From Corynebacterium jeddahense (GTDB taxonomy: Bacteria; Actinomycetota; Actinomycetes; Mycobacteriales; Mycobacteriaceae): DNA of 64,000 nt. Where the stretch lies: the NCBI RefSeq assembly GCF_028609865.1, contig NZ_CP063194.1, positions 558,001 through 622,000 of the forward strand, in the 5' to 3' direction. The position numbers were made by a program, and so were the translations under genes. Position 1 is the stretch's first letter. Every line of letters begins with the position of its first letter. This document shows, one piece after another, positions 1-64,000 of this stretch. The notes under the pieces were generated by a model, which saw nothing but the letters and a program-made list of their open reading frames with translations, was not told the origin of the DNA and made no database searches.

Positions 1-893
<893 letters not shown>

Positions 894-1003
894 GAAGCAA
901 TCCCGTCCTTCATTCGGAAATAGGAACCGTCAAACCATCGGGTAAATGTCGCACCATGTTACAGGCCCGGCCGCCGCCTCCTCAACGACGCGGGGCGCGG
1001 CCG

Positions 1004-1867
1004 CTATTCGCCCTTTTCCACCGGCACGCGGACCATGTTGCCCCACTCGGCCCAGGAGCCGTCGTAGAGCGAAACGTCGGTGAAGCCGAGGACGTGCTTG
1101 AGCACGTACCACGTGTGCGACGAGCTCTCGCCGAGCTGGCAGTACACCACCGTCTCCGCGTCGCGGTCGAAGTCCTCGTAGATCGCGCGGATGTCCTCCA
1201 CCGGGCGGAAGCGCGCGTTGGGGAAGACGGAGCGACCCCACGGCACGTTCACCGCGCCCGGGATGTGGCCCTGGCGCAGCGAGGTGGCGCAGCTCGTCTC
1301 GGCGGCGTCGCTGTCGCCCTGGTAGAAGGGGGCCGGACGGGCGTCGATAAGCTGCTGCGGCTTGCGCTGGAGGAGCTCCGCGGCGAACGTGCGGAAGGGG
1401 CCGTCCTGGCGCTCCACGACGGGGTAGTCGGAGGGTGCGTACTCGGGCACGACGAACGAGGTGTCGCGCTCCTCGCCCATCCAGGCGTCGCGGCCGCCGT
1501 CGAGGAGGCGCACGTCGGGGTGGCCGAATAGCTCGAAGACCCAGGCGGTGTAGGCAGCCCACCAGTTGGAGCTGTCGCCGTAGATGACCACCGTGTCGTC
1601 GCGCTCGATGCCGCGCGAGCGCATGAGTTCGGCGAACGCTGCGCCGTCGATAAAGTCGCGCACGAGCGGGTCGTTGAGGTCCCGTGTCCAGTCGATGCGC
1701 ACGGCGCCGGGGATGTGGCCGATGTCGTAGAGGAACGCGTCCTCGTCGCTTTCCACAACCTTCAGCCCCGGCACGCCGAGGCGCGCCGACAACCACGCCG
1801 CGGAGACGAACTTCTCCGGGTGCGCGTAGTCCTTGAACTGGGGGTTGTCGTCGAGCTCGATGCCCAC
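1004..1867 (-). CDS. sseA: Thiosulfate sulfurtransferase (rhodanese), two-domain
   Basis: A tandem rhodanese of 287 residues that moves sulfane sulfur from thiosulfate to an acceptor. The C-terminal domain carries the active-site loop CQLGESSSH with the catalytic cysteine, followed by TWYVLKHVLG; the N-terminal domain is the usual inactive copy. I chose the GTG at 1867, giving a VGIELDDNPQF start, because AAAGGTGG sits five bases upstream; a longer reading frame to 1927 has no such support. It lies just upstream of accBC on the same strand, the arrangement found in C. glutamicum, and may be co-transcribed with it. Confidence 0.9.
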   Translation of the reverse strand: MGIELDDNPQFKDYAHPEKFVSAAWLSARLGVPGLKVVESDEDAFLYDIGHIPGAVRIDWTRDLNDPLVRDFIDGAAFAELMRSRGIERDDTVVIYGDSSNWWAAYTAWVFELFGHPDVRLLDGGRDAWMGEERDTSFVVPEYAPSDYPVVERQDGPFRTFAAELLQRKPQQLIDARPAPFYQGDSDAAETSCATSLRQGHIPGAVNVPWGRSVFPNARFRPVEDIRAIYEDFDRDAETVVYCQLGESSSHTWYVLKHVLGFTDVSLYDGSWAEWGNMVRVPVEKGE

Positions 1868-2151
1868 GGCGACCACCTTTCTTCTCAGTCGGGTCCGCCT
1901 GAATCCGGCGGGGAGCAAAGCAACCACAACGATACAGAAACGAATGCGGTCCGCCTGATGCGATCGTGTGTTTTTCGCCCCGTGTGAACTTGCCCACTAT
2001 CGCCCTGGTCGCCGGGTAAGAATCACTCCCGGGAGTTACAGTCAAACCGAGGAACACACAGGTTACGGCCAGTTTGTTCTACCGAATCTCAATTGCCCCG
2101 GCGGCGCTACCGAGCGCCGGTCGGGGGCATGCATCACGAAAGGGAACCACC

Positions 2152-3213
2152 GTGCACAAGGCGATTGTTGTCTTCGAGGTCGAAGGCGGCTCCGACAAGT
2201 CCTTCGACGGCCACCGCAAGGACACCATGCCCATCGTCAACGCGATCAAGGACAAGGGCTGGGATTCCGAGGTTGTCTTCTTCCGCCCCGAGTGGAGCGA
2301 CGACCTGTTCACCTACGTCTCCGAGAACTTCGACGCCTACATCTCCCGCGTGAACCCGGGCAACATCCCGGGCGGCGAGAAGGGCTACTTCGACCTGCTC
2401 ACCCGCCTGTCCGAGGCCGGCCTGGTCGGCATGTCCACCCCGGAGGAGATGATCTCCTACGGCGCGAAGGACGCCTTGGTGAAGCTGAACAAGACCGACC
2501 TCGTGCCGGAAGACACCGCCGCGTACTACGAGGTGGAGGACTTCCACAACACCTTCCCGACCTCCCTGTCCTACGGCGAGCGCGTGCTCAAGCAGAACCG
2601 CGGCTCCACCGGCTCCGGCATCTGGCGCGTGCGCCTCGCCGACGAGTCCCTCGCCGAGTCCGTCGAACCGGGCACCGCCCTGCCGCTGGACACCAAGCTC
2701 AAGTGCACCGAGGCCGTGGACAACCACACCGAGGAGCGCGAGCTCGGCGAGTTCATGGACTTCTGCGACCAGTACATCGTGGGCGACAACGGCATGCTCG
2801 TTGACATGCGCTTCATGCCGCGCATCGTCGAGGGCGAGATCCGCATCCTGCTCGTCGGCCCGCACCCGGTGTTCGTCGTGCACAAGAAGCCGGCCGAGGG
2901 CGGCGACGCCTTCTCCGCGACCCTGTTCTCCGGCGCGAAGTACACCTACCAGAAGCCTGAGGAGTGGCAGGAGCTCATCGACATGTTCGCCGAGGCCCGC
3001 CCGGTCATCGCGGAGAACCTCGGCGGCGACAACATCCCGCTCATCTGGACCGCGGACTTCATGCTCGCCGACGACGACGAGACCGGCGAGGACACCTACG
3101 TCCTCGGCGAGATCAACTGCTCCTGCGTCGGCTTCACCTCCGAGCTCGACATGGGCATCCAGGAGCTCGTGGCCGAGGAGGCCATCAAGCGCGTCGAGGA
3201 GAAGAACGCCTAA
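2152..3213 (+). CDS. Cj0069-family protein, ATP-grasp-like
   Basis: A 353-residue cytosolic protein that I assign to the Cj0069 (DUF6815) family, which is widespread in corynebacteria and thought to have an ATP-grasp fold. The C-terminal end (GEINCSCVGFTSELDMGIQ) resembles the metal- and ATP-binding end of such enzymes, and the middle has NRGSTGSGIWRV, a likely nucleotide loop. The substrate is unknown. The GTG at 2152 follows GAAAGGGA at 2138-2145. It is transcribed away from sseA across a 284-bp gap and ends at a strong hairpin, so it is probably a single-gene unit. Confidence 0.75.
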   Translation: MHKAIVVFEVEGGSDKSFDGHRKDTMPIVNAIKDKGWDSEVVFFRPEWSDDLFTYVSENFDAYISRVNPGNIPGGEKGYFDLLTRLSEAGLVGMSTPEEMISYGAKDALVKLNKTDLVPEDTAAYYEVEDFHNTFPTSLSYGERVLKQNRGSTGSGIWRVRLADESLAESVEPGTALPLDTKLKCTEAVDNHTEERELGEFMDFCDQYIVGDNGMLVDMRFMPRIVEGEIRILLVGPHPVFVVHKKPAEGGDAFSATLFSGAKYTYQKPEEWQELIDMFAEARPVIAENLGGDNIPLIWTADFMLADDDETGEDTYVLGEINCSCVGFTSELDMGIQELVAEEAIKRVEEKNA

Positions 3214-3241
3214 GCGCTTCTTGCTTATCGACGTCTCAAGC

Positions 3242-3285
3242 CACCACCGCCCCGGTCCCTCCCACGTTGGACCGGGGCGGTGGTG
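3242..3285. terminator. Long perfect hairpin after the Cj0069-family gene
   Basis: A 17-bp perfect stem (3242-3258 pairs with 3269-3285) with a 10-nt loop, 28 bases after the stop codon. It is GC-rich and followed by CTTTG rather than a long T tract, so it is likely an intrinsic terminator of the non-canonical actinobacterial kind. Confidence 0.75.
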
Positions 3286-3300
3286 CTTTGGCGGTGGTGC

Positions 3301-3382
3301 TTGTAAAAATCCACAACCCCACCGACAAAAGCCCAGGTCGGCACCCCGCGTGAAGGCGTCTCGCTTGCGCGGATTTTTACAA
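3301..3382. repeat. 12-bp perfect inverted repeat flanking 58 bp
   Basis: TTGTAAAAATCC at 3301-3312 is mirrored by GGATTTTTACAA at 3371-3382. The AT-rich arms stand out in GC-rich DNA and enclose a 58-bp segment with no coding sign. The element lies in the gap between the Cj0069-family and DUF4282 genes. Its function is unknown. Confidence 0.6.
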
Positions 3383-3424
3383 AACCCGGCCTCCACGCCG
3401 CGCCCCCTGCCCGTAACAGTTGAC

Positions 3425-3459
3425 AACACCCGCGTTCCCGTCGGTGCCGACCGGGTGTT
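3425..3459 (+). other. Leader hairpin upstream of the DUF4282 gene
   Basis: AACACCCG at 3425-3432 pairs with CGGGTGTT at 3452-3459 and is followed by TTGCG. It lies about 90 bases before the DUF4282 start. TTGACA at 3420-3425 resembles a -35 element, but I see no good -10 at the right spacing. It could be an attenuator, an operator or nothing. Confidence 0.3.
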
Positions 3460-3551
3460 TTGCGTACTCTTACTACCCGGCTTGCCCCAGCAGGCGCACC
3501 GTCGCCGGTCTATGGTTATTGTGTTCAACCCCAAAGACGCAAGGAGCTCCC

Positions 3552-4433
3552 ATGTCCACGCCCTACAACCCGAACCACACTCCGGACCCGGACGACGACC
3601 AGACCGGCACCTCCAGCGACCTCACCGGCGATACCAGCGCCACCAGCGACAGCGAGACCAGCTCCACCGGCGATACCAGCTCCACCAGCTCCACCAACGA
3701 GACCGGCAGCTTCGGCGCCCACTCCGACCAAGCCGAGAGCCAGAGCAGCTACCCGAGCTATGGCCAGTACCCGTCGGTGCAGCCACAGCACGGCGAGAAC
3801 CAGTACGGCGAGAACCAGTACGGGCAGCAGGGCCAGTACTCCCAGGCCCAGTACGGCCAGAGCCAGTACGGGCAGGGGTACTCTCAGCCGCAGTACGGCC
3901 AGACCCAGTACAGCCAGCAGAGCTACACCCAGCCGCAGTACGGGCAGGGCCAGTACGGGCAGGGCCAGTACGGGCAGGGCCAGTACGGGCAGGGGCAGTA
4001 CGGCCAGCAGGCCCAGTACGGGCAGTTCCCCCAGGCCGGCACCCAGCAGTACGACCAGTCGCAGTACGGCTACGGCAAGCCCGCGAAGTCGGGCAAGGGC
4101 AACGGCTTCTTCAACGCGCTGTTCGACCTGTCCTTCAGCCGCTACATCACCGTCGACTTCATGCGCGTGATCTACGCGATCTCGCTCGGCCTCATCGCCC
4201 TCGCGTGGGTGTCTGGCCTGCTGTTCTCCTTCGCTGGCTTCGGCGACAGCTTCGGCGAGGGCATGCTGATGCTCGTGGGGTTCCTCATCTTCGGCACCCT
4301 CGCCGCATTCATCGCGGTGGTGGTTACGCGCATCACGCTGGAGTTCTACGTCTCGCTGGTGAAGACGGCGCAGAACACCTCGAAGCTGGTTGAGCTTGAG
4401 GAGAGCGCACAGCGCAGCACAACGCAGCGCTAA
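3552..4433 (+). CDS. DUF4282 membrane protein with Q/Y/G-rich repeat tail
   Basis: A 293-residue protein in two parts. Residues 1-60 are rich in Asp, Thr and Ser. Residues 75-180 are a low-complexity tail built on QYGQ/GQYGQ units. The C-terminal 110 residues hold a DUF4282 domain with two hydrophobic membrane segments (IYAISLGLIALAWVSGLLF and the region around MLVGFLIFGTLAAFIAVVV). The role of DUF4282 is unknown; the tail resembles prion-like or phase-separating sequences (inference). The ATG at 3552 follows AAGGAG at 3541-3546. The stop codon lies in a GCGCAGC-rich stretch (4399-4470) between this gene and the convergent DUF3151 gene. Confidence 0.8.
   Translation: MSTPYNPNHTPDPDDDQTGTSSDLTGDTSATSDSETSSTGDTSSTSSTNETGSFGAHSDQAESQSSYPSYGQYPSVQPQHGENQYGENQYGQQGQYSQAQYGQSQYGQGYSQPQYGQTQYSQQSYTQPQYGQGQYGQGQYGQGQYGQGQYGQQAQYGQFPQAGTQQYDQSQYGYGKPAKSGKGNGFFNALFDLSFSRYITVDFMRVIYAISLGLIALAWVSGLLFSFAGFGDSFGEGMLMLVGFLIFGTLAAFIAVVVTRITLEFYVSLVKTAQNTSKLVELEESAQRSTTQR
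3936..4010 (+). repeat. 15-bp in-frame tandem repeat inside the DUF4282 gene
   Basis: Five consecutive 15-bp units of the form CAGTACGGGCAGGGC, the last two degenerate, encode QYGQG pentapeptides. Because the unit is a multiple of three, slippage would change tail length without breaking the frame. Confidence 0.9.
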
Positions 4434-4467
4434 AAGCGCAGCGCAGAACTATCAGCGCAGCGCAGCG

Positions 4468-4878
4468 CTACTCGTCCGCTGCCGCCAGGAGCGTTTCCAC
4501 CGACTGCGGGTCGGCGTCGGAAAGCATCTGGCGGCAGCGGTCGTATTCCGCCTGGTCGCCGATCGCCTTCGAGGCGAGCGCCAGCATCGCGATGGCCTTG
4601 AGCACGCCCTGGTTCGGCTCGTGCGAGGCCGGCACCGGGCCCCAGCCCTTCCAGCCGTTGGCGCGCAGCCGGTCGAGGGAGCGGTGGTAGCCCGTGCGGG
4701 CGTAGGCGTAGGCGACGAGCTGGTCGCCGTCCGACAGCTCGCGTTCGGCGCGGGCGGCCCACACGGCGGGGGAGTCGGGGTGGGCGAGCGCGGTGGCGTC
4801 GGCAAGGAGGTCCTCGCCGGCGGCCGGGTCGGCGGGCAGCTCGATGGGCTTGGGGGCGAGCATGTCGTTGATTTCCAT
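4468..4878 (-). CDS. DUF3151 family protein
   Basis: A 136-residue conserved actinobacterial protein similar to M. tuberculosis Rv0360c. Family signatures are the opening NDMLAPKPIELP, the central AYAYARTGYHRSLDRLR and GWKGWGPVPASHEPNQG. The function is unknown; the length fits the family. The ATG at 4878 has no clear Shine-Dalgarno, but TAGCCT (minus strand, 4886-4891) ends seven bases upstream, which suggests a leaderless transcript. It is downstream of maf on the same strand and convergent with the DUF4282 gene. Confidence 0.85.
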   Translation of the reverse strand: MEINDMLAPKPIELPADPAAGEDLLADATALAHPDSPAVWAARAERELSDGDQLVAYAYARTGYHRSLDRLRANGWKGWGPVPASHEPNQGVLKAIAMLALASKAIGDQAEYDRCRQMLSDADPQSVETLLAAADE

Positions 4879-4922
4879 GCGCGCCAGGCTACCCGCCGAT
4901 TGCATCCGCCATGCGCAGTCCG

Positions 4923-5513
4923 CTATGCCCAGAAGTCCGAGGCGTCGAGCCCGAAGCGGTACAGGCAGCGCCGCAGCAGCGGCATGGACAGACCGATGAC
5001 GCTGGTGGGGTCGCCGTCGATGGCGTCGATGAACCAGCTGCCGAGCGCCTCCAGCGTGAACGCGCCGGCGCACTCGAGCGGCTGGCCGGAGCGGGCGTAG
5101 GCCTCGATGTCGGCGTCCGAGACATCGCCGAAGCGGATGCTGGTGGCGACGGTGTCTACCACCCACTCGCCGCCGAACCACACCGCGTGCCCGGTGAGCA
5201 GCTGCGCGACCTTGCCGCGCTGCGCTTTCCACCGGCGCACGGTCTCGTCCACGGTGTGCGGCTTGCCCAGCAGTTCGCCGTCGAGGAGCAGCATGGAGTC
5301 GCAGCCTACGACCACGTCATCGGGAAATTCGGCGATGGCCGTCTCCGTTTTTGCGCGGGCGAGGGTGGCGACGATGGTGGCCGGAGGTGCGTCGTGAAGC
5401 GAGGCGATGAGCGCGTCCTCGTCGAGGTCCGCGGGGCGGAGCACGGGCGCCACCCCGCCTTGCTCGAGCAGCATGCGTCTCGACGGCGACTGCGACGCCA
5501 GGACCAGCCGCAT
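4923..5513 (-). CDS. maf: Maf-family nucleotide pyrophosphatase
   Basis: A 196-residue Maf/Ham1-like house-cleaning enzyme that hydrolyses non-canonical or modified nucleoside triphosphates to monophosphates in the cytosol. It opens with LVLASQSPSRRMLLEQGG, the family's substrate-binding loop, and has VVGCDSMLLLDGELLGKP and the closing GDPTSVIGLSMPLL. The start ATG shares one base with the accE stop (TGATG), so translation is probably coupled to accE. It completes the dtsR2-accE-maf run. Confidence 0.9.
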   Translation of the reverse strand: MRLVLASQSPSRRMLLEQGGVAPVLRPADLDEDALIASLHDAPPATIVATLARAKTETAIAEFPDDVVVGCDSMLLLDGELLGKPHTVDETVRRWKAQRGKVAQLLTGHAVWFGGEWVVDTVATSIRFGDVSDADIEAYARSGQPLECAGAFTLEALGSWFIDAIDGDPTSVIGLSMPLLRRCLYRFGLDASDFWA

Positions 5514-5698
5514 CAGAAGTACGCCGCGGAATCGAACGCGTGCGGGTTGAACGCGGTGGCCGGGTGCGCCACGCCCCACAGGTTGGCGTCCGGCCGCACG
5601 CCGGCGAGCTTGCGCTCGCGCTGGATCTGCTCGAGCACCTGGGCCAGGGCGGCGAGCTCCGCCTCGGTCGGGTTGCCCTTGACTACCTGAATATCCAC
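5513..5698 (-). CDS. accE: Acyl-CoA carboxylase epsilon subunit
   Basis: A 61-residue protein matching the small epsilon subunit that stabilises actinobacterial acyl-CoA carboxylases. It opens VDIQVVKGNPTEAELAALAQVL and contains WGVAHPATAFNPHAF. The GTG at 5698 has an excellent AAGGAGG (5704-5710) that overlaps the dtsR2 stop codon. In C. glutamicum, AccE works with AccBC and AccD2/AccD3 in the carboxylase for mycolate synthesis. It sits directly behind the beta-subunit gene and overlaps maf by one base. Confidence 0.93.
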   Translation of the reverse strand: MDIQVVKGNPTEAELAALAQVLEQIQRERKLAGVRPDANLWGVAHPATAFNPHAFDSAAYF

Positions 5699-5708
5699 GT
5701 CGGCCTCC

Positions 5709-7226
5709 TTACAGCGGGATGTTGCCGTGTTTCTTCTGCGTCGGGTAGGCGACCTTGCGCTCGAGCAGGCGCAGGCCCTCGAGGACGCGGGTGCGGGTCG
5801 CGGACGGCTCGATGACCGCGTCAACGAGGCCGCGCTCGGTGGCCACGTACGGGTTGAGGTTCGCCTCGGCGTACTCCGCCTCGTCGGTGCCGATGGCCTC
5901 GGCGGCGGTGGCGGCGTCGGCGAGCGCGATCTGCGCCGTCGGCCACGCGAAGACGAGATCCGCGCCGAGGCCCTTCGACCCGAGCAGGGCGTAGGCCGGG
6001 CCGAGCGCCTTGCGGGTGACCACGGTGATCGTGCCCACCTGCGCCTCGGCGAACGCGAAGGCGAGGGCGGCGGCGCCGGCGGCAGAGCCGGAGCGTTCCT
6101 CCTCCGCGGAGGGGAGGAAGCCGGGGCAGTCGACGAGCTGCACGATGGGCAGGTTGAACGCGTCACACGTGCGGATGAAGCGGGCCGCCTTGCGCGCGGC
6201 GTCGCGCGTGAGGCAGCCGGCGAGGACGCTCGGTTGCGTCGCGACGACACCGACGGCGCGCCCGCCGACGTGCGCGAAGCCGGTGACCACGCTCGCCGCG
6301 AACTCGGGGGAGAGCTCGAGGAAGTCGCCGTCGGTGACCGCGGCGATGATGTCGGCGACGTCGTAGGGCTGGTTGTCGTCGTCCGGCATGAACGTATCGA
6401 GGTCGGCGCCCGCGTCCGCGTCGACGTCGGCGCCGAGCGGGGAGGCCGCCTTGTTGTTCAGCGGCAGGTAGCCCACGACGGCGCGGGCGAGGTCCACGGC
6501 GTCGGCGTCGCTGGCCGCGGTAAGCTGCGCCAGGCCGGTCTCGGCCGCGTGGATGGCGCTGCCGCCCAGCTCGGTGGTGGTGGTCTCCGTGGCGGCGACC
6601 TTGCTCACGATGTCCGCGCTGCTCACGTGCAGCGCGGCGTCCTCGGCCATGATGGTCACGTCCGCGAGCGGCACGGTCGCCGCCGCGAGCGCCGCCGCGT
6701 CGCCCGCCACGACCGCGATCTGCGGGACGAGCCCCGACGCGCGGGTGGCGGCGCGCAGGATCTGCGCCTGCATGTGCGCGGTGACAATGCCTTCCTTCCA
6801 GCGCGGGCCGGTGGAGTCGTAGATGCCGATCAGCGGCACGCCCGTCTTGGTGGCCAGCTCGTAGACCTTGAGCATCTTCTCGGCGTAGACCTCGCCGATC
6901 TGCCCGTCGAAGATCGTCGGATCCTGGGAAAACACGCAGACCCGCCGGCCGTCGATGAGCCCGTAGCCGGTGACCACGCCGTCCGTCGATGGCTTCGTCT
7001 TGTCCATCTTGTAGGCCTCGACGCGGTGCTTAGCTAGGGCGTCGGTCTCCACGAATGTGCCGTCGTCAAGCAGGCGCTCCACGCGCTCGCGGGCGGTCGC
7101 CGCCCCGGCGTCGTGGACCGCGTCGATCGCGTCCTGGCCGACCGGGACCTGCGCCTCGTCCAGGCGGTTGCGCAGGTCTTCGATGCGGCCGGCCGTGGTG
7201 GTCATGTCGGGTTTGGATGAACTCAT
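5709..7226 (-). CDS. dtsR2: Acyl-CoA carboxylase beta subunit of AccD2/DtsR2 type, with altered catalytic loops
   Basis: A 505-residue carboxyltransferase-fold protein. Placement beside accE matches dtsR2 (accD2) of C. glutamicum, whose product works with AccD3 on long-chain acyl-CoA for mycolic acids. The fold is clear (TARERVERLLDDGTFVETD, AAGAAALAFAFAEA, AWPTAQIAL, closing KKHGNIPL). Both glycine-rich oxyanion loops of active beta subunits are changed, however: GDAAALAAAT at 175-184 where active enzymes have a Gly-Gly pair, and RKALGPAYAL at 405-414 where they have GGAY. It may be a structural partner rather than a catalyst. The second gene of the C. glutamicum pair (dtsR1) is not next to it. 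Confidence 0.85.
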   Translation of the reverse strand: MSSSKPDMTTTAGRIEDLRNRLDEAQVPVGQDAIDAVHDAGAATARERVERLLDDGTFVETDALAKHRVEAYKMDKTKPSTDGVVTGYGLIDGRRVCVFSQDPTIFDGQIGEVYAEKMLKVYELATKTGVPLIGIYDSTGPRWKEGIVTAHMQAQILRAATRASGLVPQIAVVAGDAAALAAATVPLADVTIMAEDAALHVSSADIVSKVAATETTTTELGGSAIHAAETGLAQLTAASDADAVDLARAVVGYLPLNNKAASPLGADVDADAGADLDTFMPDDDNQPYDVADIIAAVTDGDFLELSPEFAASVVTGFAHVGGRAVGVVATQPSVLAGCLTRDAARKAARFIRTCDAFNLPIVQLVDCPGFLPSAEEERSGSAAGAAALAFAFAEAQVGTITVVTRKALGPAYALLGSKGLGADLVFAWPTAQIALADAATAAEAIGTDEAEYAEANLNPYVATERGLVDAVIEPSATRTRVLEGLRLLERKVAYPTQKKHGNIPL

Positions 7227-7234
7227 AGCGCCCC

Positions 7235-7240
7235 AGTGTA
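7235..7240 (-). promoter_or_regulatory. -10 element of dtsR2
   Basis: TACACT on the minus strand ends eight bases before the ATG at 7226, with no Shine-Dalgarno between. This suggests a leaderless dtsR2-accE-maf message. Confidence 0.5.
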
Positions 7241-7293
7241 GATTCCGTGCGTTGCCCCATGCTTATCGACGGCTCCGCCCCGAACGTTTCGCC

Positions 7294-7404
7294 CTTGCGC
7301 ACGTACGCCTGCTTGCCCGTGGTGAGCACCATGAGGTTGGCCGCGCGGCCGCCGAGGCGCTCGCGCAGCCACAGCAGGTGCCTGACGTCGGAATCATACT
7401 GCAC
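7294..7404 (-). pseudogene. Remnant of a DUF4143-type ATPase C-terminus
   Basis: The minus-strand frame reads DSDVRHLLWLRERLGG...MVLTTGKQAYVRK, resembling the last 40 residues of DUF4143 P-loop ATPases. Two TAG stops lie immediately upstream in frame (7413-7418), no ATPase domain follows them, and the sequence loses resemblance after YVRK before running into dtsR2. It looks like the tail of a deleted gene. The assignment rests on remembered family patterns. Confidence 0.45.
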
Positions 7405-7436
7405 GAACGGCGCCTACTACCGCATTTTCAGAACGA

Positions 7437-7466
7437 CGCCCCGCGCCGAACGAGCGGCGCGGGGCG
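7437..7466 (-). terminator. Hairpin downstream of the catalase gene
   Basis: A 12-bp perfect GC-rich stem (7437-7448 with 7455-7466) and a 6-nt loop, starting 22 bases past the catalase stop. There is no T tract on either side, so it is a likely but not canonical terminator. Confidence 0.6.
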
Positions 7467-7487
7467 AATGCGGGGGCCAGTGCGGAA

Positions 7488-9680
7488 CTAACGCTCCCAG
7501 ACGCGGTGGGACGCGAGCAGCTCCTTCACCGGGGCAGCGGCGGCGTCCGCGGTGTCGACGGCGACGATGCCCGGCTGGTCGGCCGGCACGCGCGCCGCGT
7601 CGAGCGCCTGCTTGCCGGCGCCGCCCACGGCGACGATGGCCTTCTTGTGGCGCTCGAACTCGCCAAGCATGGTGGCCACGTCCGGCTTCGCGGGCGGGTT
7701 GACCACGATGGCGGCGTCGAACTCGATCGAGCTGGCGGTGAGGTACGTGCGCGAGATGGACACGTCCTTGCCGCCGAGGTTGACAGTGCCGCCCTTCTCC
7801 GCCACGAGCAGCGGGGTGGTGCCGGCGGCGAAGAGGTCGTCCACCAGTGCGCCTACTGCCTTGGCGGAAGCGTCGTCCAGATCGGTGGAGATGAGGATGC
7901 CCACCTGGCGGCCGTCGATAGGCCAGGTGCCGCCCATCTGGGACAGCGCCTTGGACGGCTTAACGTCCGCCACATCCTGGGCTGCCGGGTGCGGCAGGCC
8001 GAGGTTGTCCGCGACCGTTTCCGCGAGCTGCTGGTCCACGTGCGCGAGCACATCGAGGTAGCGCACCTTCACGGCCTCCTCGTAGCACTTGCCCAACTCG
8101 AAGGAGAGGGCCTGGGTGAGGTGCTCCTGCTCCACGTCAGACAGGGAGATGTAGAACAGGCGGGCCTGGGAGAAGTGGTCGTCGAAGGAGGCGGCGTGCT
8201 CGCGGGTGATCTCGCCAGAGACGGCCACCGGGACGTCGATGAATGCGCCCTCTTCGACGGACGCCTCGGCCGGCGCGTTCTCGTCGAGCGAGTTCGGCTT
8301 GTACGGCGCGACGCCGGTGTGGGAGCCGACCTGGTGCATGGCGTCGCGCAGGTTGTCGTTCACCGGGGCCTGCGGGCGGTTGATCGGCAGCTGGGTGAAG
8401 TTCGGCCCGCCGAGGCGCGAGATCTGGGTGTCCAGGTAGGAGAACAGGCGGCCCTGGAGCAGCGGGTCGGCGGTGACGTCGATGCCCGGGGGCAGGTGGG
8501 ACGGGCAGAACGCGACCTGCTCAACTTCCTCGAAGTAGTTGCGCGGGTTCTTGTTCAGCGTCATGGTGCCGATGATCTCCACCGGTGCGAGCTCCTCGGG
8601 CACGAGCTTGGTCGGGTCCAGCAGGTCGATGCCCTCGAACATCTGGTCCTCGGTGTCCGGGAAGACCTGCACGCCCAGATCCCACTGCGGGTAGGCGCCG
8701 GCCTCGATCGCGTCGTACAGGTCGCGGCGGTGGAAGTCCGGGTCCATGCCGCCGGTGATCTGCGCCTCCTCCCAGACCTGGGAGTGCACGCCGAACTTGG
8801 GCTTCCAGTGGAACTTCACCAGCGTGGTCTCGCCTGCGTCGTTGATGAAGCGGAAGGTGTGGATGCCGAAGCCCTCCATCGTGCGCAGCGAGCGCGGGAT
8901 GCCGCGGTCCGACATGTTCCACAGCGTGTGGTGCGTGGCCTCGGTGTGCAGGCCGACGAAGTCCCAGAACGTGTCGTGCGCGGACTGGGCCTGCGGGATC
9001 TCGCGGTCTGGGTGCGGCTTGCCGGCGTGGACAACGTCCGGGAACTTGATCGCGTCCTGGATGAAGAAGACCGGGATGTTGTTGCCCACGAGGTCCCAGT
9101 TGCCCTCCTCGGTGTAGAACTTCGTCGCCCAGCCGCGGGTGTCGCGCACGGAATCGGCAGAGCCGCGGGAGCCCAGCACGGTGGAGAAGCGGACGAAGAC
9201 CGGCGTCTCCTTGTCCTTCTTGAACACGGCGGCCTTCGAGATTTTCGACGCGTTGCCGTTGGCCACGAACACGCCGTGGGCGCCGACGCCGCGGGCGTGC
9301 ACGGCGCGCTCCGGGATGCGCTCATGGTCGAAGTGGGTGATCTTCTCGCGGAAGTGGTGGTCCTGCATGAGCAGCGGGCCGCGCTCGCCGGCGCGCAGGG
9401 ACTTCGACGTCTCGCCCAGGCGCGCACCCTGCGAGGTGGTGAGGTACTTGCCCTGCTGCGCGCGCGGATCGACCTCGGCAGCGCTACCCGCGCCGACGTG
9501 GAACGGGCAGCCGGTGGGGGAGACGGGCGCCGGGCCCTGCTGCGCGTCGGTGTCGCGCGGCGGGTTCGCGGGGGCCTGGGGCTCCTCAACGCTCGGCGTG
9601 GCGGCCCCCGGCTTGCCGGAGACGGTGTCGCCGGCCGGGGAGGCGGCGTTCGTGGCGGGAGTGTGGTCGTTGTTCGACAT
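7488..9680 (-). CDS. Large-subunit (HPII-like) haem catalase
   Basis: A 730-residue clade-2 catalase that breaks down hydrogen peroxide in the cytosol. The first 70 residues are a Pro/Ala-rich extension. The core has the distal-histidine region (AVHARGVGAHGVF), RFSTVLGSRGSADSVRDTRGWATKF split by the usual spacing, NNIPVFFIQDAIKFPD and the proximal tyrosine in RLFSYLDTQ. The last 150 residues form the flavodoxin/DJ-1-like domain typical of large catalases (IDGRQVGILISTDLDD, AIVAVGGAGKQAL). GAAAGG lies upstream of the ATG at 9680. It is divergent from birA and occupies the interval where dtsR1 lies in C. glutamicum. Confidence 0.93.
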   Translation of the reverse strand: MSNNDHTPATNAASPAGDTVSGKPGAATPSVEEPQAPANPPRDTDAQQGPAPVSPTGCPFHVGAGSAAEVDPRAQQGKYLTTSQGARLGETSKSLRAGERGPLLMQDHHFREKITHFDHERIPERAVHARGVGAHGVFVANGNASKISKAAVFKKDKETPVFVRFSTVLGSRGSADSVRDTRGWATKFYTEEGNWDLVGNNIPVFFIQDAIKFPDVVHAGKPHPDREIPQAQSAHDTFWDFVGLHTEATHHTLWNMSDRGIPRSLRTMEGFGIHTFRFINDAGETTLVKFHWKPKFGVHSQVWEEAQITGGMDPDFHRRDLYDAIEAGAYPQWDLGVQVFPDTEDQMFEGIDLLDPTKLVPEELAPVEIIGTMTLNKNPRNYFEEVEQVAFCPSHLPPGIDVTADPLLQGRLFSYLDTQISRLGGPNFTQLPINRPQAPVNDNLRDAMHQVGSHTGVAPYKPNSLDENAPAEASVEEGAFIDVPVAVSGEITREHAASFDDHFSQARLFYISLSDVEQEHLTQALSFELGKCYEEAVKVRYLDVLAHVDQQLAETVADNLGLPHPAAQDVADVKPSKALSQMGGTWPIDGRQVGILISTDLDDASAKAVGALVDDLFAAGTTPLLVAEKGGTVNLGGKDVSISRTYLTASSIEFDAAIVVNPPAKPDVATMLGEFERHKKAIVAVGGAGKQALDAARVPADQPGIVAVDTADAAAAPVKELLASHRVWER

Positions 9681-9786
9681 ACCTGCAACCTTTCATCGGG
9701 GGTTGGGGAACACAGCCGAGGATAGGGCCGCGGGGCGGGTGAATGTCGGACGACTATTCAGGATTCGGCGGCGGGTGCCGTCGGGG

Positions 9787-9797
9787 CGTCGATACGC
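9787..9797 (+). repeat. Dispersed 11-mer CGTCGATACGC (intergenic copy)
   Basis: One of at least eight exact copies in the window. The others start at 12738, 14982, 30436 and 37621 on the plus strand, and at 40411, 47784 and 50105 on the minus strand (given as lower coordinate). CGTCGATAAGC occurs six times (1342, 41040; minus 3223, 7261, 12069, 35999), and CGTCGAGACGC four times (11486, 18913; minus 5475, 33743). Copies lie in all three reading frames. Function unknown. Confidence 0.8.
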
Positions 9798-9799
9798 AA

Positions 9800-9805
9800 T
9801 ATGCT
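9800..9805 (+). promoter_or_regulatory. -10 element of birA (leaderless)
   Basis: TATGCT ends seven bases before the ATG at 9813, the position expected when transcription begins at the start codon. Confidence 0.5.
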
Positions 9806-9812
9806 CGGGGGC

Positions 9813-10547
9813 ATGACTGTGAGGGATATTCAGGCCATCCAGGACGCGGTGGCGGAGTACTGGCCGGACGTGCGGTGGGTGGAGACGACCGGTTCCACCA
9901 ACGCCGACCTGCTCAAGGAGGGCGCGCCGGGCACCGTGCTCATCGCCGACGAGCAGACCGAGGGCAAGGGCCGACTCGGGCGCCACTGGGTCTCTCCGAA
10001 GGGGTCGCAGCTGGCGATGAGCATGGTCGTCGAGGCGGGCGAGACTCCGCCGCCGTTCGGGCTGCTCTCCATCGCGCCGGGCGTCGCCGTCACCGACGTC
10101 GTGCCGCAGGCGAAGCTGAAGTGGCCGAACGACGTGCAGATCGGCGGCAAGAAGATCGCCGGTATTCTCTCCGCGCTGGACATGCCACGCGTCATCGTCG
10201 GCATCGGCATCAACGTGGCCATGCGCCCCGAGGATCTGCCGGTAGAGACCGCCACGGCGCTCAACCTCGAGGGCATCGACGTCGACTTCGACGACTTCAC
10301 CGTCGACATCCTCACCGCCATGGGGCAACGCCTGCGGCAGTGGCGCGACGGCGACCCGCAGCTGCTCGCCGACTACCGCGCGGTGTGCTCCACCATCGGC
10401 CAGCAGGTCCGCCTCGAGCTGCGTACGAGCGACGACGACGGCGAGGTCCGCGGCACCGTCACCGGCGTCAGCGACGAGGGCGAGGTACTTATCGACGGCG
10501 TCCCGTACTCCGTCGGCGACGTCCACCACCTGCGCCCGACGTCCTAG
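9813..10547 (+). CDS. birA: Biotin--[acyl-CoA carboxylase] ligase
   Basis: A 244-residue ligase that activates biotin with ATP and attaches it to the carrier lysine of AccBC, which links it to the carboxylase genes nearby. It has TTGSTNADLL at the substrate pocket, the biotinyl-AMP loop GKGRLGRHWVSPKGSQL, KWPNDVQIGGKKIAGIL and the C-terminal SH3-like domain (GTVTGVSDEGEVLIDG). No N-terminal DNA-binding domain is present, so this is a mono-functional ligase and not a biotin repressor. I prefer ATG 9813 over ATG 9801 because a -10 hexamer overlaps the earlier codon. Confidence 0.93.
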   Translation: MTVRDIQAIQDAVAEYWPDVRWVETTGSTNADLLKEGAPGTVLIADEQTEGKGRLGRHWVSPKGSQLAMSMVVEAGETPPPFGLLSIAPGVAVTDVVPQAKLKWPNDVQIGGKKIAGILSALDMPRVIVGIGINVAMRPEDLPVETATALNLEGIDVDFDDFTVDILTAMGQRLRQWRDGDPQLLADYRAVCSTIGQQVRLELRTSDDDGEVRGTVTGVSDEGEVLIDGVPYSVGDVHHLRPTS

Positions 10548-10569
10548 GCGTCCAGTACCCTGCCTGGTG

Positions 10570-11025
10570 ATGGCTGGAAAGGCGCCGTTTCGGGTTGGCG
10601 AGGACGAGGTGGTCCTCGCCGACGTCTGCGCGCCGCTTTCCTCGCTGACCATCCCGCTGCTGGAGATCGTCTTGGCCACCGGCGTGGCGTGGATGGCCAT
10701 CGGCTGGATGGACGTCACCCCGCACGTGAACCCGCAGACGCGCAACCTCGTCGTGCTCGCCTGGGCGGTGCTGGTGGCATGGCGGTTCCTCGTGCCGCTG
10801 GCGGCGTCGCGGCGTCACCGCTTCATCGTCACCGACAAGCGCATCCTCGCCCGCGGGAAGCGCGGCGCGGTGGATTCCATCCCGCTGCGCCAGATCCACT
10901 CCGTGCGCCGCGAGCGCGGCGGGCTGTGGGTGGCGCTCTACGGCTACGCGCAGCCCGTGCGCTTCGAGCGGGTGGCCAAGACGCGCGCCGTGGAGAAGGT
11001 GCTCCAGGCGCAGTTGCGGCGGTAG
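10570..11025 (+). CDS. PH-domain (bPH2-like) membrane protein
   Basis: A 151-residue protein with two hydrophobic segments (IPLLEIVLATGVAWMAIGW and LVVLAWAVLVAWRFLVPL), then a bacterial PH-like domain (RRHRFIVTDKRILARGKRGAVDSIPLRQIHSV). Such proteins sit in the cytoplasmic membrane; their role is unknown. A gene of this type follows birA in other corynebacteria. TACCCT at 10556-10561 ends eight bases before ATG 10570, indicating a leaderless start; the adjacent GTG at 10567 is an alternative. It converges on the acetolactate decarboxylase gene six bases away. Confidence 0.85.
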   Translation: MAGKAPFRVGEDEVVLADVCAPLSSLTIPLLEIVLATGVAWMAIGWMDVTPHVNPQTRNLVVLAWAVLVAWRFLVPLAASRRHRFIVTDKRILARGKRGAVDSIPLRQIHSVRRERGGLWVALYGYAQPVRFERVAKTRAVEKVLQAQLRR

Positions 11026-11030
11026 GCCCG

Positions 11031-11759
11031 CTACCCCTTCACCTCGGTAGTGTGCAGCTGTTCGTCGAGGTCCTCGGGCGAGAGGTGCCCGCCGAGGAAC
11101 TCGGCCGTGACCGGCAGGTGCAGCTCCATGTCCGTGCCGGGGCACAGCTCGATGACCGCCTCGTCGACGGTGTAGTCGAGCACGTGGCCGCCACGCGTGT
11201 GCTCGTCGTTGATGAAGTGGACGTGGCAGCCCGGCACGCCGATGCCCTTCGCGTACGCCGGGGTGCGAAATCCCCCGATCACGCCGCTGACGTCGGTGAA
11301 CGTGTGCTCGGCGTCTGCGGACACCGCCTCCGACATCGGCGGGTACGGCTTTTCCTGCTTGGTCACGGTGCGCACGCGCACCTCCTTGAACCGGCCGGTG
11401 ATCTTCACCGCGGTGAAGAAGTTGTGGCTCGGCTCGGCGGCGTCGATGAAGCTGGAAAGTTCGGAGCGGACCATGGCCTTCGGTGCGTCGAGACGCAGGC
11501 GCGGCACGAAGTTGGTCACCACCGTGAACGGGGTGCGCTGGTCGAGGTCGGCCACGCGTGCCTTGCCGTCGGAGGTGAGCTGGTGGCACACGCCGTCGAG
11601 GATGAGCATCTCCCCGTCGAGCGCGTCGAACGTGCCGAGGCCGAAGTTGCCCTTGCCCAGGATGTCGCCGATGGTGAGCTCGCCGTCGTAGATGCCGTCG
11701 AGCAGCGCGGTCATCAGCGAGTTCTGGAAAATAGTGTGCCGGGCGATCGTGTCAGCCAT
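11031..11759 (-). CDS. budA: Alpha-acetolactate decarboxylase
   Basis: A 242-residue zinc enzyme converting alpha-acetolactate to acetoin, diverting pyruvate-derived acetolactate from branched-chain amino acid synthesis. Family marks are IFQNSLMTALLDGIYDGELTIGD (read in two parts), the FGLGTFDALDGEMLILDG strand and the zinc ligands in HVHFINDEHTRGGH. The ATG at 11759 has no Shine-Dalgarno; TACCAT (minus strand, 11767-11772) ends seven bases upstream. No acetolactate synthase is adjacent. It lies between the PH-domain gene and purK, a place where I do not expect it in C. glutamicum. Confidence 0.9.
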   Translation of the reverse strand: MADTIARHTIFQNSLMTALLDGIYDGELTIGDILGKGNFGLGTFDALDGEMLILDGVCHQLTSDGKARVADLDQRTPFTVVTNFVPRLRLDAPKAMVRSELSSFIDAAEPSHNFFTAVKITGRFKEVRVRTVTKQEKPYPPMSEAVSADAEHTFTDVSGVIGGFRTPAYAKGIGVPGCHVHFINDEHTRGGHVLDYTVDEAVIELCPGTDMELHLPVTAEFLGGHLSPEDLDEQLHTTEVKG

Positions 11760-11798
11760 GGCTGCGATGGTAGCCGGAGTGCGCGTCGGCGCGGCGAC

Positions 11799-11804
11799 TA
11801 CAGT
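11799..11804 (+). promoter_or_regulatory. -10 element of purK (leaderless)
   Basis: TACAGT ends seven bases before the GTG at 11812. There is no ribosome-binding site between them. The budA -10 lies about 30 bases away on the other strand. Confidence 0.5.
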
Positions 11805-11811
11805 GTTCGGC

Positions 11812-12993
11812 GTGAGTAACGCGTATGGGATGCCCGTCGTCGCCGTCATCGGCGACGGCCAGTTGGCACGAATGATGCAGACGGAAGCGATCGAGCTAGG
11901 GGTGGAGACCCGCGTGCTCGCCGCGTCGCGGGAGGATTCCGCCGCCCAGGTCTTCGGCGACGTGCGGCTCGGGGACTACACCGACCTCGCTGACCTGCGC
12001 GCGATCGCGGACGGCGCGGACGCCGTCACCTTCGACCACGAGCACGTGCCCAACGAGTACGCGCAGCTGCTTATCGACGCTGGCGTGTCCGTCGAACCCC
12101 GCCCCGACGCGCTCCTGTACGCCCAGGACAAGCTCGAGCAGCGCCGCCGCCTGTCCGAGGCGGGCCTGCCCGTGCCGGCGTTCGCCGCGATCGGGTCGGT
12201 GGCCGACGCCGAGGCGTTCTGGGACGAGACCGACGGCCAGGTGTGCTTGAAAGCCACCCGCGGCGGTTACGACGGCCACGGCGTGTGGTTCCCGGCGACG
12301 CGCGAGGAGTGCGCGCGCCTGGTCGAGGACCTGCTCGGCCGCGACCTGCCACTCATGGCGGAGAAGAAGGTCGCGTTCACCCGCGAGCTCTCCGCGATGG
12401 TGGCGCGCAACCGCTCCGGCGAGGTGCGGGCGTGGCCCGTCGTGGAGTCGCGCCAGGACGGGGGCATCTGCCGCGTGGCCATCGCGCCGGCGCCGGGGCT
12501 GTCTGCCGAACTCGCGCGGCGCTGCCAGGACCTCGCGGTGCGCGTCGCCGAGGGGCTCGGCGTGACCGGCGTGCTCGCGGTGGAGCTATTCGAGTTCGAG
12601 GGGGAGACCGGCCCCGACGTCGCCGTCAACGAGCTGGCGATGCGCCCGCACAACACCGGCCACTGGACCCAGGACGGCTGCGTGACCTCCCAGTTTGAGC
12701 AGCACCTGCGGGCGGTGCTGGATTGGCCGCTAGGCAGCGTCGATACGCAGGCGCCCGCGACGGTGATGGTGAACACGCTCGGCGGGGAGGACGACCCGGC
12801 GACCCCGATGGCCGAGCGCGTCGCCGCGGTGATGCGCAAGTACCCGCAGGCCAAGGTGCACCTCTACGGCAAGGACCACCGCCCCGGGCGCAAGATGGGG
12901 CACGTCAACGTGTGCGCGGGCAGCGTCGAGGAGGCGCTCGCCGTGGCGGAGGACGCCGCGCACTACATCATCCACGCAACCTGGAAGGACTAG
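11812..12993 (+). CDS. purK: N5-carboxyaminoimidazole ribonucleotide synthase
   Basis: A 393-residue ATP-grasp enzyme of purine synthesis that carboxylates AIR with ATP and bicarbonate to N5-CAIR. It has the N-terminal [14 protein letters not shown], the [13 protein letters not shown] loop, the [17 protein letters not shown] strand and the C-terminal [26 protein letters not shown] signature (read in two parts). The GTG at 11812 is preferred because a -10 element lies directly in front; longer frames run into the budA promoter. purE follows four bases later, as an operon. Confidence 0.95.
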
Positions 12994-12997
12994 GGAA

Positions 12998-13510
12998 ATG
13001 GCGGAAATGTCACAGCCGGTTGTCGGCATCATCATGGGTTCGGACTCGGACTGGGACACCGTCGCGCCTGCGGCGGAGGTGCTCGCCGAGTTCGGCATCC
13101 CGTTCGAGGTGGGCGTGGTCTCCGCGCACCGCACCCCGGAGAAGATGCTCGCCTACGCGAAAGAGGCGCACACGCGTGACCTGCAGGTGATCATCGCCTG
13201 CGCGGGCGGCGCCGCCCACCTGCCGGGCATGGTCGCGGCCGCAACGCCGCTGCCCGTCATCGGGATCCCGCGGGCGCTGGACACGCTCGACGGGCTGGAC
13301 TCGCTGCTGTCCATCGTGCAGATGCCGTCCGGCGTGCCGGTGGCCACCGTCTCCATCGGCGGGGCGAAGAACGCCGGGCTGCTGGCGGCGCGCATCCTCG
13401 GCGCGTCCGACCCCGGGCTGCGGCGCGCGATGGTGGATTACCAAGCGCGGCTGAGCGCCGAGGTGGAGCGCAAGGACGAGGCGCTGCGCCGGCGTCTCAT
13501 GGGTGAATAG
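12998..13510 (+). CDS. purE: N5-carboxyaminoimidazole ribonucleotide mutase
   Basis: A 170-residue class I PurE that moves the carboxyl group of N5-CAIR to C4, acting on the product of purK. It shows [26 protein letters not shown] and the catalytic region [20 protein letters not shown] lies ten bases before the ATG at 12998; the ATG at 13007 (MSQPVVG) is an alternative. It overlaps the next gene by eight bases, so three genes are probably translated together. Confidence 0.95.
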
Positions 13511-13970
13511 CCCGATCGTCGTGCTCGGCGCCCGCATTATCGACGGGCGCCCGTCCCGCATGCTCAAGTTCCGGCTGCGCACGGCGCTCGAGGTGTGGCG
13601 CCGTGAGCCAGCGCCCGTGGTGGTCAGCGGGTACGAGGAGGCCGGCGTCATGGCCGCGTGGCTGGCCGCGCACGGGGTGCCGGAGACCTCGATCGTACTC
13701 GAGCCGCTTGCAGAATCCACGAACGAGAACCTGGAGCGATCCCGGGCGCTGTTTCCGGACGTGCCGTACCTCACCGTCGTGACCAGCGGGTTTCACGTCC
13801 CGCGCACGAAAGTGTGGGCGTGGCACCTGGGCATCCCGGTGCGCATGGTGGCGGCACCGACGCCCAAGGCGTCGCGGAAGCGCAACTACGCCCGCGAACT
13901 CGTCGCGTTGCCGCACTCGGCGGCGCGCGTTGCGTGGCGACGCTTCGTGCGCCGCGCGCTCGGGCGGTAG
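13503..13970 (+). CDS. YdcF/SanA-like DUF218 protein
   Basis: A 155-residue protein of the DUF218 family ([64 protein letters not shown]). Members are linked to envelope integrity and S-adenosylmethionine binding in other bacteria. This copy lacks an obvious membrane segment, unlike SanA. The GTG at 13503 overlaps purE by eight bases, implying coupled translation, though no role in purine synthesis is known. Confidence 0.85.
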
Positions 13971-14007
13971 GGGTGTGGGTTGCCGGGTGGCCCGCCATTT
14001 CCGCTCG

Positions 14008-14072
14008 ATCCAGCTACTAAGACCCAGCTATTAGCGTTCTAAACGCTAATAGCTGGGTCTTAGTAGCTGGAT
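14008..14072. repeat. Perfect 31-bp-arm palindrome with 3-nt loop
   Basis: Bases 14008-14038 pair perfectly with 14042-14072 around the loop CTA. Each arm contains two similar subunits (CCAGCTACTAAG and CCAGCTATTAGC), so four related sites alternate in orientation. The AT content is higher than that of the surroundings. It lies between the convergent YdcF-like and 14154-14504 genes, so it could act as a terminator for both, but it is unusually long and perfect for that. Confidence 0.9.
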
Positions 14073-14153
14073 TTGGCCGTGGTGGGGCGGATCGGCCGGG
14101 CCGCGGCGGGGTGGGCGCGGCGGCCAAGGCGCGCCCAGGACGGCCTCGCGCGC

Positions 14154-14504
14154 CTAGCGGGGGAGCCCTGGGAGCTGCGGCACCTTCAGCCCGAGGTGCG
14201 GGCCGGCGAAGTAGATGCCCGCCGCGCCGAGCGTGACCACCACGGCGCCGATGCCCACGAGCAGGCCGAGGAAGCGCGTCGCGTTGTCCACCTCGTCCTG
14301 GGTGAACTTGCTGCTGCCCGGGCCGGTGGCCATCTGGGGCGTCGCCGGGGTGGTCGTAGTGGTGGCTGCACCCGCGGCGGGGGTCGACGTCGCTGCTGCG
14401 GCGGACGATGCGGCCGGCGATGCGGCGGGCACGAGCGCTCCCGCGGCGACCGTCACGGCGAGAGCGGGTGCGAGCGCGAGGCGGAAGGGCGGGCGTGCGG
14501 GCAT
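14154..14504 (-). CDS. Small secreted or membrane-anchored Ala/Thr-rich protein
   Basis: I do not recognise this 116-residue protein. It has a basic N-terminus and hydrophobic segment typical of a signal peptide (LALAPALAVTVAAGALVPAA), an Ala/Thr/Pro linker at about 30-58, a short polar region (SKFTQDEVDNATRFLG) and a C-terminal hydrophobic segment (LLVGIGAVVVTLGAAGIYF). It would lie mostly outside the membrane. The ATG at 14504 has a strong AGGAGG eight bases upstream. Confidence 0.7.
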   Translation of the reverse strand: MPARPPFRLALAPALAVTVAAGALVPAASPAASSAAAATSTPAAGAATTTTTPATPQMATGPGSSKFTQDEVDNATRFLGLLVGIGAVVVTLGAAGIYFAGPHLGLKVPQLPGLPR

Positions 14505-14559
14505 CGGTGGACCTCCTGAAGGGCGGGCAGTGTCGCGCTACAGGATAGCCGACGTGTCC

Positions 14560-15237
14560 TTACATCTCTTCGATGAACTGGGTGACCTTCTCCGCGGAGG
14601 CGATTTCCTGCAGCCGCTCCGCGGAAACGAGGCCCGCGACCACGACGACGGAGCCGCCGGCGGCGATGGGCGCAAGGACGGACTCCATGAAATCCCGCGC
14701 GTCTTGCCAGCGCTGCACGAGGGTGCGCTCGGCGGGCACGTCGTCGCGCGCGAAGTCGCCGAGCTGCGGGCTCTCGCCGAAGTAGGCGTCGCCGTAGAAG
14801 CGGACGGTCGGGCCGAAATCGACAGTGCCGACGGGCAGCTCGCCGCCGGACTCGACGACGCCGCGCCCGAACGGGTCCTCGGAGACGACAACGCAGTCCG
14901 GCACGTCGCTCCAGCGGTCGGCGCCTTCGAGGGTGGTGAAGACGAGATCCGGTGGTGGGGTTGGGGAGGGGGCTCCGGAGGCGTCGATACGCGGGGTGCG
15001 CGACGAGTTGAGCGCCCCGAGCGCGATGACGGCCGCCTGCCACGAGACGGGGAGATCGACGAGGATGTCGGCGTCGGGGGCGAGGTCGAATTCCTCGTCG
15101 AGCATGTTGGCGACCTTGCTGGCCCAGTTGTCGAGCGTTTGCGCGGAGAAGTCCATGCGCACCCCGCGCGCGTCGTCGTAGACGGTCAGGCGCGGGGATG
15201 CCGGATCGTTGTGCAGAAGCGGTGCGAGCATGCTCAT
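14560..15237 (-). CDS. TIGR03089 family protein (AMP-ligase N-terminal-like)
   Basis: A 225-residue actinobacterial conserved protein of the TIGR03089 family, which resembles the N-terminal part of AMP-forming acyl-CoA ligases without the catalytic C-terminal domain. Recognisable parts are PRLTVYDDARGVRMDFSAQ, TLDNWASKVANMLDEEF and ILVDLPVSWQAAVIALGAL. It lacks the ligase P-loop, so enzymatic activity is doubtful. TACACT (minus strand, 15246-15251) ends eight bases before the ATG at 15237, which predicts leaderless transcription separate from the AbgT gene upstream. Confidence 0.8.
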   Translation of the reverse strand: MSMLAPLLHNDPASPRLTVYDDARGVRMDFSAQTLDNWASKVANMLDEEFDLAPDADILVDLPVSWQAAVIALGALNSSRTPRIDASGAPSPTPPPDLVFTTLEGADRWSDVPDCVVVSEDPFGRGVVESGGELPVGTVDFGPTVRFYGDAYFGESPQLGDFARDDVPAERTLVQRWQDARDFMESVLAPIAAGGSVVVVAGLVSAERLQEIASAEKVTQFIEEM

Positions 15238-15255
15238 GCCCGCCCAGTGTAGGCA

Positions 15256-16884
15256 CTAGAGGAAGATCGACGAGCCCGGTCCGAGCGGCAGGTCGAACTG
15301 GTACCAGACGAACAGCAGCGCGAGCCAGAACAGCCAGAACGGCACGGTGAACACGATAAGTCGGGACATCAGCGTGCCGACGCCGGCCTTCGGCTCGTAA
15401 CGCCGAAGCTGGGAGAGGACGACGATGATGTACGGGTTGAGCGGGGTGATGATCTGGGTGGCGGAGTCGCCTACGCGGTAGGCGGCCTGCACGAAGGCGG
15501 GGTCGAAGCCGAGCAGGGCGAACATCGGTACGAAGACGGAAGCCATGAGCGTCCACAGCGCCGACCCGGAGATGATGAGCAGGTTGAGGCAGCTCGCGAG
15601 GACGACGAAGGCGACGATCGCGCCGAACCCGGAGATGCCCGCGCTCTCGAGCGCCTGCGCGCCCTTCACCGCGGTGAAGGTGCCGATGCCGGACCAGTTG
15701 AACAGCGCGATGAACTGGCCAAGGATGAACGCCAGGATGAGAAAGCCGATCATGTCCTTCATCGCCTCGCCCATCATGTCGGTCATGTCGGTGACGCTCT
15801 TCACGGTGCCGGCGGCCGCGCCATACGCCAGGCCCATGACGACGAAATACATCACCACGAGGAAGACGGAGGACTCCATGAGCGGGGAGTCGGGCAGGAA
15901 GCCGCCGTCCTCGTTGCGCCACGGCGAGTTGGGGACGAGCACCGCCACGACCGTGATGATGGTGAGCACGAGCGTGGCCCACAGGGTGGCGCGCAGGCCA
16001 CGCCGCTCGTTGGGGGCGAGTTCGGCGGAGATCTCGTTGCCGTCGCGGTCGCGGCTCATGCCGTCGTCGCCCTCGACCATCGCGTCGGGCACGCCGAGCT
16101 TGCGCAGGCGCGGCTCGAGGATCTTGTCGATGATGAAGCCGGCGAGGAAGCCGAGGATGCTCGCCGAGGCGAGGTTGAACCAGTAGTTGGACACCACCGT
16201 GACCTCGTTGGTCTCGATGCCCGGCAGCGACTCCATGACGGAATTGGTGATGCCGGCGAACAGGGCGTCGAGGGAGCCGGGCAGGAGAGAGGTGGCGTAG
16301 CCGGCGCCGACGGACGCGAAGCCGCCGAGCAGCCCGGCGACGGGGTGGCGCCCGGCGGCCTGGAATACCATCGCGGCGAGCGGCGGGATGACAATGAAGG
16401 CGGGGTCCGCGATGAGCGAGGCGGACACCCCGATGATGCCCACGGCGTAGGGCAGGACCACTGTGTTTGCGGAGCCGAACAGGCTGCGGATGAGCGCCGA
16501 GAGCATCCCCGAACGCTCCGCGATGCCGACGGCGAGGATGATGGGCAAAACGTACGCGAGCGGCGGGAAGCCGACGTAGTTCTCGCCGATGTTGACGGTG
16601 AACCAGGCGAGGCCCTCCTTGGTGAACAGGCCCTTGATCTGGCGGATGTCGTCGCTGCCCGGGACCTGCACCTCGGCGCCGGCCCAGGCCATGGCGGTGG
16701 AGATGATGCCGGTGATGAGGAACAGCAGGAGGAAGAGCGTGAACGGCTCGGGGAGCGCGTTGCCGACCTTCTCGATGCCGGCGAGAACCTTGTCGGTGGC
16801 GCTTGCCCGCCGTGGCGGGTCGGTGTCCGAGGGCTGGGTGGGCGTGGTGCTGGTGGGCGTGGTTGGTTCTGTCGCGTCAGTCAT
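15256..16884 (-). CDS. AbgT-family transporter
   Basis: A 542-residue polytopic membrane protein of the AbgT family (p-aminobenzoyl-glutamate uptake in E. coli, sulfonamide efflux in MtrF/YdaH). The first 35 residues are Thr/Pro-rich and cytoplasmic; at least eleven hydrophobic segments follow. Family motifs include PLAYVLPIILAVGIAERSGM, ADPAFIVIPPLAAMVF and the C-terminal GDSATQIITPLNPYIIVVL. The substrate cannot be told from sequence. It lies between the TIGR03089 gene and lcpA on the same strand, with its own upstream gap of 93 bp. Confidence 0.9.
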   Translation of the reverse strand: MTDATEPTTPTSTTPTQPSDTDPPRRASATDKVLAGIEKVGNALPEPFTLFLLLFLITGIISTAMAWAGAEVQVPGSDDIRQIKGLFTKEGLAWFTVNIGENYVGFPPLAYVLPIILAVGIAERSGMLSALIRSLFGSANTVVLPYAVGIIGVSASLIADPAFIVIPPLAAMVFQAAGRHPVAGLLGGFASVGAGYATSLLPGSLDALFAGITNSVMESLPGIETNEVTVVSNYWFNLASASILGFLAGFIIDKILEPRLRKLGVPDAMVEGDDGMSRDRDGNEISAELAPNERRGLRATLWATLVLTIITVVAVLVPNSPWRNEDGGFLPDSPLMESSVFLVVMYFVVMGLAYGAAAGTVKSVTDMTDMMGEAMKDMIGFLILAFILGQFIALFNWSGIGTFTAVKGAQALESAGISGFGAIVAFVVLASCLNLLIISGSALWTLMASVFVPMFALLGFDPAFVQAAYRVGDSATQIITPLNPYIIVVLSQLRRYEPKAGVGTLMSRLIVFTVPFWLFWLALLFVWYQFDLPLGPGSSIFL

Positions 16885-16944
16885 GCACTCAGGTTCTACC
16901 GCAAGAATGCATAACTTTGGTCTAATTGCGTAAAATAACCGAGT

Positions 16945-16967
16945 TTCCTGGAGTTTTATTCCAGGAA
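16945..16967 (-). terminator. AT-rich hairpin between lcpA and the AbgT gene
   Basis: TTCCTGGA at 16945-16952 mirrors TCCAGGAA at 16960-16967 with a 7-nt spacer, just past the lcpA stop. No T tract follows directly. It could instead be an operator in front of the transporter gene, whose start is 61 bases away. Confidence 0.45.
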
Positions 16968-16977
16968 TATGTGAATG

Positions 16978-18558
16978 TTAATTCACGCAGCGCGGGCTGT
17001 CGCTGTCCGCGGTGAGCTCCGGGGCGGGTTCCGCCGCGCCGAAGTCGTCGCCCGGCGTGCCCACCGGCGCGTCCTGCTCCGCCTCCTCCGCGGACATCGC
17101 CCCCGGCCCGGAGTACCCGTCCGCGATCACCGCGATGACGGCGCCCGGCTCGAGCGTCGCGTTCACGGTCACCGGCACGCCGCCGAGCACCCGCGCCAGC
17201 TCCAGCGCCGCCGGGTCGTTCGCGTCGGCGGCCACGACCTGGGTCTCGCTGTAGACCCCCTCCATCGCGTTGGACACGCTGGAGACGGTGATGCCCTGCT
17301 CCTTGAGGGCGTCGGCGACGCGCCCCGCCTGGCCGACCGTGGAGCCGGCGTTGAGCACGCTCACATCGGCGTGGGCAAAGGCGGCGGCGTTCGCGGCGGT
17401 CGTCGCGACCGTGCTGCTCTCCGTCTCCTTCTTCTCCGGCTCGACCGTCTTGGCCATGAAGTCCTGCACCTGGGAGACGTCGACGGTGACGATGGACTCG
17501 CCGTAGTCGCCGGTGCCGTTCACGGAGGTCACCGGGATGGTGGTGAAGGTGACGTTATCGCCGGCCAGGCCCGAGAGCTGCTGGGCGAAGCGGACCACGT
17601 CCCACCCCTTGTCCAGCGTCACGGAGCGCTCCGCCGCGTTGGACAGCTCCCGCAGCTTGGCGGGGTTGGTGAGCGTGCCGGTGGAGAGCACGCTGCTCAC
17701 CAGCGACGCCATGTAGGCCTGCTGGCGGACGATGCGGTCGAGGTCGCCGCGGGGCAGGTCGTGGCGCTGGCGCACGAAGGAGAGGGCCTGCGCGCCGTCG
17801 AGCGTCTGCACGCCCGCGGGGAAGTGGGCGCCGGAGAGCGGCTCGTCCACGGGGTTGTTGAGGCAGACTCGGACGCCACCGACGGCGTCGGTAAGCAGCA
17901 CGAAGCCCAAGAGGCCAACCTGCGCGTAGTGGTCCACCTCCACGCCGGTGAGGCTCGCGACCGCGTCGATGAGGCCCTCCTGACCCGCGCGGGCGACCTG
18001 CTGCTCGAGCTCTGGGCCCTCGCTCATCCCGTGCTTTTCCACGAGCTCCTCGCGCTTGTCAGCGGCGTACGCGCCGTAGACGCCGTTGATCTTGATGTTG
18101 CCGTACTTCGAGTTGTGGATGTACGTGTCGCGCGGGATGGACACCGCCGTTGCCTTCGACCCGTCCTCCGGGATGCGCACGACCATGATGGTGTCGGTGT
18201 TTACCTCGCCGTCCGCGACGCCGGCGTTGAGGCGGCGCAGCTCGTCTTCGGACAGCGGGTTACCCTGCGCGTCGGTACGCGAATCCGAGCCGACGAGGAG
18301 GATGTCCATCGCCCCGTCGAGGGAGGTGTCGCTCTTCTTGCCCTTCGACTTGCTCTGCGTGTTCACGTTGAGCTCCGAGGCGCTGAGCTGGCTGCCCAGG
18401 CGGCCGACCGTGAAGTAGCCCACGCCGGAGAGCGTGAGCGCGGCGGCGGACAACAGCGCGAGGACCCCTTTGACCACGGGGTGGCCGGCCTGGGACACGT
18501 CCCTCGCGCGCGAGGGGGCGGCCTGGATGTCGCGGGCGCGACGGTTGGGGTCAGTCAC
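16978..18558 (-). CDS. lcpA: LytR-CpsA-Psr family wall-polymer ligase
   Basis: A 526-residue envelope enzyme. LcpA of C. glutamicum attaches arabinogalactan to peptidoglycan. Order: cytoplasmic basic segment, transmembrane helix (GVLALLSAAALTLSGVGYFTVG, read as two halves, near 35-55), LCP catalytic domain with LLVGSDSRTDA, SIPRDTYIH, GGVRVCLNNPVDEP and LSFVRQRHDLPRGDLDRIVRQQ (two parts), and a LytR_C domain near 390-480 (ADVSVLNAGSTVGQAGRVADAL). The GTG at 18558 is preceded by TATACT ending seven bases upstream. It is divergent from wbbL, as in C. glutamicum. Confidence 0.93.
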   Translation of the reverse strand: MTDPNRRARDIQAAPSRARDVSQAGHPVVKGVLALLSAAALTLSGVGYFTVGRLGSQLSASELNVNTQSKSKGKKSDTSLDGAMDILLVGSDSRTDAQGNPLSEDELRRLNAGVADGEVNTDTIMVVRIPEDGSKATAVSIPRDTYIHNSKYGNIKINGVYGAYAADKREELVEKHGMSEGPELEQQVARAGQEGLIDAVASLTGVEVDHYAQVGLLGFVLLTDAVGGVRVCLNNPVDEPLSGAHFPAGVQTLDGAQALSFVRQRHDLPRGDLDRIVRQQAYMASLVSSVLSTGTLTNPAKLRELSNAAERSVTLDKGWDVVRFAQQLSGLAGDNVTFTTIPVTSVNGTGDYGESIVTVDVSQVQDFMAKTVEPEKKETESSTVATTAANAAAFAHADVSVLNAGSTVGQAGRVADALKEQGITVSSVSNAMEGVYSETQVVAADANDPAALELARVLGGVPVTVNATLEPGAVIAVIADGYSGPGAMSAEEAEQDAPVGTPGDDFGAAEPAPELTADSDSPRCVN

Positions 18559-18565
18559 GCCGGGA

Positions 18566-18571
18566 AGTATA
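18566..18571 (-). promoter_or_regulatory. -10 element of lcpA (leaderless)
   Basis: TATACT on the minus strand ends seven bases before the GTG at 18558, with no Shine-Dalgarno in between. Confidence 0.55.
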
Positions 18572-18627
18572 CGACATGCCCCCGCCGGGAAAAGCGTCGT
18601 GCGCGGGAACGCGGGGGGTGGGTAGGT

Positions 18628-19593
18628 ATGCTTTCTCCCATTGTGAAACGACAGGTACGAGACTCGGTTAATGATGCGCCGCTCGCGGTGATTACGGTGA
18701 CGTATTCGCCCGGCGGGCATCTGCGCCACCTCATCGCCTCGCTCGCAGGGGCGACGCGCAACCCGTACACGCTGGTCTGCGCGGATAACGGCTCGACCGA
18801 CGGGGCCCCGCAGCGCGCGGCCGCCGAGCACGACTTCGTCGAGGTGCTGCCCACCGGCGGCAACATCGGCTACGGCGCGGCCATCAATGCCGCGGTGGGG
18901 GCGCTTCGCGGGCGTCGAGACGCGGGGGCCATCAACCCCGACTACTTCCTCATCGTCAACCCCGACGTCGAGTTCGCGCCGGGCAGTATCGATGAGCTGG
19001 TGCGCTGCATCGAGGTGAGCCCGCACGTGGGCGCCGCCGGCCCGCGCATCGAGGAGGCCGACGGTTCGGCCTACCCGAGCGCGCGCGAGGTGCCGGGCCT
19101 GACCACCGGCATCGGCCACGCCCTGCTGTACGACCTCTGGCCGGGCAACCCGTTCTCGCGCGCCTACCAGGCGAACGCGAACATGCACGTCCAGCGCACG
19201 GCGGGGTGGCTCTCCGGGGCGTGCCTGCTCGTGCGGTGGGAGGCGTTCGACGCGATCGGCGGCTTCGACGAGCGCTACTTCATGTACCTCGAGGACATCG
19301 ACTTCGGGGATCGGCTCACGCGCGCGGGGTGGGACAACCTGTACTGCCCGTCGTCGGTGATCCTGCACGACCAGGGTCACGTGGCGGATAAGCACCGGCG
19401 GGTGACCGTGCCGGCGCACCACGCCTCGGCGTACCGCTTCCAGCGCGACAGGCACCCGCACGCGTGGCAAGCTCCGCTCCGGCTCGCGCTGTGGCTCGGC
19501 CTGCGCGTGCGCGGGGCGCTCCAGCTCGGCTTCCGCCCGCGGCTGGTGAAGTCCAAGGCGCTGGCGGACCAAACGACAACGAAGGACGAATAG
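18628..19593 (+). CDS. wbbL: Rhamnosyltransferase WbbL-like (GT2)
   Basis: A 321-residue family 2 glycosyltransferase. WbbL adds rhamnose to decaprenyl-PP-GlcNAc to make the linker between peptidoglycan and arabinogalactan. It has AVITVTYSPGG, the nucleotide-sugar loop ADNGSTDGAPQ, the metal-binding IVNPDVEFAPG and the C-terminal GGFDERYFMYLEDIDFGDRL. The ATG at 18628 has a purine-rich G tract upstream; the in-frame GTG at 18643 is also possible. manC starts directly at its stop, so the pair is an operon. Confidence 0.88.
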   Translation: MLSPIVKRQVRDSVNDAPLAVITVTYSPGGHLRHLIASLAGATRNPYTLVCADNGSTDGAPQRAAAEHDFVEVLPTGGNIGYGAAINAAVGALRGRRDAGAINPDYFLIVNPDVEFAPGSIDELVRCIEVSPHVGAAGPRIEEADGSAYPSAREVPGLTTGIGHALLYDLWPGNPFSRAYQANANMHVQRTAGWLSGACLLVRWEAFDAIGGFDERYFMYLEDIDFGDRLTRAGWDNLYCPSSVILHDQGHVADKHRRVTVPAHHASAYRFQRDRHPHAWQAPLRLALWLGLRVRGALQLGFRPRLVKSKALADQTTTKDE

Positions 19594-20706
19594 ATGGCAC
19601 ACACGGACCCCATTGGCAACGGCGGTAACGCGCCGATCGCAGACATGGACGCGGTGATTCTCGTCGGCGGGCGCGGCACGCGCCTGCGGCCGCTCACGGT
19701 GTCGACGCCGAAGCCGATGCTGCCCACCGCGGGCTACCCCTTCCTGGCGCACCTGCTGGCGCGCATCCGCGAGGCGGGCATGCGCCACGTCGTGCTGGGC
19801 ACCTCCTACAAGGCGGAGGTGTTCGAGGAGTACTTCGGCGACGGCGCGGAGTGGGGCCTGGAGATCGAGTACGTCGTGGAGGAGGAGGCCCTAGGCACCG
19901 GCGGCGGCATCCGCAACGTCTACGACAAGCTGCGCCACGACAATGTCATGGTGTTCAACGGCGACGTGCTCTCCGGTGCGGACCTTTCCGCGATCGCCGC
20001 GACACACGTGGGCAAGGACGCAGACGTGACGCTGCACCTCGTGCGCGTGCCGGACCCGCGCGCGTTCGGCTCGGTGCCCACGGACGAGGACGGCAACGTC
20101 TTGGCCTTCCTGGAGAAGACGGAGGATCCGCCGACCGACCAGATCAACGCGGGCTGCTACGTGTTCAAGCGCTCCGTGATCGAGCAGATCCCGGCAGGGC
20201 GCGTGGTGTCGGTGGAGCGCGAGACGTTCCCCGGCCTGCTCGCTTCCGGGGCGAAGGTCGTTGGCCACGTCGACTCGTCGTACTGGCGCGACATGGGTCG
20301 CCCGGCCGACTTCGTGCAGGGCTCCTCGGACGTCGTGCGCGGCATCGCGTACTCGCCGCTACTCGAGGGCCGCACGGGCGAGTCGCTTGTCGACGCCTCC
20401 GCCGGCGTCGCCCACGGCGTCATCCTCATGGGCGGCACGACGGTGGGCCGCGGGTGCGAGATCGGCGCAGGCTCGCGTGTCGACGACTCCGTGATCTTCG
20501 ACGGGGCAACCATCGAGCCGGGCGCGATGGTGCGCAACTCGATCATCGCCGCCGGCGCGCGCATCGGCGCGAACGCGCGGATCACGGACTGCGTGATCGG
20601 CGAGGGCGCCACGGTCGGGGCCCGCTGCGAGCTGCTCGGGGGCATGCGCGTGTGGCCGGGCGTGGAGATCCCGGATTCGGGAGTGCGTTTCTCCTCCGAC
20701 GCGTAA
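19594..20706 (+). CDS. manC: Mannose-1-phosphate guanylyltransferase
   Basis: A 370-residue sugar nucleotidyltransferase that makes GDP-mannose from GTP and mannose-1-phosphate for PIMs, lipoglycans and glycoproteins. It has ILVGGRGTRLRPLT near residue 21, STPKPMLPTAGYPFL, FNGDVLSGADLS and INAGCYVF, and a C-terminal left-handed beta-helix (GVILMGGTTVGRGCEIGAGS). It is comparable to Rv3264c. Its start abuts the wbbL stop, with AAGGA shortly upstream. GDP-mannose synthesis is completed by the pmmA and manA genes 2-4 kb downstream. Confidence 0.9.
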   Translation: MAHTDPIGNGGNAPIADMDAVILVGGRGTRLRPLTVSTPKPMLPTAGYPFLAHLLARIREAGMRHVVLGTSYKAEVFEEYFGDGAEWGLEIEYVVEEEALGTGGGIRNVYDKLRHDNVMVFNGDVLSGADLSAIAATHVGKDADVTLHLVRVPDPRAFGSVPTDEDGNVLAFLEKTEDPPTDQINAGCYVFKRSVIEQIPAGRVVSVERETFPGLLASGAKVVGHVDSSYWRDMGRPADFVQGSSDVVRGIAYSPLLEGRTGESLVDASAGVAHGVILMGGTTVGRGCEIGAGSRVDDSVIFDGATIEPGAMVRNSIIAAGARIGANARITDCVIGEGATVGARCELLGGMRVWPGVEIPDSGVRFSSDA

Positions 20707-20719
20707 CCGACACGCCGAA

Positions 20720-20748
20720 CGCGGCGAAATAGTTCCTTTTTCGCCGCG
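20720..20748 (+). terminator. Hairpin after manC
   Basis: CGCGGCGAAA at 20720-20729 pairs with TTTCGCCGCG at 20739-20748, 14 bases past the stop codon. The loop is T-rich but no T tract follows the stem. Confidence 0.6.
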
Positions 20749-20869
20749 GACCCCTATATGTAGTACCCCCACTGTTCACCCCCGAACCTGGCGGGCTGTG
20801 ACTCGTGTGACTGGTGTGGCGAATGACGTGGCTCTTGTGCGCGCGAGCGCGGGAAGCCCCGGATTCTGG

Positions 20870-20899
20870 TTGCGACTATTTAGTGTCCCGGTGTCTAAT
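20870..20899 (+). promoter_or_regulatory. Candidate promoter of whcD
   Basis: TTGCGA at 20870-20875 and TCTAAT at 20894-20899 are 18 bases apart, placing the transcript start about 65 bases before whcD. The spacing is acceptable; the hexamers are only fair matches. Confidence 0.4.
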
Positions 20900-20973
20900 C
20901 ACAGCAGTGTCATGCGCGGCATCTGAGGCCGCCTGAGGGACGACATGGAAGAGCAACGAAGGAAGGTACGGGC

Positions 20974-21270
20974 GTGGAAAACCAGGCTGACGCCATCCTC
21001 CGCGGCGCCGCCGCGGGGGGCATGACCCTCGACGAGTTGTTTGGTGCCGTCGAGCAGGAGTGGCAGGACCAGGCGCTGTGCGCCCAGACCGACCCCGAGG
21101 CGTTCTTCCCCGAAAAGGGCGGCTCCACCCGAGAGGCGAAGCGCATCTGCAAGGCGTGCGCCGTGCGCGACGAGTGCCTCGAGTACGCGCTCGAGCACGA
21201 CGAGCGCTTCGGCATCTGGGGCGGGCTGTCCGACCGCGAACGCCGCCGCCTGAAAAAGCAGATCGGCTAG
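20974..21270 (+). CDS. whcD: WhiB-family regulator, WhiB2/WhcD type
   Basis: A 98-residue iron-sulfur transcription factor. WhcD/WhiB2 proteins act with WhiA in control of cell division in actinobacteria. Cluster cysteines are C36, C59, C62 and C68; the G-I-W-G-G turn is at 80-84 and the basic DNA-binding tail RERRRLKKQIG ends the protein. The GTG at 20974 has GGAAGG at 20961-20966. Its place between manC and pmmA is the C. glutamicum arrangement. The 267-bp leader region before it holds the manC terminator and a candidate promoter. Confidence 0.93.
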   Translation: MENQADAILRGAAAGGMTLDELFGAVEQEWQDQALCAQTDPEAFFPEKGGSTREAKRICKACAVRDECLEYALEHDERFGIWGGLSDRERRRLKKQIG

Positions 21271-21298
21271 CGGGTCTAACCGGGGGTCTAACGGGGGA

Positions 21299-21796
21299 CT
21301 ACCAGGGGAAATCGGGGTCGATCGTCCGCGCGTCCAAGTTGAGGTAATTCGCCACTAGGGCGGTGAGGACCCAGGTCACGAGCTCGGAGCGCTCCTCCGT
21401 CGTCGCGGCGCGCTGCTCGATGGGCATGCGGAAGACGACGAAGCGCGCGCGGGTGGGGTTGCCCCGCCGATCCACGCCGGCCTGCAGCACGCGGCCCAGC
21501 GGCACGGGCCCGTCGGCGATGATCTCGTCCGGAAAGACGGTCATGTCTGGGCTGAGCCGCATCCGGGGGATGGTGTCCACAGCGAGGTCCACGCCGGCGA
21601 GTTCGCGAAAGTAGGCGTTGTGCAATGGCGCGTACGCGTCGATGACGAGCTGGTCGAAGTGCGCGGAACGCGTCGTATAGCGCGGCACGCCGACCGGCAG
21701 GAGCGGGCCCCGCGCGCCGCGCCCGTGGCGGTTGCGCGCGGGGTGGGTGTGCAGCGGGCTGGAGGGGTCGCCGTGCGGCACTCGCGTGGAACTCAT
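21299..21796 (-). CDS. Rv3259-like 'metallopeptidase family' protein
   Basis: A 165-residue actinobacterial conserved protein similar to Rv3259, often labelled a zincin-like metallopeptidase. Matching regions are RGPLLPVGVPRYTTRSAHFD, VDTIPRMRLSPD, IIADGPVPLGRVLQAGVD and RARFVVFRMPIEQRA. No HExxH motif is present; the expected position reads ELVTWVLTALVANYL, so peptidase activity is doubtful. TAGCAT (minus strand, 21805-21810) ends eight bases before the ATG at 21796. It converges on whcD. Confidence 0.8.
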   Translation of the reverse strand: MSSTRVPHGDPSSPLHTHPARNRHGRGARGPLLPVGVPRYTTRSAHFDQLVIDAYAPLHNAYFRELAGVDLAVDTIPRMRLSPDMTVFPDEIIADGPVPLGRVLQAGVDRRGNPTRARFVVFRMPIEQRAATTEERSELVTWVLTALVANYLNLDARTIDPDFPW

Positions 21797-21889
21797 GGAG
21801 CACAATGCTAGGGGTCCGCGGCGCGCGCGGCGGCGGGGCGCGCCGCGTTGCGGCGCGGAATTCTCAATGTCGGGTTTAGACTTGGCGCC

Positions 21890-22396
21890 GTGAATGTCTA
21901 CCGTCGCTGCTGCCGTCCCGGGTGTGGCAGGCCTGCCGTCGCCACGCTGATCTACGCGTACGCCGACTCCACGGCCGTCATCGGCCCGCTCGCGCCGACG
22001 CCCGACCCCCACGCCTGGGACCTCTGCGAGCGCCACTCCGCCCACATCACCGCGCCGGTGGGCTGGGAGATGGTGCGCGTCGAGCACGTGGAGCTCGACC
22101 CGGACGACGACGCCGAGGACGAGACCAACGACATCACCGCGCTCGCTGCCGCGGTGCGCGAGGCCGGGCGCGTGACCACCGGCCTCGTCGAGGGCGGGCA
22201 GGACCCCATCGAGTACAGCGCCGCGCGCGACTTCAACGACCCGGAGACCTCGAACCACCCGGTCCACCGGACCAAGCGCGTGGAGGAGCAGATTGCGGCG
22301 CACAAGGCCGCGCGGCGCTCCCACCTGCGGGTCGTGCCGGATCCGAACAACACCCACGCCGGCGGCGAGAGCGGGGCGAACCCCGGGGACGACTAG
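21890..22396 (+). CDS. DUF3499 protein with N-terminal cysteine cluster
   Basis: A 168-residue conserved protein like Rv3258c (DUF3499). The N-terminal half has CCRPGCGRP and CERHSAHITAPVGWEM, a likely metal-binding knuckle; the rest is acidic then basic and probably flexible. The function is unknown. The start at GTG 21890 is supported by TAGACT (21877-21882) seven bases upstream and no Shine-Dalgarno. It is divergent from the Rv3259-like gene and leads into pmmA, the same order as in mycobacteria. Confidence 0.85.
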   Translation: MNVYRRCCRPGCGRPAVATLIYAYADSTAVIGPLAPTPDPHAWDLCERHSAHITAPVGWEMVRVEHVELDPDDDAEDETNDITALAAAVREAGRVTTGLVEGGQDPIEYSAARDFNDPETSNHPVHRTKRVEEQIAAHKAARRSHLRVVPDPNNTHAGGESGANPGDD

Positions 22397-22432
22397 CGCG
22401 CCCCGGCGCAGGCCCGCGATAAGATGTCGCGC

Positions 22433-23803
22433 ATGGCTATCGAGCACACGAGTGAAACGCTGAAGAACGTCATCAAGGCGTACGACGTCCGCGGCGTCGT
22501 CGGCGAGACCATCGACGAGGACTTCGTCCGTACCGCGGGCGCCGCGTTTGCGAACATCCTGCGCGGCGAGGGCGAGATCCGCATCGCGGTGGGCCACGAC
22601 ATGCGCCCCTCCTCGCCGTCGCTGGCCGCGGCGTTCGCGCAGGGCGCGGCCTCGCAGGGCATCGACGTCACCGAGCTCGGGCTGACCTCCACCGACGAGC
22701 TGTACTTCGTCGCCGGCACGAAGCGCTGCGCGGGCGCGATGTTCACCGCCTCCCACAACCCGGCGAAGTACAACGGCATCAAGCTGTGCCGCGCGGGCGC
22801 GAAGCCGGTGTCCACCGACACCGGGCTCGCCGAGGTCGGCCGGATGATTCTCGAGGGCGTGCCGGAATATGACGGCGAGCCTGGGGCCGTCGAGAAGCAC
22901 GATGCCCTCGGCGAGTACGCCCACTACTTGCGCGAACTCGTGCCGGTGCCCACGCGCCGCCCGCTCGTCATCGCGGTGGATGCCGCGAACGGCATGGCCG
23001 GGATGACGGTGCCGGCGGTGCTCGGCGACATGGATATCCGCCCGCTGTACTTCGAGCTCGACGGCACCTTCCCGAACCACGAGGCGAACCCGCTTGACCC
23101 GAAGAACCTCGTCGACCTGCAGCGCTTCACCGTGGAACAGGGCGCCGACATCGGGCTCGCGTTCGACGGGGACGCGGACCGCTGCTTCGTCGTCGACGAG
23201 CAGGGTAACGCCGTCTCGCCGTCCGCGATCACCGCGCTCATCGCCACCCGCACGCTCGCGGAGCACCCGGGGGCGACGATCATCCACAACCTCATCACCT
23301 CGCGTGCCGTGCCCGAGGTCATCGAGGAGTGCGGCGGCACCCCGGTGCGCACGCGCGTGGGCCACTCCTACATCAAGGCGCAGATGGCGGAGCACGACGC
23401 ACTCTTCGGCGGGGAGCACTCCGCGCACTACTATTTCGCCGACTTCTTCAACGCGGACTCCGGCCTGGTGGCGGCCCTGCACGTGCTGGCCGCCCTCGCC
23501 GAGCAGGACGCGCCACTGTCCGAGCTCATGGCGCAGTTCGACCGCTACGCCGCCTCCGGCGAGATCAACAGCGAGGTCGCCGACCAGGCGGCCGCCACCC
23601 AGCGCGTGGTGGACGCGTTCGCGGACCGCGCCGCGTCCGTCGACGAGCTCGACGGCGTGACGGTGCAGCTCAAGGACTCGAAGGCGTGGTTCAACGTCCG
23701 CGCCTCCAACACCGAGCCGCTGCTGCGCCTCAACGCGGAGGCGCCCACGCGCGAAGAGGTCGACGCGCTCACGGACGAGGTGCTCGGCATCATCCGCGCG
23801 TAG
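22433..23803 (+). CDS. pmmA: Phosphomannomutase
   Basis: A 456-residue alpha-D-phosphohexomutase interconverting mannose-6-phosphate and mannose-1-phosphate, between ManA and ManC. It shows KAYDVRGVVGETIDEDF, the catalytic serine loop TASHNPAKYNGIK, the metal loop DGDADRCF, the sugar-binding GGEHSAHYYF and the phosphate loop RASNTEPLLRLN. Called manB in C. glutamicum. TAAGAT (22420-22425) ends seven bases before the ATG at 22433, so the transcript is probably leaderless. Confidence 0.95.
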   Translation: MAIEHTSETLKNVIKAYDVRGVVGETIDEDFVRTAGAAFANILRGEGEIRIAVGHDMRPSSPSLAAAFAQGAASQGIDVTELGLTSTDELYFVAGTKRCAGAMFTASHNPAKYNGIKLCRAGAKPVSTDTGLAEVGRMILEGVPEYDGEPGAVEKHDALGEYAHYLRELVPVPTRRPLVIAVDAANGMAGMTVPAVLGDMDIRPLYFELDGTFPNHEANPLDPKNLVDLQRFTVEQGADIGLAFDGDADRCFVVDEQGNAVSPSAITALIATRTLAEHPGATIIHNLITSRAVPEVIEECGGTPVRTRVGHSYIKAQMAEHDALFGGEHSAHYYFADFFNADSGLVAALHVLAALAEQDAPLSELMAQFDRYAASGEINSEVADQAAATQRVVDAFADRAASVDELDGVTVQLKDSKAWFNVRASNTEPLLRLNAEAPTREEVDALTDEVLGIIRA

Positions 23804-23814
23804 GCTCGCGCGGT

Positions 23815-24840
23815 ATGGACGGGTTGCACCGGGACGAGGCCGCATTCTTCGACGTCGCGCACGAAGGCGCCCAGGTCCGCGCCGTCGCGCAGGCGCTGCG
23901 GGGCGGCGCGCTCGCCGAGGTGGCGGGTCTCGCGCCGCGCAGCGTCGTCGTGCTCGCGGCCGACCAGGTCGCCGAAGCGGCCGCCCGCGCCGCCGTGGCG
24001 TGGCTCGCGCCGCTCGCGGCCCCGGTCGTCGTCGCGCGCACGCTGCCGGCCTACGTCGGCCCGCTCGACGTCGTCGTGGTCGTCAGCGGCGGGGCGGAGC
24101 TCGGCGGGGAGAGCGGTGGTGAGGACGCGTTGCGCGGGCTTTCCGACGCCGCCGGCCGCGGCGCGGAGACGGTGCTCGCGGGGCCGCGGCAGGGGATGCT
24201 CATCGACGAGGCTCCGCACTCCACCGCGCGCATCCCCGCGCTGCCGGGTGCCGGCGGGTCCTCGCCCGCACGCGCGGCCACCGCGGTCGCCGCGGTGGTG
24301 CAGTGCCTGCACCTCGAGCCGGACCTCGTCGCCGAGCGCCTCGAGCTCCTCGCCGACGAGGTGGACGCGGAACTCGAGGCCTGCGCGCCGGCGCGCGGCG
24401 CGGCCGTCAACCCCGCTCGCCAGCTCAGCGCCGCCGTCGAGGGCGCGCGCGTGGCGCACACCGGTGTCGGCCCGCGTGGAGCGGCGCTCGCCGAGCTCGT
24501 CGCGGCGGTATGGACCGTGGGTGGCGCCGCGTCGAGCTACATCGGCTCGGACGAGCTGCCCGCCGCCCTCGAGCGCGACCGCGAGCGCAACCAGGCCGGG
24601 CCGGGGCCGGCCGCGGACGACATCTTCTACGACCCGTACGTGGACGGGCCGCCCGGGCTGGTAGGTTTGACAACCGTTGCGTGGTCGGTGGACCCGCTCC
24701 CGCCGGCCGTGTCCGCCGGCGTGCGGGTGGAAACCGCTGCCCCGGAAACCGGGGACGAGACAGCCCGAGGCCTGCGCCTACTCGCGCGGGCGTACGCCGC
24801 GACCGCGTTGAGCCCGCACAGCGAGGGCACCGAGGAGTAA
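23815..24840 (+). CDS. SIS/TobH-like protein between pmmA and manA
   Basis: A 341-residue protein in the position of Rv3256c, annotated elsewhere as TobH or SIS-like. It looks like an isomerase fold without catalytic signatures: alternating hydrophobic strands (SVVVLAADQVAEAAA, LDVVVVVSGGAELGG) and the conserved ending DDIFYDPYVDGPPG...VAWSVDP. The function is unknown, but conserved linkage to mannose genes suggests a role there (inference). TAGGCT at 23801-23806, which includes the pmmA stop codon, ends eight bases before the ATG at 23815. Confidence 0.75.
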   Translation: MDGLHRDEAAFFDVAHEGAQVRAVAQALRGGALAEVAGLAPRSVVVLAADQVAEAAARAAVAWLAPLAAPVVVARTLPAYVGPLDVVVVVSGGAELGGESGGEDALRGLSDAAGRGAETVLAGPRQGMLIDEAPHSTARIPALPGAGGSSPARAATAVAAVVQCLHLEPDLVAERLELLADEVDAELEACAPARGAAVNPARQLSAAVEGARVAHTGVGPRGAALAELVAAVWTVGGAASSYIGSDELPAALERDRERNQAGPGPAADDIFYDPYVDGPPGLVGLTTVAWSVDPLPPAVSAGVRVETAAPETGDETARGLRLLARAYAATALSPHSEGTEE

Positions 24841-24851
24841 AGGAGAACCCC

Positions 24852-26036
24852 ATGCAGCACCTCGAGGGTGTCCTGCGCCCGTACCCCTGGGGCTCGCGCA
24901 CGTTGCTCGCGCAGCTGCGCGGCGAGCCGACGCCGAGCGCTCAACCGGAGGCCGAGCTGTGGTTCGGCGCCCACCCCGCGGCGCCGGCCCTTGTCGACGG
25001 GCAGCCGCTTAACGACGTGATCGCCTCCGACCCAGCGGCGGCGCTGGGGGAGCGCGTGCGCGCCGAGCACGGCGACGAGCTGCCGTTTCTGGTCAAGCTG
25101 CTCGCGGCGGCGGCGCCGCTGAGCATCCAGGCGCACCCGTCGCGCGAGCAGGCGGAGGGGGGCTTCGCCCGCGAAAACGCCGCGGGCATCGCGCTCACCG
25201 ACCCGCGGCGCAACTACAAGGACCCCAACCCGAAGCCGGAGCTCATCGTCGCCCTCACCGAGTTCAAGGCGCTCGCCGGGTTCCGCCCGCCCGCGGCCAC
25301 CGCGGTGCTGTTCAAGGCGATCGCGAGCCCCGAGCTTTCCCGCTACGCGACCATGCTGCCCACGGACGGTGAGGGGGATCTGCGCGCGCTGTTTACCACC
25401 CTCATCTCGCTGCCCAATCAGGCGCGCGCCGAGCTCGTGGAGTCCGTCGCGGCGGGCGCCGAGCGTATCGCCGCCGGCAGCGGCCACCCAGACTGGATGG
25501 TCGAGGCGGCCCGCGTGTTCCTCCAGCTCAACGAGACCTACCCGGGGGACGTCGGCGTCGTTGCGGCGCTGTTGCTCAACGTGGTCACGCTCCAGCCGGG
25601 CGAGGCGGCCTTTCTGCGCGCCGGTCAGCTGCACGCGTACCTCTCGGGCCTCGGCGTCGAGGTCATGGCCAACTCGGACAACGTGCTACGCGGGGGCCTG
25701 ACCACCAAGCACGTCGACGTGCCGGAGCTCGTCCGGGTGCTCGATTTCTCCGCGCTGGACAACCCCCGGACCCAGACGGCGCCGCTCGCCGAGGGTGGGG
25801 TGGAGTTCCAGCTCCCGGTGGATGACTTCGCCGTGCGCACGCGCACCCTCGCCGCCGGCGAGCACCTCACCGTCGACCTTGACGGCCCGGCCGTCGTGCT
25901 CTGCGCCGCGGGCCGCGCGGACAGCGGCGAGCTCGAACTCGTGCAGGGCAACGCCGCCTGGGTCCCCGCGAGCGACGGGCCCGCGACGTTGACCGCGGGC
26001 CCGGAGGGCGCCCAGCTCTTCGTGGCGACGGCCTAA
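24852..26036 (+). CDS. manA: Mannose-6-phosphate isomerase, class I
   Basis: A 394-residue zinc isomerase linking fructose-6-phosphate and mannose-6-phosphate, feeding GDP-mannose synthesis. Motifs: YPWGSRTLLAQLRG, AELWFGAHPAAPA, FLVKLLAAAAPLSIQAHPSREQA (two parts) with the zinc-binding Gln-Ala-His, the glutamate in NYKDPNPKPELIVAL, and LRAGQLHAYLSGLGVEVMANSDNVLRGGLTTKHVD at the active-site lid (read in parts). AAAGGAG overlaps the upstream stop; the ATG is at 24852. Confidence 0.95.
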   Translation: MQHLEGVLRPYPWGSRTLLAQLRGEPTPSAQPEAELWFGAHPAAPALVDGQPLNDVIASDPAAALGERVRAEHGDELPFLVKLLAAAAPLSIQAHPSREQAEGGFARENAAGIALTDPRRNYKDPNPKPELIVALTEFKALAGFRPPAATAVLFKAIASPELSRYATMLPTDGEGDLRALFTTLISLPNQARAELVESVAAGAERIAAGSGHPDWMVEAARVFLQLNETYPGDVGVVAALLLNVVTLQPGEAAFLRAGQLHAYLSGLGVEVMANSDNVLRGGLTTKHVDVPELVRVLDFSALDNPRTQTAPLAEGGVEFQLPVDDFAVRTRTLAAGEHLTVDLDGPAVVLCAAGRADSGELELVQGNAAWVPASDGPATLTAGPEGAQLFVATA

Positions 26037-26059
26037 CGGACTATCCCGGCTGCGCCCGC

Positions 26060-26902
26060 CTAGCGCCTGGAGATGCGGTCGATGATCTCGCGCGGGTCGA
26101 AGCGCGTGGACTGCGGCGACGGGTAGCCGGCCACGTCCTCCTTGCCCGGCACCGAGGCCGGGCGCTCGGCGGGGGACTCGGCCGGTTCGGGTTGTGGCGC
26201 GCCCGGCTGCGGGGTGTCCTCCTCCGTCTCCGCATTCTCCGACGGTACGCCGGCGCCGGCCTGGGATCCGGGCTCGTTCGGCCGTGCTGGCGGCGCGGCG
26301 GGGGTCATCGGCTCGACGGAGGTCGAAGCCGGGTTGCGGTCCGGGCCCTGCGGCGTGGGTGCCGCGCTGCCGCCAGGCGTGGGCTGCGGCTCGGACGCGC
26401 CACTCGTCGGCGCCTCGCTCTGCTGCGCTGCCGAGGTGGGCACGATGTTGGTCGGCTTGTACACACGATCCGGCTGGTCCGACGCGGGCACCTGGGCGAC
26501 GATCGCGTGCGGGGGCAGGTAGGGGTCGCGCTCCGCCTGGTAGCCGGACGGGAACCTCCCGCTGCCGGGCGCCGCCGCCCCGTCCGCGGATGCGGCGGAC
26601 TCGGAGCCGCCCGGTTCCGCGCCCGCGGACTGCCGCGACGCCCCGGTCGACCCCGTCGACGAAGCCTGCGACCGGCCGCTGTCGGCGGAGGGGCGGGCGC
26701 TTGCCGACGTCGTGGATGCCGCGCCGGAGACGGATTCAGATGCCGCACCGGGCGACGACGGCGACACGCCGGCGGCGTCTGCGGTGAACCCGGCGTTGGA
26801 CTGCCCGTGGGTGGACGTCGCCCAGACGCTCCAGCCGACGATGGCGGCGAGGAGGGCACCGGCGCCCAAGAACGCGGCCATCCGGCGTGTCGAGCGTTCC
26901 AC
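26060..26902 (-). CDS. Membrane-anchored Ser/Pro/Ala-rich protein
   Basis: I do not recognise this 280-residue protein. It has a short cytoplasmic start (MERSTRRM), one hydrophobic segment (AAFLGAGALLAAIVGWSVWA) and then a long low-complexity extracytoplasmic region rich in Ser, Ala, Gly and Pro. A middle island (FPSGYQAERDPYLPPHAIVAQVP) and the end (QSTRFDPREIIDRISRR) look more ordered. The GTG at 26902 has GGAGTG upstream. It is convergent with manA and divergent from the 27113 gene. Confidence 0.7.
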   Translation of the reverse strand: MERSTRRMAAFLGAGALLAAIVGWSVWATSTHGQSNAGFTADAAGVSPSSPGAASESVSGAASTTSASARPSADSGRSQASSTGSTGASRQSAGAEPGGSESAASADGAAAPGSGRFPSGYQAERDPYLPPHAIVAQVPASDQPDRVYKPTNIVPTSAAQQSEAPTSGASEPQPTPGGSAAPTPQGPDRNPASTSVEPMTPAAPPARPNEPGSQAGAGVPSENAETEEDTPQPGAPQPEPAESPAERPASVPGKEDVAGYPSPQSTRFDPREIIDRISRR

Positions 26903-27112
26903 GGTGCACTCCTTCCGCGCCTGTCCAGCCCGCGGCGCAAGTTCATCACAAGTTGGTAACAGTTATTCTACGGCAAAGTTATAGCACGTCCGGGCCGGAA
27001 GCGGAACCCCGCCGAAGGTGCGTCGCAACGCAAAACCATGCGCGCGGGCGCGGTGACGTATATAGATGTGGTAGGAAAGTCTTCCACTCAACGCCATGAA
27101 AGGAGCGTCGCC

Positions 27113-27466
27113 GTGAATACCTGGGACAAGGAAATCTTCACCGTCGACACCAACGCGGATTTCCTCGACGAGCTTGCGGAACTCGACTTCGACGAGGTCT
27201 TTGACACTGTGCGCGACGCCGTGCTCCTCGCGGCGCGCCAGGAGTCCCCCACGGAGGACGAGCTGCTCAATGGCCAGGCGGGGGCGACGATCACCGCGAT
27301 CTGGGCCGGCGCGCCGTTTTCCGCGGGCGACATCGCCGAGACGTACCCGTTCATTCGCCGCCACCCGGAGGAGATCGACGAGCAACTCATGGACGCCGCC
27401 GCGGCGGTCCTCGAGGAGGCCGACACCGAGGCCGACCTCGAGCAGTTCCTTGAGGCGCTGTCCTAG
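27113..27466 (+). CDS. DUF4259-like small acidic protein
   Basis: A 117-residue acidic protein opening VNTWDKEIFTVDTNADFLDEL, which resembles the DUF4259 family; the middle (GQAGATITAIWAGAPFSA) also fits. The function is unknown. The GTG at 27113 has GAAAGGAG at 27098-27105. A TATATA/TATAGA stretch at 27059-27066 may be the -10. It sits 18 bases before tmk and may be part of that operon. The family assignment is tentative. Confidence 0.65.
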   Translation: MNTWDKEIFTVDTNADFLDELAELDFDEVFDTVRDAVLLAARQESPTEDELLNGQAGATITAIWAGAPFSAGDIAETYPFIRRHPEEIDEQLMDAAAAVLEEADTEADLEQFLEALS

Positions 27467-27484
27467 CGGGCGGCGGGGAGCGCC

Positions 27485-28129
27485 ATGATCGTCGCAGTTG
27501 AAGGCATCGACGGGGCGGGCAAGCACACACTGGTCACCGCGGTGGAGGAGCGGTTCGGGGCGGACACGCTCGCGTTCCCGCGTTACGACGACTCCGTGCA
27601 CGCCCAGCTCGCCCAAGAGGCCCTGCACGGGCGGATGGGTGACCTGACCGACTCCGCGTTTGGCATGGCCACACTGTTCGCGCTGGACAGGCGCGGCGCG
27701 AAGCCGCTGCTCGACGGCTACGCGGGCGACCCGGACCGGGTCCTCATCCTCGACCGCTACGTGGCCTCGAACGCCGCGTACACGAGCGCGCGCACGGGCG
27801 ACCCGGCCGCGGTCGCGTGGGTGCACGACCTCGAGTTCGGCCGGCTCGGGCTGCCGAAGCCCGACCTCCAGGTGCTCGTGGACACGCAGCCGGACGTCGC
27901 GCGCGAGCGCGCGGCGAAGCGTGAGGAGCAGGACGAGGCGCGCACCCGGGACCGCTACGAGCGCGATGCGGCGCTGCAAGCCGCGACCTCCGCGGCCTAC
28001 CGCGAGCTCGCCGATTCCGGCTGGGCGGGCCGGTGGGTCCGCACGGACGATCCCGCGGTTATTATGCAGGCAGTGAGCGACGTCGCGCGCGAGCTCGCGG
28101 GAGCGGCAGGCGCAGCAGGAACGGAATAG
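27485..28129 (+). CDS. tmk: Thymidylate kinase
   Basis: A 214-residue kinase that phosphorylates dTMP to dTDP. It has the P-loop EGIDGAGKHTL at 6-16, the FPRYDDSVHA substrate loop, the LDRYVASNAAYTSAR signature (DRY motif) and RERAAKREEQDEARTRDRYE in the lid region. Order tmk-mtrA-mtrB-lpqB is the conserved actinobacterial cluster. Only a weak GGGGAGC lies before the ATG at 27485. The mtrA start follows nine bases after the stop. Confidence 0.95.
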   Translation: MIVAVEGIDGAGKHTLVTAVEERFGADTLAFPRYDDSVHAQLAQEALHGRMGDLTDSAFGMATLFALDRRGAKPLLDGYAGDPDRVLILDRYVASNAAYTSARTGDPAAVAWVHDLEFGRLGLPKPDLQVLVDTQPDVARERAAKREEQDEARTRDRYERDAALQAATSAAYRELADSGWAGRWVRTDDPAVIMQAVSDVARELAGAAGAAGTE

Positions 28130-28138
28130 GGAGGCCCC

Positions 28139-28822
28139 ATGGCAGCGAAGATCCTCGTCGTCGACGACGACCCGGCGATCAACGAGATGCTCACCATCGT
28201 GCTGGAAGCCGAGGGGTTCCACACCAGCTCCGTCACGGACGGCGCGGAGGCGGTGGGCGCGTTCCACTCATTCGACCCGGACCTCATCCTGCTCGACCTC
28301 ATGCTGCCGGGGATGAACGGCATCGACATCTGCCGCGAGATCCGCAAGGAATCCGGGGTGCCGATCGTCATGCTCACAGCGAAGACGGACACCGTCGACG
28401 TCGTACTCGGCCTCGAATCGGGCGCGGACGACTACATCACGAAGCCGTTTAAGCCGAAAGAGCTCGTGGCCCGCATCAGGGCACGGCTGCGCCGGACTGA
28501 CGACGAGCCTTCGGACGTCTTCGAGGTGGGCGACCTCACCATCGACGTGCCGCAGCACACCGTCACCCGCGGGGGCGAGGAAATCCAGCTCACCCCGCTC
28601 GAGTTCGACCTGCTGCTGGAGATGGCGCGCAAGCCGAACCAGGTGCACAGCCGCGAGGAGCTGCTCGAGTCCGTGTGGGGCTACCGCAACGCCTCGGACA
28701 CGCGCCTCGTGAACGTCCACGTCCAGCGCCTGCGCTCCAAGATCGAGCATGACCCGGAGAACCCGGAGATCATCCTCACCGTGCGCGGCGTCGGCTACAA
28801 GACCGGCAAGCCGGAGGTGTAG
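28139..28822 (+). CDS. mtrA: Response regulator MtrA
   Basis: A 227-residue OmpR-type regulator that, with MtrB, controls genes for wall hydrolases and osmoprotection in corynebacteria. Receiver domain: acidic pocket VVDDDPAINEM, phospho-acceptor D53 in LILLDLMLPGMNG and lysine in YITKPFKPKEL. The C-terminal winged helix runs from about 130 (LTPLEFDLLLEMARKPNQVHSREELLESVWGY, read in parts) to VRGVGYKTG. GGGAGG lies before the ATG at 28139. Its last codons contain the probable ribosome-binding site of mtrB. Confidence 0.97.
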   Translation: MAAKILVVDDDPAINEMLTIVLEAEGFHTSSVTDGAEAVGAFHSFDPDLILLDLMLPGMNGIDICREIRKESGVPIVMLTAKTDTVDVVLGLESGADDYITKPFKPKELVARIRARLRRTDDEPSDVFEVGDLTIDVPQHTVTRGGEEIQLTPLEFDLLLEMARKPNQVHSREELLESVWGYRNASDTRLVNVHVQRLRSKIEHDPENPEIILTVRGVGYKTGKPEV

Positions 28823-28825
28823 CAG

Positions 28826-30481
28826 CTGGACGCCTTCAGACGCGCGCGCGACCGCGTCCGGCACGCGTGGTCTACGAAGCTGCAGGTGCGCTTCGTGGGC
28901 ACGGTGATGCTCGTGTCGATGGTCGTGATGTCCGTGCTCGGATTCGCACTCGCCTCCGTGGTCACGGACCGCATCACCGCGGCGAAAATTGAGACGGCGA
29001 GTGTGGAGATCGAGCGCGCCCGCTCCACCGTCGAGTACCAGCTGGCGAACTCGGGGACGTCCTCCTCGCTGCAGGCGCGGCTCAACTCGGCGCGCGCCGG
29101 CCTCGCGCAGCGGGCCCAGGAAAGCGGCGACTCCTCGAGCTTCTACGAGCCCGTGCTCGTGGTGCAGAGCCCGGACGGCTCGGTGACGTCCTCGCCGGAG
29201 TCGTACCAGATCCCGGCCCGGCTCGCCGAGTTCGTCTCCGGCGGCAACGTGGCCTACCAGTTCGCGTCCGTGGAGCGCTCGGACCGCTCGTCCTACGACG
29301 CGCTCATCGTGGGCACGCCGACGAACACGGACATCCCGAACCTGCAGCTCTACCTCGTGATGAACATGGAGAACGAGGCCTCCACGGTCGCGCTCATGCG
29401 CGGCATCCTCGCCTCCGCCGCCGTCATCGTCGCGGTGCTGCTCATGGGCATTTCCTGGCTCGCCTCGCAGCAGATTGTCGGACCGGTGCGCTCGGCGTCG
29501 CGCACCGCGCAGCGCTTCGCGTCGGGCCACCTGCGCGAGCGCATGCCCGTCGACGGGGAGGACGAGATGGCGGTGCTCGCGATGTCCTTCAACGACATGG
29601 CGGACGCGCTGTCGCGCCAGATCAACAACCTCGAGGAATACAGCAACCTGCAGCGGCAGTTCACCTCGGACGTCTCGCACGAGCTGCGCACGCCGCTGAC
29701 CACGGTGCGCATGGCGGCGGACCTCATCGCCGCGGACGAGGACTCGCTCGAGCCGGCGACGCGGCGCGCCTCGCAGCTCATGATCAGCGAGCTCGACCGG
29801 TTCGAGGCGCTGCTCAACGACCTGCTCGAGATCTCGCGCCACGACGCGGGCGTGGCCGAGCTCTCCGCCGCGAACGTCGACGCGCGCCAGCCGGTGGAAT
29901 CCGCGTGGCAGCAGACCCGGCACCTCGCCGAGGAGCTCGACGTCGAGGTCGTCTTCGACGTCCCGGAGGAGCCGCAGATGCTCGAGGGCGACGCCCGGCG
30001 CATCGAGCGCATCGCGCGCAACCTCATGGCGAATGCCATCGACCACTCGGAGGGCAACCCCGTCACCGTCACAATGCGGTCAAACGAGGAGGCCGTCGCG
30101 CTCACCGTCACCGACCGCGGCGTGGGCCTCAAGCCGGGCGAGGACGAGCTCGTGTTCAACCGGTTCTGGCGCGCCGACAAGTCGCGCAAGCGCCACTCCG
30201 GCGGCACCGGGCTGGGCCTGGCCATCGCCCGGGAGGACGCGCAGCTGCACGGCGGCACGCTCGACGCCGTGGGGGAGTTCGGGGTGGGCTCGCAGTTCCG
30301 CCTCGTGCTGCCCCGCCACCCGGAGACCGGGTTCACGCAGGCGCCGCTCGAGCTCGAGGCCCCCAGCCCGGCCCCGGGCGCGGTGGACCCAGATGCCACG
30401 TCCGGTGGGGCCGAGGCCGCGGCGGGGCCGGAGGACGTCGATACGCAACCGCTCGAGGAGGGCCGCGATGAACGTGCGTAA
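28826..30481 (+). CDS. mtrB: Sensor histidine kinase MtrB, probable CTG start
   Basis: A membrane sensor kinase partnered with MtrA. From the CTG it has 551 residues: a basic N-terminus, TM1 (MLVSMVVMSVLGFALASVV), an extracytoplasmic domain, TM2 (GILASAAVIVAVLLMGISWL), HAMP, the DHp phospho-histidine in SDVSHELRTPL, and an ATPase domain (NLMANAIDHSEGN, DRGVGLKPGE, GGTGLGLAIAREDAQLHGG). No ATG, GTG or TTG exists between the mtrA stop and GTG 28886, but CTG 28826 has GGAGG (28813-28817) eight bases upstream. It restores the basic pre-TM1 segment found in homologues. GTG 28886 is the conventional alternative. Confidence 0.9.
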   Translation: MDAFRRARDRVRHAWSTKLQVRFVGTVMLVSMVVMSVLGFALASVVTDRITAAKIETASVEIERARSTVEYQLANSGTSSSLQARLNSARAGLAQRAQESGDSSSFYEPVLVVQSPDGSVTSSPESYQIPARLAEFVSGGNVAYQFASVERSDRSSYDALIVGTPTNTDIPNLQLYLVMNMENEASTVALMRGILASAAVIVAVLLMGISWLASQQIVGPVRSASRTAQRFASGHLRERMPVDGEDEMAVLAMSFNDMADALSRQINNLEEYSNLQRQFTSDVSHELRTPLTTVRMAADLIAADEDSLEPATRRASQLMISELDRFEALLNDLLEISRHDAGVAELSAANVDARQPVESAWQQTRHLAEELDVEVVFDVPEEPQMLEGDARRIERIARNLMANAIDHSEGNPVTVTMRSNEEAVALTVTDRGVGLKPGEDELVFNRFWRADKSRKRHSGGTGLGLAIAREDAQLHGGTLDAVGEFGVGSQFRLVLPRHPETGFTQAPLELEAPSPAPGAVDPDATSGGAEAAAGPEDVDTQPLEEGRDERA

Positions 30482-32180
30482 GAAAGTGCTCGCCGTGGTG
30501 CTCGCGGTGACGGCCGGCCCGGCGGCGGGGTGCGCATCCTTGCCGACGAACTCCGCGCCCCACGTGCTGCGCTCGTTCACCCCGGAGGAGTCCGAGGCCT
30601 CCGCGCCGCGGCCCGTCGACGGGCAGGAGCCGGACCTGCTGCTGCGCGGCTTCTACGCCGCGTCCGCGCGGCCGGACGGGAACTACGAGGCGGCCCGGTC
30701 CTACCTCACCGACGCCGCAGCGTCCGCGTGGAACCCGGAGGAGGAAAAGCTCGTCGTCGACAGCATCGGCATGACCACGCTGCCCGGCTCGACCGTGGGC
30801 AAGCGCAGCTTCGCGGTGCACGGCAAGGTGGTGGGCACGCTGCGCCAGGGCGGCGCCTACACCCCGGAACGCGGCACGTACGAGGCGACGATCGAGCTGG
30901 ACATGGTGGACGGGCAGTGGCGCATCTCCTCGCTGCCGGCCGGGGTGGTCATGGAGCGCACGGAGCTGCGCAACCAGTACCAGCCCTATAACCTCTACTT
31001 CTTCGACGACGAGGACCGCGAGCTGGTCACTGACCGGCGCTGGGTGCACTCCGCGCGCGAAACGCTCGCGAGCGACCTCATCGCGCTGGTCATGGAGGGC
31101 CCGTCCGAGCGGCTACGCTCGGCGCTGACCGGGGTGCTGCCATCGAGCGCGGCGTTTACGGGCGTGCGCGACGGCGCGTACACGTTCACCGGGTTCGGCG
31201 GCGTGCCGCAGGACGAGCGCACCCGCTTCGCGGCCCAGGTGGTGTGGACGCTCGCCACCGCGGGCGTGACCGGGCCCTACCGGCTTACCGCGGACGGGGA
31301 GCCGCTGATCGACGGCACCGACACGCTCGACACCGACGACTTCGTTGACGTGAGCCCGCTGGTGGAGAGCGTCGGCGAGACCATGCTCTACGCGCTCTCC
31401 GACGGCAAGGTCGTGCGCGTCGGCGACCGCTCGGCCCAGCCCGTCGAGGGGGAGCTGGGCAAGTCCACCGACGCCGCCTCGGCCGACATCACGAACACCG
31501 GAGAGTGGGCCGCGGTCTTCGGCCGCCCAGACGACGGCGTCGACGACGTGTTCCGCGTCGGCCGGTTCGGCGGGCGCGAGGCGGAGGTGATGCGCGCCGG
31601 GACGTTCACCCGCCCGTCGTTCGAGTCCGACGCCGGCGCGGTGTGGACCGTCGCCGACGGCAAGCGGATCCTGCGCACCGTGCAGTCCGCGGCCACTGGC
31701 GACCTGACCACGAGCGAGGTGAAGGCGGAGCTGCCGGACGGCGTGGACGGTAAGATTTCGGTGCTGCGGCTCTCGCGCACCGGCACCCGCGTTGTCATGG
31801 TCATCGACGGGTGCCTCTACACTGGCATCGTGCGGCGGGCGACCTCGGGCGAGCGCTCCATCGTCAACGTCTACGAGTACGCCCAGGAGCTTGGCGGCAG
31901 CGTCGTCGCGGCCGACTGGCGCCCGGACGGCTCGTTTATCGTGGGCACGTCCTCGAGCACCCCGGTAATGCGCGTGGAACAGGATGGCTCGTCCATGACC
32001 GCGCAGTCCTCGGGCAACATCTCGGCGCCGGTGGTGGCGGTCGCGGCGTCGCCGAACACGCTCTACGTCACGGACGCCAACGCCCTGTTGCAGGTGCCCA
32101 CCTCCGGGGCGGATAATCCGATCTGGCGCGAGGTGCCGGGGCTCGAGGGCGTGCGCGCGCTGCCGATCGCGGCGCGCTGA
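30468..32180 (+). CDS. lpqB: Lipoprotein LpqB
   Basis: A 570-residue lipoprotein on the outer face of the membrane; in mycobacteria LpqB binds MtrB and modulates MtrA phosphorylation. The signal peptide ends in AAGC (Cys23 region), followed by two GerMN-like domains (about 50-290, including the ASDLIALVMEGPSERLRSAL region) and a C-terminal beta-propeller-like part (DFVDVSPLVESVGETMLYALSDGKVVRV onward, in parts). The ATG at 30468 overlaps mtrB by 14 bases, with GAGGAGG just upstream, so the pair is translationally coupled. Confidence 0.93.
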   Translation: MNVRKKVLAVVLAVTAGPAAGCASLPTNSAPHVLRSFTPEESEASAPRPVDGQEPDLLLRGFYAASARPDGNYEAARSYLTDAAASAWNPEEEKLVVDSIGMTTLPGSTVGKRSFAVHGKVVGTLRQGGAYTPERGTYEATIELDMVDGQWRISSLPAGVVMERTELRNQYQPYNLYFFDDEDRELVTDRRWVHSARETLASDLIALVMEGPSERLRSALTGVLPSSAAFTGVRDGAYTFTGFGGVPQDERTRFAAQVVWTLATAGVTGPYRLTADGEPLIDGTDTLDTDDFVDVSPLVESVGETMLYALSDGKVVRVGDRSAQPVEGELGKSTDAASADITNTGEWAAVFGRPDDGVDDVFRVGRFGGREAEVMRAGTFTRPSFESDAGAVWTVADGKRILRTVQSAATGDLTTSEVKAELPDGVDGKISVLRLSRTGTRVVMVIDGCLYTGIVRRATSGERSIVNVYEYAQELGGSVVAADWRPDGSFIVGTSSSTPVMRVEQDGSSMTAQSSGNISAPVVAVAASPNTLYVTDANALLQVPTSGADNPIWREVPGLEGVRALPIAAR

Positions 32181-32218
32181 CGGGCGCCGCGGGGGCGAAG
32201 ACGATACAGGGGGACGCG

Positions 32219-32845
32219 ATGGCGGGGATGTTCGGCCAGATCGGGGAGCTGGTGCTGCCGCGCCGGTGCGCGGGGTGCGGCCACCCCGGGGAGCTGCTGT
32301 GCACCCGCTGCCGCACCGCGCTCGCCGCCCCGCCGCGGCGGGTGTTTCCGAAGTCCACCCCGCACACGCCCGTGTTCGCGCTCGCGCCGTACGCGGATCC
32401 GCACCGCGCGGTGGTGCTGGCGATGAAGGAGCGCAACCACCTCGCCGTGCGCTCCCACATGGGGGCGGTGCTCGCCGCTGCGCTCGACTACCTCGAGGCG
32501 CGCGGCGAGATCCCCGCGGGGGCCGTGCTCGTGCCCGCCCCGACGCGCCCCCGCTCCGCGCGCGCCCGCGGCGGGGACCCGGTGGAGCAGGTGTGCCGCG
32601 CGAGCGGGCGCCGCGTGGCTCCGGTGCTCGCCCTCGACCCGGCGGCGGCGGACCAGGCGGGCCTCGACGAGGCGGCGCGCCGGGCGAACCTCGCCGGGAG
32701 GGTCCGCATCGCCGGCGTGCCCCGGGGCGAGGTGGTAGTGGTCGACGACGTGGTCACCACCGGCGCGACGCTGCAGGCGAGCGTGTCCGCCCTCCTCGCG
32801 CACGGGGCGAACCCGGTCGCCTGCCTGGCGTTATGCGTGGCGTAG
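32219..32845 (+). CDS. ComF-family phosphoribosyltransferase-like protein
   Basis: A 208-residue ComF/GntX-type protein. It has a four-cysteine zinc knuckle near the N-terminus (CAGCGHPGELLCTRC), an ALAPYADPHRAVVLAMKER strand and a C-terminal PRPP-binding loop VVVVDDVVTTGATLQASV. ComF functions in DNA uptake in naturally competent bacteria; its role in actinobacteria is unknown. It follows lpqB by 38 bases on the same strand, as in mycobacteria. Confidence 0.9.
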   Translation: MAGMFGQIGELVLPRRCAGCGHPGELLCTRCRTALAAPPRRVFPKSTPHTPVFALAPYADPHRAVVLAMKERNHLAVRSHMGAVLAAALDYLEARGEIPAGAVLVPAPTRPRSARARGGDPVEQVCRASGRRVAPVLALDPAAADQAGLDEAARRANLAGRVRIAGVPRGEVVVVDDVVTTGATLQASVSALLAHGANPVACLALCVA

Positions 32846-32946
32846 GGGAGCCCACAGCAACCTCCCACGATTTTCGCCCGAATTGGTCATAACCAGTTGT
32901 ATAGTGGTGGTGGACACAGTTCCTACTACTGCAAGGGAGGACGCAG

Positions 32947-33678
32947 ATGACTGCCGCAGACCGCAAAGTAGAACAGGCCGGCGCGCCGATCCAAGGCGAG
33001 GTCCAAGTCCAAGGCGAGGCGCTGAGCCCCGATGCCCTGGTGACCATCACCGGCCGCAACGTCGAGGTGCCCGAGCACTTCCAGGAACGGGTGAACACCA
33101 AGCTGGCGAAGATCGAGAAGCTTGACCCCACGCTCACGTCATTCAACGTCGAGCTCAAGCACGAGCCGAACCCGCGGCGCGAGGCGCAAGCCGAGCGCAT
33201 CCAGATCACCGCCACCGGGTCGGGCCACCTCGCCCGCGCGGAGGCCCGCGAGGAGACGTTCTACGCCGCGCTTGATTCCGCGGTGGACAAGCTCGAGCGT
33301 TCCCTGCGCAAGGTGAAAGCCCGCCGCAACATCGCGATGTCCGGCCACCGCGCGCCGAAGGGCACCGGCGAGCTCGCCGCCCAGATCGAGGCGGACGCGA
33401 AGGCCGAACAGGAGCGCGCCGCGGCGCAGGCGGGCAAGTACGACGTGGACCCGTACGAGGGGCTCGTCGACGACCTCACGCCGGGCCAGATCGTGCGCAC
33501 CAAGGTGCACCCGAACACCCCGCGCAGCGTCGACGACGCGCTCAGCGAGATGGAGCTCGTCGGCCACGATTTCTACCTCTTCGTGGACGAGGAGACGAAC
33601 CGCCCGGCGGTGGTGTACCGCCGCCACGCGTTCGATTACGGCCTGATCGAGCTGGCCCCCGAGGGCGAGATCGACTAG
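32947..33678 (+). CDS. hpf: Long ribosome hibernation-promoting factor
   Basis: A 243-residue long-form HPF that binds the 30S subunit and, via its C-terminal domain, dimerises 70S ribosomes into inactive 100S particles. The N-terminal domain (ITGRNVEVPEHFQERVNTKLAKIEKL in parts, about 38-140) and the C-terminal domain (GQIVRTKVHPNTPRSVDDALSEMELVGHDFYLFVDEETN in parts, about 180-238) are joined by a charged linker. AAGGGAGG stands before the ATG at 32947. TATAGT at 32900-32905 is a good -10. A terminator follows. Confidence 0.95.
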   Translation: MTAADRKVEQAGAPIQGEVQVQGEALSPDALVTITGRNVEVPEHFQERVNTKLAKIEKLDPTLTSFNVELKHEPNPRREAQAERIQITATGSGHLARAEAREETFYAALDSAVDKLERSLRKVKARRNIAMSGHRAPKGTGELAAQIEADAKAEQERAAAQAGKYDVDPYEGLVDDLTPGQIVRTKVHPNTPRSVDDALSEMELVGHDFYLFVDEETNRPAVVYRRHAFDYGLIELAPEGEID

Positions 33679-33693
33679 CCGAAAGCGTCAACG

Positions 33694-33727
33694 CCGCGCG
33701 GCCCCGCAGTCGGGGCCGCGCGGTTTT
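33694..33727 (+). terminator. Intrinsic terminator after hpf
   Basis: A 12-bp perfect GC-rich stem (33694-33705 with 33712-33723), a 6-nt loop and TTTT directly after the stem, 15 bases past the hpf stop. It separates hpf from secA. Confidence 0.9.
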
Positions 33728-33791
33728 CGTCGAGAAGCAATTGCGTCTCGACGTGCCCAGAGGGGGTTGTCTCTCCCGGGGTAGTCGTGCG

Positions 33792-33797
33792 TAGAAT
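33792..33797 (+). promoter_or_regulatory. -10 element of secA
   Basis: TAGAAT, with TTGTCT at 33767-33772 as a possible -35 (19-base spacer). It would give a leader of about 48 bases holding AAAGGA before the GTG. Confidence 0.45.
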
Positions 33798-33851
33798 GGC
33801 AGGTCGTATCATCCTGGCCCTGTCAAACCAGAAGTAAAGGACGTTGCACAC

Positions 33852-36425
33852 GTGTTTGGACTGTCGAAGCTGCTCCGTGCCGGTGAGGGGCGCACCGTCA
33901 AGCGCCTCGCCAAGATCGCCGATGAGGTCATGGCGCTCGACGACGAGTACTCCGCACTGACCGACGAGGAACTCAAGGCCAAGACCGAGGAGTTCAAGCA
34001 GCAGTTGGCGGACGGCGCCACCCTCGACGACATCCTGCTCGACGCGTTCGCCACCGCCCGCGAGGCGTCGTGGCGCGTGCTGGGCCAGAAGCACTTCAAG
34101 GTGCAGATCATGGGCGGCGCGGCCCTGCACTTCGGCAACGTCGCCGAGATGAAGACCGGCGAGGGCAAGACGCTGACGTCGGTGCTGCCCGCCTACCTCA
34201 ACGGCCTGTCCGGCAAGGGTGTGCACGTGGTGACGGTGAACGACTACCTGGCCAAGCGCGACGCCGAGATGATGGGCCGCGTCCACCACTTCCTCGGCCT
34301 CGAGGTCGGCGTGATCCTCTCCGACATGCGCCCGGCGGAGCGCAAGAAGGCCTACGACGCCGACATCACGTACGGCACGAACAACGAGCTCGGCTTCGAC
34401 TACCTGCGCGACAACATGACGCGCTCGCCGGATGACATCGTGCAGCGCGGCCACAACTACGCCATCGTGGACGAGGTTGACTCGATCCTCATCGATGAGG
34501 CCCGTACGCCGCTTATCATCTCCGGCCCGGTGGACGGATCGAGCCAGTTCTACACCGTGTTCGCCCAGCTCGCGCCGCGCATGCGCGAGGGCATCCACTA
34601 CGAGGTGGATCACCGCAAGCGCACCGTCGGCATCACCGAGGAGGGAGTGGAGTTCGTCGAGGACCAGCTGGGCATTGACAACCTGTACGCCCCGGAGCAC
34701 TCGCAGCTCGTGAGCTACCTCAACAACGCCATCAAGGCGAAGGAGCTCTTCGAGCGCGACAAGGACTACATCATCCGCCAGGGCGAGGTGCTCATCGTCG
34801 ACAGCTTCACGGGCCGCGTGCTCCCGGGCCGCCGCTACAACGAGGGCATGCACCAGGCCATCGAGGCCAAGGAAAACGTCGAGATCAAGAACGAGAACCA
34901 GACGCTGGCGACCGTCACGCTGCAGAACTACTTCCGCCTCTACGACAAGCTGTCCGGCATGACCGGTACCGCCGAGACCGAGGCCGCGGAGCTGCACCAG
35001 ATCTACAAGATGGACGTCGTGCAGATCCCGCCGAACAAGCCGAACCAGCGCACCGACCGCGACGACCTCATCTACAAGACGCAGGAGGCCAAGTTCGCGG
35101 CGGTGGCCGAGGACATCGCGGAGCACGTGGAGAAGGGCCAGCCGGTTCTCGTGGGCACGACCTCGGTCGAGCGCTCCGAGTACCTCTCGCAGCTGCTCAC
35201 CCGCAAGGGCGTCGCGCACAACGTGCTCAACGCGAAGCACCACGAGGAGGAGGGCCGCATCATCGCCGAGGCGGGCCTGCCCGGCAAGGTGACGGTGTCC
35301 ACGAACATGGCGGGTCGCGGCACCGACATCGTGCTCGGCGGCAACCCCGAGATCCTCCTCGACGCGAAGCTGCAAACCCAGGGCCTCGACCCGTTCGAGG
35401 ACGAGGAGCGCTACCAGGAGGCGTGGGACGAGCAGCTGCCGCTGGCCAAGGAGCGTTCGCAGCAGCTTGGCGACGAGGTACGCGAAGCGGGCGGCCTCTA
35501 CGTCATCGGCACCGAGCGTCACGAGTCGCGCCGCATCGACAACCAGCTGCGCGGCCGCTCCGGACGCCAGGGCGACCCGGGCGAGTCCCGCTTCTACCTC
35601 TCCATGCGCGATGAGCTCATGGTGCGCTTCGTCGGCCAGTCGATGGAGAACATGATGAACCGCCTCAACGTGCCGGACGACGTGCCGATCGAGGCGAAAA
35701 TGGTCTCCAACGCCATCAAGGGCGCGCAGTCCCAGGTGGAGAACCAGAACTTCGAGATGCGCAAGAACGTGCTCAAGTACGACGAGGTGCTCAACGAGCA
35801 GCGCAAGGTCGTCTACGGCGAGCGCCAGGAGATTCTCGCCTCGAAGGACATCGCGGGCCAGGTGCGCCGCATGATCGCGGACACGATCAGCGCGTACGTC
35901 GACGGGGCGACCGCTGAGGGCTACGTCGAGGACTGGGACCTCGACGAGCTGTGGAACGCCCTCGACTCCCTCTACGGCCCCTCCGTGAGCGCGCAGGAGC
36001 TTATCGACGGCGACGCCTACGGCCGCCCCGGTGAGCTCACCGCAGCGCAGCTGCGCCAGGCGCTTGTCGACGACGCGAACGCGCAATACGACCAGCTCGA
36101 GGAGGGCGTCGTTTCCATCGGCGGCGAGGCCCAGATGCGCAACCTCGAGCGCATGGTGATCCTGCCGATCATCGACACGAAGTGGCGCGAGCACCTCTAC
36201 GAGATGGACTACCTCAAGGAGGGCATCGGCCTGCGCGCCATGGCGCAGCGCGACCCGCTGGTGGAGTACCAGAAGGAGGGCGGCGAGATGTTCAACGCGA
36301 TGAACGAGGCCGTCCAGGAGGAGACCGTGCGCCAGCTCTTCGCCATGCGCAAGCAGTTTGTGCAGCAGACCGAGGACGCCGCCGCAGGCTCCGCGCCCGC
36401 CGAGGGCGGCTCCACGGTGATCTAG
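33852..36425 (+). CDS. secA: Preprotein translocase ATPase SecA (SecA1)
   Basis: An 857-residue motor for Sec-dependent export, peripheral on the membrane with SecYEG. It has the Walker [10 protein letters not shown], the [15 protein letters not shown] strand, [20 protein letters not shown], the preprotein-binding domain, [38 protein letters not shown] and the helical scaffold ending at about 830. The C-terminal zinc finger used for SecB binding is absent, as in other actinobacteria. The GTG at 33852 has AAAGGA eleven bases upstream. The gene is complete and of normal length. Confidence 0.98.
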
Positions 36426-36444
36426 CCGCGCCCCGGCGCCTCGG

Positions 36445-36873
36445 TCAGAGCACCTTGAACGAGACGAGCTTGGCGCCGTCGACCTTCGCCGCGTAGGCGA
36501 GCCGGCGGCCCGCGCCGGTGTCGACGGTGCCGAAGTATTCGCCGCCCTCGCGGGCGTGGCAGGTGACAACGCGCACCGGCTGCGGCGCGGGGGCGGCGGC
36601 GCGTTTGCGCGCCCTGATGTGGGCGCGCACGGCCGGCGCGAACCGGGCGAGCATCGGGGACGCGACGCCGTGTGCGCCGAAGGCGGCGTCGAGGGCCTCG
36701 CGCACGACGGGGTTCACCGGCGGCGGCTCGGGCGCGGAGCGCGTCGCCGGCGGGGGCTTCTGTGGCTGTGCCTGTGCCTGTGGCTGTGGTGGCGGCGCAG
36801 GCAGCGCGCGAGTGGGGGCCTGGGCGGGCACGAGGACCTGGACGTGCCGTTGGCCGGGAGCGGTGTAGTACAT
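36445..36873 (-). CDS. Rv3235-family protein
   Basis: A 142-residue protein with a Pro/Gln-rich first half (residues 20-52, with repeats of QAQPQ type) and a conserved second half (REALDAAFGAHGVASPMLARF, RVVTCHAREGGEYFGTVD, GRRLAYAAKVDGAKLVSFKVL in parts) that resembles the Rv3235 family near secA in mycobacteria. The function is unknown; no signal peptide or membrane segment. The ATG at 36873 has GGAGGAGA upstream. It is convergent with secA, 19 bases apart. Confidence 0.7.
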   Translation of the reverse strand: MYYTAPGQRHVQVLVPAQAPTRALPAPPPQPQAQAQPQKPPPATRSAPEPPPVNPVVREALDAAFGAHGVASPMLARFAPAVRAHIRARKRAAAPAPQPVRVVTCHAREGGEYFGTVDTGAGRRLAYAAKVDGAKLVSFKVL

Positions 36874-36994
36874 GGTGTCTCCTCCGTTGGCTGGTGGCCG
36901 CGCGCGGAAAGTCGCGTGCGGCCGGTTCGGGGAGGGGGCGGGCGCTGTGCTGGGTGGGTATCATTGTCCCCGTTCACTGCCGCCCGAGTAAAGG

Positions 36995-37010
36995 GTGTGC
37001 ACACTAAAGT
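36995..37010 (+). promoter_or_regulatory. GTGTGCACAC palindrome next to a TAAAGT -10
   Basis: A perfect 10-bp palindrome at 36995-37004 directly abuts TAAAGT at 37005-37010, upstream of the HAD-like gene. The arrangement suits an operator overlapping a promoter. The half-site resembles GlxR-type TGTG/CACA, but the spacing is too short for the usual GlxR site. Confidence 0.35.
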
Positions 37011-37035
37011 ACGCAACCAACGAAAGCGGGGACCC

Positions 37036-37449
37036 GTGCAGGGCTTGATCATCGACTACGCAGGTGTGCTGGACATGAGCGACGAGGACGAGCGCCGCTG
37101 GCGGGCCCTGATCGAGGCAGTCAAGGCGAAGGACGTCCCGGTGGCCATCCTCTCGAACGAGGACGGCGACGGCGCGGCCGCGGAGAAGATCCGTGAGTGG
37201 GAGTTTAACGGCACCGTCGACGCGGTCGTGCTCTCCGGCGAGATCGGGGCGGAAAAGCCCGAGCGCGCGGCGTTCCAGGCCGCGGCGGACGCGCTCGACG
37301 AGGAGCTGAATAACTGCGTCATGGTGGACGACGACATCATGAACATCCGCGCCGCCGTCGAGTATGGGATGATCGGCATCCTCCACACCGCCGTCGACCG
37401 CACGGCGGTGGAGATCCAGTCCATCTTCGGCATCGAGGGCGAGTTCTAG
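37036..37449 (+). CDS. Small HAD-superfamily protein without cap domain
   Basis: A 137-residue HAD-like protein. Motif I is IIDYAGVLDM (first Asp present, second replaced by Gly as in some HAD-IA enzymes), motif II VAILSNEDGDG, motif III lysine in GAEKPERAAF, and motif IV MVDDDIMNIRAAVEYGM. The cap domain is missing, so the substrate is unknown. The GTG at 37036 follows AGCGGGGA. The gene overlaps the next by one base (TAGTG). Confidence 0.8.
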   Translation: MQGLIIDYAGVLDMSDEDERRWRALIEAVKAKDVPVAILSNEDGDGAAAEKIREWEFNGTVDAVVLSGEIGAEKPERAAFQAAADALDEELNNCVMVDDDIMNIRAAVEYGMIGILHTAVDRTAVEIQSIFGIEGEF

Positions 37450-37943
37450 TGCGCGTCTACATCCCCGCGACGTTTTCCATGCTCGCTTCGTTGCAGGACA
37501 ACGGGCTCATCCACGCCCGCAACGGCTGGGCGTTCGCCGCGACCAGTGCGCTGCACGACTTCTTCACCTCGGGCGACGAGGAGGAGATTGAGGCGGTGGC
37601 GTTCGACGACGCCGCGCTCGCGTCGATACGCCTGCTCGCGATCGGGGACGAGGAGCGCTTCCCGCACCGCCGCGTGGTCATTTCCGCGGACGTGGAGGCC
37701 ACGGAGGACCCCGAGATGGGCGAGTCCGTGGTGAAGCTCGCGGGCCCGGTGGAGCTCGAGCAGGTCGCGGCGATCCACGTGGACATCGAGGAGGCCGAGG
37801 AGGCGACCGCGAAGGCTATCGTGGTGGTGGACGCGGCGGACCTCGGCGACGAGGACGCGGAGCTGGCCGTGGGCGACGCCCAGGACAACTACATGGCGTT
37901 CTACGACCCGAGCGAGCTAGCGTTCCTCGTCGAGCTGCTTTAG
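37449..37943 (+). CDS. DUF6912-type conserved protein
   Basis: A 164-residue acidic protein of unknown function. The opening RVYIPATFSMLASLQDNGLI (20 residues), then NGWAFAATSALHDFF, and the ending NYMAFYDPSELAFLVELL match a conserved actinobacterial family (DUF6912, by memory). The GTG start shares a base with the HAD gene stop. Its last 27 bases overlap the convergent rsgA gene. Confidence 0.7.
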   Translation: MRVYIPATFSMLASLQDNGLIHARNGWAFAATSALHDFFTSGDEEEIEAVAFDDAALASIRLLAIGDEERFPHRRVVISADVEATEDPEMGESVVKLAGPVELEQVAAIHVDIEEAEEATAKAIVVVDAADLGDEDAELAVGDAQDNYMAFYDPSELAFLVELL

Positions 37944-38942
37944 CTCCCACTCGTTGTTCGAGTGCAGCGCCTCGAGCAACCCGCGCACCGCGCGCGAGCG
38001 GCGGCCGACCGGGGAGTCCGGGTCGAGGTCGTCCCACGCGCACTCCGGGTCGGCGGGCGGGCCGAGGTGCGTGCAGCCGCGCGGGCAGCGCTCGGCCGCC
38101 TCGGCGAGGTCCGGGAACACGCCGACGATCTCGTCGGGGGAGACGTGCGCGAGGCCGAACGAGCGGATGCCGGGCGTGTCGATGATCCAGCCGCCGCCCG
38201 GCACCTCGAACGCCACCGACTGCGTCGAGGTGTGGCGGCCCTTGCCCACGCCGGACACGGCGCCGGTCTCGCGCTGTGCGTCCGGGACGATGCGGTTGAC
38301 CAGGGTGGACTTGCCCACCCCGGAGTGGCCGATGAGCGCGGAGACGCGCCCCGCGATGAGCGCGCGCAGCGCCTCGACGCCGTCCTCGACGCCGGTGCGC
38401 AAGACCTCCACGCCCATGTCCGCGAGCTCGCGCTCGAAGTCGGACGGGTCGGCGAGGTCCGACTTGGTCACGCACACCACGGGTGTGACGCCGCCGACGA
38501 ACGCGGCGATGAGCGCGCGTTCGACGAACCCGGTGCGCGGCGGCGGGTCGGCGGCCGCGACGACGATGAGCAGCAGCTGCGCGTTGGCCACGATGATGCG
38601 CTCGAACGGGTCCGTGTCGTCCGCCGTGCGCCGCAGGACCGATGTCCGCTCCTCGCGTTTGACGATGCGGGCGAGCGTGTCCTTGCCGCCGGAGGTGTCG
38701 CCGACGACGCCGACGCGGTCGCCGACCTCGATTGACGTGCGTTTGAGCTCCCGCGCCCGGGTGCACTGCACCCGCGGGCCCGAGTCCAAGACGACGCCCC
38801 AGCGGCCTCGGTCCTTGGCCACGACGAGGCCGAACTCGGCGTCGTCGTGCGAGGGGCGGTTCTTCGACCGGGGGCGCGACCCCTTGCCGGGGCGGATGCG
38901 GACGTCCGACTCGTCGTAGTCGGCAAAGCTGCGCCCCGCCAT
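37917..38942 (-). CDS. rsgA: Ribosome small subunit GTPase RsgA
   Basis: A 341-residue circularly permuted GTPase that assists late 30S maturation. An N-terminal OB fold (about 45-105) is followed by G4 (VTKSDLAD), the P-loop GHSGVGKSTLVN, the G2 region GKGRHTSTQS and G3 DTPGIRSFGL; a C-terminal zinc knuckle contains CPRGCTHLGPP and EC. The N-terminus is basic (GKGSRPRSKNRPS). The start ATG overlaps the aroA stop by one base (TAATG), so the genes are coupled. Its 3' end overlaps the convergent DUF6912 gene by 27 bases. Confidence 0.95.
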   Translation of the reverse strand: MAGRSFADYDESDVRIRPGKGSRPRSKNRPSHDDAEFGLVVAKDRGRWGVVLDSGPRVQCTRARELKRTSIEVGDRVGVVGDTSGGKDTLARIVKREERTSVLRRTADDTDPFERIIVANAQLLLIVVAAADPPPRTGFVERALIAAFVGGVTPVVCVTKSDLADPSDFERELADMGVEVLRTGVEDGVEALRALIAGRVSALIGHSGVGKSTLVNRIVPDAQRETGAVSGVGKGRHTSTQSVAFEVPGGGWIIDTPGIRSFGLAHVSPDEIVGVFPDLAEAAERCPRGCTHLGPPADPECAWDDLDPDSPVGRRSRAVRGLLEALHSNNEWELKQLDEER

Positions 38943-40222
38943 TACTGCGACACCGTGGACACCATGGCCGTCCACATCCGGTCGAACCCGGGGAGTGTCT
39001 TCGCCGTGGTGGCGATGTTTTCCACCTCGACGCCCTCGGTGACCAGGCCGACGATGGCGCCGGCGGTGGCCATGCGGTGGTCGTCGTGGCTGTGCCACAC
39101 CCCGCCGCGCAGCGCCGCGGGGCGGATGCGCAGGCCGTCGGGCAGCTCCTCGCAGTCGCCGCCGAGCGCGTTGATTTCGCGGGTCAGCGCGGCGAGGCGG
39201 TCCGTCTCGTGGCCGCGCAGGTGGGCGATGCCGACGAGCTCGCTCGGCGTGGAGGCGCAGGCGGCGAGCGCCGCGATGGTGGGGGCGAGCTCGCCGATGT
39301 CGCTCATGTCCACCCGGATGCCGGTGAGGCGGCCCGGCTGCGGCCCGCGCACGCACATGGTGTTGGAGGCGCCCTCGGCCTCGAGCTCCACGTCGCAGCC
39401 CATCCGGTCGAGGATCGATTGCATCGTCGCGCCCGGCTGCACGCTGAGCACCGGCCAGTGCGGGATGCGCACGCACCCGCCCGTGACCGCCGCGGCCGCG
39501 AGGAACGGCGCGGCGTTCGACAGGTCCGGCTCGATCTCCCAGTGCGTGCCGCGGATCTCCTGGGGGGCGACCGACCACGAGTTGATCGTGGCGTCGACCT
39601 CGACCCCGGCGTCGCGCAGCATCTCCACCGTCATCTCAATGTGGGGCATGGACGGCAGCGTCGCCCCTGTGTGGCGCACCTGCACGCCGCGCTCGAAGCG
39701 CGCCGCGGCGAGCAGCAGGCCGGAGACGAACTGGGAGGACGCGGAGGCGTCGATCTCCACCGGCCCGCCGTCGGCGCGCCCGGTGCCGTGGACGGTAAAC
39801 GGCAGCGTCTCGCCCGCCACGGACACCCCGAGGGTGCGCAGGGCGTCCAGGATCGTGGACATGGGGCGGTTGCGCGCGTGCGGGTCGCCGTCGAAAAGCA
39901 CGGCCCCCTCGGCGAAGGCCGCGACCGGCGGCACGAAGCGCATGACGGTGCCGGCGAGGCCGCAGTCGACGGTCGCGCCGTGGAGCGCGCCCGGGGTGAC
40001 GCGGATCGTCTCCCCGTCGCGCTCGATGCCGGCACCCATGGAGGCGAGCGCCGCCTCCATGAGGTCGGTGTCGCGCGAGCGCAGCGCGCCCGTGATCGTC
40101 GACGGGCCGGAGGCCAGCGCGGAGAGGACGTACGCGCGGTTCGTCATGGATTTGGACCCCGGCACCGCCTGGGTGTGGGTGATCGGGGCCGGATGGTACG
40201 GCGCGGGCCACAGTTCGCTCAT
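38942..40222 (-). CDS. aroA: EPSP synthase
   Basis: A 426-residue 3-phosphoshikimate 1-carboxyvinyltransferase of the shikimate pathway. PEP and shikimate-phosphate binding residues lie in [17 protein letters not shown]; other motifs are [36 protein letters not shown], the RGHETDRL loop and [18 protein letters not shown] on the minus strand (40230-40235) ends seven bases before the ATG at 40222. It is divergent from the SRAP gene across only 21 bases. Confidence 0.97.
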
Positions 40223-40229
40223 GGAGGCA

Positions 40230-40237
40230 ATAATAAT
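40230..40237. promoter_or_regulatory. Face-to-face overlapping -10 elements of aroA and the SRAP gene
   Basis: The 21-bp gap 40223-40243 holds TATTAT for aroA (minus, 40230-40235; 7 nt to ATG) and AATAAT for the SRAP gene (plus, 40232-40237; 6 nt to ATG). The two hexamers share four base pairs, so one polymerase should exclude the other, and both messages would be leaderless. Confidence 0.55.
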
Positions 40238-40243
40238 GGAGCC

Positions 40244-40918
40244 ATGTGTGGACGATTCGTGCTTTTCACTTCCGGTGACGACCTGCTCGCCGAGGTCGGC
40301 TCCTTGCCCGGCGTCGCCGCGGTCGAGGCGCCGGACGGCACCCCGCCGCCGCGCTACAACATCGCGCCGACGCAGCAGGTGCCGCTCATCAGGATCGAGG
40401 GGGAGCAGGCGCGTATCGACGCCGCCCGGTGGGGCCTCCTGCCCTCCTGGAAGAAGGACGACTCGGGCCCGCCGCTGTTCAACGCGCGCGGCGAGACCGT
40501 GGCGGAGAAGCCCTCGTTCCGCAGCGCGTTCAAGGCGCGGCGTGGGCTCATGGTGCTCGACGGCTACTACGAGTGGCAGCAGCGCGAGTCCGGCAAGCAG
40601 CCGTACTTCGTGCGCGCGGACGAGGGGATGCTCTACGCCGCCGCGCTGTGGGAGACGGGGTGCGACCGCGTCTCCGCGACCATGGTGACCACCGAGGCCG
40701 CCGAGAACATGGCGTGGCTACACCACCGCCTCCCGCTCTTCCTCCTGCCCGACGAGGTGCGGCAGTGGGTCGACGGCTCCCCGGAGGAGGCGCTCGAGCT
40801 CGTGCACCCGTCGCGGGTGGCGCAGCGGCTCGTGTGGAACGAGGCGGCGCAGGAAGTTGGCGGCGTGCGCAACGACTACGCCGAGCTCATGGGAGACGCT
40901 GTGGGAATGGGACGCTAG
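40244..40918 (+). CDS. SOS response-associated peptidase (SRAP/HMCES/YedK family)
   Basis: A 224-residue SRAP protein that covalently traps abasic sites in single-stranded DNA through its N-terminal cysteine. Cys2 is directly after the initiator (MCGRF), which fixes the start at 40244. The other active-site residues are seen in FNARGET, the glutamate of GYYEWQQ and the histidine of [24 protein letters not shown] and WGLLPSW are family marks. Its last four bases overlap the convergent ybaK stop. Confidence 0.93.
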
Positions 40919-41379
40919 GGCGCGCTGATCTCGGCGAACTGCGCTCCCGCCAGGCTGGCGAGGTCGCCGGGCGCGAGCCGGAGCGAGAGCCCCCGCTGGC
41001 CGGCCGAGACGGTGACGGCGGGCAGGTCGGCCACGGAGGCGTCGATAAGCGTGGGCAGCTGCTGAAGGGTGCCGAGCGGCGAGATGCCGCCGACGACGTA
41101 GCCGGTGGCGCGCTGGGCCTTGGCGGGGTCCGCCATCTCGGCGCGCTTCCAGCCGAGCGCCTTCGCCGCCGCCTTGAGGGAGAGGTGGCCCGCGACGGGC
41201 ACGCAGCACACGGCGAGGTCGCGCTCGTGCGCGATGACCAGCGTCTTGAGCACCGCGGCTGGGTCGAGTCCGAGCTCCGTGGCGGAATGCTCGCCAAAGT
41301 GGTCCTGGCTGGGGGCGTAGGTGAGTACCTCGTGGGGCACGCCCTGGGCGGCGGTGAGTGCGCGGGTTTTGTCGGCCAT
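40915..41379 (-). CDS. ybaK: YbaK-type Cys-tRNA(Pro) deacylase
   Basis: A 154-residue trans-editing enzyme of the YbaK/EbsC family that hydrolyses mischarged Cys-tRNA(Pro). It has the conserved lysine in [39 protein letters not shown] (in parts) and the GGISPLG loop. TACCCT on the minus strand (41386-41391) ends six bases before the ATG at 41379. It is divergent from sigH, with the two -10 elements about 20 bases apart. Confidence 0.92.
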
Positions 41380-41411
41380 GGGGACAGGGTAGCGGGGTGG
41401 TGGTGTGGCCC

Positions 41412-41417
41412 TACAAT
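41412..41417 (+). promoter_or_regulatory. -10 element of sigH (leaderless)
   Basis: TACAAT ends seven bases before ATG 41425. The in-frame ATG at 41416 overlaps this hexamer and is therefore an unlikely start. Confidence 0.6.
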
Positions 41418-41424
41418 GGCTGCC

Positions 41425-42084
41425 ATGCCCGAAACCGAGCTCGACCCCGCCGACGCAGGCGCCGACCTGAAGTCGCGCTTCACCGAGGAAGCGATGCCAC
41501 TGCTGGACCAGCTGTACGGCGGAGCGCTGCGCATGACCCGCAACCCGCAGGACGCCGAGGACCTCGTGCAGGAGACCTATTTAAAGGCGTACAAGGCGTT
41601 CGACAGCTTCAAGCCGGGGACCAACCTCAAGGCGTGGCTGTACCGGATTATGACGAACACGTACATCAACAACTACCGCAAGAAGCAGCGCCGCCCGCTG
41701 GTGACCTCCGCGGACGAGGTGACGGACAGCCAGCTGTACACGTCGAGCTCGCACGATTCCACCGGCCTCGAATCCGCCGAGGTGGAGGCGCTGAAGTCCA
41801 TGCCGAACTCGCAGATCTCGGACGCGCTCAACGCGCTCAACGAGGACTACCGCATGGTGGTGTACTACGCCGACGTGGAGGGCCTGTCGTACAAGGAAAT
41901 CGCCGACGTCATGGACATTCCCATGGGCACGGTGATGAGCCGGCTGCACCGGGGAAGAAAGCAACTGCGGGAGATGTTGAAGGACGTGGCACACGAACGG
42001 GGCATCGGCCTCGACCACGCCGACGGGGCAGCCGCTGCGGCGGCGAAACCGGAGGCTACAACGCAGGACGCGAAGGAGAAGTAA
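41425..42084 (+). CDS. sigH: ECF sigma factor SigH (SigR family)
   Basis: A 219-residue redox and heat-stress sigma factor. Region 2 covers about 15-90 ([58 protein letters not shown] in parts). Region 4 covers about 120-190 ([45 protein letters not shown] in parts). In C. glutamicum, SigH directs thioredoxin, mycothiol and chaperone genes and is held by RshA. The rshA start overlaps the stop codon. The visible promoter is a housekeeping-type -10; I see no clear GGAAT/GTT autoregulatory site. Confidence 0.96.
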
Positions 42085-42407
42085 TGTCCGCTGGACACGA
42101 CCACCCGGGCGGCCACGGTTGCGCCGATACGCACCGCCTGTTGTGCGAGCTTTTCAACCCGGAGACCCCGGCGCAGCGCCGCGCGGAGATTAAGGAGGAC
42201 ATCGCCTCCTGCCCCGAATGCTTAGCGGTCGCGCAGTCGGAGAGCGACGTGCGCGCGATCGTGCGCGACTGCTGCGCATCGACCCGGGCGCCGGAGCCGC
42301 TGCGCCAGCGCATCATCACCTCGATCAGCTCCACCACCGTCTCCTACGCGGATGCGTCCGCGCAGACGACCTATACGGAGACGGTGACGCGGGTGCGTTA
42401 CCAGTAG
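42084..42407 (+). CDS. rshA: Anti-sigma factor RshA with altered zinc motif
   Basis: A 107-residue RsrA-like redox anti-sigma factor that releases SigH when its thiols are oxidised. Zinc-binding anti-sigma proteins carry H-x3-C-x2-C. Here the cysteines are C43 and C46 (SCPEC), but the position of the histidine is Asp39 (KEDIASC). Further cysteines are C13, C21 and a CC pair near 64; histidines 5, 7, 11 and 17 precede. The ATG overlaps the sigH stop by one base, with AAGGAG upstream. A terminator follows 21 bases on. Confidence 0.88.
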   Translation: MSAGHDHPGGHGCADTHRLLCELFNPETPAQRRAEIKEDIASCPECLAVAQSESDVRAIVRDCCASTRAPEPLRQRIITSISSTTVSYADASAQTTYTETVTRVRYQ

Positions 42408-42428
42408 CGTTCGCCACCGCCCGCCCCG

Positions 42429-42455
42429 CCCGCACCACGCCCGGTGCGGGCTTTT
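42429..42455 (+). terminator. Intrinsic terminator after sigH-rshA
   Basis: CCCGCACC (42429-42436) pairs with GGTGCGGG (42443-42450), followed by CTTTTTG. A clean rho-independent terminator. Confidence 0.9.
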
Positions 42456-42550
42456 TGCTGCCCGAAACGGGCCTGCAGCGCCGCGTTTGTCGACGCGTTC
42501 CGCGACGGGCGGCGAGCGGGGGTAATTTGCGGGGGTAGAGGGGGTTGACG

Positions 42551-42883
42551 TTCCGTTGAACAATCCGCAATCCGTTGAACATTCCGCGTGAGGGGCGAGG
42601 GTCAAGCGCGAGGCTGTTCGTTTCTGAGCCATTATAAGTGTGTATAACCAACGGTTAGTGCAGGTCGCGGCGGGGGTTGGGTCGACGTGTAAGAAATTAC
42701 CTGAGAATGCATAAAATACATGAATAGTTTATTGTTCAACAAACCATCTCGCGCCGATGATGGATCGTTCAACAAAGTGGAGAGGCGTCTATTTTCTGTC
42801 GCTCGATTGGTGAACAATCGGCAGTCCAGAACGGGTGAAAACGTTGAACAATCCGGAAACTTTGTTCAACGATCCGCCCCGAA
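42551..42883. repeat. Array of GTTGAACRATCC motifs in both orientations
   Basis: This AT-richer non-coding stretch between rshA and the metalloprotease gene holds seven copies of a motif of the form GTTGAACRATCC: plus strand at 42555, 42574, 42809 (GGTGAAC variant) and 42843; minus strand at 42731-42740, 42762-42773 and 42862-42870. Copies 1 and 2 are 19 bp apart. Copies 6 and 7 form a 9-bp-arm inverted repeat (42843-42851 with 42862-42870). A degenerate copy (GTTGACGTTCCG) lies at 42544. It looks like an operator array or iteron-like protein-binding region; the binding protein is unknown. I see no gene in 42456-42986 apart from a frame open from 42720 into the downstream gene. Confidence 0.8.
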
Positions 42884-42986
42884 AATGCTGGCGTCTCAGT
42901 TCGGTTTACCTGCGTATACACGGTGCATAAACTCAGGGGTGTCAACAGAACAAAGCCCCGCGGGGCACAACACGAGGAGTATCGAG

Positions 42987-44360
42987 ATGCGCGCCAACCT
43001 CCGCAACGGCATCGCAGTAGCACTCGCCGCCAGCCTTTCCCTCGCCGGTATGCACACGCCGGCTGCCGCCGATTCCGGCGCCGCCTTCGCGGAACTCGCC
43101 CCGATTCGCACGAACACGGCCGTGCTTGAGGACTCCGACCACGACGGCATCCCGGACATCTGGGAGGAGCAGGGCGTTGTCCTCTCCGACGGCACGGAGA
43201 TCCCCCTGCCGGACTGGGGCGCCGACCCGCACCGCCCGGATCTGTACCTCCAGCTGAACTGGATGAAGTCCGAGTACGACACCCTCGGCTGCAACGCCCG
43301 CGCCGCCGCCGCGTGCGCCGACGCCAACAGGAAGTCCTACGCTCCGAGCGTCGAGACGCTTGAGCAGCTCGTAAAGCTCTTCGACGACCACGGCATCAAC
43401 CTCCACATCGACGCGGGCGACGTGTACACGAACATCCCGAACTACGGCAAGCGCTTCGGCGGCGAGACGGTCGATTACGCGCCGGTCTACTTCGGGCCCG
43501 GCGAGCCGGAGGCGCGCAAGCTCCTCCGCAACATCGACGCCATCGGTGAGCGCCAGAACATCTTCCGCGTGGGCATCATCGGCGACCAGATGCGCCAGGA
43601 CTCCATGGCCTCGGGCATCGCGCTCGTCGGCGACAACTCCTTCTACGTGTCCAACAACGCGCGGATGACGACGCAGGAGCAGCTGCGCAACACGATCCTC
43701 CACGAGTTCGGCCACACGCTCGGCCTGCGCCACTACGGCGCCGCTGACTACACGACGGACATCAAGAACACGGCGCCGATGCAGGCCGGCTACAAGTCGG
43801 CGATGAACTACAAGTACCAGTTCAGCCACTTCGACTACTCCGACCAGCCGTACTTCGCCGACACGCCGGAGGGCAAGCGCTTCGTCCCGGCCGACTGGGA
43901 CGTGCTGCGCCTGGACAACAGCCGGATCGGCGCCTACGCCGAGTCCATCGGCGCCCGCGCCCACATCGAGGTCGCCGAGGTGAAGGCCGACGACATCGCG
44001 CCGGTCAAGGAGATCCCCGCTGAGGAGATCGCGGTGGCCGACGTCCCGGCCGCGGAGAAGGTCGCGGTCGAGGCTCCGGTCGAGGAGATCAAGGCTGCCA
44101 AGGCCGACAAGGCGGAGAAGGCCCCGGAGTCCTTCGGCGGCGAGCACATCGACAAGGACAAGAAGGTTGAGCAGCAGCCGGCGAAGGCTGAGGCAAAGGC
44201 CGAGAAGGCCGAGCAGGCCCAGCACAAGGTGGAGCAGGTGCAGGAGAAGGTGGCCAAGGACGCGCCCGCGGCCAAGGTGAACGTCGCGGCAATCGTCGGC
44301 TCGATCGTCGCCCTCCTCGCCATCCTCGGCGCCGGGTTCGCCTTCATGTCCATGCAGTAG
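42987..44360 (+). CDS. Secreted, membrane-anchored zinc metalloprotease with Ca-binding-type motif
   Basis: A 457-residue surface protein. Residues 1-28 are a signal peptide (cut likely after PAAA). A DSDHDGIPDIWEEQG motif near 48, as in calcium-binding type-3 repeats, precedes GADPHRPDLYLQLNWM. The catalytic site HEFGHTLGLRH is at 239-249 (HExxHxxGxxH, metzincin-like). Residues of about 315-430 are Lys/Glu/Ala-rich, probably helical or wall-spanning. A C-terminal hydrophobic helix (VAAIVGSIVALLAILGAGFAF) anchors it. GAGGAG at 42974-42979 supports ATG 42987. I do not know a characterised homologue. Upstream lies the GTTGAAC array. Confidence 0.85.
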   Translation: MRANLRNGIAVALAASLSLAGMHTPAAADSGAAFAELAPIRTNTAVLEDSDHDGIPDIWEEQGVVLSDGTEIPLPDWGADPHRPDLYLQLNWMKSEYDTLGCNARAAAACADANRKSYAPSVETLEQLVKLFDDHGINLHIDAGDVYTNIPNYGKRFGGETVDYAPVYFGPGEPEARKLLRNIDAIGERQNIFRVGIIGDQMRQDSMASGIALVGDNSFYVSNNARMTTQEQLRNTILHEFGHTLGLRHYGAADYTTDIKNTAPMQAGYKSAMNYKYQFSHFDYSDQPYFADTPEGKRFVPADWDVLRLDNSRIGAYAESIGARAHIEVAEVKADDIAPVKEIPAEEIAVADVPAAEKVAVEAPVEEIKAAKADKAEKAPESFGGEHIDKDKKVEQQPAKAEAKAEKAEQAQHKVEQVQEKVAKDAPAAKVNVAAIVGSIVALLAILGAGFAFMSMQ

Positions 44361-44371
44361 GCGCACAACAC

Positions 44372-44426
44372 AAAAGGAAGCGGGCACCTTCCCTCTGCGG
44401 AGAGGGGGAGGTGCCCGCTTCCTTTT
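44372..44426. terminator. Bidirectional terminator between the metalloprotease gene and bL37 gene
   Basis: A near-perfect stem of about 25 bp (44372-44396 with 44401-44426). AAAA stands at the left foot and TTTT at the right foot, so both converging transcripts would get a U tract. Confidence 0.92.
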
Positions 44427-44440
44427 CGCTACCGTCGCGC

Positions 44441-44515
44441 TTACGCGTTGGGGCGCTTGCCGCGGTTCGCGCTCTTCTTGCGACGGTCCTTGCGCTTACG
44501 ACCACGCTTGCTCAT
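44441..44515 (-). CDS. Ribosomal protein bL37 (24 residues)
   Basis: A very short gene encoding 24 residues, about half of them Lys or Arg, starting MSKRGRKRKDRRKK and ending RGKRPNA. It matches the bL37 protein found in the M. smegmatis 50S subunit, which has the same length and the same KRPNA ending. AAGGAGG (44521-44527) stands five bases before the ATG, a very strong site. It lies 71 bases downstream of whcE on the same strand. The region between has an inverted repeat and may hold its own promoter. Easily missed by gene callers because of its size. Confidence 0.88.
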   Translation of the reverse strand: MSKRGRKRKDRRKKSANRGKRPNA

Positions 44516-44541
44516 GGGGGCCTCCTTGGGGTGTTGTACCG

Positions 44542-44563
44542 GATACAGGTGTTCTACTGTATC
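44542..44563. promoter_or_regulatory. GATACAG-N8-CTGTATC inverted repeat before the bL37 gene
   Basis: Perfect 7-bp arms (44542-44548 and 44557-44563) upstream of the bL37 gene. TTGACA lies on the minus strand at 44569-44574, so the repeat occupies the promoter spacer. It is a candidate repressor site or transcript hairpin. Confidence 0.45.
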
Positions 44564-44586
44564 GCCAGTGTCAACGGAGCTGAAAA

Positions 44587-44850
44587 TTAGGCCGACAGGC
44601 GGGCGCGGTTACGGGCGCGTGCCTTGTTGCGGCGCTTGAGGGCGCGGCGCTCCTCCTCGGACATGCCGCCCCACACGCCCGCGTCCTGGCCGGTCTCCAG
44701 CGCCCACTTCAGGCACTGGGATGTCACGGGGCAGCGGTTGCAGACGAGCTTCGCCTGTGCGATCTGGGTAAGTGCCGGGCCGGAGTTACCGACCGGGAAG
44801 AACAGTTCCGGGTCCTCGTCGCGGCAGATTGCTTCATGGCGCCAATCCAT
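44587..44850 (-). CDS. whcE: WhiB-family regulator WhcE (WhiB1-like)
   Basis: An 87-residue iron-sulfur regulator very close to WhiB1 (MDWRHEAICRDEDPELFFPVG in parts). Cluster cysteines are C9, C37, C40 and C46; the G-V-W-G-G turn is at 58-62 and the basic tail ERRALKRRNKARARNRARL binds DNA. In C. glutamicum WhcE belongs to the SigH stress regulon. AAAGGAGAG precedes the ATG at 44850. A weak SigH-like pair (GGAAC at 44985-44981, GTT at 44965-44963, minus strand, 15-base spacer) lies upstream. Confidence 0.94.
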   Translation of the reverse strand: MDWRHEAICRDEDPELFFPVGNSGPALTQIAQAKLVCNRCPVTSQCLKWALETGQDAGVWGGMSEEERRALKRRNKARARNRARLSA

Positions 44851-45337
44851 TGTGGTGACTCTCCTTTGTCAGTGTCAGTTCATCGGTGTCGGACGTGCAG
44901 CCAGACACGCGTGGTCAGAAATGCGCACCACTTGAACACCCACAGTGTGCAGGTGCGTTGCAAACGAAGTTTGATTCCTGGTTCCGGGCGGTAGTTCCCG
45001 ATGGATGCGGGACCCGTCTTCCGGTTTACCGGGCGTTAACCCTGTGGTGACTTAGGGTTAAGGGCTGTGTAACCAGCCCGTTGTTTTTGCTACCGGGAAA
45101 TAATGGCACGTTCACCCCGACCTCGCTAGGGTCTGCGAGCAAATTGTGACCCATTTCATAGAAATAAATGGTTGTTTGCTGGTTGCCGCGGGTGGGATTT
45201 CACCCAATGCTCCGGGCGAACATGCGCGTTGACGTGGTAAAACACGAGAATCGTGGGGGATATCCAGGGTCAAATCGGACGATTGCTCAGATCCGCGGCG
45301 TGGGGCGTGTCGGGCGAGGAGGATAGACTGCTTCGAC
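44851..45337. other. 487-bp intergenic region between divergent whcE and a membrane-protein gene
   Basis: No gene is seen. It holds the whcE ribosome-binding site; a perfect inverted repeat TTAACCCT-N10-AGGGTTAA (45036-45043 and 45054-45061); a small hairpin GGGCTG/CAGCCC (45062-45079) followed by GTTGTTTTT, which could terminate a plus-strand transcript; CCATTT...AAATGG around 45154-45174; and TAGACT (45324-45329), the probable -10 of the 45338 gene. The length and motif density suggest regulation or a small RNA. Confidence 0.5.
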
Positions 45338-45844
45338 GTGAACGACGCGAACAGGAACGAGTTGAAGAACGACGCTGCCCGGGCACGCGGGCGCGAAACC
45401 GCCAGGCCCGCCGGGGAACCGGCGCAGCCACCGGCTGTGCTGCGCTACGGCGCCGCCGTGGTCCTGCTGCAGTGCGCGGCGCTGTTCGCCTACGCCATCT
45501 TCCTCGTCGTGTCCCAGTTCACCAGCCACGACTCCACGCTCGAATCCGCATCGCCGGCGGCGCACTACGTCAACTTGGGCACTGCGGCGTTCCTCTTCAT
45601 CGTGTTCGGCTTCGTGGGGCACGCCGCCTGGACCATCCTGCGCGGCGAGCCGCGCGCGACGGGCGCGATCGTGCTCGCCGAGGCGATCCTTATCGGGGTG
45701 TCGTTCTACATGTTCCGGGGCGGCGTGCCGCTGCTCGGGGCGGCGACGCTGCTATCCGCGGTGCTCGCGCTCGTCGGCATCTTCCACCCGCAGTCCACCG
45801 CGTACAACGAGGCGCGCTACGCGGAGCGCAAGGCGCGTCGTTAA
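45338..45844 (+). CDS. Four-TM membrane protein of unknown function
   Basis: A 168-residue protein with a charged N-terminal 30 residues and four hydrophobic segments (AAVVLLQCAALFAYAIFLVV, NLGTAAFLFIVFGFVGHAAW, GAIVLAEAILIGVSFYMF, LLGAATLLSAVLALVGIF). It ends in a basic tail (YAERKARR). No family recognised with certainty. TAGACT (45324-45329) ends eight bases before the GTG at 45338, indicating a leaderless start. It converges on the 45860 gene. Confidence 0.75.
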   Translation: MNDANRNELKNDAARARGRETARPAGEPAQPPAVLRYGAAVVLLQCAALFAYAIFLVVSQFTSHDSTLESASPAAHYVNLGTAAFLFIVFGFVGHAAWTILRGEPRATGAIVLAEAILIGVSFYMFRGGVPLLGAATLLSAVLALVGIFHPQSTAYNEARYAERKARR

Positions 45845-45859
45845 GCGCAGGCCCGTCTT

Positions 45860-47071
45860 CTAGACGTTGGCCTTGAGGACGACGACCTCGTCCCCGCGCT
45901 TTTCCACGATGTTCGCCCCCGCGGAGGCGATGTGGACGGGCCCGGAGTAACTGCCCCGATCCACCGGAATGATCCGGTCCACCGCGTTCTTGTCCCAGTC
46001 GACGACCGCGATGCCGCCGTCGGACGCGTACATCAGCTTGTCGCCCGCCGAAAAGCCGGTGCCCAGGGCGCCCTGAAACACCCCGGTCACCCCGAGGGCG
46101 GCCGGCTCCATGAGCAGCAGCGAACCGTTCTGCCAGTACGTCATGTGGTGGGGCAGGTCCGCGACCGGGAGGTTGTGGATGATCCCGTCCGCGCCGAGCT
46201 CCGGGTTCTCCATGGCGGGCACGGAGGAGGAGCTGATGCTGTTGCCGTCCTGGTTGTAGCCGCGCACCTCCGAGGTCTCCGGGTCGTAGATGGCCGCGGC
46301 GTCCTGAGAAATGGCCACGAGGTACGCGTCCGGGCTGATGGAGATGTTCGCCAAGATCTCCGGCTTGCGCGAGTCCTCCGGCGTCGCCTTCTGCAGGCGC
46401 AGGTACGAGCCGTCGTTGCACGTCTCGGTCACCGCGACGAGCTCGGTGCGGGTCAGCGCGGAGGTGATGGTGCACTCGTTCGGTTGCATGTCCGGCTCCT
46501 GCTTCGCCTCGACGCGGCCGTACTCGACCGTGCGCACGAGGTCGGAGCGCCACACCTCGAGCCGGTCCGACGCGGCGTAGCCGACGCGGTCATTGGAGGC
46601 GAGGCGCACCACGTCATCCGGCGCGATCGCGGAACGGGTGCCCGCGTACTGGCCCGTCTTCGCGTCGATGGCGACGACGTCGCCGCAGCCGGCGTGGTTG
46701 CGGTAGACCGCCACCACCTTGTCCCAGGCCTGCTCCACCAGGCAGAGGTCGTTCGGGCGCTTATACGTCCACGCCGTCTCGCCGTCGGGCGTCGTCGCGG
46801 TGATGGTGTGGTCGTTGTACGTGATGATGAGGCCGTTGGCCACGAGCGGCTGGTCGCGCCCGGAGGTGTCCGGCAGCGTGAAGCCCTCGCTCACGGAGGA
46901 CGGCACGACCGCGAGCTGGCCGTAGTCCTCGTGTGCTTCGGCGGACGGCGAGAGGTGGGCGCTACGCACCGGTGCGGTGACAAACGCCGTGCCAAGCAGC
47001 AGGGTGGAAACGCCTGCGATCACTGCGGTGGCGATGAGGTCGCCGCGGGTGCGGCGCAGTGGCTTATTCAA
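45860..47071 (-). CDS. Membrane-anchored beta-propeller-like protein (Rv3212-type)
   Basis: A 403-residue protein with one N-terminal membrane segment (IATAVIAGVSTLLLGTAFV) and a large extracytoplasmic region of repeated strands (TITATTPDGETAWTYKRPND, VVAIDAKTGQYAGTRSAI, AAIYDPETSEVRGYNQDG, IAVVDWDKNAVDRIIPVD) typical of PQQ-like beta-propellers. The position next to rhlE matches Rv3212 beside Rv3211. Function unknown. The start is TTG 47071 and overlaps the rhlE stop by four bases (TTGA), so it should be coupled to rhlE. Confidence 0.8.
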   Translation of the reverse strand: MNKPLRRTRGDLIATAVIAGVSTLLLGTAFVTAPVRSAHLSPSAEAHEDYGQLAVVPSSVSEGFTLPDTSGRDQPLVANGLIITYNDHTITATTPDGETAWTYKRPNDLCLVEQAWDKVVAVYRNHAGCGDVVAIDAKTGQYAGTRSAIAPDDVVRLASNDRVGYAASDRLEVWRSDLVRTVEYGRVEAKQEPDMQPNECTITSALTRTELVAVTETCNDGSYLRLQKATPEDSRKPEILANISISPDAYLVAISQDAAAIYDPETSEVRGYNQDGNSISSSSVPAMENPELGADGIIHNLPVADLPHHMTYWQNGSLLLMEPAALGVTGVFQGALGTGFSAGDKLMYASDGGIAVVDWDKNAVDRIIPVDRGSYSGPVHIASAGANIVEKRGDEVVVLKANV

Positions 47072-48378
47072 CGCCGTTTCCTTCCTTTCAGCTGTAGAGA
47101 GCGTGCTCCGAGCACTTTACGCGGGCTGCCCACGCGGCCCGACGCCGAGTCCGGGATGGCGAGCGCCGCGAACATGTCCGGGGAGGTGGAGAACCACTCG
47201 GGCAGCGCCCCGGTGCCGAGGGCGAGCTCGTCGTCGATGGCCTCCCACTTGCGTGTTTCGTCGTACCCGACGAGCGTGATCGCCGTGCCGGTGCGGCCGG
47301 CGCGCCCCGTCCTGCCGATGCGGTGGACGTAGGTCATCGGGTCGTCCGGCGTCTGGAAGTTGATCACGTGGGTGACGTCGTCGACGTCGATGCCGCGCGC
47401 CGCGACGTCGGTGGCCACGAGGATCTCGGCGGTATCGCCGCGGAACGCGTCGAGCGCCGACTCGCGGGAGCTCTGGCCGAGGTCGCCGTGCACGGCCGCG
47501 ACGGAGAACCCGCGCGCCGCGAGATCGTCCGCCAGCTCGGCCGCAGAGCGTTTCGTGCGCGCGAAGATGATCGTCTTCTCGCGGCCTTCCGCCTGGAGGA
47601 TCCGCGCCACGACCTCGGGCTTATCCATCTTGTGCGACTTGAACGCCACCTGCCGCGTCGTCGCGTGGGTCTGCGCCGCGTCGTCCGCCTCGGCGCGGAT
47701 GTGCACGGGCTTGAGCATCTTCTCCCGGGCGAGGGCGAGGATGGGCCCGGGCATCGTCGCGGAGAACAGCATCGTTTGCGCCCGCGTATCGACGTGGGAC
47801 CAGAGGGCCTCAATGTCCGGGAGGAAGCCCATGTCGAGCATCTCGTCCGCCTCGTCGAGCACGAGGATGGCCACGTTGTCGAGGCGGAGCTCGCCCCGCT
47901 GCTCAAGGTCGAGCAGGCGCCCCGGTGTGCCCACGACGACGTCGGCGCCGCGGTGGAGCACCTCGATCTGCTCCTCGTACGGGCGGCCGCCGTAGATGGT
48001 GGCCACGCGGACCGGGGTGAGCTCGGCCGCGCGCTCGAGGTCCTCGCCGACCTGCACCGCGAGCTCGCGTGTCGGTACGACGACGAGGGCGCGGGGCGTG
48101 CCGTCGAGCTCGGCGATGTCCGCGTCGTCGAAGACGCGGTCGAGCAGCGGGACGCCGAAGCCGTAGGTCTTGCCCATCCCGGTGCGGGCCTGGCCGATAA
48201 GATCGCGCCCGCTCAGTGCGATCGGCAGCGCGAGCTCCTGGATGGCGAACGGGCGGGTGATGCCCTGGCGGGCGAGCGCGTCGGTGATCTCGACGGCGAC
48301 GCCGAGGGAGGCAAACGTCGGCGCGGCGGCCTCGGAGGACGTCGCGCTGTCGTGTTCGCTCTCGGCAGGATAAGGCAC
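47068..48378 (-). CDS. rhlE: DEAD-box RNA helicase
   Basis: A 436-residue ATP-dependent RNA helicase. Motifs in order: Q motif (PFAIQELALPIAL), ARTGMGKTYGFGVPLL, VVVPTRELAVQ, GTPGRLLDL, VLDEADEMLDMGF, SATMPGPIL, IIFARTKRSA, VHGDLGQSSRESAL, VATDVAARGIDVDDVTHV and HRIGRTGRAGRTG. The short basic C-terminus (KGRKRR) may bind RNA. TAAGAT on the minus strand (48385-48390) ends six bases before the GTG at 48378, so it is probably leaderless. It shares a divergent promoter region with the DUF3107 gene. Confidence 0.95.
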   Translation of the reverse strand: MPYPAESEHDSATSSEAAAPTFASLGVAVEITDALARQGITRPFAIQELALPIALSGRDLIGQARTGMGKTYGFGVPLLDRVFDDADIAELDGTPRALVVVPTRELAVQVGEDLERAAELTPVRVATIYGGRPYEEQIEVLHRGADVVVGTPGRLLDLEQRGELRLDNVAILVLDEADEMLDMGFLPDIEALWSHVDTRAQTMLFSATMPGPILALAREKMLKPVHIRAEADDAAQTHATTRQVAFKSHKMDKPEVVARILQAEGREKTIIFARTKRSAAELADDLAARGFSVAAVHGDLGQSSRESALDAFRGDTAEILVATDVAARGIDVDDVTHVINFQTPDDPMTYVHRIGRTGRAGRTGTAITLVGYDETRKWEAIDDELALGTGALPEWFSTSPDMFAALAIPDSASGRVGSPRKVLGARSLQLKGRKRR

Positions 48379-48402
48379 GCGACCATCTTAACCGCCGGCC
48401 GT

Positions 48403-48439
48403 TACAATGGGCCCACTGCGAGCGGGTGAGCGCACCCGC
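48403..48439 (+). promoter_or_regulatory. -10 element and leader hairpin of the DUF3107 gene
   Basis: TACAAT at 48403-48408 is a good -10. The transcript leader then holds GCGGGTG (48422-48428) pairing with CACCCGC (48433-48439), a 7-bp stem with a 4-nt loop, ahead of the ribosome-binding site. Confidence 0.5.
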
Positions 48440-48467
48440 CCCGTCGCAACAAGTAAGGACAGTGAGA

Positions 48468-48692
48468 ATGGACATCAAGATTGGGCTCGCCGACAGCCCC
48501 CGTGAACTCGTGATCAAGCTCCCCGAGGGGCAAGACGATGTGCTCTCCACCGTGGAACAGGCGATCTCGGGTGGTCAGCCGACGCTGAAGCTCGAGGACG
48601 CCAAGGGCCAGCGCTACCTGATCCGCACCGAGCGCATCGTCTACGTGGAGCAGGGCACCGCCGCGGCCCGAACTGTCGGCTTCATGCGCTAA
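48468..48692 (+). CDS. DUF3107 protein (TB9.4-like)
   Basis: A 74-residue cytosolic protein of the DUF3107 family. It opens MDIKIGLADSPRELVIKLPE and ends RTERIVYVEQGTAAARTVGFM (in parts). It is short, beta-rich and present in most actinobacteria; function unknown. TAAGGA stands nine bases before the ATG at 48468. It is the first gene of a run leading to the DUF3152 and TIGR02569 genes, the mycobacterial order. Confidence 0.88.
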   Translation: MDIKIGLADSPRELVIKLPEGQDDVLSTVEQAISGGQPTLKLEDAKGQRYLIRTERIVYVEQGTAAARTVGFMR

Positions 48693-48703
48693 ATTACCCA
48701 TTC

Positions 48704-49810
48704 ATGGCACAACGGCACGGCGCACACGAGCAGGGCGGCAGCCGGCGCGCCCGCCACGACGAGGGCGCGGCCCGGCGAGGCGAGGACCCCGCCGACGATT
48801 TCGGGGACTGGTTCGACAGCTGGGAGCTCGACAGGCCGGACGGGCCCGACGCCGCCACGGGGGAGAAGGGTGGCACGGATCGCGCCGGTCGTACGCCGCG
48901 CCGGCGCAGGGAGGAGCGCCCCGAGGAAGGGCGCCTCGTCGCGTTCGCTCGCGAGTACGGGTGGCGTGCCTACGCGGTGCCGGTGCTCGCCGTGATCACG
49001 GTCTTCGTGCTCATCAACATGTTCCAGAACCCCGATGACGAGGCGATCGCCCGCGTCGGGGAAACCGGCATGCAGGCAGCGCCGCCCTCTGCCGGGCAGG
49101 TGGGCCGGACGGATCCGACGCTCGAGCCGGCGAAGATCGCCGAGGGCGAGTTCGACCCGCACGACCTCCCGCCGGGCGGGCCGTACACGACAGCCGGCCA
49201 GGGCACCTTCTACGAGGTCGGCGTCCCCGGGGCGAGCGCCGGGCAGGGCACCGAAACGGTGGTGCGCTACAGCGTCGAGGTCGAGCACGGCATCGACGCC
49301 TCCGGCTACGGCGGGGACCAGTCCTTTGCCAAGATGGTCGACGCGACGCTGGCAGATCCGCGCGGGTGGATCAATGACCCGCGCTTCCGCTTCGAGCACG
49401 TCACCGACGCCGATTCCCCGACGGTGAAGATCCGCCTCACCTCGCTGGACACCACCGCCGAGCTGTGCGGCGCGGCGCTGGGCACCGAGACAAGCTGTCG
49501 GACCACGATCACGGGCGATGACACCGTGATCATCAACGAGTCGCGCTGGGTGCGCGGCGCGGTCCCGTTCCAGGGCGACATCGGCAGCTACCGCCAGTAC
49601 GTGATCAACCACGAAGTCGGCCACGCCCTCGGGTTCGCCGACCATGTGCCGTGCCCCGAGCCGAACGCGCTCGCCCCGATCATGATGCAGCAGACCCTGA
49701 GCCTGAATAACGCCCAGCTCCGCGAGATGAGCCCCGAGGGGCCGTACCCGGACAACCAGGACACCTGCCGCGCCAACCCGTGGCCGTACCCGCGCCCGGC
49801 GGTGCTGTAG
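48704..49810 (+). CDS. DUF3152 membrane-anchored metalloprotease-like protein
   Basis: A 368-residue protein. A charged cytoplasmic N-terminus (1-88) and one membrane segment (RAYAVPVLAVITVFVLINMF, about 88-107) lead to an extracytoplasmic DUF3152 domain. The end of the domain has HEVGHALGFADH, an HExxHxxGxxxH-type zinc site, plus LCGAALGTETSCRTTI and a conserved CPEPNALAPIMMQQT. It is probably a zinc protease; the substrate is unknown. The ATG is at 48704, eleven bases after the DUF3107 gene. Confidence 0.85.
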   Translation: MAQRHGAHEQGGSRRARHDEGAARRGEDPADDFGDWFDSWELDRPDGPDAATGEKGGTDRAGRTPRRRREERPEEGRLVAFAREYGWRAYAVPVLAVITVFVLINMFQNPDDEAIARVGETGMQAAPPSAGQVGRTDPTLEPAKIAEGEFDPHDLPPGGPYTTAGQGTFYEVGVPGASAGQGTETVVRYSVEVEHGIDASGYGGDQSFAKMVDATLADPRGWINDPRFRFEHVTDADSPTVKIRLTSLDTTAELCGAALGTETSCRTTITGDDTVIINESRWVRGAVPFQGDIGSYRQYVINHEVGHALGFADHVPCPEPNALAPIMMQQTLSLNNAQLREMSPEGPYPDNQDTCRANPWPYPRPAVL

Positions 49811-49814
49811 GCGG

Positions 49815-50549
49815 GTGAAAGCGATGCGTAACGCGGCGCCCGAACTGCCCGCCCACGTGCTCTCGGCCTTCCAGCTGGACGGCACCGAGGGGGAGCCGCT
49901 CGGATGGGCGTGGGGCGGCGGCACGAGGTTCGGCCGCGCGGTGGTCTCGCCCGCCAGCGCGGCGTCCGCGTGGTCCGGCAAGGTGCGCGAGAAGATCGAC
50001 TCCGGCGCCGCGCTGCGCGTGGCCAGGCCGGTGCGCGCGACCGACGGCCGCCTCATCGTGGGCGGCTACACCGCCACCGAGTTCGCGGAGGGTGAGCCGA
50101 GGCAGCGTATCGACGAAGCCGTGGCCGCCGCCCTGTACTTCGACGAGGCCATGTCCCCGTTCGACCCGCCCGCGGACTACCGCGGCGAGCCCCGGGCCGA
50201 GGCCGACCGCGCGGTGTGGCGCGACGCGCCCAGCGCGCCGGGCGGAGTCGTTGCCCACCTCGATTTTCTCTCGTGCCTGCTCTTCGCGGGCGACGGGCCG
50301 GCGACGCTGACGGACATCGTCCCGTCGGCGGGTCTGCGCCCGCGCGGCTACACGGCGGCGATCGTGCTCGTCGACGGCCTGTTGGCCGGGGCGGTCGACG
50401 CGGCGGTCATCGACCGCTGGGCGCACGTCCCGTCCTTGCGCGACCTCGCGCAGCGCGCGTTGGACTACCGCGTGAACTGCGTGGATCCGGCGTATACAAA
50501 CATGCGTTCGAAAATCGAGTGGGTCGGCTCGCTGCTTGTGTCGGACTGA
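49815..50549 (+). CDS. TIGR02569 family protein
   Basis: A 244-residue actinobacterial protein of the TIGR02569 family (PAHVLSAFQLDGTEGEPLGW, WAWGGGTRFGRAVVSP, GGVVAHLDFLSCLLFAGDGP, CVDPAYTNMRSKIEWV). The fold looks related to aminoglycoside-phosphotransferase-like kinases, but catalytic motifs are not evident. Function unknown. The GTG at 49815 or the ATG at 49824 may be the start; neither has a strong ribosome-binding site. Conserved linkage to DUF3152 and adnA is as in mycobacteria. Confidence 0.8.
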   Translation: MKAMRNAAPELPAHVLSAFQLDGTEGEPLGWAWGGGTRFGRAVVSPASAASAWSGKVREKIDSGAALRVARPVRATDGRLIVGGYTATEFAEGEPRQRIDEAVAAALYFDEAMSPFDPPADYRGEPRAEADRAVWRDAPSAPGGVVAHLDFLSCLLFAGDGPATLTDIVPSAGLRPRGYTAAIVLVDGLLAGAVDAAVIDRWAHVPSLRDLAQRALDYRVNCVDPAYTNMRSKIEWVGSLLVSD

Positions 50550-50567
50550 CCTGACACAATCTTGTCC

Positions 50568-53500
50568 ATGCTCAATTCGCACCCGTCGCCGGTCCCCCCG
50601 GCGGCCCTTGAACCGAAGGCGTACCTCGTTCCCCGCCAGCGGCCGTCGGTCGCGCGGGCGTGGGACGTGGAGCTGCCCACCGCCGGCACGTGGAAGGTCA
50701 CCGGCGCCCCAGGCTCTGGCGTGTCCAGCTTCCTGGTGGATACGGCGGCGGCGGTGACGCGTCGTCACGCGGAGGCGGGAGCGGGAGACCCCGGCGGAGT
50801 CCTCGTGCTCACCGATAACAAGGCGTCGGCGGCCCGGCTGCGCGCCGAGCTGTCCGAGACGCTTGCCGACACCGGCTACGTCGCAGACGAGCCGATGGTG
50901 CGCTCCGTGCACTCGCTCGCGTTCGCCATCGTGCGTAGCAGCGTGGACGAGGAGGTGCGGCTCATCTCCGGCGCGGAGCAGGACGCTGTGATCCGCCAGC
51001 TGCTGCAAGGCCACGCCGAGGACGGCACGGGCGAGTGGCCTGCGGAGCTGCGTCCCGCGCTGCCGATGGTGGGGTTCGCCCGCCAGCTGCGCGACTTCCT
51101 CCTGCGCGCGGTGGAGCGCGGCCTCGGCCCGGAGGACCTCGAGCGGCTCGGCGCCGCCCACGGCATCCCGATCTGGTCGGCCGCGGGGAGCTTCCTGCGC
51201 GAGTACCAGCAGGTGATGGCGCTGTCCGGGGCGCGGAGGCTCTCGGCCTCGGAGCTGGTGGACGCGGCGCTTCGGCTGCCGCTGCCGCGGGCGTGGCACA
51301 CCGTCATCGTGGACGACGCGCAGCACCTCGCGCCCGCCTCGGCCGAGCTCGTCTCGCGCCTCATCGGTCAGGCGGACCTCGCCGTCGTGGGCGGCAGCCT
51401 CGAGCAGTCCGTCTACCACTTCCGCGGCGCGTCGCCCGCCTTCTTCCGGGGTCTCAACGGGATGGGCCACGAGGTCATCGACCTCGGGGCGACCCGGCGC
51501 ACGCCGGAGCCGTCCGTGGCCATCGCACCGGACGCGGGGACGGAACTCGGGCTCGTCGCCGACACCCTGCGACGCGCCCACCTCGAGGACGGCGTCGCGT
51601 ACCGGGACATGGCGGTCGTGGTCCGCTCGGCGCCGCTGCTCGAGCCCGCGCGCCGCGCGCTTTTGCGCTCCGGGGTGCCGGTGGCGATCGACCAGACGGA
51701 TCTCGTGCTCAGCGAGCAGCGCATCGTCGCCTCGCTCCTGCTCGCCGTGCGGGCCCTCTACAGCGACCTCACGGCAGCCGAGTGGCGCGAGCTACTCCTC
51801 AGCCCCGTCGGCGGCACGGACCCGGTGACCCTGCGCAGGCTTATGCGAGGGCTGCGGCGGTGGAAGCCGGAGCAGCGGGCAGAGGAGACCTTGCGCGAGC
51901 TGCTCCGGGCGCCCGGCGGGCTGCCGGACTTCGGCACCGTGCTCACGGACCGGGAGCTGGGCATCCTCGCCCGCATCCGCGGCACGGTGGACGCGGGTGC
52001 GGCGGCGCTCGCGGACGGCGGCAGCGTCGAGGAGGTGCTCTGGGCGCTGTGGGAGGCAACCGGGTTGTCGAACCACCTGCTCGCCACGGCGCTGCGCGGC
52101 GGCGCCGCGGGGTCGCAGGCAGACCGCGACCTGGACTCTGTGATGGCGCTGTTCGACGCGGCCGGCGATTACACGGAGCGCCGCCCGTCGGCGGGCATCG
52201 AGTCGTTCGTGGACTCCATTACCGAGCAGGAGCTACCGAGTGGTGTGCGCGACCGGCGCAGCGCCACCCCGGACGCGGTGCGCCTGCTCACGGCGCACGG
52301 CGCGGTGGGGCGCGAGTACCGCCGGGTCATCGTCTGCGGGGTGCAGGAGATGACCTGGCCGAGCATGGGGGAGACCGGCTCGCTCTTCCGCCAGGAAGAC
52401 CTCGTGGACTTCGTGGACGAGGGCGTCGACCCGGCGGTGCCGGTGTACCACGCCGGGGAGCGGCTCGCGGAGGAGCGGCGCTTGTTCACCGTCGCCACCA
52501 GCCGCGCGACGGAAAAGCTGCTCGTGACGGCGGTGGAAAACCCGGATAGCGAGGAGGCGGAGCAGCGCTCCCGCTTCGTCGAGGAGTTCTGCGCCGAACG
52601 CGACGTTGAACCCGCGCACGTGGAGCTCGCCAGCAGCCCGCAGGGCGCGGCGGGGGAGAGCGCAACCGTAACGGTGCGCGTGCTCGCGCACGACGACCTC
52701 GTCGCCGAGTTCCGCCGCGTGCTCACGGACCCCGCGAGCAGCGAGCGCGACAAGACCCAAGCCGCCCGCCAGCTGGCCAGGCTCGCCGAGGCGGGGGTGC
52801 TGGGCGCGGACCCGGAGCAGTGGTGGTCGACCACGGAGGCGTCGACACGCGAACGCGTCAAGGGCGGCCGGGCGCTCTCGCCGTCGCGGATTGAGAGCCT
52901 CCTCGAGTGCCCGATGCGGGCGGTGCTGGTGCGTATGTCCGGGCTCGACGAGACCCTGCAGATGGTGTACGGCTCGATGGCGCACGCGTACTTCGAGGCG
53001 CTCGGGCGCGGTGTCGACCCGGGCACCGCGCGGCGCGACGCGGTCGCCGCGCGCCGCGCCGCCGACGCCGCCCCGGCGTGGAAGGCGGAGCGCGACATCG
53101 CGGATTTCGAGGCGATGCTCGAGCGCACCGAGGGATGGCTCACGGCGAGCCGCTCTGCGTTTGAGCAGGTGGCGGTAGAGGCCGAGGTGGACGTCGAGGT
53201 GAGCGAGCACGCGAGCATCCGCGGGCGACTCGACCGCCTGGAGCGCGAGGAGAGTGGCGCGCTGCACATCGTGGACCTGAAAACCGGCGCGACCCCGCCG
53301 ACGGCGGCGAAGACCGCCGACAACGCGCAGCTCGCGGCGTACCAGCTGGCGCTGTCGAAGGGCGTGATCGCGGGGGACAAGGTGACCACGGCGTCGGCGT
53401 CGGACACGCCCCTCGAGGTTGGCGGCGCGGTACTGGTCTACCCGGCCCCGAAGCGGGCCAAAGCGGCCACGCGGGAGCAGGCGCCGAAGACCGAGGACGA

Positions 53501-53651
53501 GCTCGCGGCCTTCGCGGCGGCGATCGACGGCCTGCCGGAGGAGATGCGGGGGCCGACGCTCCTCGCCACGACGGGCGACCACTGCGAGCGGTGCGAAGTG
53601 CGGGCCCTGTGCCCGGTGCAGCCGGAAGGAGCAACGATCAGTCATGGCTAA
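50568..53651 (+). CDS. adnA: AdnA subunit of the AdnAB helicase-nuclease
   Basis: A 1027-residue UvrD/AddB-like subunit of the actinobacterial double-strand-break resection machine. The N-terminal motor is degenerate: Walker A reads GAPGSGVSS (46-54) with Val52 in place of lysine, and motif II is VDDAQHL instead of DExQD. The C-terminal nuclease is intact: IVDLKTG with the catalytic Asp and Lys, and four cluster cysteines (LLECPMR, then CERCEVRALC at the end). CACAAT (50555-50560) ends seven bases before the ATG at 50568. It overlaps adnB by eight bases. Confidence 0.93.
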   Translation: MLNSHPSPVPPAALEPKAYLVPRQRPSVARAWDVELPTAGTWKVTGAPGSGVSSFLVDTAAAVTRRHAEAGAGDPGGVLVLTDNKASAARLRAELSETLADTGYVADEPMVRSVHSLAFAIVRSSVDEEVRLISGAEQDAVIRQLLQGHAEDGTGEWPAELRPALPMVGFARQLRDFLLRAVERGLGPEDLERLGAAHGIPIWSAAGSFLREYQQVMALSGARRLSASELVDAALRLPLPRAWHTVIVDDAQHLAPASAELVSRLIGQADLAVVGGSLEQSVYHFRGASPAFFRGLNGMGHEVIDLGATRRTPEPSVAIAPDAGTELGLVADTLRRAHLEDGVAYRDMAVVVRSAPLLEPARRALLRSGVPVAIDQTDLVLSEQRIVASLLLAVRALYSDLTAAEWRELLLSPVGGTDPVTLRRLMRGLRRWKPEQRAEETLRELLRAPGGLPDFGTVLTDRELGILARIRGTVDAGAAALADGGSVEEVLWALWEATGLSNHLLATALRGGAAGSQADRDLDSVMALFDAAGDYTERRPSAGIESFVDSITEQELPSGVRDRRSATPDAVRLLTAHGAVGREYRRVIVCGVQEMTWPSMGETGSLFRQEDLVDFVDEGVDPAVPVYHAGERLAEERRLFTVATSRATEKLLVTAVENPDSEEAEQRSRFVEEFCAERDVEPAHVELASSPQGAAGESATVTVRVLAHDDLVAEFRRVLTDPASSERDKTQAARQLARLAEAGVLGADPEQWWSTTEASTRERVKGGRALSPSRIESLLECPMRAVLVRMSGLDETLQMVYGSMAHAYFEALGRGVDPGTARRDAVAARRAADAAPAWKAERDIADFEAMLERTEGWLTASRSAFEQVAVEAEVDVEVSEHASIRGRLDRLEREESGALHIVDLKTGATPPTAAKTADNAQLAAYQLALSKGVIAGDKVTTASASDTPLEVGGAVLVYPAPKRAKAATREQAPKTEDELAAFAAAIDGLPEEMRGPTLLATTGDHCERCEVRALCPVQPEGATISHG

Positions 53652-56600
53652 CCCCAACGAACCGATGTCGCCGGTGTTACTGTCGCGCTACCTCGGCCAG
53701 CCGTACCCGCCGACGCCGCAGCAGGCGGACGTAATCGGGGCGGAGACGGGCCCGCTGCTCGTGGTGGCGGGCGCCGGAGCCGGCAAGACCGAGACCATGG
53801 CCGCGCGCGTGGTGTGGCTCGTCGCCAACGGCTACGTCCGGCCGGACGAGGTGCTCGGCCTCACCTTCACCCGGAAAGCTGCGCACGAGATGGGCAAGCG
53901 CATCCGCGACCGGCTGGGCGCGCTCGCGAGCAACACGGAGCTCATCCGCCGCCTCGACCCGTCGGGGGAGCTCGCCGAGACGCTGCAGATCATCGCGCCG
54001 ACCGTGGCCACCTACGACTCCTACGCGGGCACGCTCATCCGCGAGTACGGGCTGCTCGTCCCGGTGGAGCCGGACGCCCGGCTGATCACCGACGCGGAGC
54101 TGCACGCGATTGCGACGGATGTCGTGACCAACTACGCCGGCGGGGTGATCTCCGAGTTCGGCACGAACGTCACGCTGAACACCGTGGTCGACAACGTGCT
54201 CGAGCTGTCCACGGCGATGGGCAACGAGCTCGCCGAGCCGGACTGGGTGCGCGAGCACGCCAGGGACTTCCTCGCCGAGACGGAGGCGTACCCCAAGGGG
54301 CCGCGGGCCAGGGTGGAGTTCAACCAGACGCTCACCGGGTGGCGCGCGCGCCAGGAGGAACGCATCTTGTACCTACCCCTGGTCGACGCGCTCAACGCGG
54401 AACTGCGCCGCCGCGGGGTGGTCACATTCAACGAGCAGATGTCGGTGGCGGCGAAGCTCGCGCGCGACCACGCGAGCGTGGGCGAGTCGCAGCGCGCCCG
54501 CTTCCGCGTGGTCATGCTCGACGAGTACCAGGACACCTCACACGCGCAGCGCGTGCTGCTGCGCAGCCTGTTCGGCGACGGCGCCGACCCCGGCCTAACG
54601 GTCACCGCGGTGGGCGACCCGATGCAGGCGATCTACGGGTGGCGCGGCGCGACGGCGGCGAACCTGCAGGCGTTCCCCGAGGATTTCCCGTCCTCCACCG
54701 GCCCGGCGCCGGTGAAGCAGCTCACCACCTCCTGGCGCAACCCGCCCGAGGTGCTCGCGCTCGCGAACGGGGTCTCCGACGCCATCCTCGGCACCGGCGC
54801 CGCCCGCGCCGTCGCCCCGCTCGAGGCACGCCCGGGCGCGGGCGCGGGCGACGTCACGCTTGGGTTTTTCACCGACCAGGGCGCCGAGATCGAGTTCGTC
54901 GCCGACGCGCTCGCGGAGGAATACCGCGCCGCGGAGGCGGCCGGCAGGCCGTTTTCCGCCGCCGCGCTCGTGCGCAAGAACCGCCACTCGCACCTCATTG
55001 CCGAGGCGCTGGAGGAGCGCGGCGTGCCGTACGAGATCGTGGGGCTGGCGGGACTGCTCGACGTCCCGGAGGTGGCCGACACCGTCGCGGTAGCGACGAT
55101 GCTCGTGCGCCCGGATGACACCGCGGCCGCGCTGCGCATCCTCGGCGGGCCGGCGGTGGGTCTCGGCCTCGCCGACATCGACGCGCTCGCCAGCCGCGCG
55201 CGCAACCTCGCCGGCGCGCACCAGCCGCGCGAGACCGCGCCGGGCGACGCGGAGGAACGCTACGCCACGCAGCTCGCCGAACTCGTGGCGCGCGCCGCCG
55301 AGATCAGCGCGAGCACCGACCGCGCCGAAGGGCTCGCCGACGCGCTGGCGGACCTCGGCGAGCCGGAGCGCTACAGCGAAGAGGGGCTGCGGCGGATGCG
55401 CGACACCGCGGCGAAGCTGCGCTGGCTGCGCACCCACAGCCTGGGCAAGCGGCTCAGCGACCTGTTCGCGGACATCATCGACGTCTTCGGCATCCGCACC
55501 GAGGTCCTCGCGCGCGGCGGGACGGCGGGCGCCGTCCACCTCGACCGCCTGCTCGAGGAGGTCGCGGCCTATCCGGGCGCGAGCGTGGAAGGGCTGCTCA
55601 ACTACTTCGACCTGGCGCGCGAGCACGAGGACGGCCTTGCCCCGGGAAACGTCACGGTGCGCGAGGATCGCGTGCAGATTCTCACCGCCCACAAGGCGAA
55701 GGGGCTCGAGTGGGACACCGTCGCGGTGCTGCACGCCGACGCGGAGACGTACAAGGCGAAGACGGAGACGTTCCTCACCCTGGTGCCCCGCCTGCCGACC
55801 GAGACGTTCGGCGACCCGGAGGTCTACGAGGTGTTCGCCGAGGTGGAGAACCGGACCGACTTTGAAAAGGCGGCCAATGCCTGGAAGCAGACGGTGGGCG
55901 ACGAGCTCGCGGAGGAGACGGCGCGGCTGTTCTACGTCGCGGTCACCCGCTCGGCGCACCGCCTCATCGTCACCGGCTCGCGCTGGCGCGACGGCGCAAC
56001 CAAGTCGGCGGCGCCGTACGAGCACTTCGAGAAGATGCGCACGCGTATCAGCGACGCGTGCGTTGCCACGTGGGACGACGGAGCCGACGCGGCGGAGTCC
56101 GCGGACGACGGCGACACCACCGGTCAACGCGCCGATGCGGGTGACGACCGCGGCGCCGAGGAGCAGCGCGCGGGCAGGTGGCCTAACTACGGGCCGTCCG
56201 CCGCCGATGCCGCGGCGGCCGACGCGGTACGCGAGGCGCAGCGGCAGCTGCCCGACTACGCCGCCGGCGAGCTCTACGAGCTGTGGGAGCGCGACGTCAC
56301 CGCGCTCATCGAGGAGTACGAGGCGGCGCAGGCCGGCGACGTCGCCGTGGAGATGCCGGGCGAGCTGACGGCGTCGGACGTCGTCGCGCTCAAGGCGGAC
56401 CCGGCACAATTCGCCCGCCGTGCGCGCCGTCCGGTGCCGTTCAAGCCCAACACCTACGCCAAGCGCGGCACCGCCTTCCACGAGTGGCTCGAGGAGTTCT
56501 ACGGCGCGCGCCCACTACTCACCGAGGACGAGCTACCCGGCGGGGACGAGGCGGACGTGGACCGCGCGACGCTCGAGCGGCTGAAGCGCAACTTCGAGGC

Positions 56601-56955
56601 CAGCGAGTGGGCCGGGCGCACCCCCGCTTTCGTGGAGCACCCGTTCGAGCTCGCGCTCGGCAACGCCGTGGTGCGCGGGCGCATGGATGCGGTATTCGAG
56701 GACGCCGACGGCTGGGTCGTGGTGGACTGGAAGACGGGGGAGAAACCCCGGCGTGACAGGATGGAATCCGCGAAACTGCAACTGGCGGTCTACCGTGAGG
56801 CGTGGAAGCGCATCGCGGGCGACGGTAAACCGGTGCGGGCGGTGTTTTTCTACGTCCGCACGGGCGAGACTTTCGCGCCGCGGGACTTGCCGGACGCAGA
56901 CCAGCTCGAGGCCCTGCTCGGGTCGACGGCGGCCGGCGAGCCGAGCGGCGAGTAA
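53644..56955 (+). CDS. adnB: AdnB subunit of the AdnAB helicase-nuclease
   Basis: An 1103-residue motor-nuclease subunit. The helicase domain is complete: VVAGAGAGKTETMAARV, LTFTRKAAHEMGKR, VMLDEYQDTSHAQR, VGDPMQAIYGWRGA, TTSWRNPPEVL, TAHKAKGLEWDTV and LFYVAVTRSAHRL. The C-terminal nuclease has AKRGTAFHEWLEE, RGRMDAVFED and VVDWKTGEKP (Asp and Lys of the active site). In mycobacteria AdnB is the lead motor, consistent with the degenerate AdnA here. AAGGAG lies 12 bases before the ATG at 53644. Confidence 0.95.
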   Translation: MANPNEPMSPVLLSRYLGQPYPPTPQQADVIGAETGPLLVVAGAGAGKTETMAARVVWLVANGYVRPDEVLGLTFTRKAAHEMGKRIRDRLGALASNTELIRRLDPSGELAETLQIIAPTVATYDSYAGTLIREYGLLVPVEPDARLITDAELHAIATDVVTNYAGGVISEFGTNVTLNTVVDNVLELSTAMGNELAEPDWVREHARDFLAETEAYPKGPRARVEFNQTLTGWRARQEERILYLPLVDALNAELRRRGVVTFNEQMSVAAKLARDHASVGESQRARFRVVMLDEYQDTSHAQRVLLRSLFGDGADPGLTVTAVGDPMQAIYGWRGATAANLQAFPEDFPSSTGPAPVKQLTTSWRNPPEVLALANGVSDAILGTGAARAVAPLEARPGAGAGDVTLGFFTDQGAEIEFVADALAEEYRAAEAAGRPFSAAALVRKNRHSHLIAEALEERGVPYEIVGLAGLLDVPEVADTVAVATMLVRPDDTAAALRILGGPAVGLGLADIDALASRARNLAGAHQPRETAPGDAEERYATQLAELVARAAEISASTDRAEGLADALADLGEPERYSEEGLRRMRDTAAKLRWLRTHSLGKRLSDLFADIIDVFGIRTEVLARGGTAGAVHLDRLLEEVAAYPGASVEGLLNYFDLAREHEDGLAPGNVTVREDRVQILTAHKAKGLEWDTVAVLHADAETYKAKTETFLTLVPRLPTETFGDPEVYEVFAEVENRTDFEKAANAWKQTVGDELAEETARLFYVAVTRSAHRLIVTGSRWRDGATKSAAPYEHFEKMRTRISDACVATWDDGADAAESADDGDTTGQRADAGDDRGAEEQRAGRWPNYGPSAADAAAADAVREAQRQLPDYAAGELYELWERDVTALIEEYEAAQAGDVAVEMPGELTASDVVALKADPAQFARRARRPVPFKPNTYAKRGTAFHEWLEEFYGARPLLTEDELPGGDEADVDRATLERLKRNFEASEWAGRTPAFVEHPFELALGNAVVRGRMDAVFEDADGWVVVDWKTGEKPRRDRMESAKLQLAVYREAWKRIAGDGKPVRAVFFYVRTGETFAPRDLPDADQLEALLGSTAAGEPSGE

Positions 56956-57005
56956 AGCAGCGAAGTGGACAGGAGCAGGCGCGGACACCGCGAGGAGGAC
57001 AGCAA

Positions 57006-58082
57006 ATGAAAATGCGGCGCATCATTTCGTGGCGCTCGGACGAATCCGACCTCGAGATCCCCGTCCACCGCCTCCTCGACGTCGTCAGCATCCCCACCGC
57101 GGTGCGTGCCACCCCGTGGTCGCTCATGGCCCGCCGCTTCGCGTACGCGCTGGCGCTCATCATCGCCATCGCGTTCGTCTCCTACCTGGACAAAGGCGGC
57201 TACTCCGAAGACCTCACCTTCATCGACGCGCTGTACTACTCGGCGGTGACGCTGTCCACCACCGGCTACGGCGACATCACGCCGGTGACGCAGTCCGCCC
57301 GCCTCGTCAACATCTTCATCATCACCCCGGCCCGCGTGGCCTTCCTCATGCTCCTCGTCGGCACGACCCTGTCCGTGCTCACCGAGGACTCCCGCAAGAC
57401 GCTCCAGATCCAACAGTGGAGGAATTCCGTGCGCAACCACACTATCGTCATCGGGTACGGCACGAAAGGCCGCTCCGCGATCGACGCACTCCTCGCCGGC
57501 GGCGCGTCCCCGTCGTCCATCGTCGTCATCGACCCGGACCCGAACGCCCTCGCCGTCGCCGAGAAGCGTGGCCTGGTCACCGTCCACGGCAACGGCACGA
57601 AGTCTGACGTGCTGCGCGTCGCGGCGGTGAGCCGCGCCCGGTCCGTCATCGTCGCGCCGTCCTCGGACGACACGGCGGTGCTGATCACGCTGTCGGTCCG
57701 CGAGCTCGCCCCGAGCGCGATGATCGTGGTCAGCGTGCGCGAAAGCGAGAACCAGCACCTGCTCATGCAGTCGGGCGCGGACTCGGTGATCGTCTCCTCC
57801 GAAACCGCGGGCCGCCTGCTCGGCATCGCCACGGTCACCCCGCCGGTGGTGGAGATGATGGAAGACTTGCTCAGCCCCGACGAGGGCTTCGCCGTCTCCG
57901 AGCGCCAGATCGCGGACGACGAGGTCGGCGCGAACCCCCGCCACCTCGCCGACATCGTGCTCGGCGTCGTGCGCTCCGGCGAGCTCTACCGCATCGATTC
58001 CCCGGAGGCGGAAACCGTCGAGCCGGGCGACCGCCTGCTTTACGTGCGCATGAACGGCAGCGACGCCGCGCGCCAGGAGTAG
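57006..58082 (+). CDS. cglK: Potassium channel with RCK domain (CglK-like)
   Basis: A 358-residue two-TM potassium channel. An N-terminal cytoplasmic stretch (1-40) is followed by TM1 (FAYALALIIAIAFVSYL), a pore helix and the selectivity filter TLSTTGYGDITP, TM2 (VNIFIITPARVAFLMLLVG), and an RCK/TrkA-N domain with the nucleotide loop VIGYGTKGRSAIDAL and VIDPDP. A TrkA-C-like segment ends the protein. C. glutamicum CglK is needed for growth at limiting K+ or acid pH. GAGGAGG precedes the ATG at 57006. nudC starts five bases after the stop. Confidence 0.93.
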   Translation: MKMRRIISWRSDESDLEIPVHRLLDVVSIPTAVRATPWSLMARRFAYALALIIAIAFVSYLDKGGYSEDLTFIDALYYSAVTLSTTGYGDITPVTQSARLVNIFIITPARVAFLMLLVGTTLSVLTEDSRKTLQIQQWRNSVRNHTIVIGYGTKGRSAIDALLAGGASPSSIVVIDPDPNALAVAEKRGLVTVHGNGTKSDVLRVAAVSRARSVIVAPSSDDTAVLITLSVRELAPSAMIVVSVRESENQHLLMQSGADSVIVSSETAGRLLGIATVTPPVVEMMEDLLSPDEGFAVSERQIADDEVGANPRHLADIVLGVVRSGELYRIDSPEAETVEPGDRLLYVRMNGSDAARQE

Positions 58083-58086
58083 CGCC

Positions 58087-58842
58087 GTGCACCTGCCCAT
58101 CGACACCGCGGGCCGCTTCCCGGTCGACACCGCCGGCGAGCCGTTGCTTTACGACGTCGTCCCGCCCGCCGCCGCCCCCACCCACACCGTGCGCATCGCG
58201 CCCGGCGTGGACGCGGTTCGCATCACCGGCTGGAACGCCGAGGACCTCGCGCCGCGCACCGGCGACGCGCGCACCCACGCCGACCACCCGCTGGCGGCGC
58301 GCGCCGTCGGCCTGCTCGACGCGCGGGAGCGTACCCGCTTCGACCCGGCCGACGGGTCTGCGGTGACCTGGGGCGAGGCCGGGATCGTCGCGCGCGGGGC
58401 GTCCGGCACGCCGATCTTCCCGCGGCTCGACCCGTGCGTCATCGGCGTCGTGGAAAGCGAGGACGGCGAGCGCATCCTGCTCGCCGAGCATCGCCGCCGC
58501 CCCGGCTTTTTCACGCTCGTGGCCGGCTACGTCGACGTCGGGGAGTCCATCGAGGCCGCGTTCGCCCGCGAGGTGCTCGAGGAGACCGGGCGCCGCGTCG
58601 GGGACGTCGCCTACGTCGAGTCCCAGCCGTGGCCCGCCTCGGGCGCGCTCATGCTCGGCATGACGTCGCGCACCGCGGACGTCGACGCGCAGGCGCCGAC
58701 CGGCGGGGAGCTCGCGCGCACCCGGTGGGCGAGCCGGGAGGAGCTGCCGGGGCTCGACCTCGCGGCGCACGGCACGATCGCGCGCCGGCTCATCGACCGG
58801 TGGGCAGGACACGACACACGAAAGGCGGGGACATGGCGATAG
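58087..58842 (+). CDS. nudC: NAD+ diphosphatase (NudC-type Nudix hydrolase)
   Basis: A 251-residue Nudix enzyme that cleaves NAD(H) to NMN(H) and AMP and can remove NAD caps from RNA. It has the IFPRLDPCVIGVVE strand, the Nudix box GYVDVGESIEAAFAREVLEETG (in parts) and the NudC-specific SQPWPASGALML. The usual zinc ribbon between the domains is missing, as in other actinobacteria. The GTG at 58087 lies five bases after the channel stop. The gene overlaps uvrD2 by ten bases. Confidence 0.92.
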   Translation: MHLPIDTAGRFPVDTAGEPLLYDVVPPAAAPTHTVRIAPGVDAVRITGWNAEDLAPRTGDARTHADHPLAARAVGLLDARERTRFDPADGSAVTWGEAGIVARGASGTPIFPRLDPCVIGVVESEDGERILLAEHRRRPGFFTLVAGYVDVGESIEAAFAREVLEETGRRVGDVAYVESQPWPASGALMLGMTSRTADVDAQAPTGGELARTRWASREELPGLDLAAHGTIARRLIDRWAGHDTRKAGTWR

Positions 58843-60881
58843 ACCTCAGCGTGCTGGATGCGGACCAGCGCGTGGCCGCGGAGGCGCCGCGCGGCCCGGT
58901 ATGCATCCTGGCGGGCGCCGGCACGGGCAAGACGAGGACGATCACGTACCGCATCGCGAACATGATCGACAGGGGGCAGGTCGCGCCGAACCGCGTGCTC
59001 GCCGTGACGTTCACCAAACGCGCGGCGGGGGAGATGGCGGACCGCCTGCGCTCCATGGGCATCGGCGGGGTGCAGGCGCGCACGTTCCACTCCGCCGCGA
59101 TGCGCCAGCTGCAGTACTTCTGGCCCCAGATCGCCGGGGACCTGCCGTGGAAGGTCCTGGACAACAAGTTCCCGTACGTCGCCCGGGCGGCCCGCGCCGC
59201 GGGGCTGGACACGGGCAAGGACATGGTGCGCGACCTGCTTTCGGAGATCGAGTGGGCGAAGGCGAGCGTCATCGGCCCGGACGATTACGTCCAGCGGATC
59301 GGCGAGTCGCCGCGCACCCCGCCCGCCGACGTGGCGAAGGTCGCACAGGTCTACCGCCTCTACGAGGAGGCGAAGACGAACCCGGACGGGATGCTGCTCG
59401 ACTTCGACGATCTGCTGCTCCACGTCGCGGGCGCGCTCGAGAACGCGCCGGCGGTGGCGGAGGAGTTCCGCGCCCAGTACCAGTCGTTCGTGGTGGACGA
59501 GTACCAGGACGTCACCCCGCTGCAGCAGCGCGTGCTCGAGGGGTGGCTGGGCACCCGCGACGACCTCACCGTCGTCGGCGACGCGAACCAGACCATCTAC
59601 TCGTTCACGGGCGCGACCCCGGATTACCTGCTGAATTTCTCGCGGACGTACGGGCACGCGACCGTCGTCAAGCTGCAGCGCGACTACCGCTCGACGGTGG
59701 AGATCACGGAGCTCGCCAACACCGTCATCGGCAAGGCGAGCGGGCGCGTGGCCGGCACGCGGCTCGAGCTGCAGGGGATGCGCGGCCACGGCCCGGAGCC
59801 GCAGTTCCGCGGGTTTGACGACGAACCTTCGGAGGCCCGCGCGGTCGCGGCGGAGGTGCGCAAGCTGCTCGACAGCGGCGTGCCCGCCCGCGAGATCGCC
59901 ATCCTCTACCGCATCAACGCGCAGTCCGCCGCGTTCGAAGCGGCGCTCGCGGACGAGGGGATCGTCTACCAGGTGCGCGGCGGCGAGGGGTTCTTCCAGC
60001 GCGCGGAGATCCGCGATGCCCTCGCCCAGCTCGTGCGCTCCGCGAAGCGCACGGACCTGCCGAGCGATCCCGTCGTCGTCGCGCGCGCAGCCCTCGCCCC
60101 GCTCGGTCTGACTCCCACCGAGCCGGAGGGTGCGCAGGCCCGCGAGCGCTGGCAGGCGCTCAGCGCGCTCGTGGACCTCATCGAGGAGATCGTGCGCTCC
60201 CAGGAGGCCTCGACGCTGCCGGAGGTGCTCGTCTCGCTGCGCCGGCGCGCGGACGCGAAGCAGCCGCCCGCCGTCGACGGGGTGACCCTGGCCAGCCTCC
60301 ACGCCGCGAAGGGGCTCGAGTGGGACGCGGTCTTCCTCGTCGGCTTGGTGGAGAAGACGCTGCCGATCTCGCACGCGATCAAGGCGGGCGACGACCAAGT
60401 GGAGGAGGAGCGGCGACTGTTCTACGTCGGCGTCACCCGCGCCCGCGAGCACCTGCACCTGTCGTGGTCGCTCGCGCGCCAGGAGGGCGGGCACAAGAAC
60501 CGGTCGCGCTCGCGCTTCCTCGACGGGCTCGTCCCGCAGCTCGACGTCGAGCAGTCGCCGCAGCGGCTCAAGCGCAACAAGCGTTGCCGCGTGTGCGGCA
60601 ACCCGCTGGCCACGCCCGCGGACAAGGCGCTGGGCAGGCACGAGTCGTGCGAGCCGGGGTACGACGAGCGCGTGCTTGCGACGCTCAAGCGGTGGCGCCT
60701 CGAGGTCTCGCGCGCCGCGAACAAGCCTGCCTACGTGGTGTTCTCGGACGCCACGCTCATGTCGATCGCGGAGGCGATGCCGGCGAGCGAGGCGGAGATG
60801 CTCGACATCTCCGGCGTCGGGCCGGTGAAGGTGGAGCAGTTCGGCGCCGGGGTACTCGGCGTGCTGGCGCAGTTCCGCTAG
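58833..60881 (+). CDS. uvrD2: ATP-dependent DNA helicase UvrD2 with HRDC domain
   Basis: A 682-residue superfamily 1 helicase. Motifs: ILAGAGTGKTRTITYRI, VTFTKRAAGEMADRL, FVVDEYQDVTPLQQR, VGDANQTIYSFTGA, QRDYRSTVEI, SLHAAKGLEWDAVFLVG and LFYVGVTRAREHLHL. Near residue 590 is a zinc-binding motif; mycobacterial UvrD2 has four cysteines, whereas here it reads CRVC...GRHESC, with a histidine at the third position. A C-terminal HRDC domain follows (ERVLATLKRWRLEVSR...ISGVGPVKVEQFG). The ATG at 58833 has AAAGGCGGGG upstream. It overlaps the convergent gene by four bases. Confidence 0.95.
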   Translation: MAIDLSVLDADQRVAAEAPRGPVCILAGAGTGKTRTITYRIANMIDRGQVAPNRVLAVTFTKRAAGEMADRLRSMGIGGVQARTFHSAAMRQLQYFWPQIAGDLPWKVLDNKFPYVARAARAAGLDTGKDMVRDLLSEIEWAKASVIGPDDYVQRIGESPRTPPADVAKVAQVYRLYEEAKTNPDGMLLDFDDLLLHVAGALENAPAVAEEFRAQYQSFVVDEYQDVTPLQQRVLEGWLGTRDDLTVVGDANQTIYSFTGATPDYLLNFSRTYGHATVVKLQRDYRSTVEITELANTVIGKASGRVAGTRLELQGMRGHGPEPQFRGFDDEPSEARAVAAEVRKLLDSGVPAREIAILYRINAQSAAFEAALADEGIVYQVRGGEGFFQRAEIRDALAQLVRSAKRTDLPSDPVVVARAALAPLGLTPTEPEGAQARERWQALSALVDLIEEIVRSQEASTLPEVLVSLRRRADAKQPPAVDGVTLASLHAAKGLEWDAVFLVGLVEKTLPISHAIKAGDDQVEEERRLFYVGVTRAREHLHLSWSLARQEGGHKNRSRSRFLDGLVPQLDVEQSPQRLKRNKRCRVCGNPLATPADKALGRHESCEPGYDERVLATLKRWRLEVSRAANKPAYVVFSDATLMSIAEAMPASEAEMLDISGVGPVKVEQFGAGVLGVLAQFR

Positions 60882-61717
60882 TAGCAGCTCGGGCAGTCGG
60901 GGTGGGGCGGCAGCGTCTCCGCCCGCACCGGCACCTGGCCGTACGGGTCGACGGTGACGAGGTGCCCGGGCCCGACCGGGCCGGTGCCGACGCCGGGCGG
61001 GTCCGGCACCCCCGCGAGCTTGCGCGCCACGAGCACCGCGGCCGCGGCCCCGGCGGCGAGCGAGACCGCCTCGGTGTCGGCAGCGAGCGGGGCCCGCTCC
61101 ACCACGATGTTCCAGTTCGGGTCCCGGTCGAGGTGGTAGTGGCGGGCGCAGACGGGGCACGGCCCGCCCGGCGCCGCCACGGGGCCGACGAACACGCGGG
61201 CGTCGACCTGCGTGACGGGCACGATCGCCCCGCTGCGGTTGCTGGCCAGGGCGTTCACATCGTCGAGAAGCGCGGCGCAATTCACGGCGATGAGGGGCAG
61301 GGTCGGCTCTTGGCGCAGGACGAAGCGGGCGAGCGCCTCGCCCCGCAGCGGGGCGCGCACCTCGAGGCCGGCGAGCTCGAGGCCGGTGCGCACCTGCGCG
61401 GCCAGCTCGCCGTGCCCGACGGTGAGCACGGCGGGGGAGCGCACCGGGACGAGGATGCGGTAGGAAACGAGGTCGTCGATGAGGCTGTGCGCCGCGTCGG
61501 GGCCAACCACCGAGGCGGCCGCCTCGACGGCGCGTCGCAGCGTCTTCGGCCGCGCGAGGCCCTGCAGCACGGGCACGAGCTCGCGCGCGGCGGGCGTGGT
61601 GATCATGCCGGTGCGCGTGGCGTCCGCGCCGAATTGGACGATGGTCGGCGCGCGCAGAAACGGGCGCACCCCGGGCGCGAGCCTGATCCGGTCGTGGTCG
61701 TTGAGTATCACAGTCAT
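60878..61717 (-). CDS. Bacteriocin cyclodehydratase-like (ThiF/E1-related, TIGR03882-type) protein
   Basis: A 279-residue protein in the position of Rv3196. It resembles the 'cyclodehydratase domain' proteins that bind leader peptides in thiazole/oxazole-modified microcin systems: an N-terminal winged-helix-like part, a Rossmann-like core (SPAVLTVGHGELAAQVRTGL, LPLIAVNCAALLDDVN) and two zinc-type CxxC pairs (GGPCPVCARHYH and the C-terminal DCPSCY). No YcaO partner and no convincing precursor peptide are adjacent. GGGGGGAG precedes the ATG at 61717. It is divergent from a metallopeptidase gene across 36 bases. Confidence 0.75.
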   Translation of the reverse strand: MTVILNDHDRIRLAPGVRPFLRAPTIVQFGADATRTGMITTPAARELVPVLQGLARPKTLRRAVEAAASVVGPDAAHSLIDDLVSYRILVPVRSPAVLTVGHGELAAQVRTGLELAGLEVRAPLRGEALARFVLRQEPTLPLIAVNCAALLDDVNALASNRSGAIVPVTQVDARVFVGPVAAPGGPCPVCARHYHLDRDPNWNIVVERAPLAADTEAVSLAAGAAAAVLVARKLAGVPDPPGVGTGPVGPGHLVTVDPYGQVPVRAETLPPHPDCPSCY

Positions 61718-61735
61718 CTCCCCCCCCGACCGCGC

Positions 61736-61745
61736 ATCCTACAAT
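61736..61745. promoter_or_regulatory. Overlapping divergent -10 elements
   Basis: TAGGAT for the minus-strand gene (61736-61741) and TACAAT for the plus-strand metallopeptidase (61740-61745; 8 nt to ATG) share two base pairs in a 36-bp gap. The two promoters should compete, like the aroA/SRAP pair. Confidence 0.5.
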
Positions 61746-61753
61746 CGGTCGCC

Positions 61754-62272
61754 ATGGCAGGCAGCGTGAACGAGACACCGGGCGGGATGGTGTACCGCGT
61801 GATCCGCTCCGCGCGCAGGTCGCGGACGGTGCAGGCCCGCGTCGTGGGCGGCGTCGCGGAGATCCGTATCCCGGACCGGTTCACCCCGGCGCAGGAGCGC
61901 GCGGCCGTCGAGGAGATGCTGGCGAAGCTCTCCCGGAAATCGACGTCGAGCCTGCGTAGCGACGCCGACCTCCGGTCCCGCGCCGAGACCCTCAACCGCA
62001 CGGTGCTGGACGGCCGGGCCACCGTGGGGTCGATCCGCTGGGTGTCCAACCAGTCGGCCCGCTGGGGGTCGTGCACCGTGTCCACGGGGGAGATCCGCAT
62101 CAGCGACCGGCTCAAGCAGGTGCCGGATTACGTGCTCGACGCGGTGGTCGTGCACGAGCTCACGCACACGTTCATCCCCGGCCACAGCGCGGAGTTCTAC
62201 GCGTGGGCGGACCGGGTGCCGCACGCGGAGCGGGCGAAAGGCTACCTTGAGGCGTACCAGCGCTTCGGGTGA
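61754..62272 (+). CDS. YgjP/M48-like metallopeptidase
   Basis: A 172-residue zinc metallopeptidase of the WLM/YgjP type. It has RWVSNQSARWGSCTVSTGEIRIS (in parts), the HELTH zinc site in VVVHELTHTFIPGHSAEFY and a typical C-terminal LEAYQRFG. There is no signal peptide, so it should act in the cytosol. Substrate unknown. TACAAT lies eight bases before the ATG at 61754, indicating leaderless expression. It stands between the cyclodehydratase-like gene and a second metalloprotease gene. Confidence 0.85.
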   Translation: MAGSVNETPGGMVYRVIRSARRSRTVQARVVGGVAEIRIPDRFTPAQERAAVEEMLAKLSRKSTSSLRSDADLRSRAETLNRTVLDGRATVGSIRWVSNQSARWGSCTVSTGEIRISDRLKQVPDYVLDAVVVHELTHTFIPGHSAEFYAWADRVPHAERAKGYLEAYQRFG

Positions 62273-62278
62273 GCGCGC

Positions 62279-62320
62279 CGCTACAGCCCCGCTACAGCCC
62301 CGCTACAGCCCCGCTACAGC
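62279..62320. repeat. 11-bp tandem repeat between convergent metalloprotease genes
   Basis: Three exact copies of CGCTACAGCCC and a partial fourth. The stop codon of the 62314-63750 gene (CTA on the plus strand, 62314-62316) lies inside the last unit, so copy-number change would not alter the protein. Confidence 0.9.
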
Positions 62321-63750
62321 TCGGTGCCGTCCTGGCTGCCGTCGTCCTTGCCGTCGCCCTCTTCGCGCTTGAGCTCCGGGTTGTCACGCAGCTCCTGCTC
62401 GAGCTTGGCAAACTCGTCGTCGAGGTCGGTGTCCGGCGCGTCGTCGAGCAGCGTGTCGATGAAGGCGGCGGGGTTGTCCAGGTGCTCCGCGGTGGGCAGG
62501 AAGTCCGGGTGGTCCCACACCGCGTCGCGGCGCTGCGTACCGACGGCGTTGCCGATGCGCCGCCACAGCTCCGCCGCGTCGCGGGTGCGCGGGGCGCCGA
62601 GCTCAATGCCGACGATCGTGGAGAACGCCTGCTCCGCCGACCCGCCGGTCGCGCGGCGGCGCGCCCACGCCTCCGCGAGCTGCGGCGTCGACGGGATGCG
62701 CTCGCCGAGCGCCTCGGCGACAACGACGTCGACCCAGCCCTCCACGAGCGCGATGAGCGTCTCCAGCCGCGAGGTCGCCCCGGCGTTGCGGGAGCCGACG
62801 CGCGGCGAGAGATCCTCGCCCTGCAGGTTCTGCAGCGCGTCCTGGATCTGCTGCGGGTCCCCGCTTTCCAGGTTGAGCCCGCGCACGACCTCCTCGATGT
62901 GGGACGTGTCGATCTCCAGGCCCGCCGCGTACTCCTCCACGGAGGAGACGAGGCGCTCCACCAGCCACGGCACGTGGCGGAAGAGGCGCTGCCGGGCGGC
63001 CTCGCGCGCGGCGATGTAGACCATCACTTCCTGCCCGGGCAGGGACAGGCCCTTCGAGATCTCAGCGACGTTGCGCGGCAGCACCGCCGCGACGCCGGCG
63101 GGGGCGACGGGGAGACCGAAGTCGGAGCCGGTGAGCGCCTGCTGGGCGAGGTCGCCGAGCGCGTGGCCAAGCTTCATGCCGAACTGCATGGCGTTCATCT
63201 GGTTCACCACGCCCGCCATCGAGCCCATCATCTCGCGGGCCTCCTCCGGCATCGTCTCCAGCTGCGCGCGGTTCATGTGGTCCGCAACCGGGTTGACCAG
63301 TCGCTTCCACATCGGCATCGTCTTGGCCAGCCACTGCTCGGCGTTCCACGCCTCCGGCTTCGCCTGGCTCGCGGGCAGCGTGGTGGCGTCGTCGAGCCAC
63401 AGCTCCGCGAGCCGCAGGGACTCTTCGGCCGCGCGCGTGTCAGCCTCGGACACCGCCGGGGTGCTGCCGATGCGCTGGCGCGCCATGCGCGCGGCGAGGT
63501 CGAAGTTCACCGCATCGCCTTTGTCCTGCGCGTTCATCGACGAGCCCATGCCGGAGAGCATCTGCCCGAACTGGTTGAGCATGTCGCCCAGACCGCCTTG
63601 GCCCTGGGCGCCGGACTGGCCCCCGATGTTCCCGCCGAAGCCGAATGCGGCGAACGGATTCGACGGCTCGCCGCGGCGCTCGTTGTTCTCGCGGTCGTCG
63701 CCGTCATCGTTCGAGTCGTTGGGAAAGGAAAATCCGAATCCGTGAGTCAT
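62314..63750 (-). CDS. Zinc-dependent metalloprotease-like protein (TIGR03624, Rv3195-type)
   Basis: A 478-residue protein of the DUF2342/TIGR03624 family. The N-terminal 75 residues are Gly/Asn/Gln-rich (FAAFGFGGNIGGQSG, GLGDMLNQFGQMLSGMG); the core has ELWLDDATTLPAS, MGSMAGVVNQMNAMQFG, and AAREAARQRLFRHVPWLVERL at the presumed active region, where I see no HExxH. Function unknown. TATCCT on the minus strand (63758-63763) ends seven bases before the ATG at 63750, so it is probably leaderless. It is divergent from the PDZ gene, as Rv3195/Rv3194c are. Confidence 0.83.
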   Translation of the reverse strand: MTHGFGFSFPNDSNDDGDDRENNERRGEPSNPFAAFGFGGNIGGQSGAQGQGGLGDMLNQFGQMLSGMGSSMNAQDKGDAVNFDLAARMARQRIGSTPAVSEADTRAAEESLRLAELWLDDATTLPASQAKPEAWNAEQWLAKTMPMWKRLVNPVADHMNRAQLETMPEEAREMMGSMAGVVNQMNAMQFGMKLGHALGDLAQQALTGSDFGLPVAPAGVAAVLPRNVAEISKGLSLPGQEVMVYIAAREAARQRLFRHVPWLVERLVSSVEEYAAGLEIDTSHIEEVVRGLNLESGDPQQIQDALQNLQGEDLSPRVGSRNAGATSRLETLIALVEGWVDVVVAEALGERIPSTPQLAEAWARRRATGGSAEQAFSTIVGIELGAPRTRDAAELWRRIGNAVGTQRRDAVWDHPDFLPTAEHLDNPAAFIDTLLDDAPDTDLDDEFAKLEQELRDNPELKREEGDGKDDGSQDGTEL

Positions 63751-63798
63751 ACGCGCAAGGATACCTTCGGCCGTCGAGAGTGTGCCGGGGCGCTGCGC

Positions 63799-63804
63799 TA
63801 AGAT
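63799..63804 (+). promoter_or_regulatory. -10 element of the PDZ-protein gene
   Basis: TAAGAT ends eight bases before the ATG at 63813, another leaderless pattern. Confidence 0.5.
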
Positions 63805-63812
63805 CTGCCCCC

Positions 63813-64000
63813 ATGTCAGACGCGCTCGAGGTACGCAACCGGCGGTGGTCCACGCTCGTGTGGGGCGCGATCCCGGTCGCCCTGCTGGCCGGGGCGCTGG
63901 TCATCGACCACATCCCGGGCACCAGCATCCGCCTCACCGTGCCGTACGCGGCGGAGGGGCCGGGGCCCGTCTTCGACACACTTGGCGACGCCGGCGGCGA
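63813..64000 (+). CDS. PDZ-domain (YlbL/Lon-like) membrane protein, 5' part only
   Basis: The first 62 residues of a protein like Rv3194c: a short charged start (MSDALEVRNRRW), one membrane segment (LVWGAIPVALLAGALVI) and the conserved TVPYAAEGPGPVFDTLG that leads into the PDZ domain. Homologues carry a C-terminal Lon-type serine protease domain, which lies outside the window. The start is fixed by TAAGAT eight bases upstream. Confidence 0.85.
   Translation, partial: MSDALEVRNRRWSTLVWGAIPVALLAGALVIDHIPGTSIRLTVPYAAEGPGPVFDTLGDAGG

Follow-up and report, generated by a model that had tools for sequence, protein, structure and literature searches.

The window analysed here, a stretch of 64,000 nucleotides from the genome of Corynebacterium jeddahense, carries a gene for a secreted or surface metalloprotease, upstream of which seven related palindromic sites, flanked by other short elements, are followed by a promoter-like pair of hexamers. 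The sites are named, from the gene-far to the gene-near end, c7, c6, c1, c2, c3, c4, and c5. The labels sigH, rshA, and whiB are those of an earlier reader or were assigned by eye, and weak gene calls are uncertain because our own gene caller was trained on nine stretches of which one (41400-42081) was in the wrong frame. In window coordinates, the features are as follows.

42517..42537, plus strand: tandem G-box CGGGGGTA-N5-CGGGGGTA, at the distal end of the module
42550..42566 (centre 42558), no strand: PxpR-type site c7, palindrome match
42569..42585 (centre 42577), no strand: PxpR-type site c6, 19 bp from c7
42707..42721, no strand: GCATANTATGC-like palindrome, degenerate in the window (2 mismatches)
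42729..42745 (centre 42737), no strand: PxpR-type site c1, palindrome match
42762..42778 (centre 42770), no strand: PxpR-type site c2, 33 bp from c1
42804..42820 (centre 42812), no strand: PxpR-type site c3, 42 bp from c2; the best site, its mismatch position varying in all arrays
42838..42854 (centre 42846), no strand: PxpR-type site c4, 34 bp from c3; perfect right half, left half AAACG
42859..42875 (centre 42867), no strand: PxpR-type site c5, 21 bp from c4; nearest the promoter
42905..42910, plus strand: -35-like hexamer TTTACC, 38 bp from c5
42928..42933, plus strand: -10-like hexamer TAAACT, 17 bp after TTTACC
42987..44360, plus strand: secreted or surface zincin metalloprotease, the presumed target, with a signal peptide-like start, HEFGHTLGLRH, SAMNY, and a hydrophobic C-terminus

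A preliminary description of this DNA had reported seven close motif copies over 330 bp of AT-richer DNA between the sigH-rshA terminator and the protease gene, two of them 19 bp apart, and all of this was recovered. The motif GTTGAACRATCC, allowing up to two mismatches, has 10 matches in the 64-kb window, eight of them between 42555 and 42875; the matches at 42729 (minus) and 42734 (plus) are one palindromic place, leaving seven places in the array, the pair at 42558 and 42577 among them. GC content is 50% at 42541-42986 and 43% at 42690-42890, compared with 70% for the window. The inverted pair noted earlier (CGTTGAACAA / TTGTTCAACG) is present with arms of 10 bp rather than 9 bp, and copies in both orientations do occur, but this says little because GTTSAAC is its own reverse complement except at the centre. 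The unit of the array is a symmetrical 17-bp palindrome with the consensus GGATTGTTSAACAATCC. While the window-wide total of 10 GTTGAACRATCC matches is modestly above chance (mean 5.14; 10 reached in 4 of 100 shuffles), the clustering is marked: with up to six mismatches, the 17-bp palindrome occurs seven times in the 491 bp of 42500-42990, whereas 300 dinucleotide shuffles gave 0.18 on average and never more than 2.

The zincin matches of the protease are weak (Reprolysin_5, 24.5 bits; cut-off 27). The array is followed by a member of the same metalloprotease family in 14 of the 14 arrays with a readable downstream gene (the window included), the 13 relatives being 41-56% identical to the window protein; 4 of the 32 arrays compared run into contig ends. 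Conservation of the motif upstream of orthologous proteases, raised in the preliminary description as a point on which an operator role would turn, was thus found. The protease family was matched in 11 of 121 genomes, with 18 matches in all, and array sites were present in the examined locus for six of these; the other 12 are more distant, have longer frames, and lack an array (one has a single site), so the arrays accompany short members of the family and not the family at large. At 2049 kb of genome G088 (L116), an array is separated from the end portion of a protease-like gene by a transposase-like frame, recognized by eye.

The spread of the array was assessed with a pattern based on the c3-c4-c5 geometry, searched with up to three mismatches in 242 Corynebacterium genomes (the control gave 2 matches). 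It matched 29 genomes, of which 11 were taken as array genomes (31 places, 0-2 mismatches); the other 18, comprising 17 with three-mismatch matches only and one (G010) with a single two-mismatch match, were put down to chance without individual inspection. The comparison set consists of 32 arrays, the window included, in 11 genomes, and this is a minimum number, since further sites lie at 66 kb in G133 and reduced arrays in G050 and G022 were missed by the geometry pattern. The exact pattern was found in 10 stretches of genome_contigs, a search from which records of or near the own genome were possibly left out; the 10 come from five Corynebacterium with names (C. haemomassiliense, C. wankanglinii, sp. 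MSK008, sp. Marseille-P4321, and sp. HMSC05H05). A second array in the C. jeddahense genome, at 13.2-13.5 kb near tRNA-Ile, tRNA-Ala, and gyrA, aligns with that of the window. Even scattering of the motif over the genome, the other outcome that the preliminary description had set against a dedicated operator, was not what was found in this genome, where the distribution is uneven in counts that exclude 600705-602357 and hence miss five of the window's seven sites.

In 23 of the 30 arrays with a readable proximal block, sites lie at exactly -130, -97, -55, -21, and 0 relative to c5, corresponding to spacings of 33, 42, 34, and 21 bp for c1-c2, c2-c3, c3-c4, and c4-c5. Deviant arrays show a 1-bp shift (G088_17k, G130_C2_354k), have no c1 and c2 (G061_14k, G133_16k), have lost c3 by mutation (G061_583k), or show no c1 and have c2 10 bp closer (G236_135k, G049_14k). 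Among the 253 pairs formed by the 23 arrays, median identity is 0.89 in the sites versus 0.45 between them, and in the 119 pairs whose between-site identity is below 0.45 the means are 0.86 and 0.38, respectively. The distal part is looser: c7 and c6 are 19 bp apart in 17 of the 32 arrays, 29 or 47 bp apart in others, or a single distal site is seen, and the linker from the distal sites to c1 varies in length. At 10.5 bp per turn, the phases of c1-c3 and c4-c5 differ by between one quarter and one third of a turn, and not every distal change (19, 29, and 47 bp; linker to c1) amounts to a whole number of helical turns. Each site departs from the palindrome in a conserved way of its own, and the perfect 15-bp palindrome is absent from all 32 arrays, as expected if weak sites act together; in the window, c3 has one mismatch in 15 to the PxpR-type palindrome and the other sites have three to six in 17. 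The seven sites are a real unit, one rigid, conserved promoter module.

Reduced arrays in G050 (L242, L248) and G022 (L249) retain c7, c1, c2, and c4, with c3 and c5 absent. Their spacings are 33 bp for c1-c2 and 76 bp for c2-c4, and in G022 the distance from c1 to the -10 is 192 (191 in the window), with the G-box 11 bp nearer c7. Aligned to the array block without gaps, they are 42% identical, yet c1, c2, c4, and the -10 are still in place.

The tandem G-box, the GCATANTATGC-like palindrome, and the promoter-like hexamers are parts of the module beyond those in the preliminary description. TTTAC[CG]-N17-TAA follows the array in 30 of 30 readable arrays, although not every array has TAAACT in full (three G088 copies read TAACCT and one reads TAAAGT), and from this pair a transcript start near 42940 would be predicted in the window. 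The distance from c5 to TTTAC is 38 bp in 26 arrays, 28 in two, and 17 in two (30 readable of 32), differences of 10 and 21 bp; the c2-c3 spacing is 42 bp, or 32 in the two arrays in which c5 stands 28 bp from the hexamer. No array site overlaps or follows the promoter-like hexamers. In 26 of 32 arrays, GCATANTATGC (0-2 mismatches) occupies a fixed place, 27-28 bp ahead of the c1 position. All eight exact matches of the tandem G-box in a scan of four array genomes (G000, G049, G061, G016) are at arrays; in G022 and G050 the box is also present outside arrays. The presence of the G-box and of the GCATANTATGC palindrome suggests putative further factors. The G-box weakly resembles the RamA motif A/T/C-GGGG-N (PMC4847777). 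A one-mismatch tandem G-box also precedes a gene judged WhiB-like by eye in G049 and G016 (L251, L253), where PxpR-type sites are lacking; NCBIfam assigned no family to the WhiB-like protein. The open frame from ATG 42720 into the protease, noted earlier, is fortuitous because 13 of 13 readable relatives carry an in-frame stop between c5-56 and c5+108, which rules it out as coding through the array.

The preliminary description had found no known corynebacterial site to fit the motif and had excluded LexA, GlxR, and Zur; the palindrome is, however, that of the PxpR operator, published in 2026. According to that report, PxpR is a GntR-type 5-oxoproline sensor of Corynebacterium glutamicum, encoded beside pxpTABC, that binds 5-oxoproline, represses pxpTABC, and is released by 5-oxoproline; its operator, agattgttcaacaatct, lies downstream of the putative -10, and changing or deleting it raised reporter output 6.5-fold (PMC13274462). 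The window sites are 17-bp inverted repeats of this kind, and the 17-bp AGATTGTTCAACAATCT at pxpT (PMC13274462) resembles the array consensus.

Exact copies of GATTGTTSAACAATC were found at 44 places in 37 of the 242 Corynebacterium genomes (control 0). Among 29 such loci examined, ten were assigned to pxpA, six to a pxpT-like transporter, seven to the interval between proB and proA, and four to a secreted 469-aa protein, and no gene was called at two. The pxpA and secreted-protein labels derive from blastp to own proteins, and those of the transporter, proA, and proB from one library test each, the remainder being labelled by likeness of start. The seven palindromes between proB and proA (L207, L211, L214, L217, L228-L230), all at loci of other Corynebacterium, would add proline synthesis to the regulon. 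The exact sites thus mark what is, by its predicted membership, a regulon of 5-oxoproline, glutamate, and proline metabolism together with secreted proteins. Outside the arrays of the own genome, exact TTGTTSAACAA occurs at three places, all between called genes: 16463 and 21172, before two tandem large proteins, and 782373, before a GntR gene. Very large proteins of secreted or surface type, encoded after crt-like genes, have single TTGTTGAACAA places some 250 bp upstream (L031:7464 and 12173, equivalent to own C1:16463 and 21172; L172:1537; L059:2597), and comparable single sites were noted ahead of a large surface-type gene in G049 and close to the second array in G016. The palindrome scan of the own genome gave 33 places, part of which are covered by the loci read.

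The GntR gene, at 781.6 kb, encodes GntR and FCD domains and adjoins PxpA, and the same palindrome lies 94 bp upstream of it. A gene of this type was found in 11 of 11 array genomes, and ATTGTTSAACAAY lies 93-142 bp upstream in 14 of 14 close orthologues tested (76-100% identity), including those of G022, G050, and G114, genomes without an array by the geometry pattern. Among distant homologues (43-50% identity), retrieved like the others with one query only, 0 of 21 have the palindrome within 250 bp upstream and one of 21 has the exact site further off in the examined stretch; by coordinates, an exact site and a distant homologue share a contig in nine genomes, about 6 kb or less apart. The GntR protein of this clade is a candidate orthologue of C. 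glutamicum PxpR (Cg1143) by its pxpA linkage and the palindrome. The authors of the original report consider autoregulation of pxpR unlikely in C. glutamicum (PMC13274462).

The sites, their kept geometry, the match to the published operator, the PxpR-like gene with its own palindrome, and the single protease family downstream together lead us to read the array as a multi-site PxpR operator that probably sets transcription of the surface metalloprotease according to 5-oxoproline. Of the 'cooperative operator array' offered earlier as one option, the operator array is upheld by geometry kept across species and paralogous loci, by the same protease in 14 of 14 cases, and by the promoter-like pair; joint binding, like PxpR occupancy and the effect and sign of 5-oxoproline, is a prediction from the DNA. 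Seven imperfect 17-bp palindromes at fixed distances upstream of a sigma-A-type promoter would be bound together by several PxpR dimers, and these would influence RNA polymerase from their upstream position. PxpR would fill the array while 5-oxoproline is scarce; once 5-oxoproline accumulates, PxpR would be released and transcription of the surface metalloprotease would switch. The 0 of 21 distant homologues with a near upstream palindrome count against this reading, as does the position of the C. glutamicum operator downstream of the -10, where the array sites are upstream of the promoter. Also speaking against it are the distal spacings that do not fit helical turns, the hints of further factors in the G-box and GCATANTATGC, and the doubt about pxpR autoregulation in C. 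glutamicum.

As to the direction of that switch, activation by PxpR, with the protease on at low 5-oxoproline, may have slightly better than even chances, and repression from upstream falls slightly short of them. The lean to activation is owed to all sites lying upstream of the -35 and to the c5-promoter spacing changing in steps of about one and two helical turns; that c5 lies near -73 (or -63, -52) of the predicted start, resembling class I activator places, also favours it slightly. The known role of PxpR, repression, counts against activation. Either sign would be nutritionally sensible, in that proteases could be turned on by low 5-oxoproline or by host 5-oxoproline.

A fuller alternative is that PxpR binds as a repressor whose complex wraps or loops the DNA, or blocks activators at the G-box and GCATANTATGC, so that 5-oxoproline induces the protease. 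This has appreciable, though rather less than even, probability: it agrees with the repression of pxpTABC and its release by 5-oxoproline in C. glutamicum (PMC13274462), and with the other conserved elements between and beside the sites, while the absence of any site over or beyond the hexamers and the stepping of c5 by about helical turns fit it poorly. That another regulator of the same family or specificity occupies the array is unlikely. GntR/FCD regulators share the site type TNGTNNNACNA, which together with the single query used in the homologue searches would leave room for one; however, at the three exact non-array TTGTTSAACAA places of the own genome the only regulator neighbour is the GntR gene, and the 17-bp match to the published PxpR site (PMC13274462) is close.

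The two further options of the preliminary description, a decayed repeat and an iteron-like or partition-like region, are unsupported. Some arrays arose recently by duplication together with their genes (six in G088, several of them almost the same), as a decayed mobile or dispersed repeat with spacing due to common descent only would have it, but under neutral decay sites and spacers should diverge equally, whereas sites are 86% identical and the intervening DNA 38% at unchanged length, and G050 and G022 keep the places of c1, c2, c4, and the -10 at 42% block identity; this explanation is very improbable. An iteron or partition region, which several related sites close together in AT-richer DNA might call to mind, is less credible still, since most array genomes hold at least two arrays, a promoter-like pair lies between array and gene, the readable neighbours belong to the protease family, and the neighbouring genes listed, part of which were searched against families, include no recognized rep or par gene.

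Also set aside were FtsR as the binder, whose published motif differs (PMC6683498), and IS ends as the origin of the array, as the repeated TAGTTGAACAA falls within a repeated 142-aa reading frame. An identical 142-aa frame occurs nine times in the own-genome stretches examined (L061, L062, L070, L072-L075), twice as inverted pairs about 1.2 kb apart, and is IS-like by its repetition.

Helically phased upstream activator sites are known from CRP class I promoters, and FadR is a dual regulator of the GntR/FCD type. The array is like class I promoters in that its proximal site lies near -73, -63, or -52 from the predicted start, with shifts of about one and two turns, and unlike them in its fixed pattern of five to seven sites and in that activation here is predicted. 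With the C. glutamicum system it shares a GntR-type regulator linked to pxpABC, but the pxpT operator is one near-perfect site, downstream of a putative -10, for repression of a catabolic operon (PMC13274462), whereas the protease promoter has five to seven imperfect sites upstream of it, at set distances. Composite Corynebacterium promoters with RamA, RamB, and GlxR sites, such as that of rpf2 (PMC4448153), are similar in bringing several regulators to a secreted-protein promoter, and the G-rich tandem box, resembling the RamA motif, extends the likeness; the array differs in that its repeated unit is the PxpR-type palindrome. The parts are of known kind; to judge from the literature searched, the arrangement and target are new, and keyword searches found no printed account of PxpR control of proteases.

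5-Oxoproline is a product of protein breakdown and a main component of the natural moisturising factor of skin. Tentatively, PxpR may have been recruited in a Corynebacterium clade, through a rigid, helically phased seven-site complex copied with each gene, to control a family of surface metalloproteases, with 5-oxoproline as feedback or host signal; we would place this a little below an even chance. What the 2026 report describes as a repressor of one catabolic operon (PMC13274462) would here have a rigid multi-site operator before a multiplied protease family, with single operators of the same type ahead of giant surface-type proteins and of a secreted protein. The arrays suggest that the timing of protease display in this group of species depends in part on the sensing of nutrients. 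If this holds, a sensor of catabolism has turned into a regulator of the cell surface whose small-molecule signal can be named, and the arrays, more than 30 in number, would offer natural promoter variants for studying cooperative, helically phased control in Actinobacteria.
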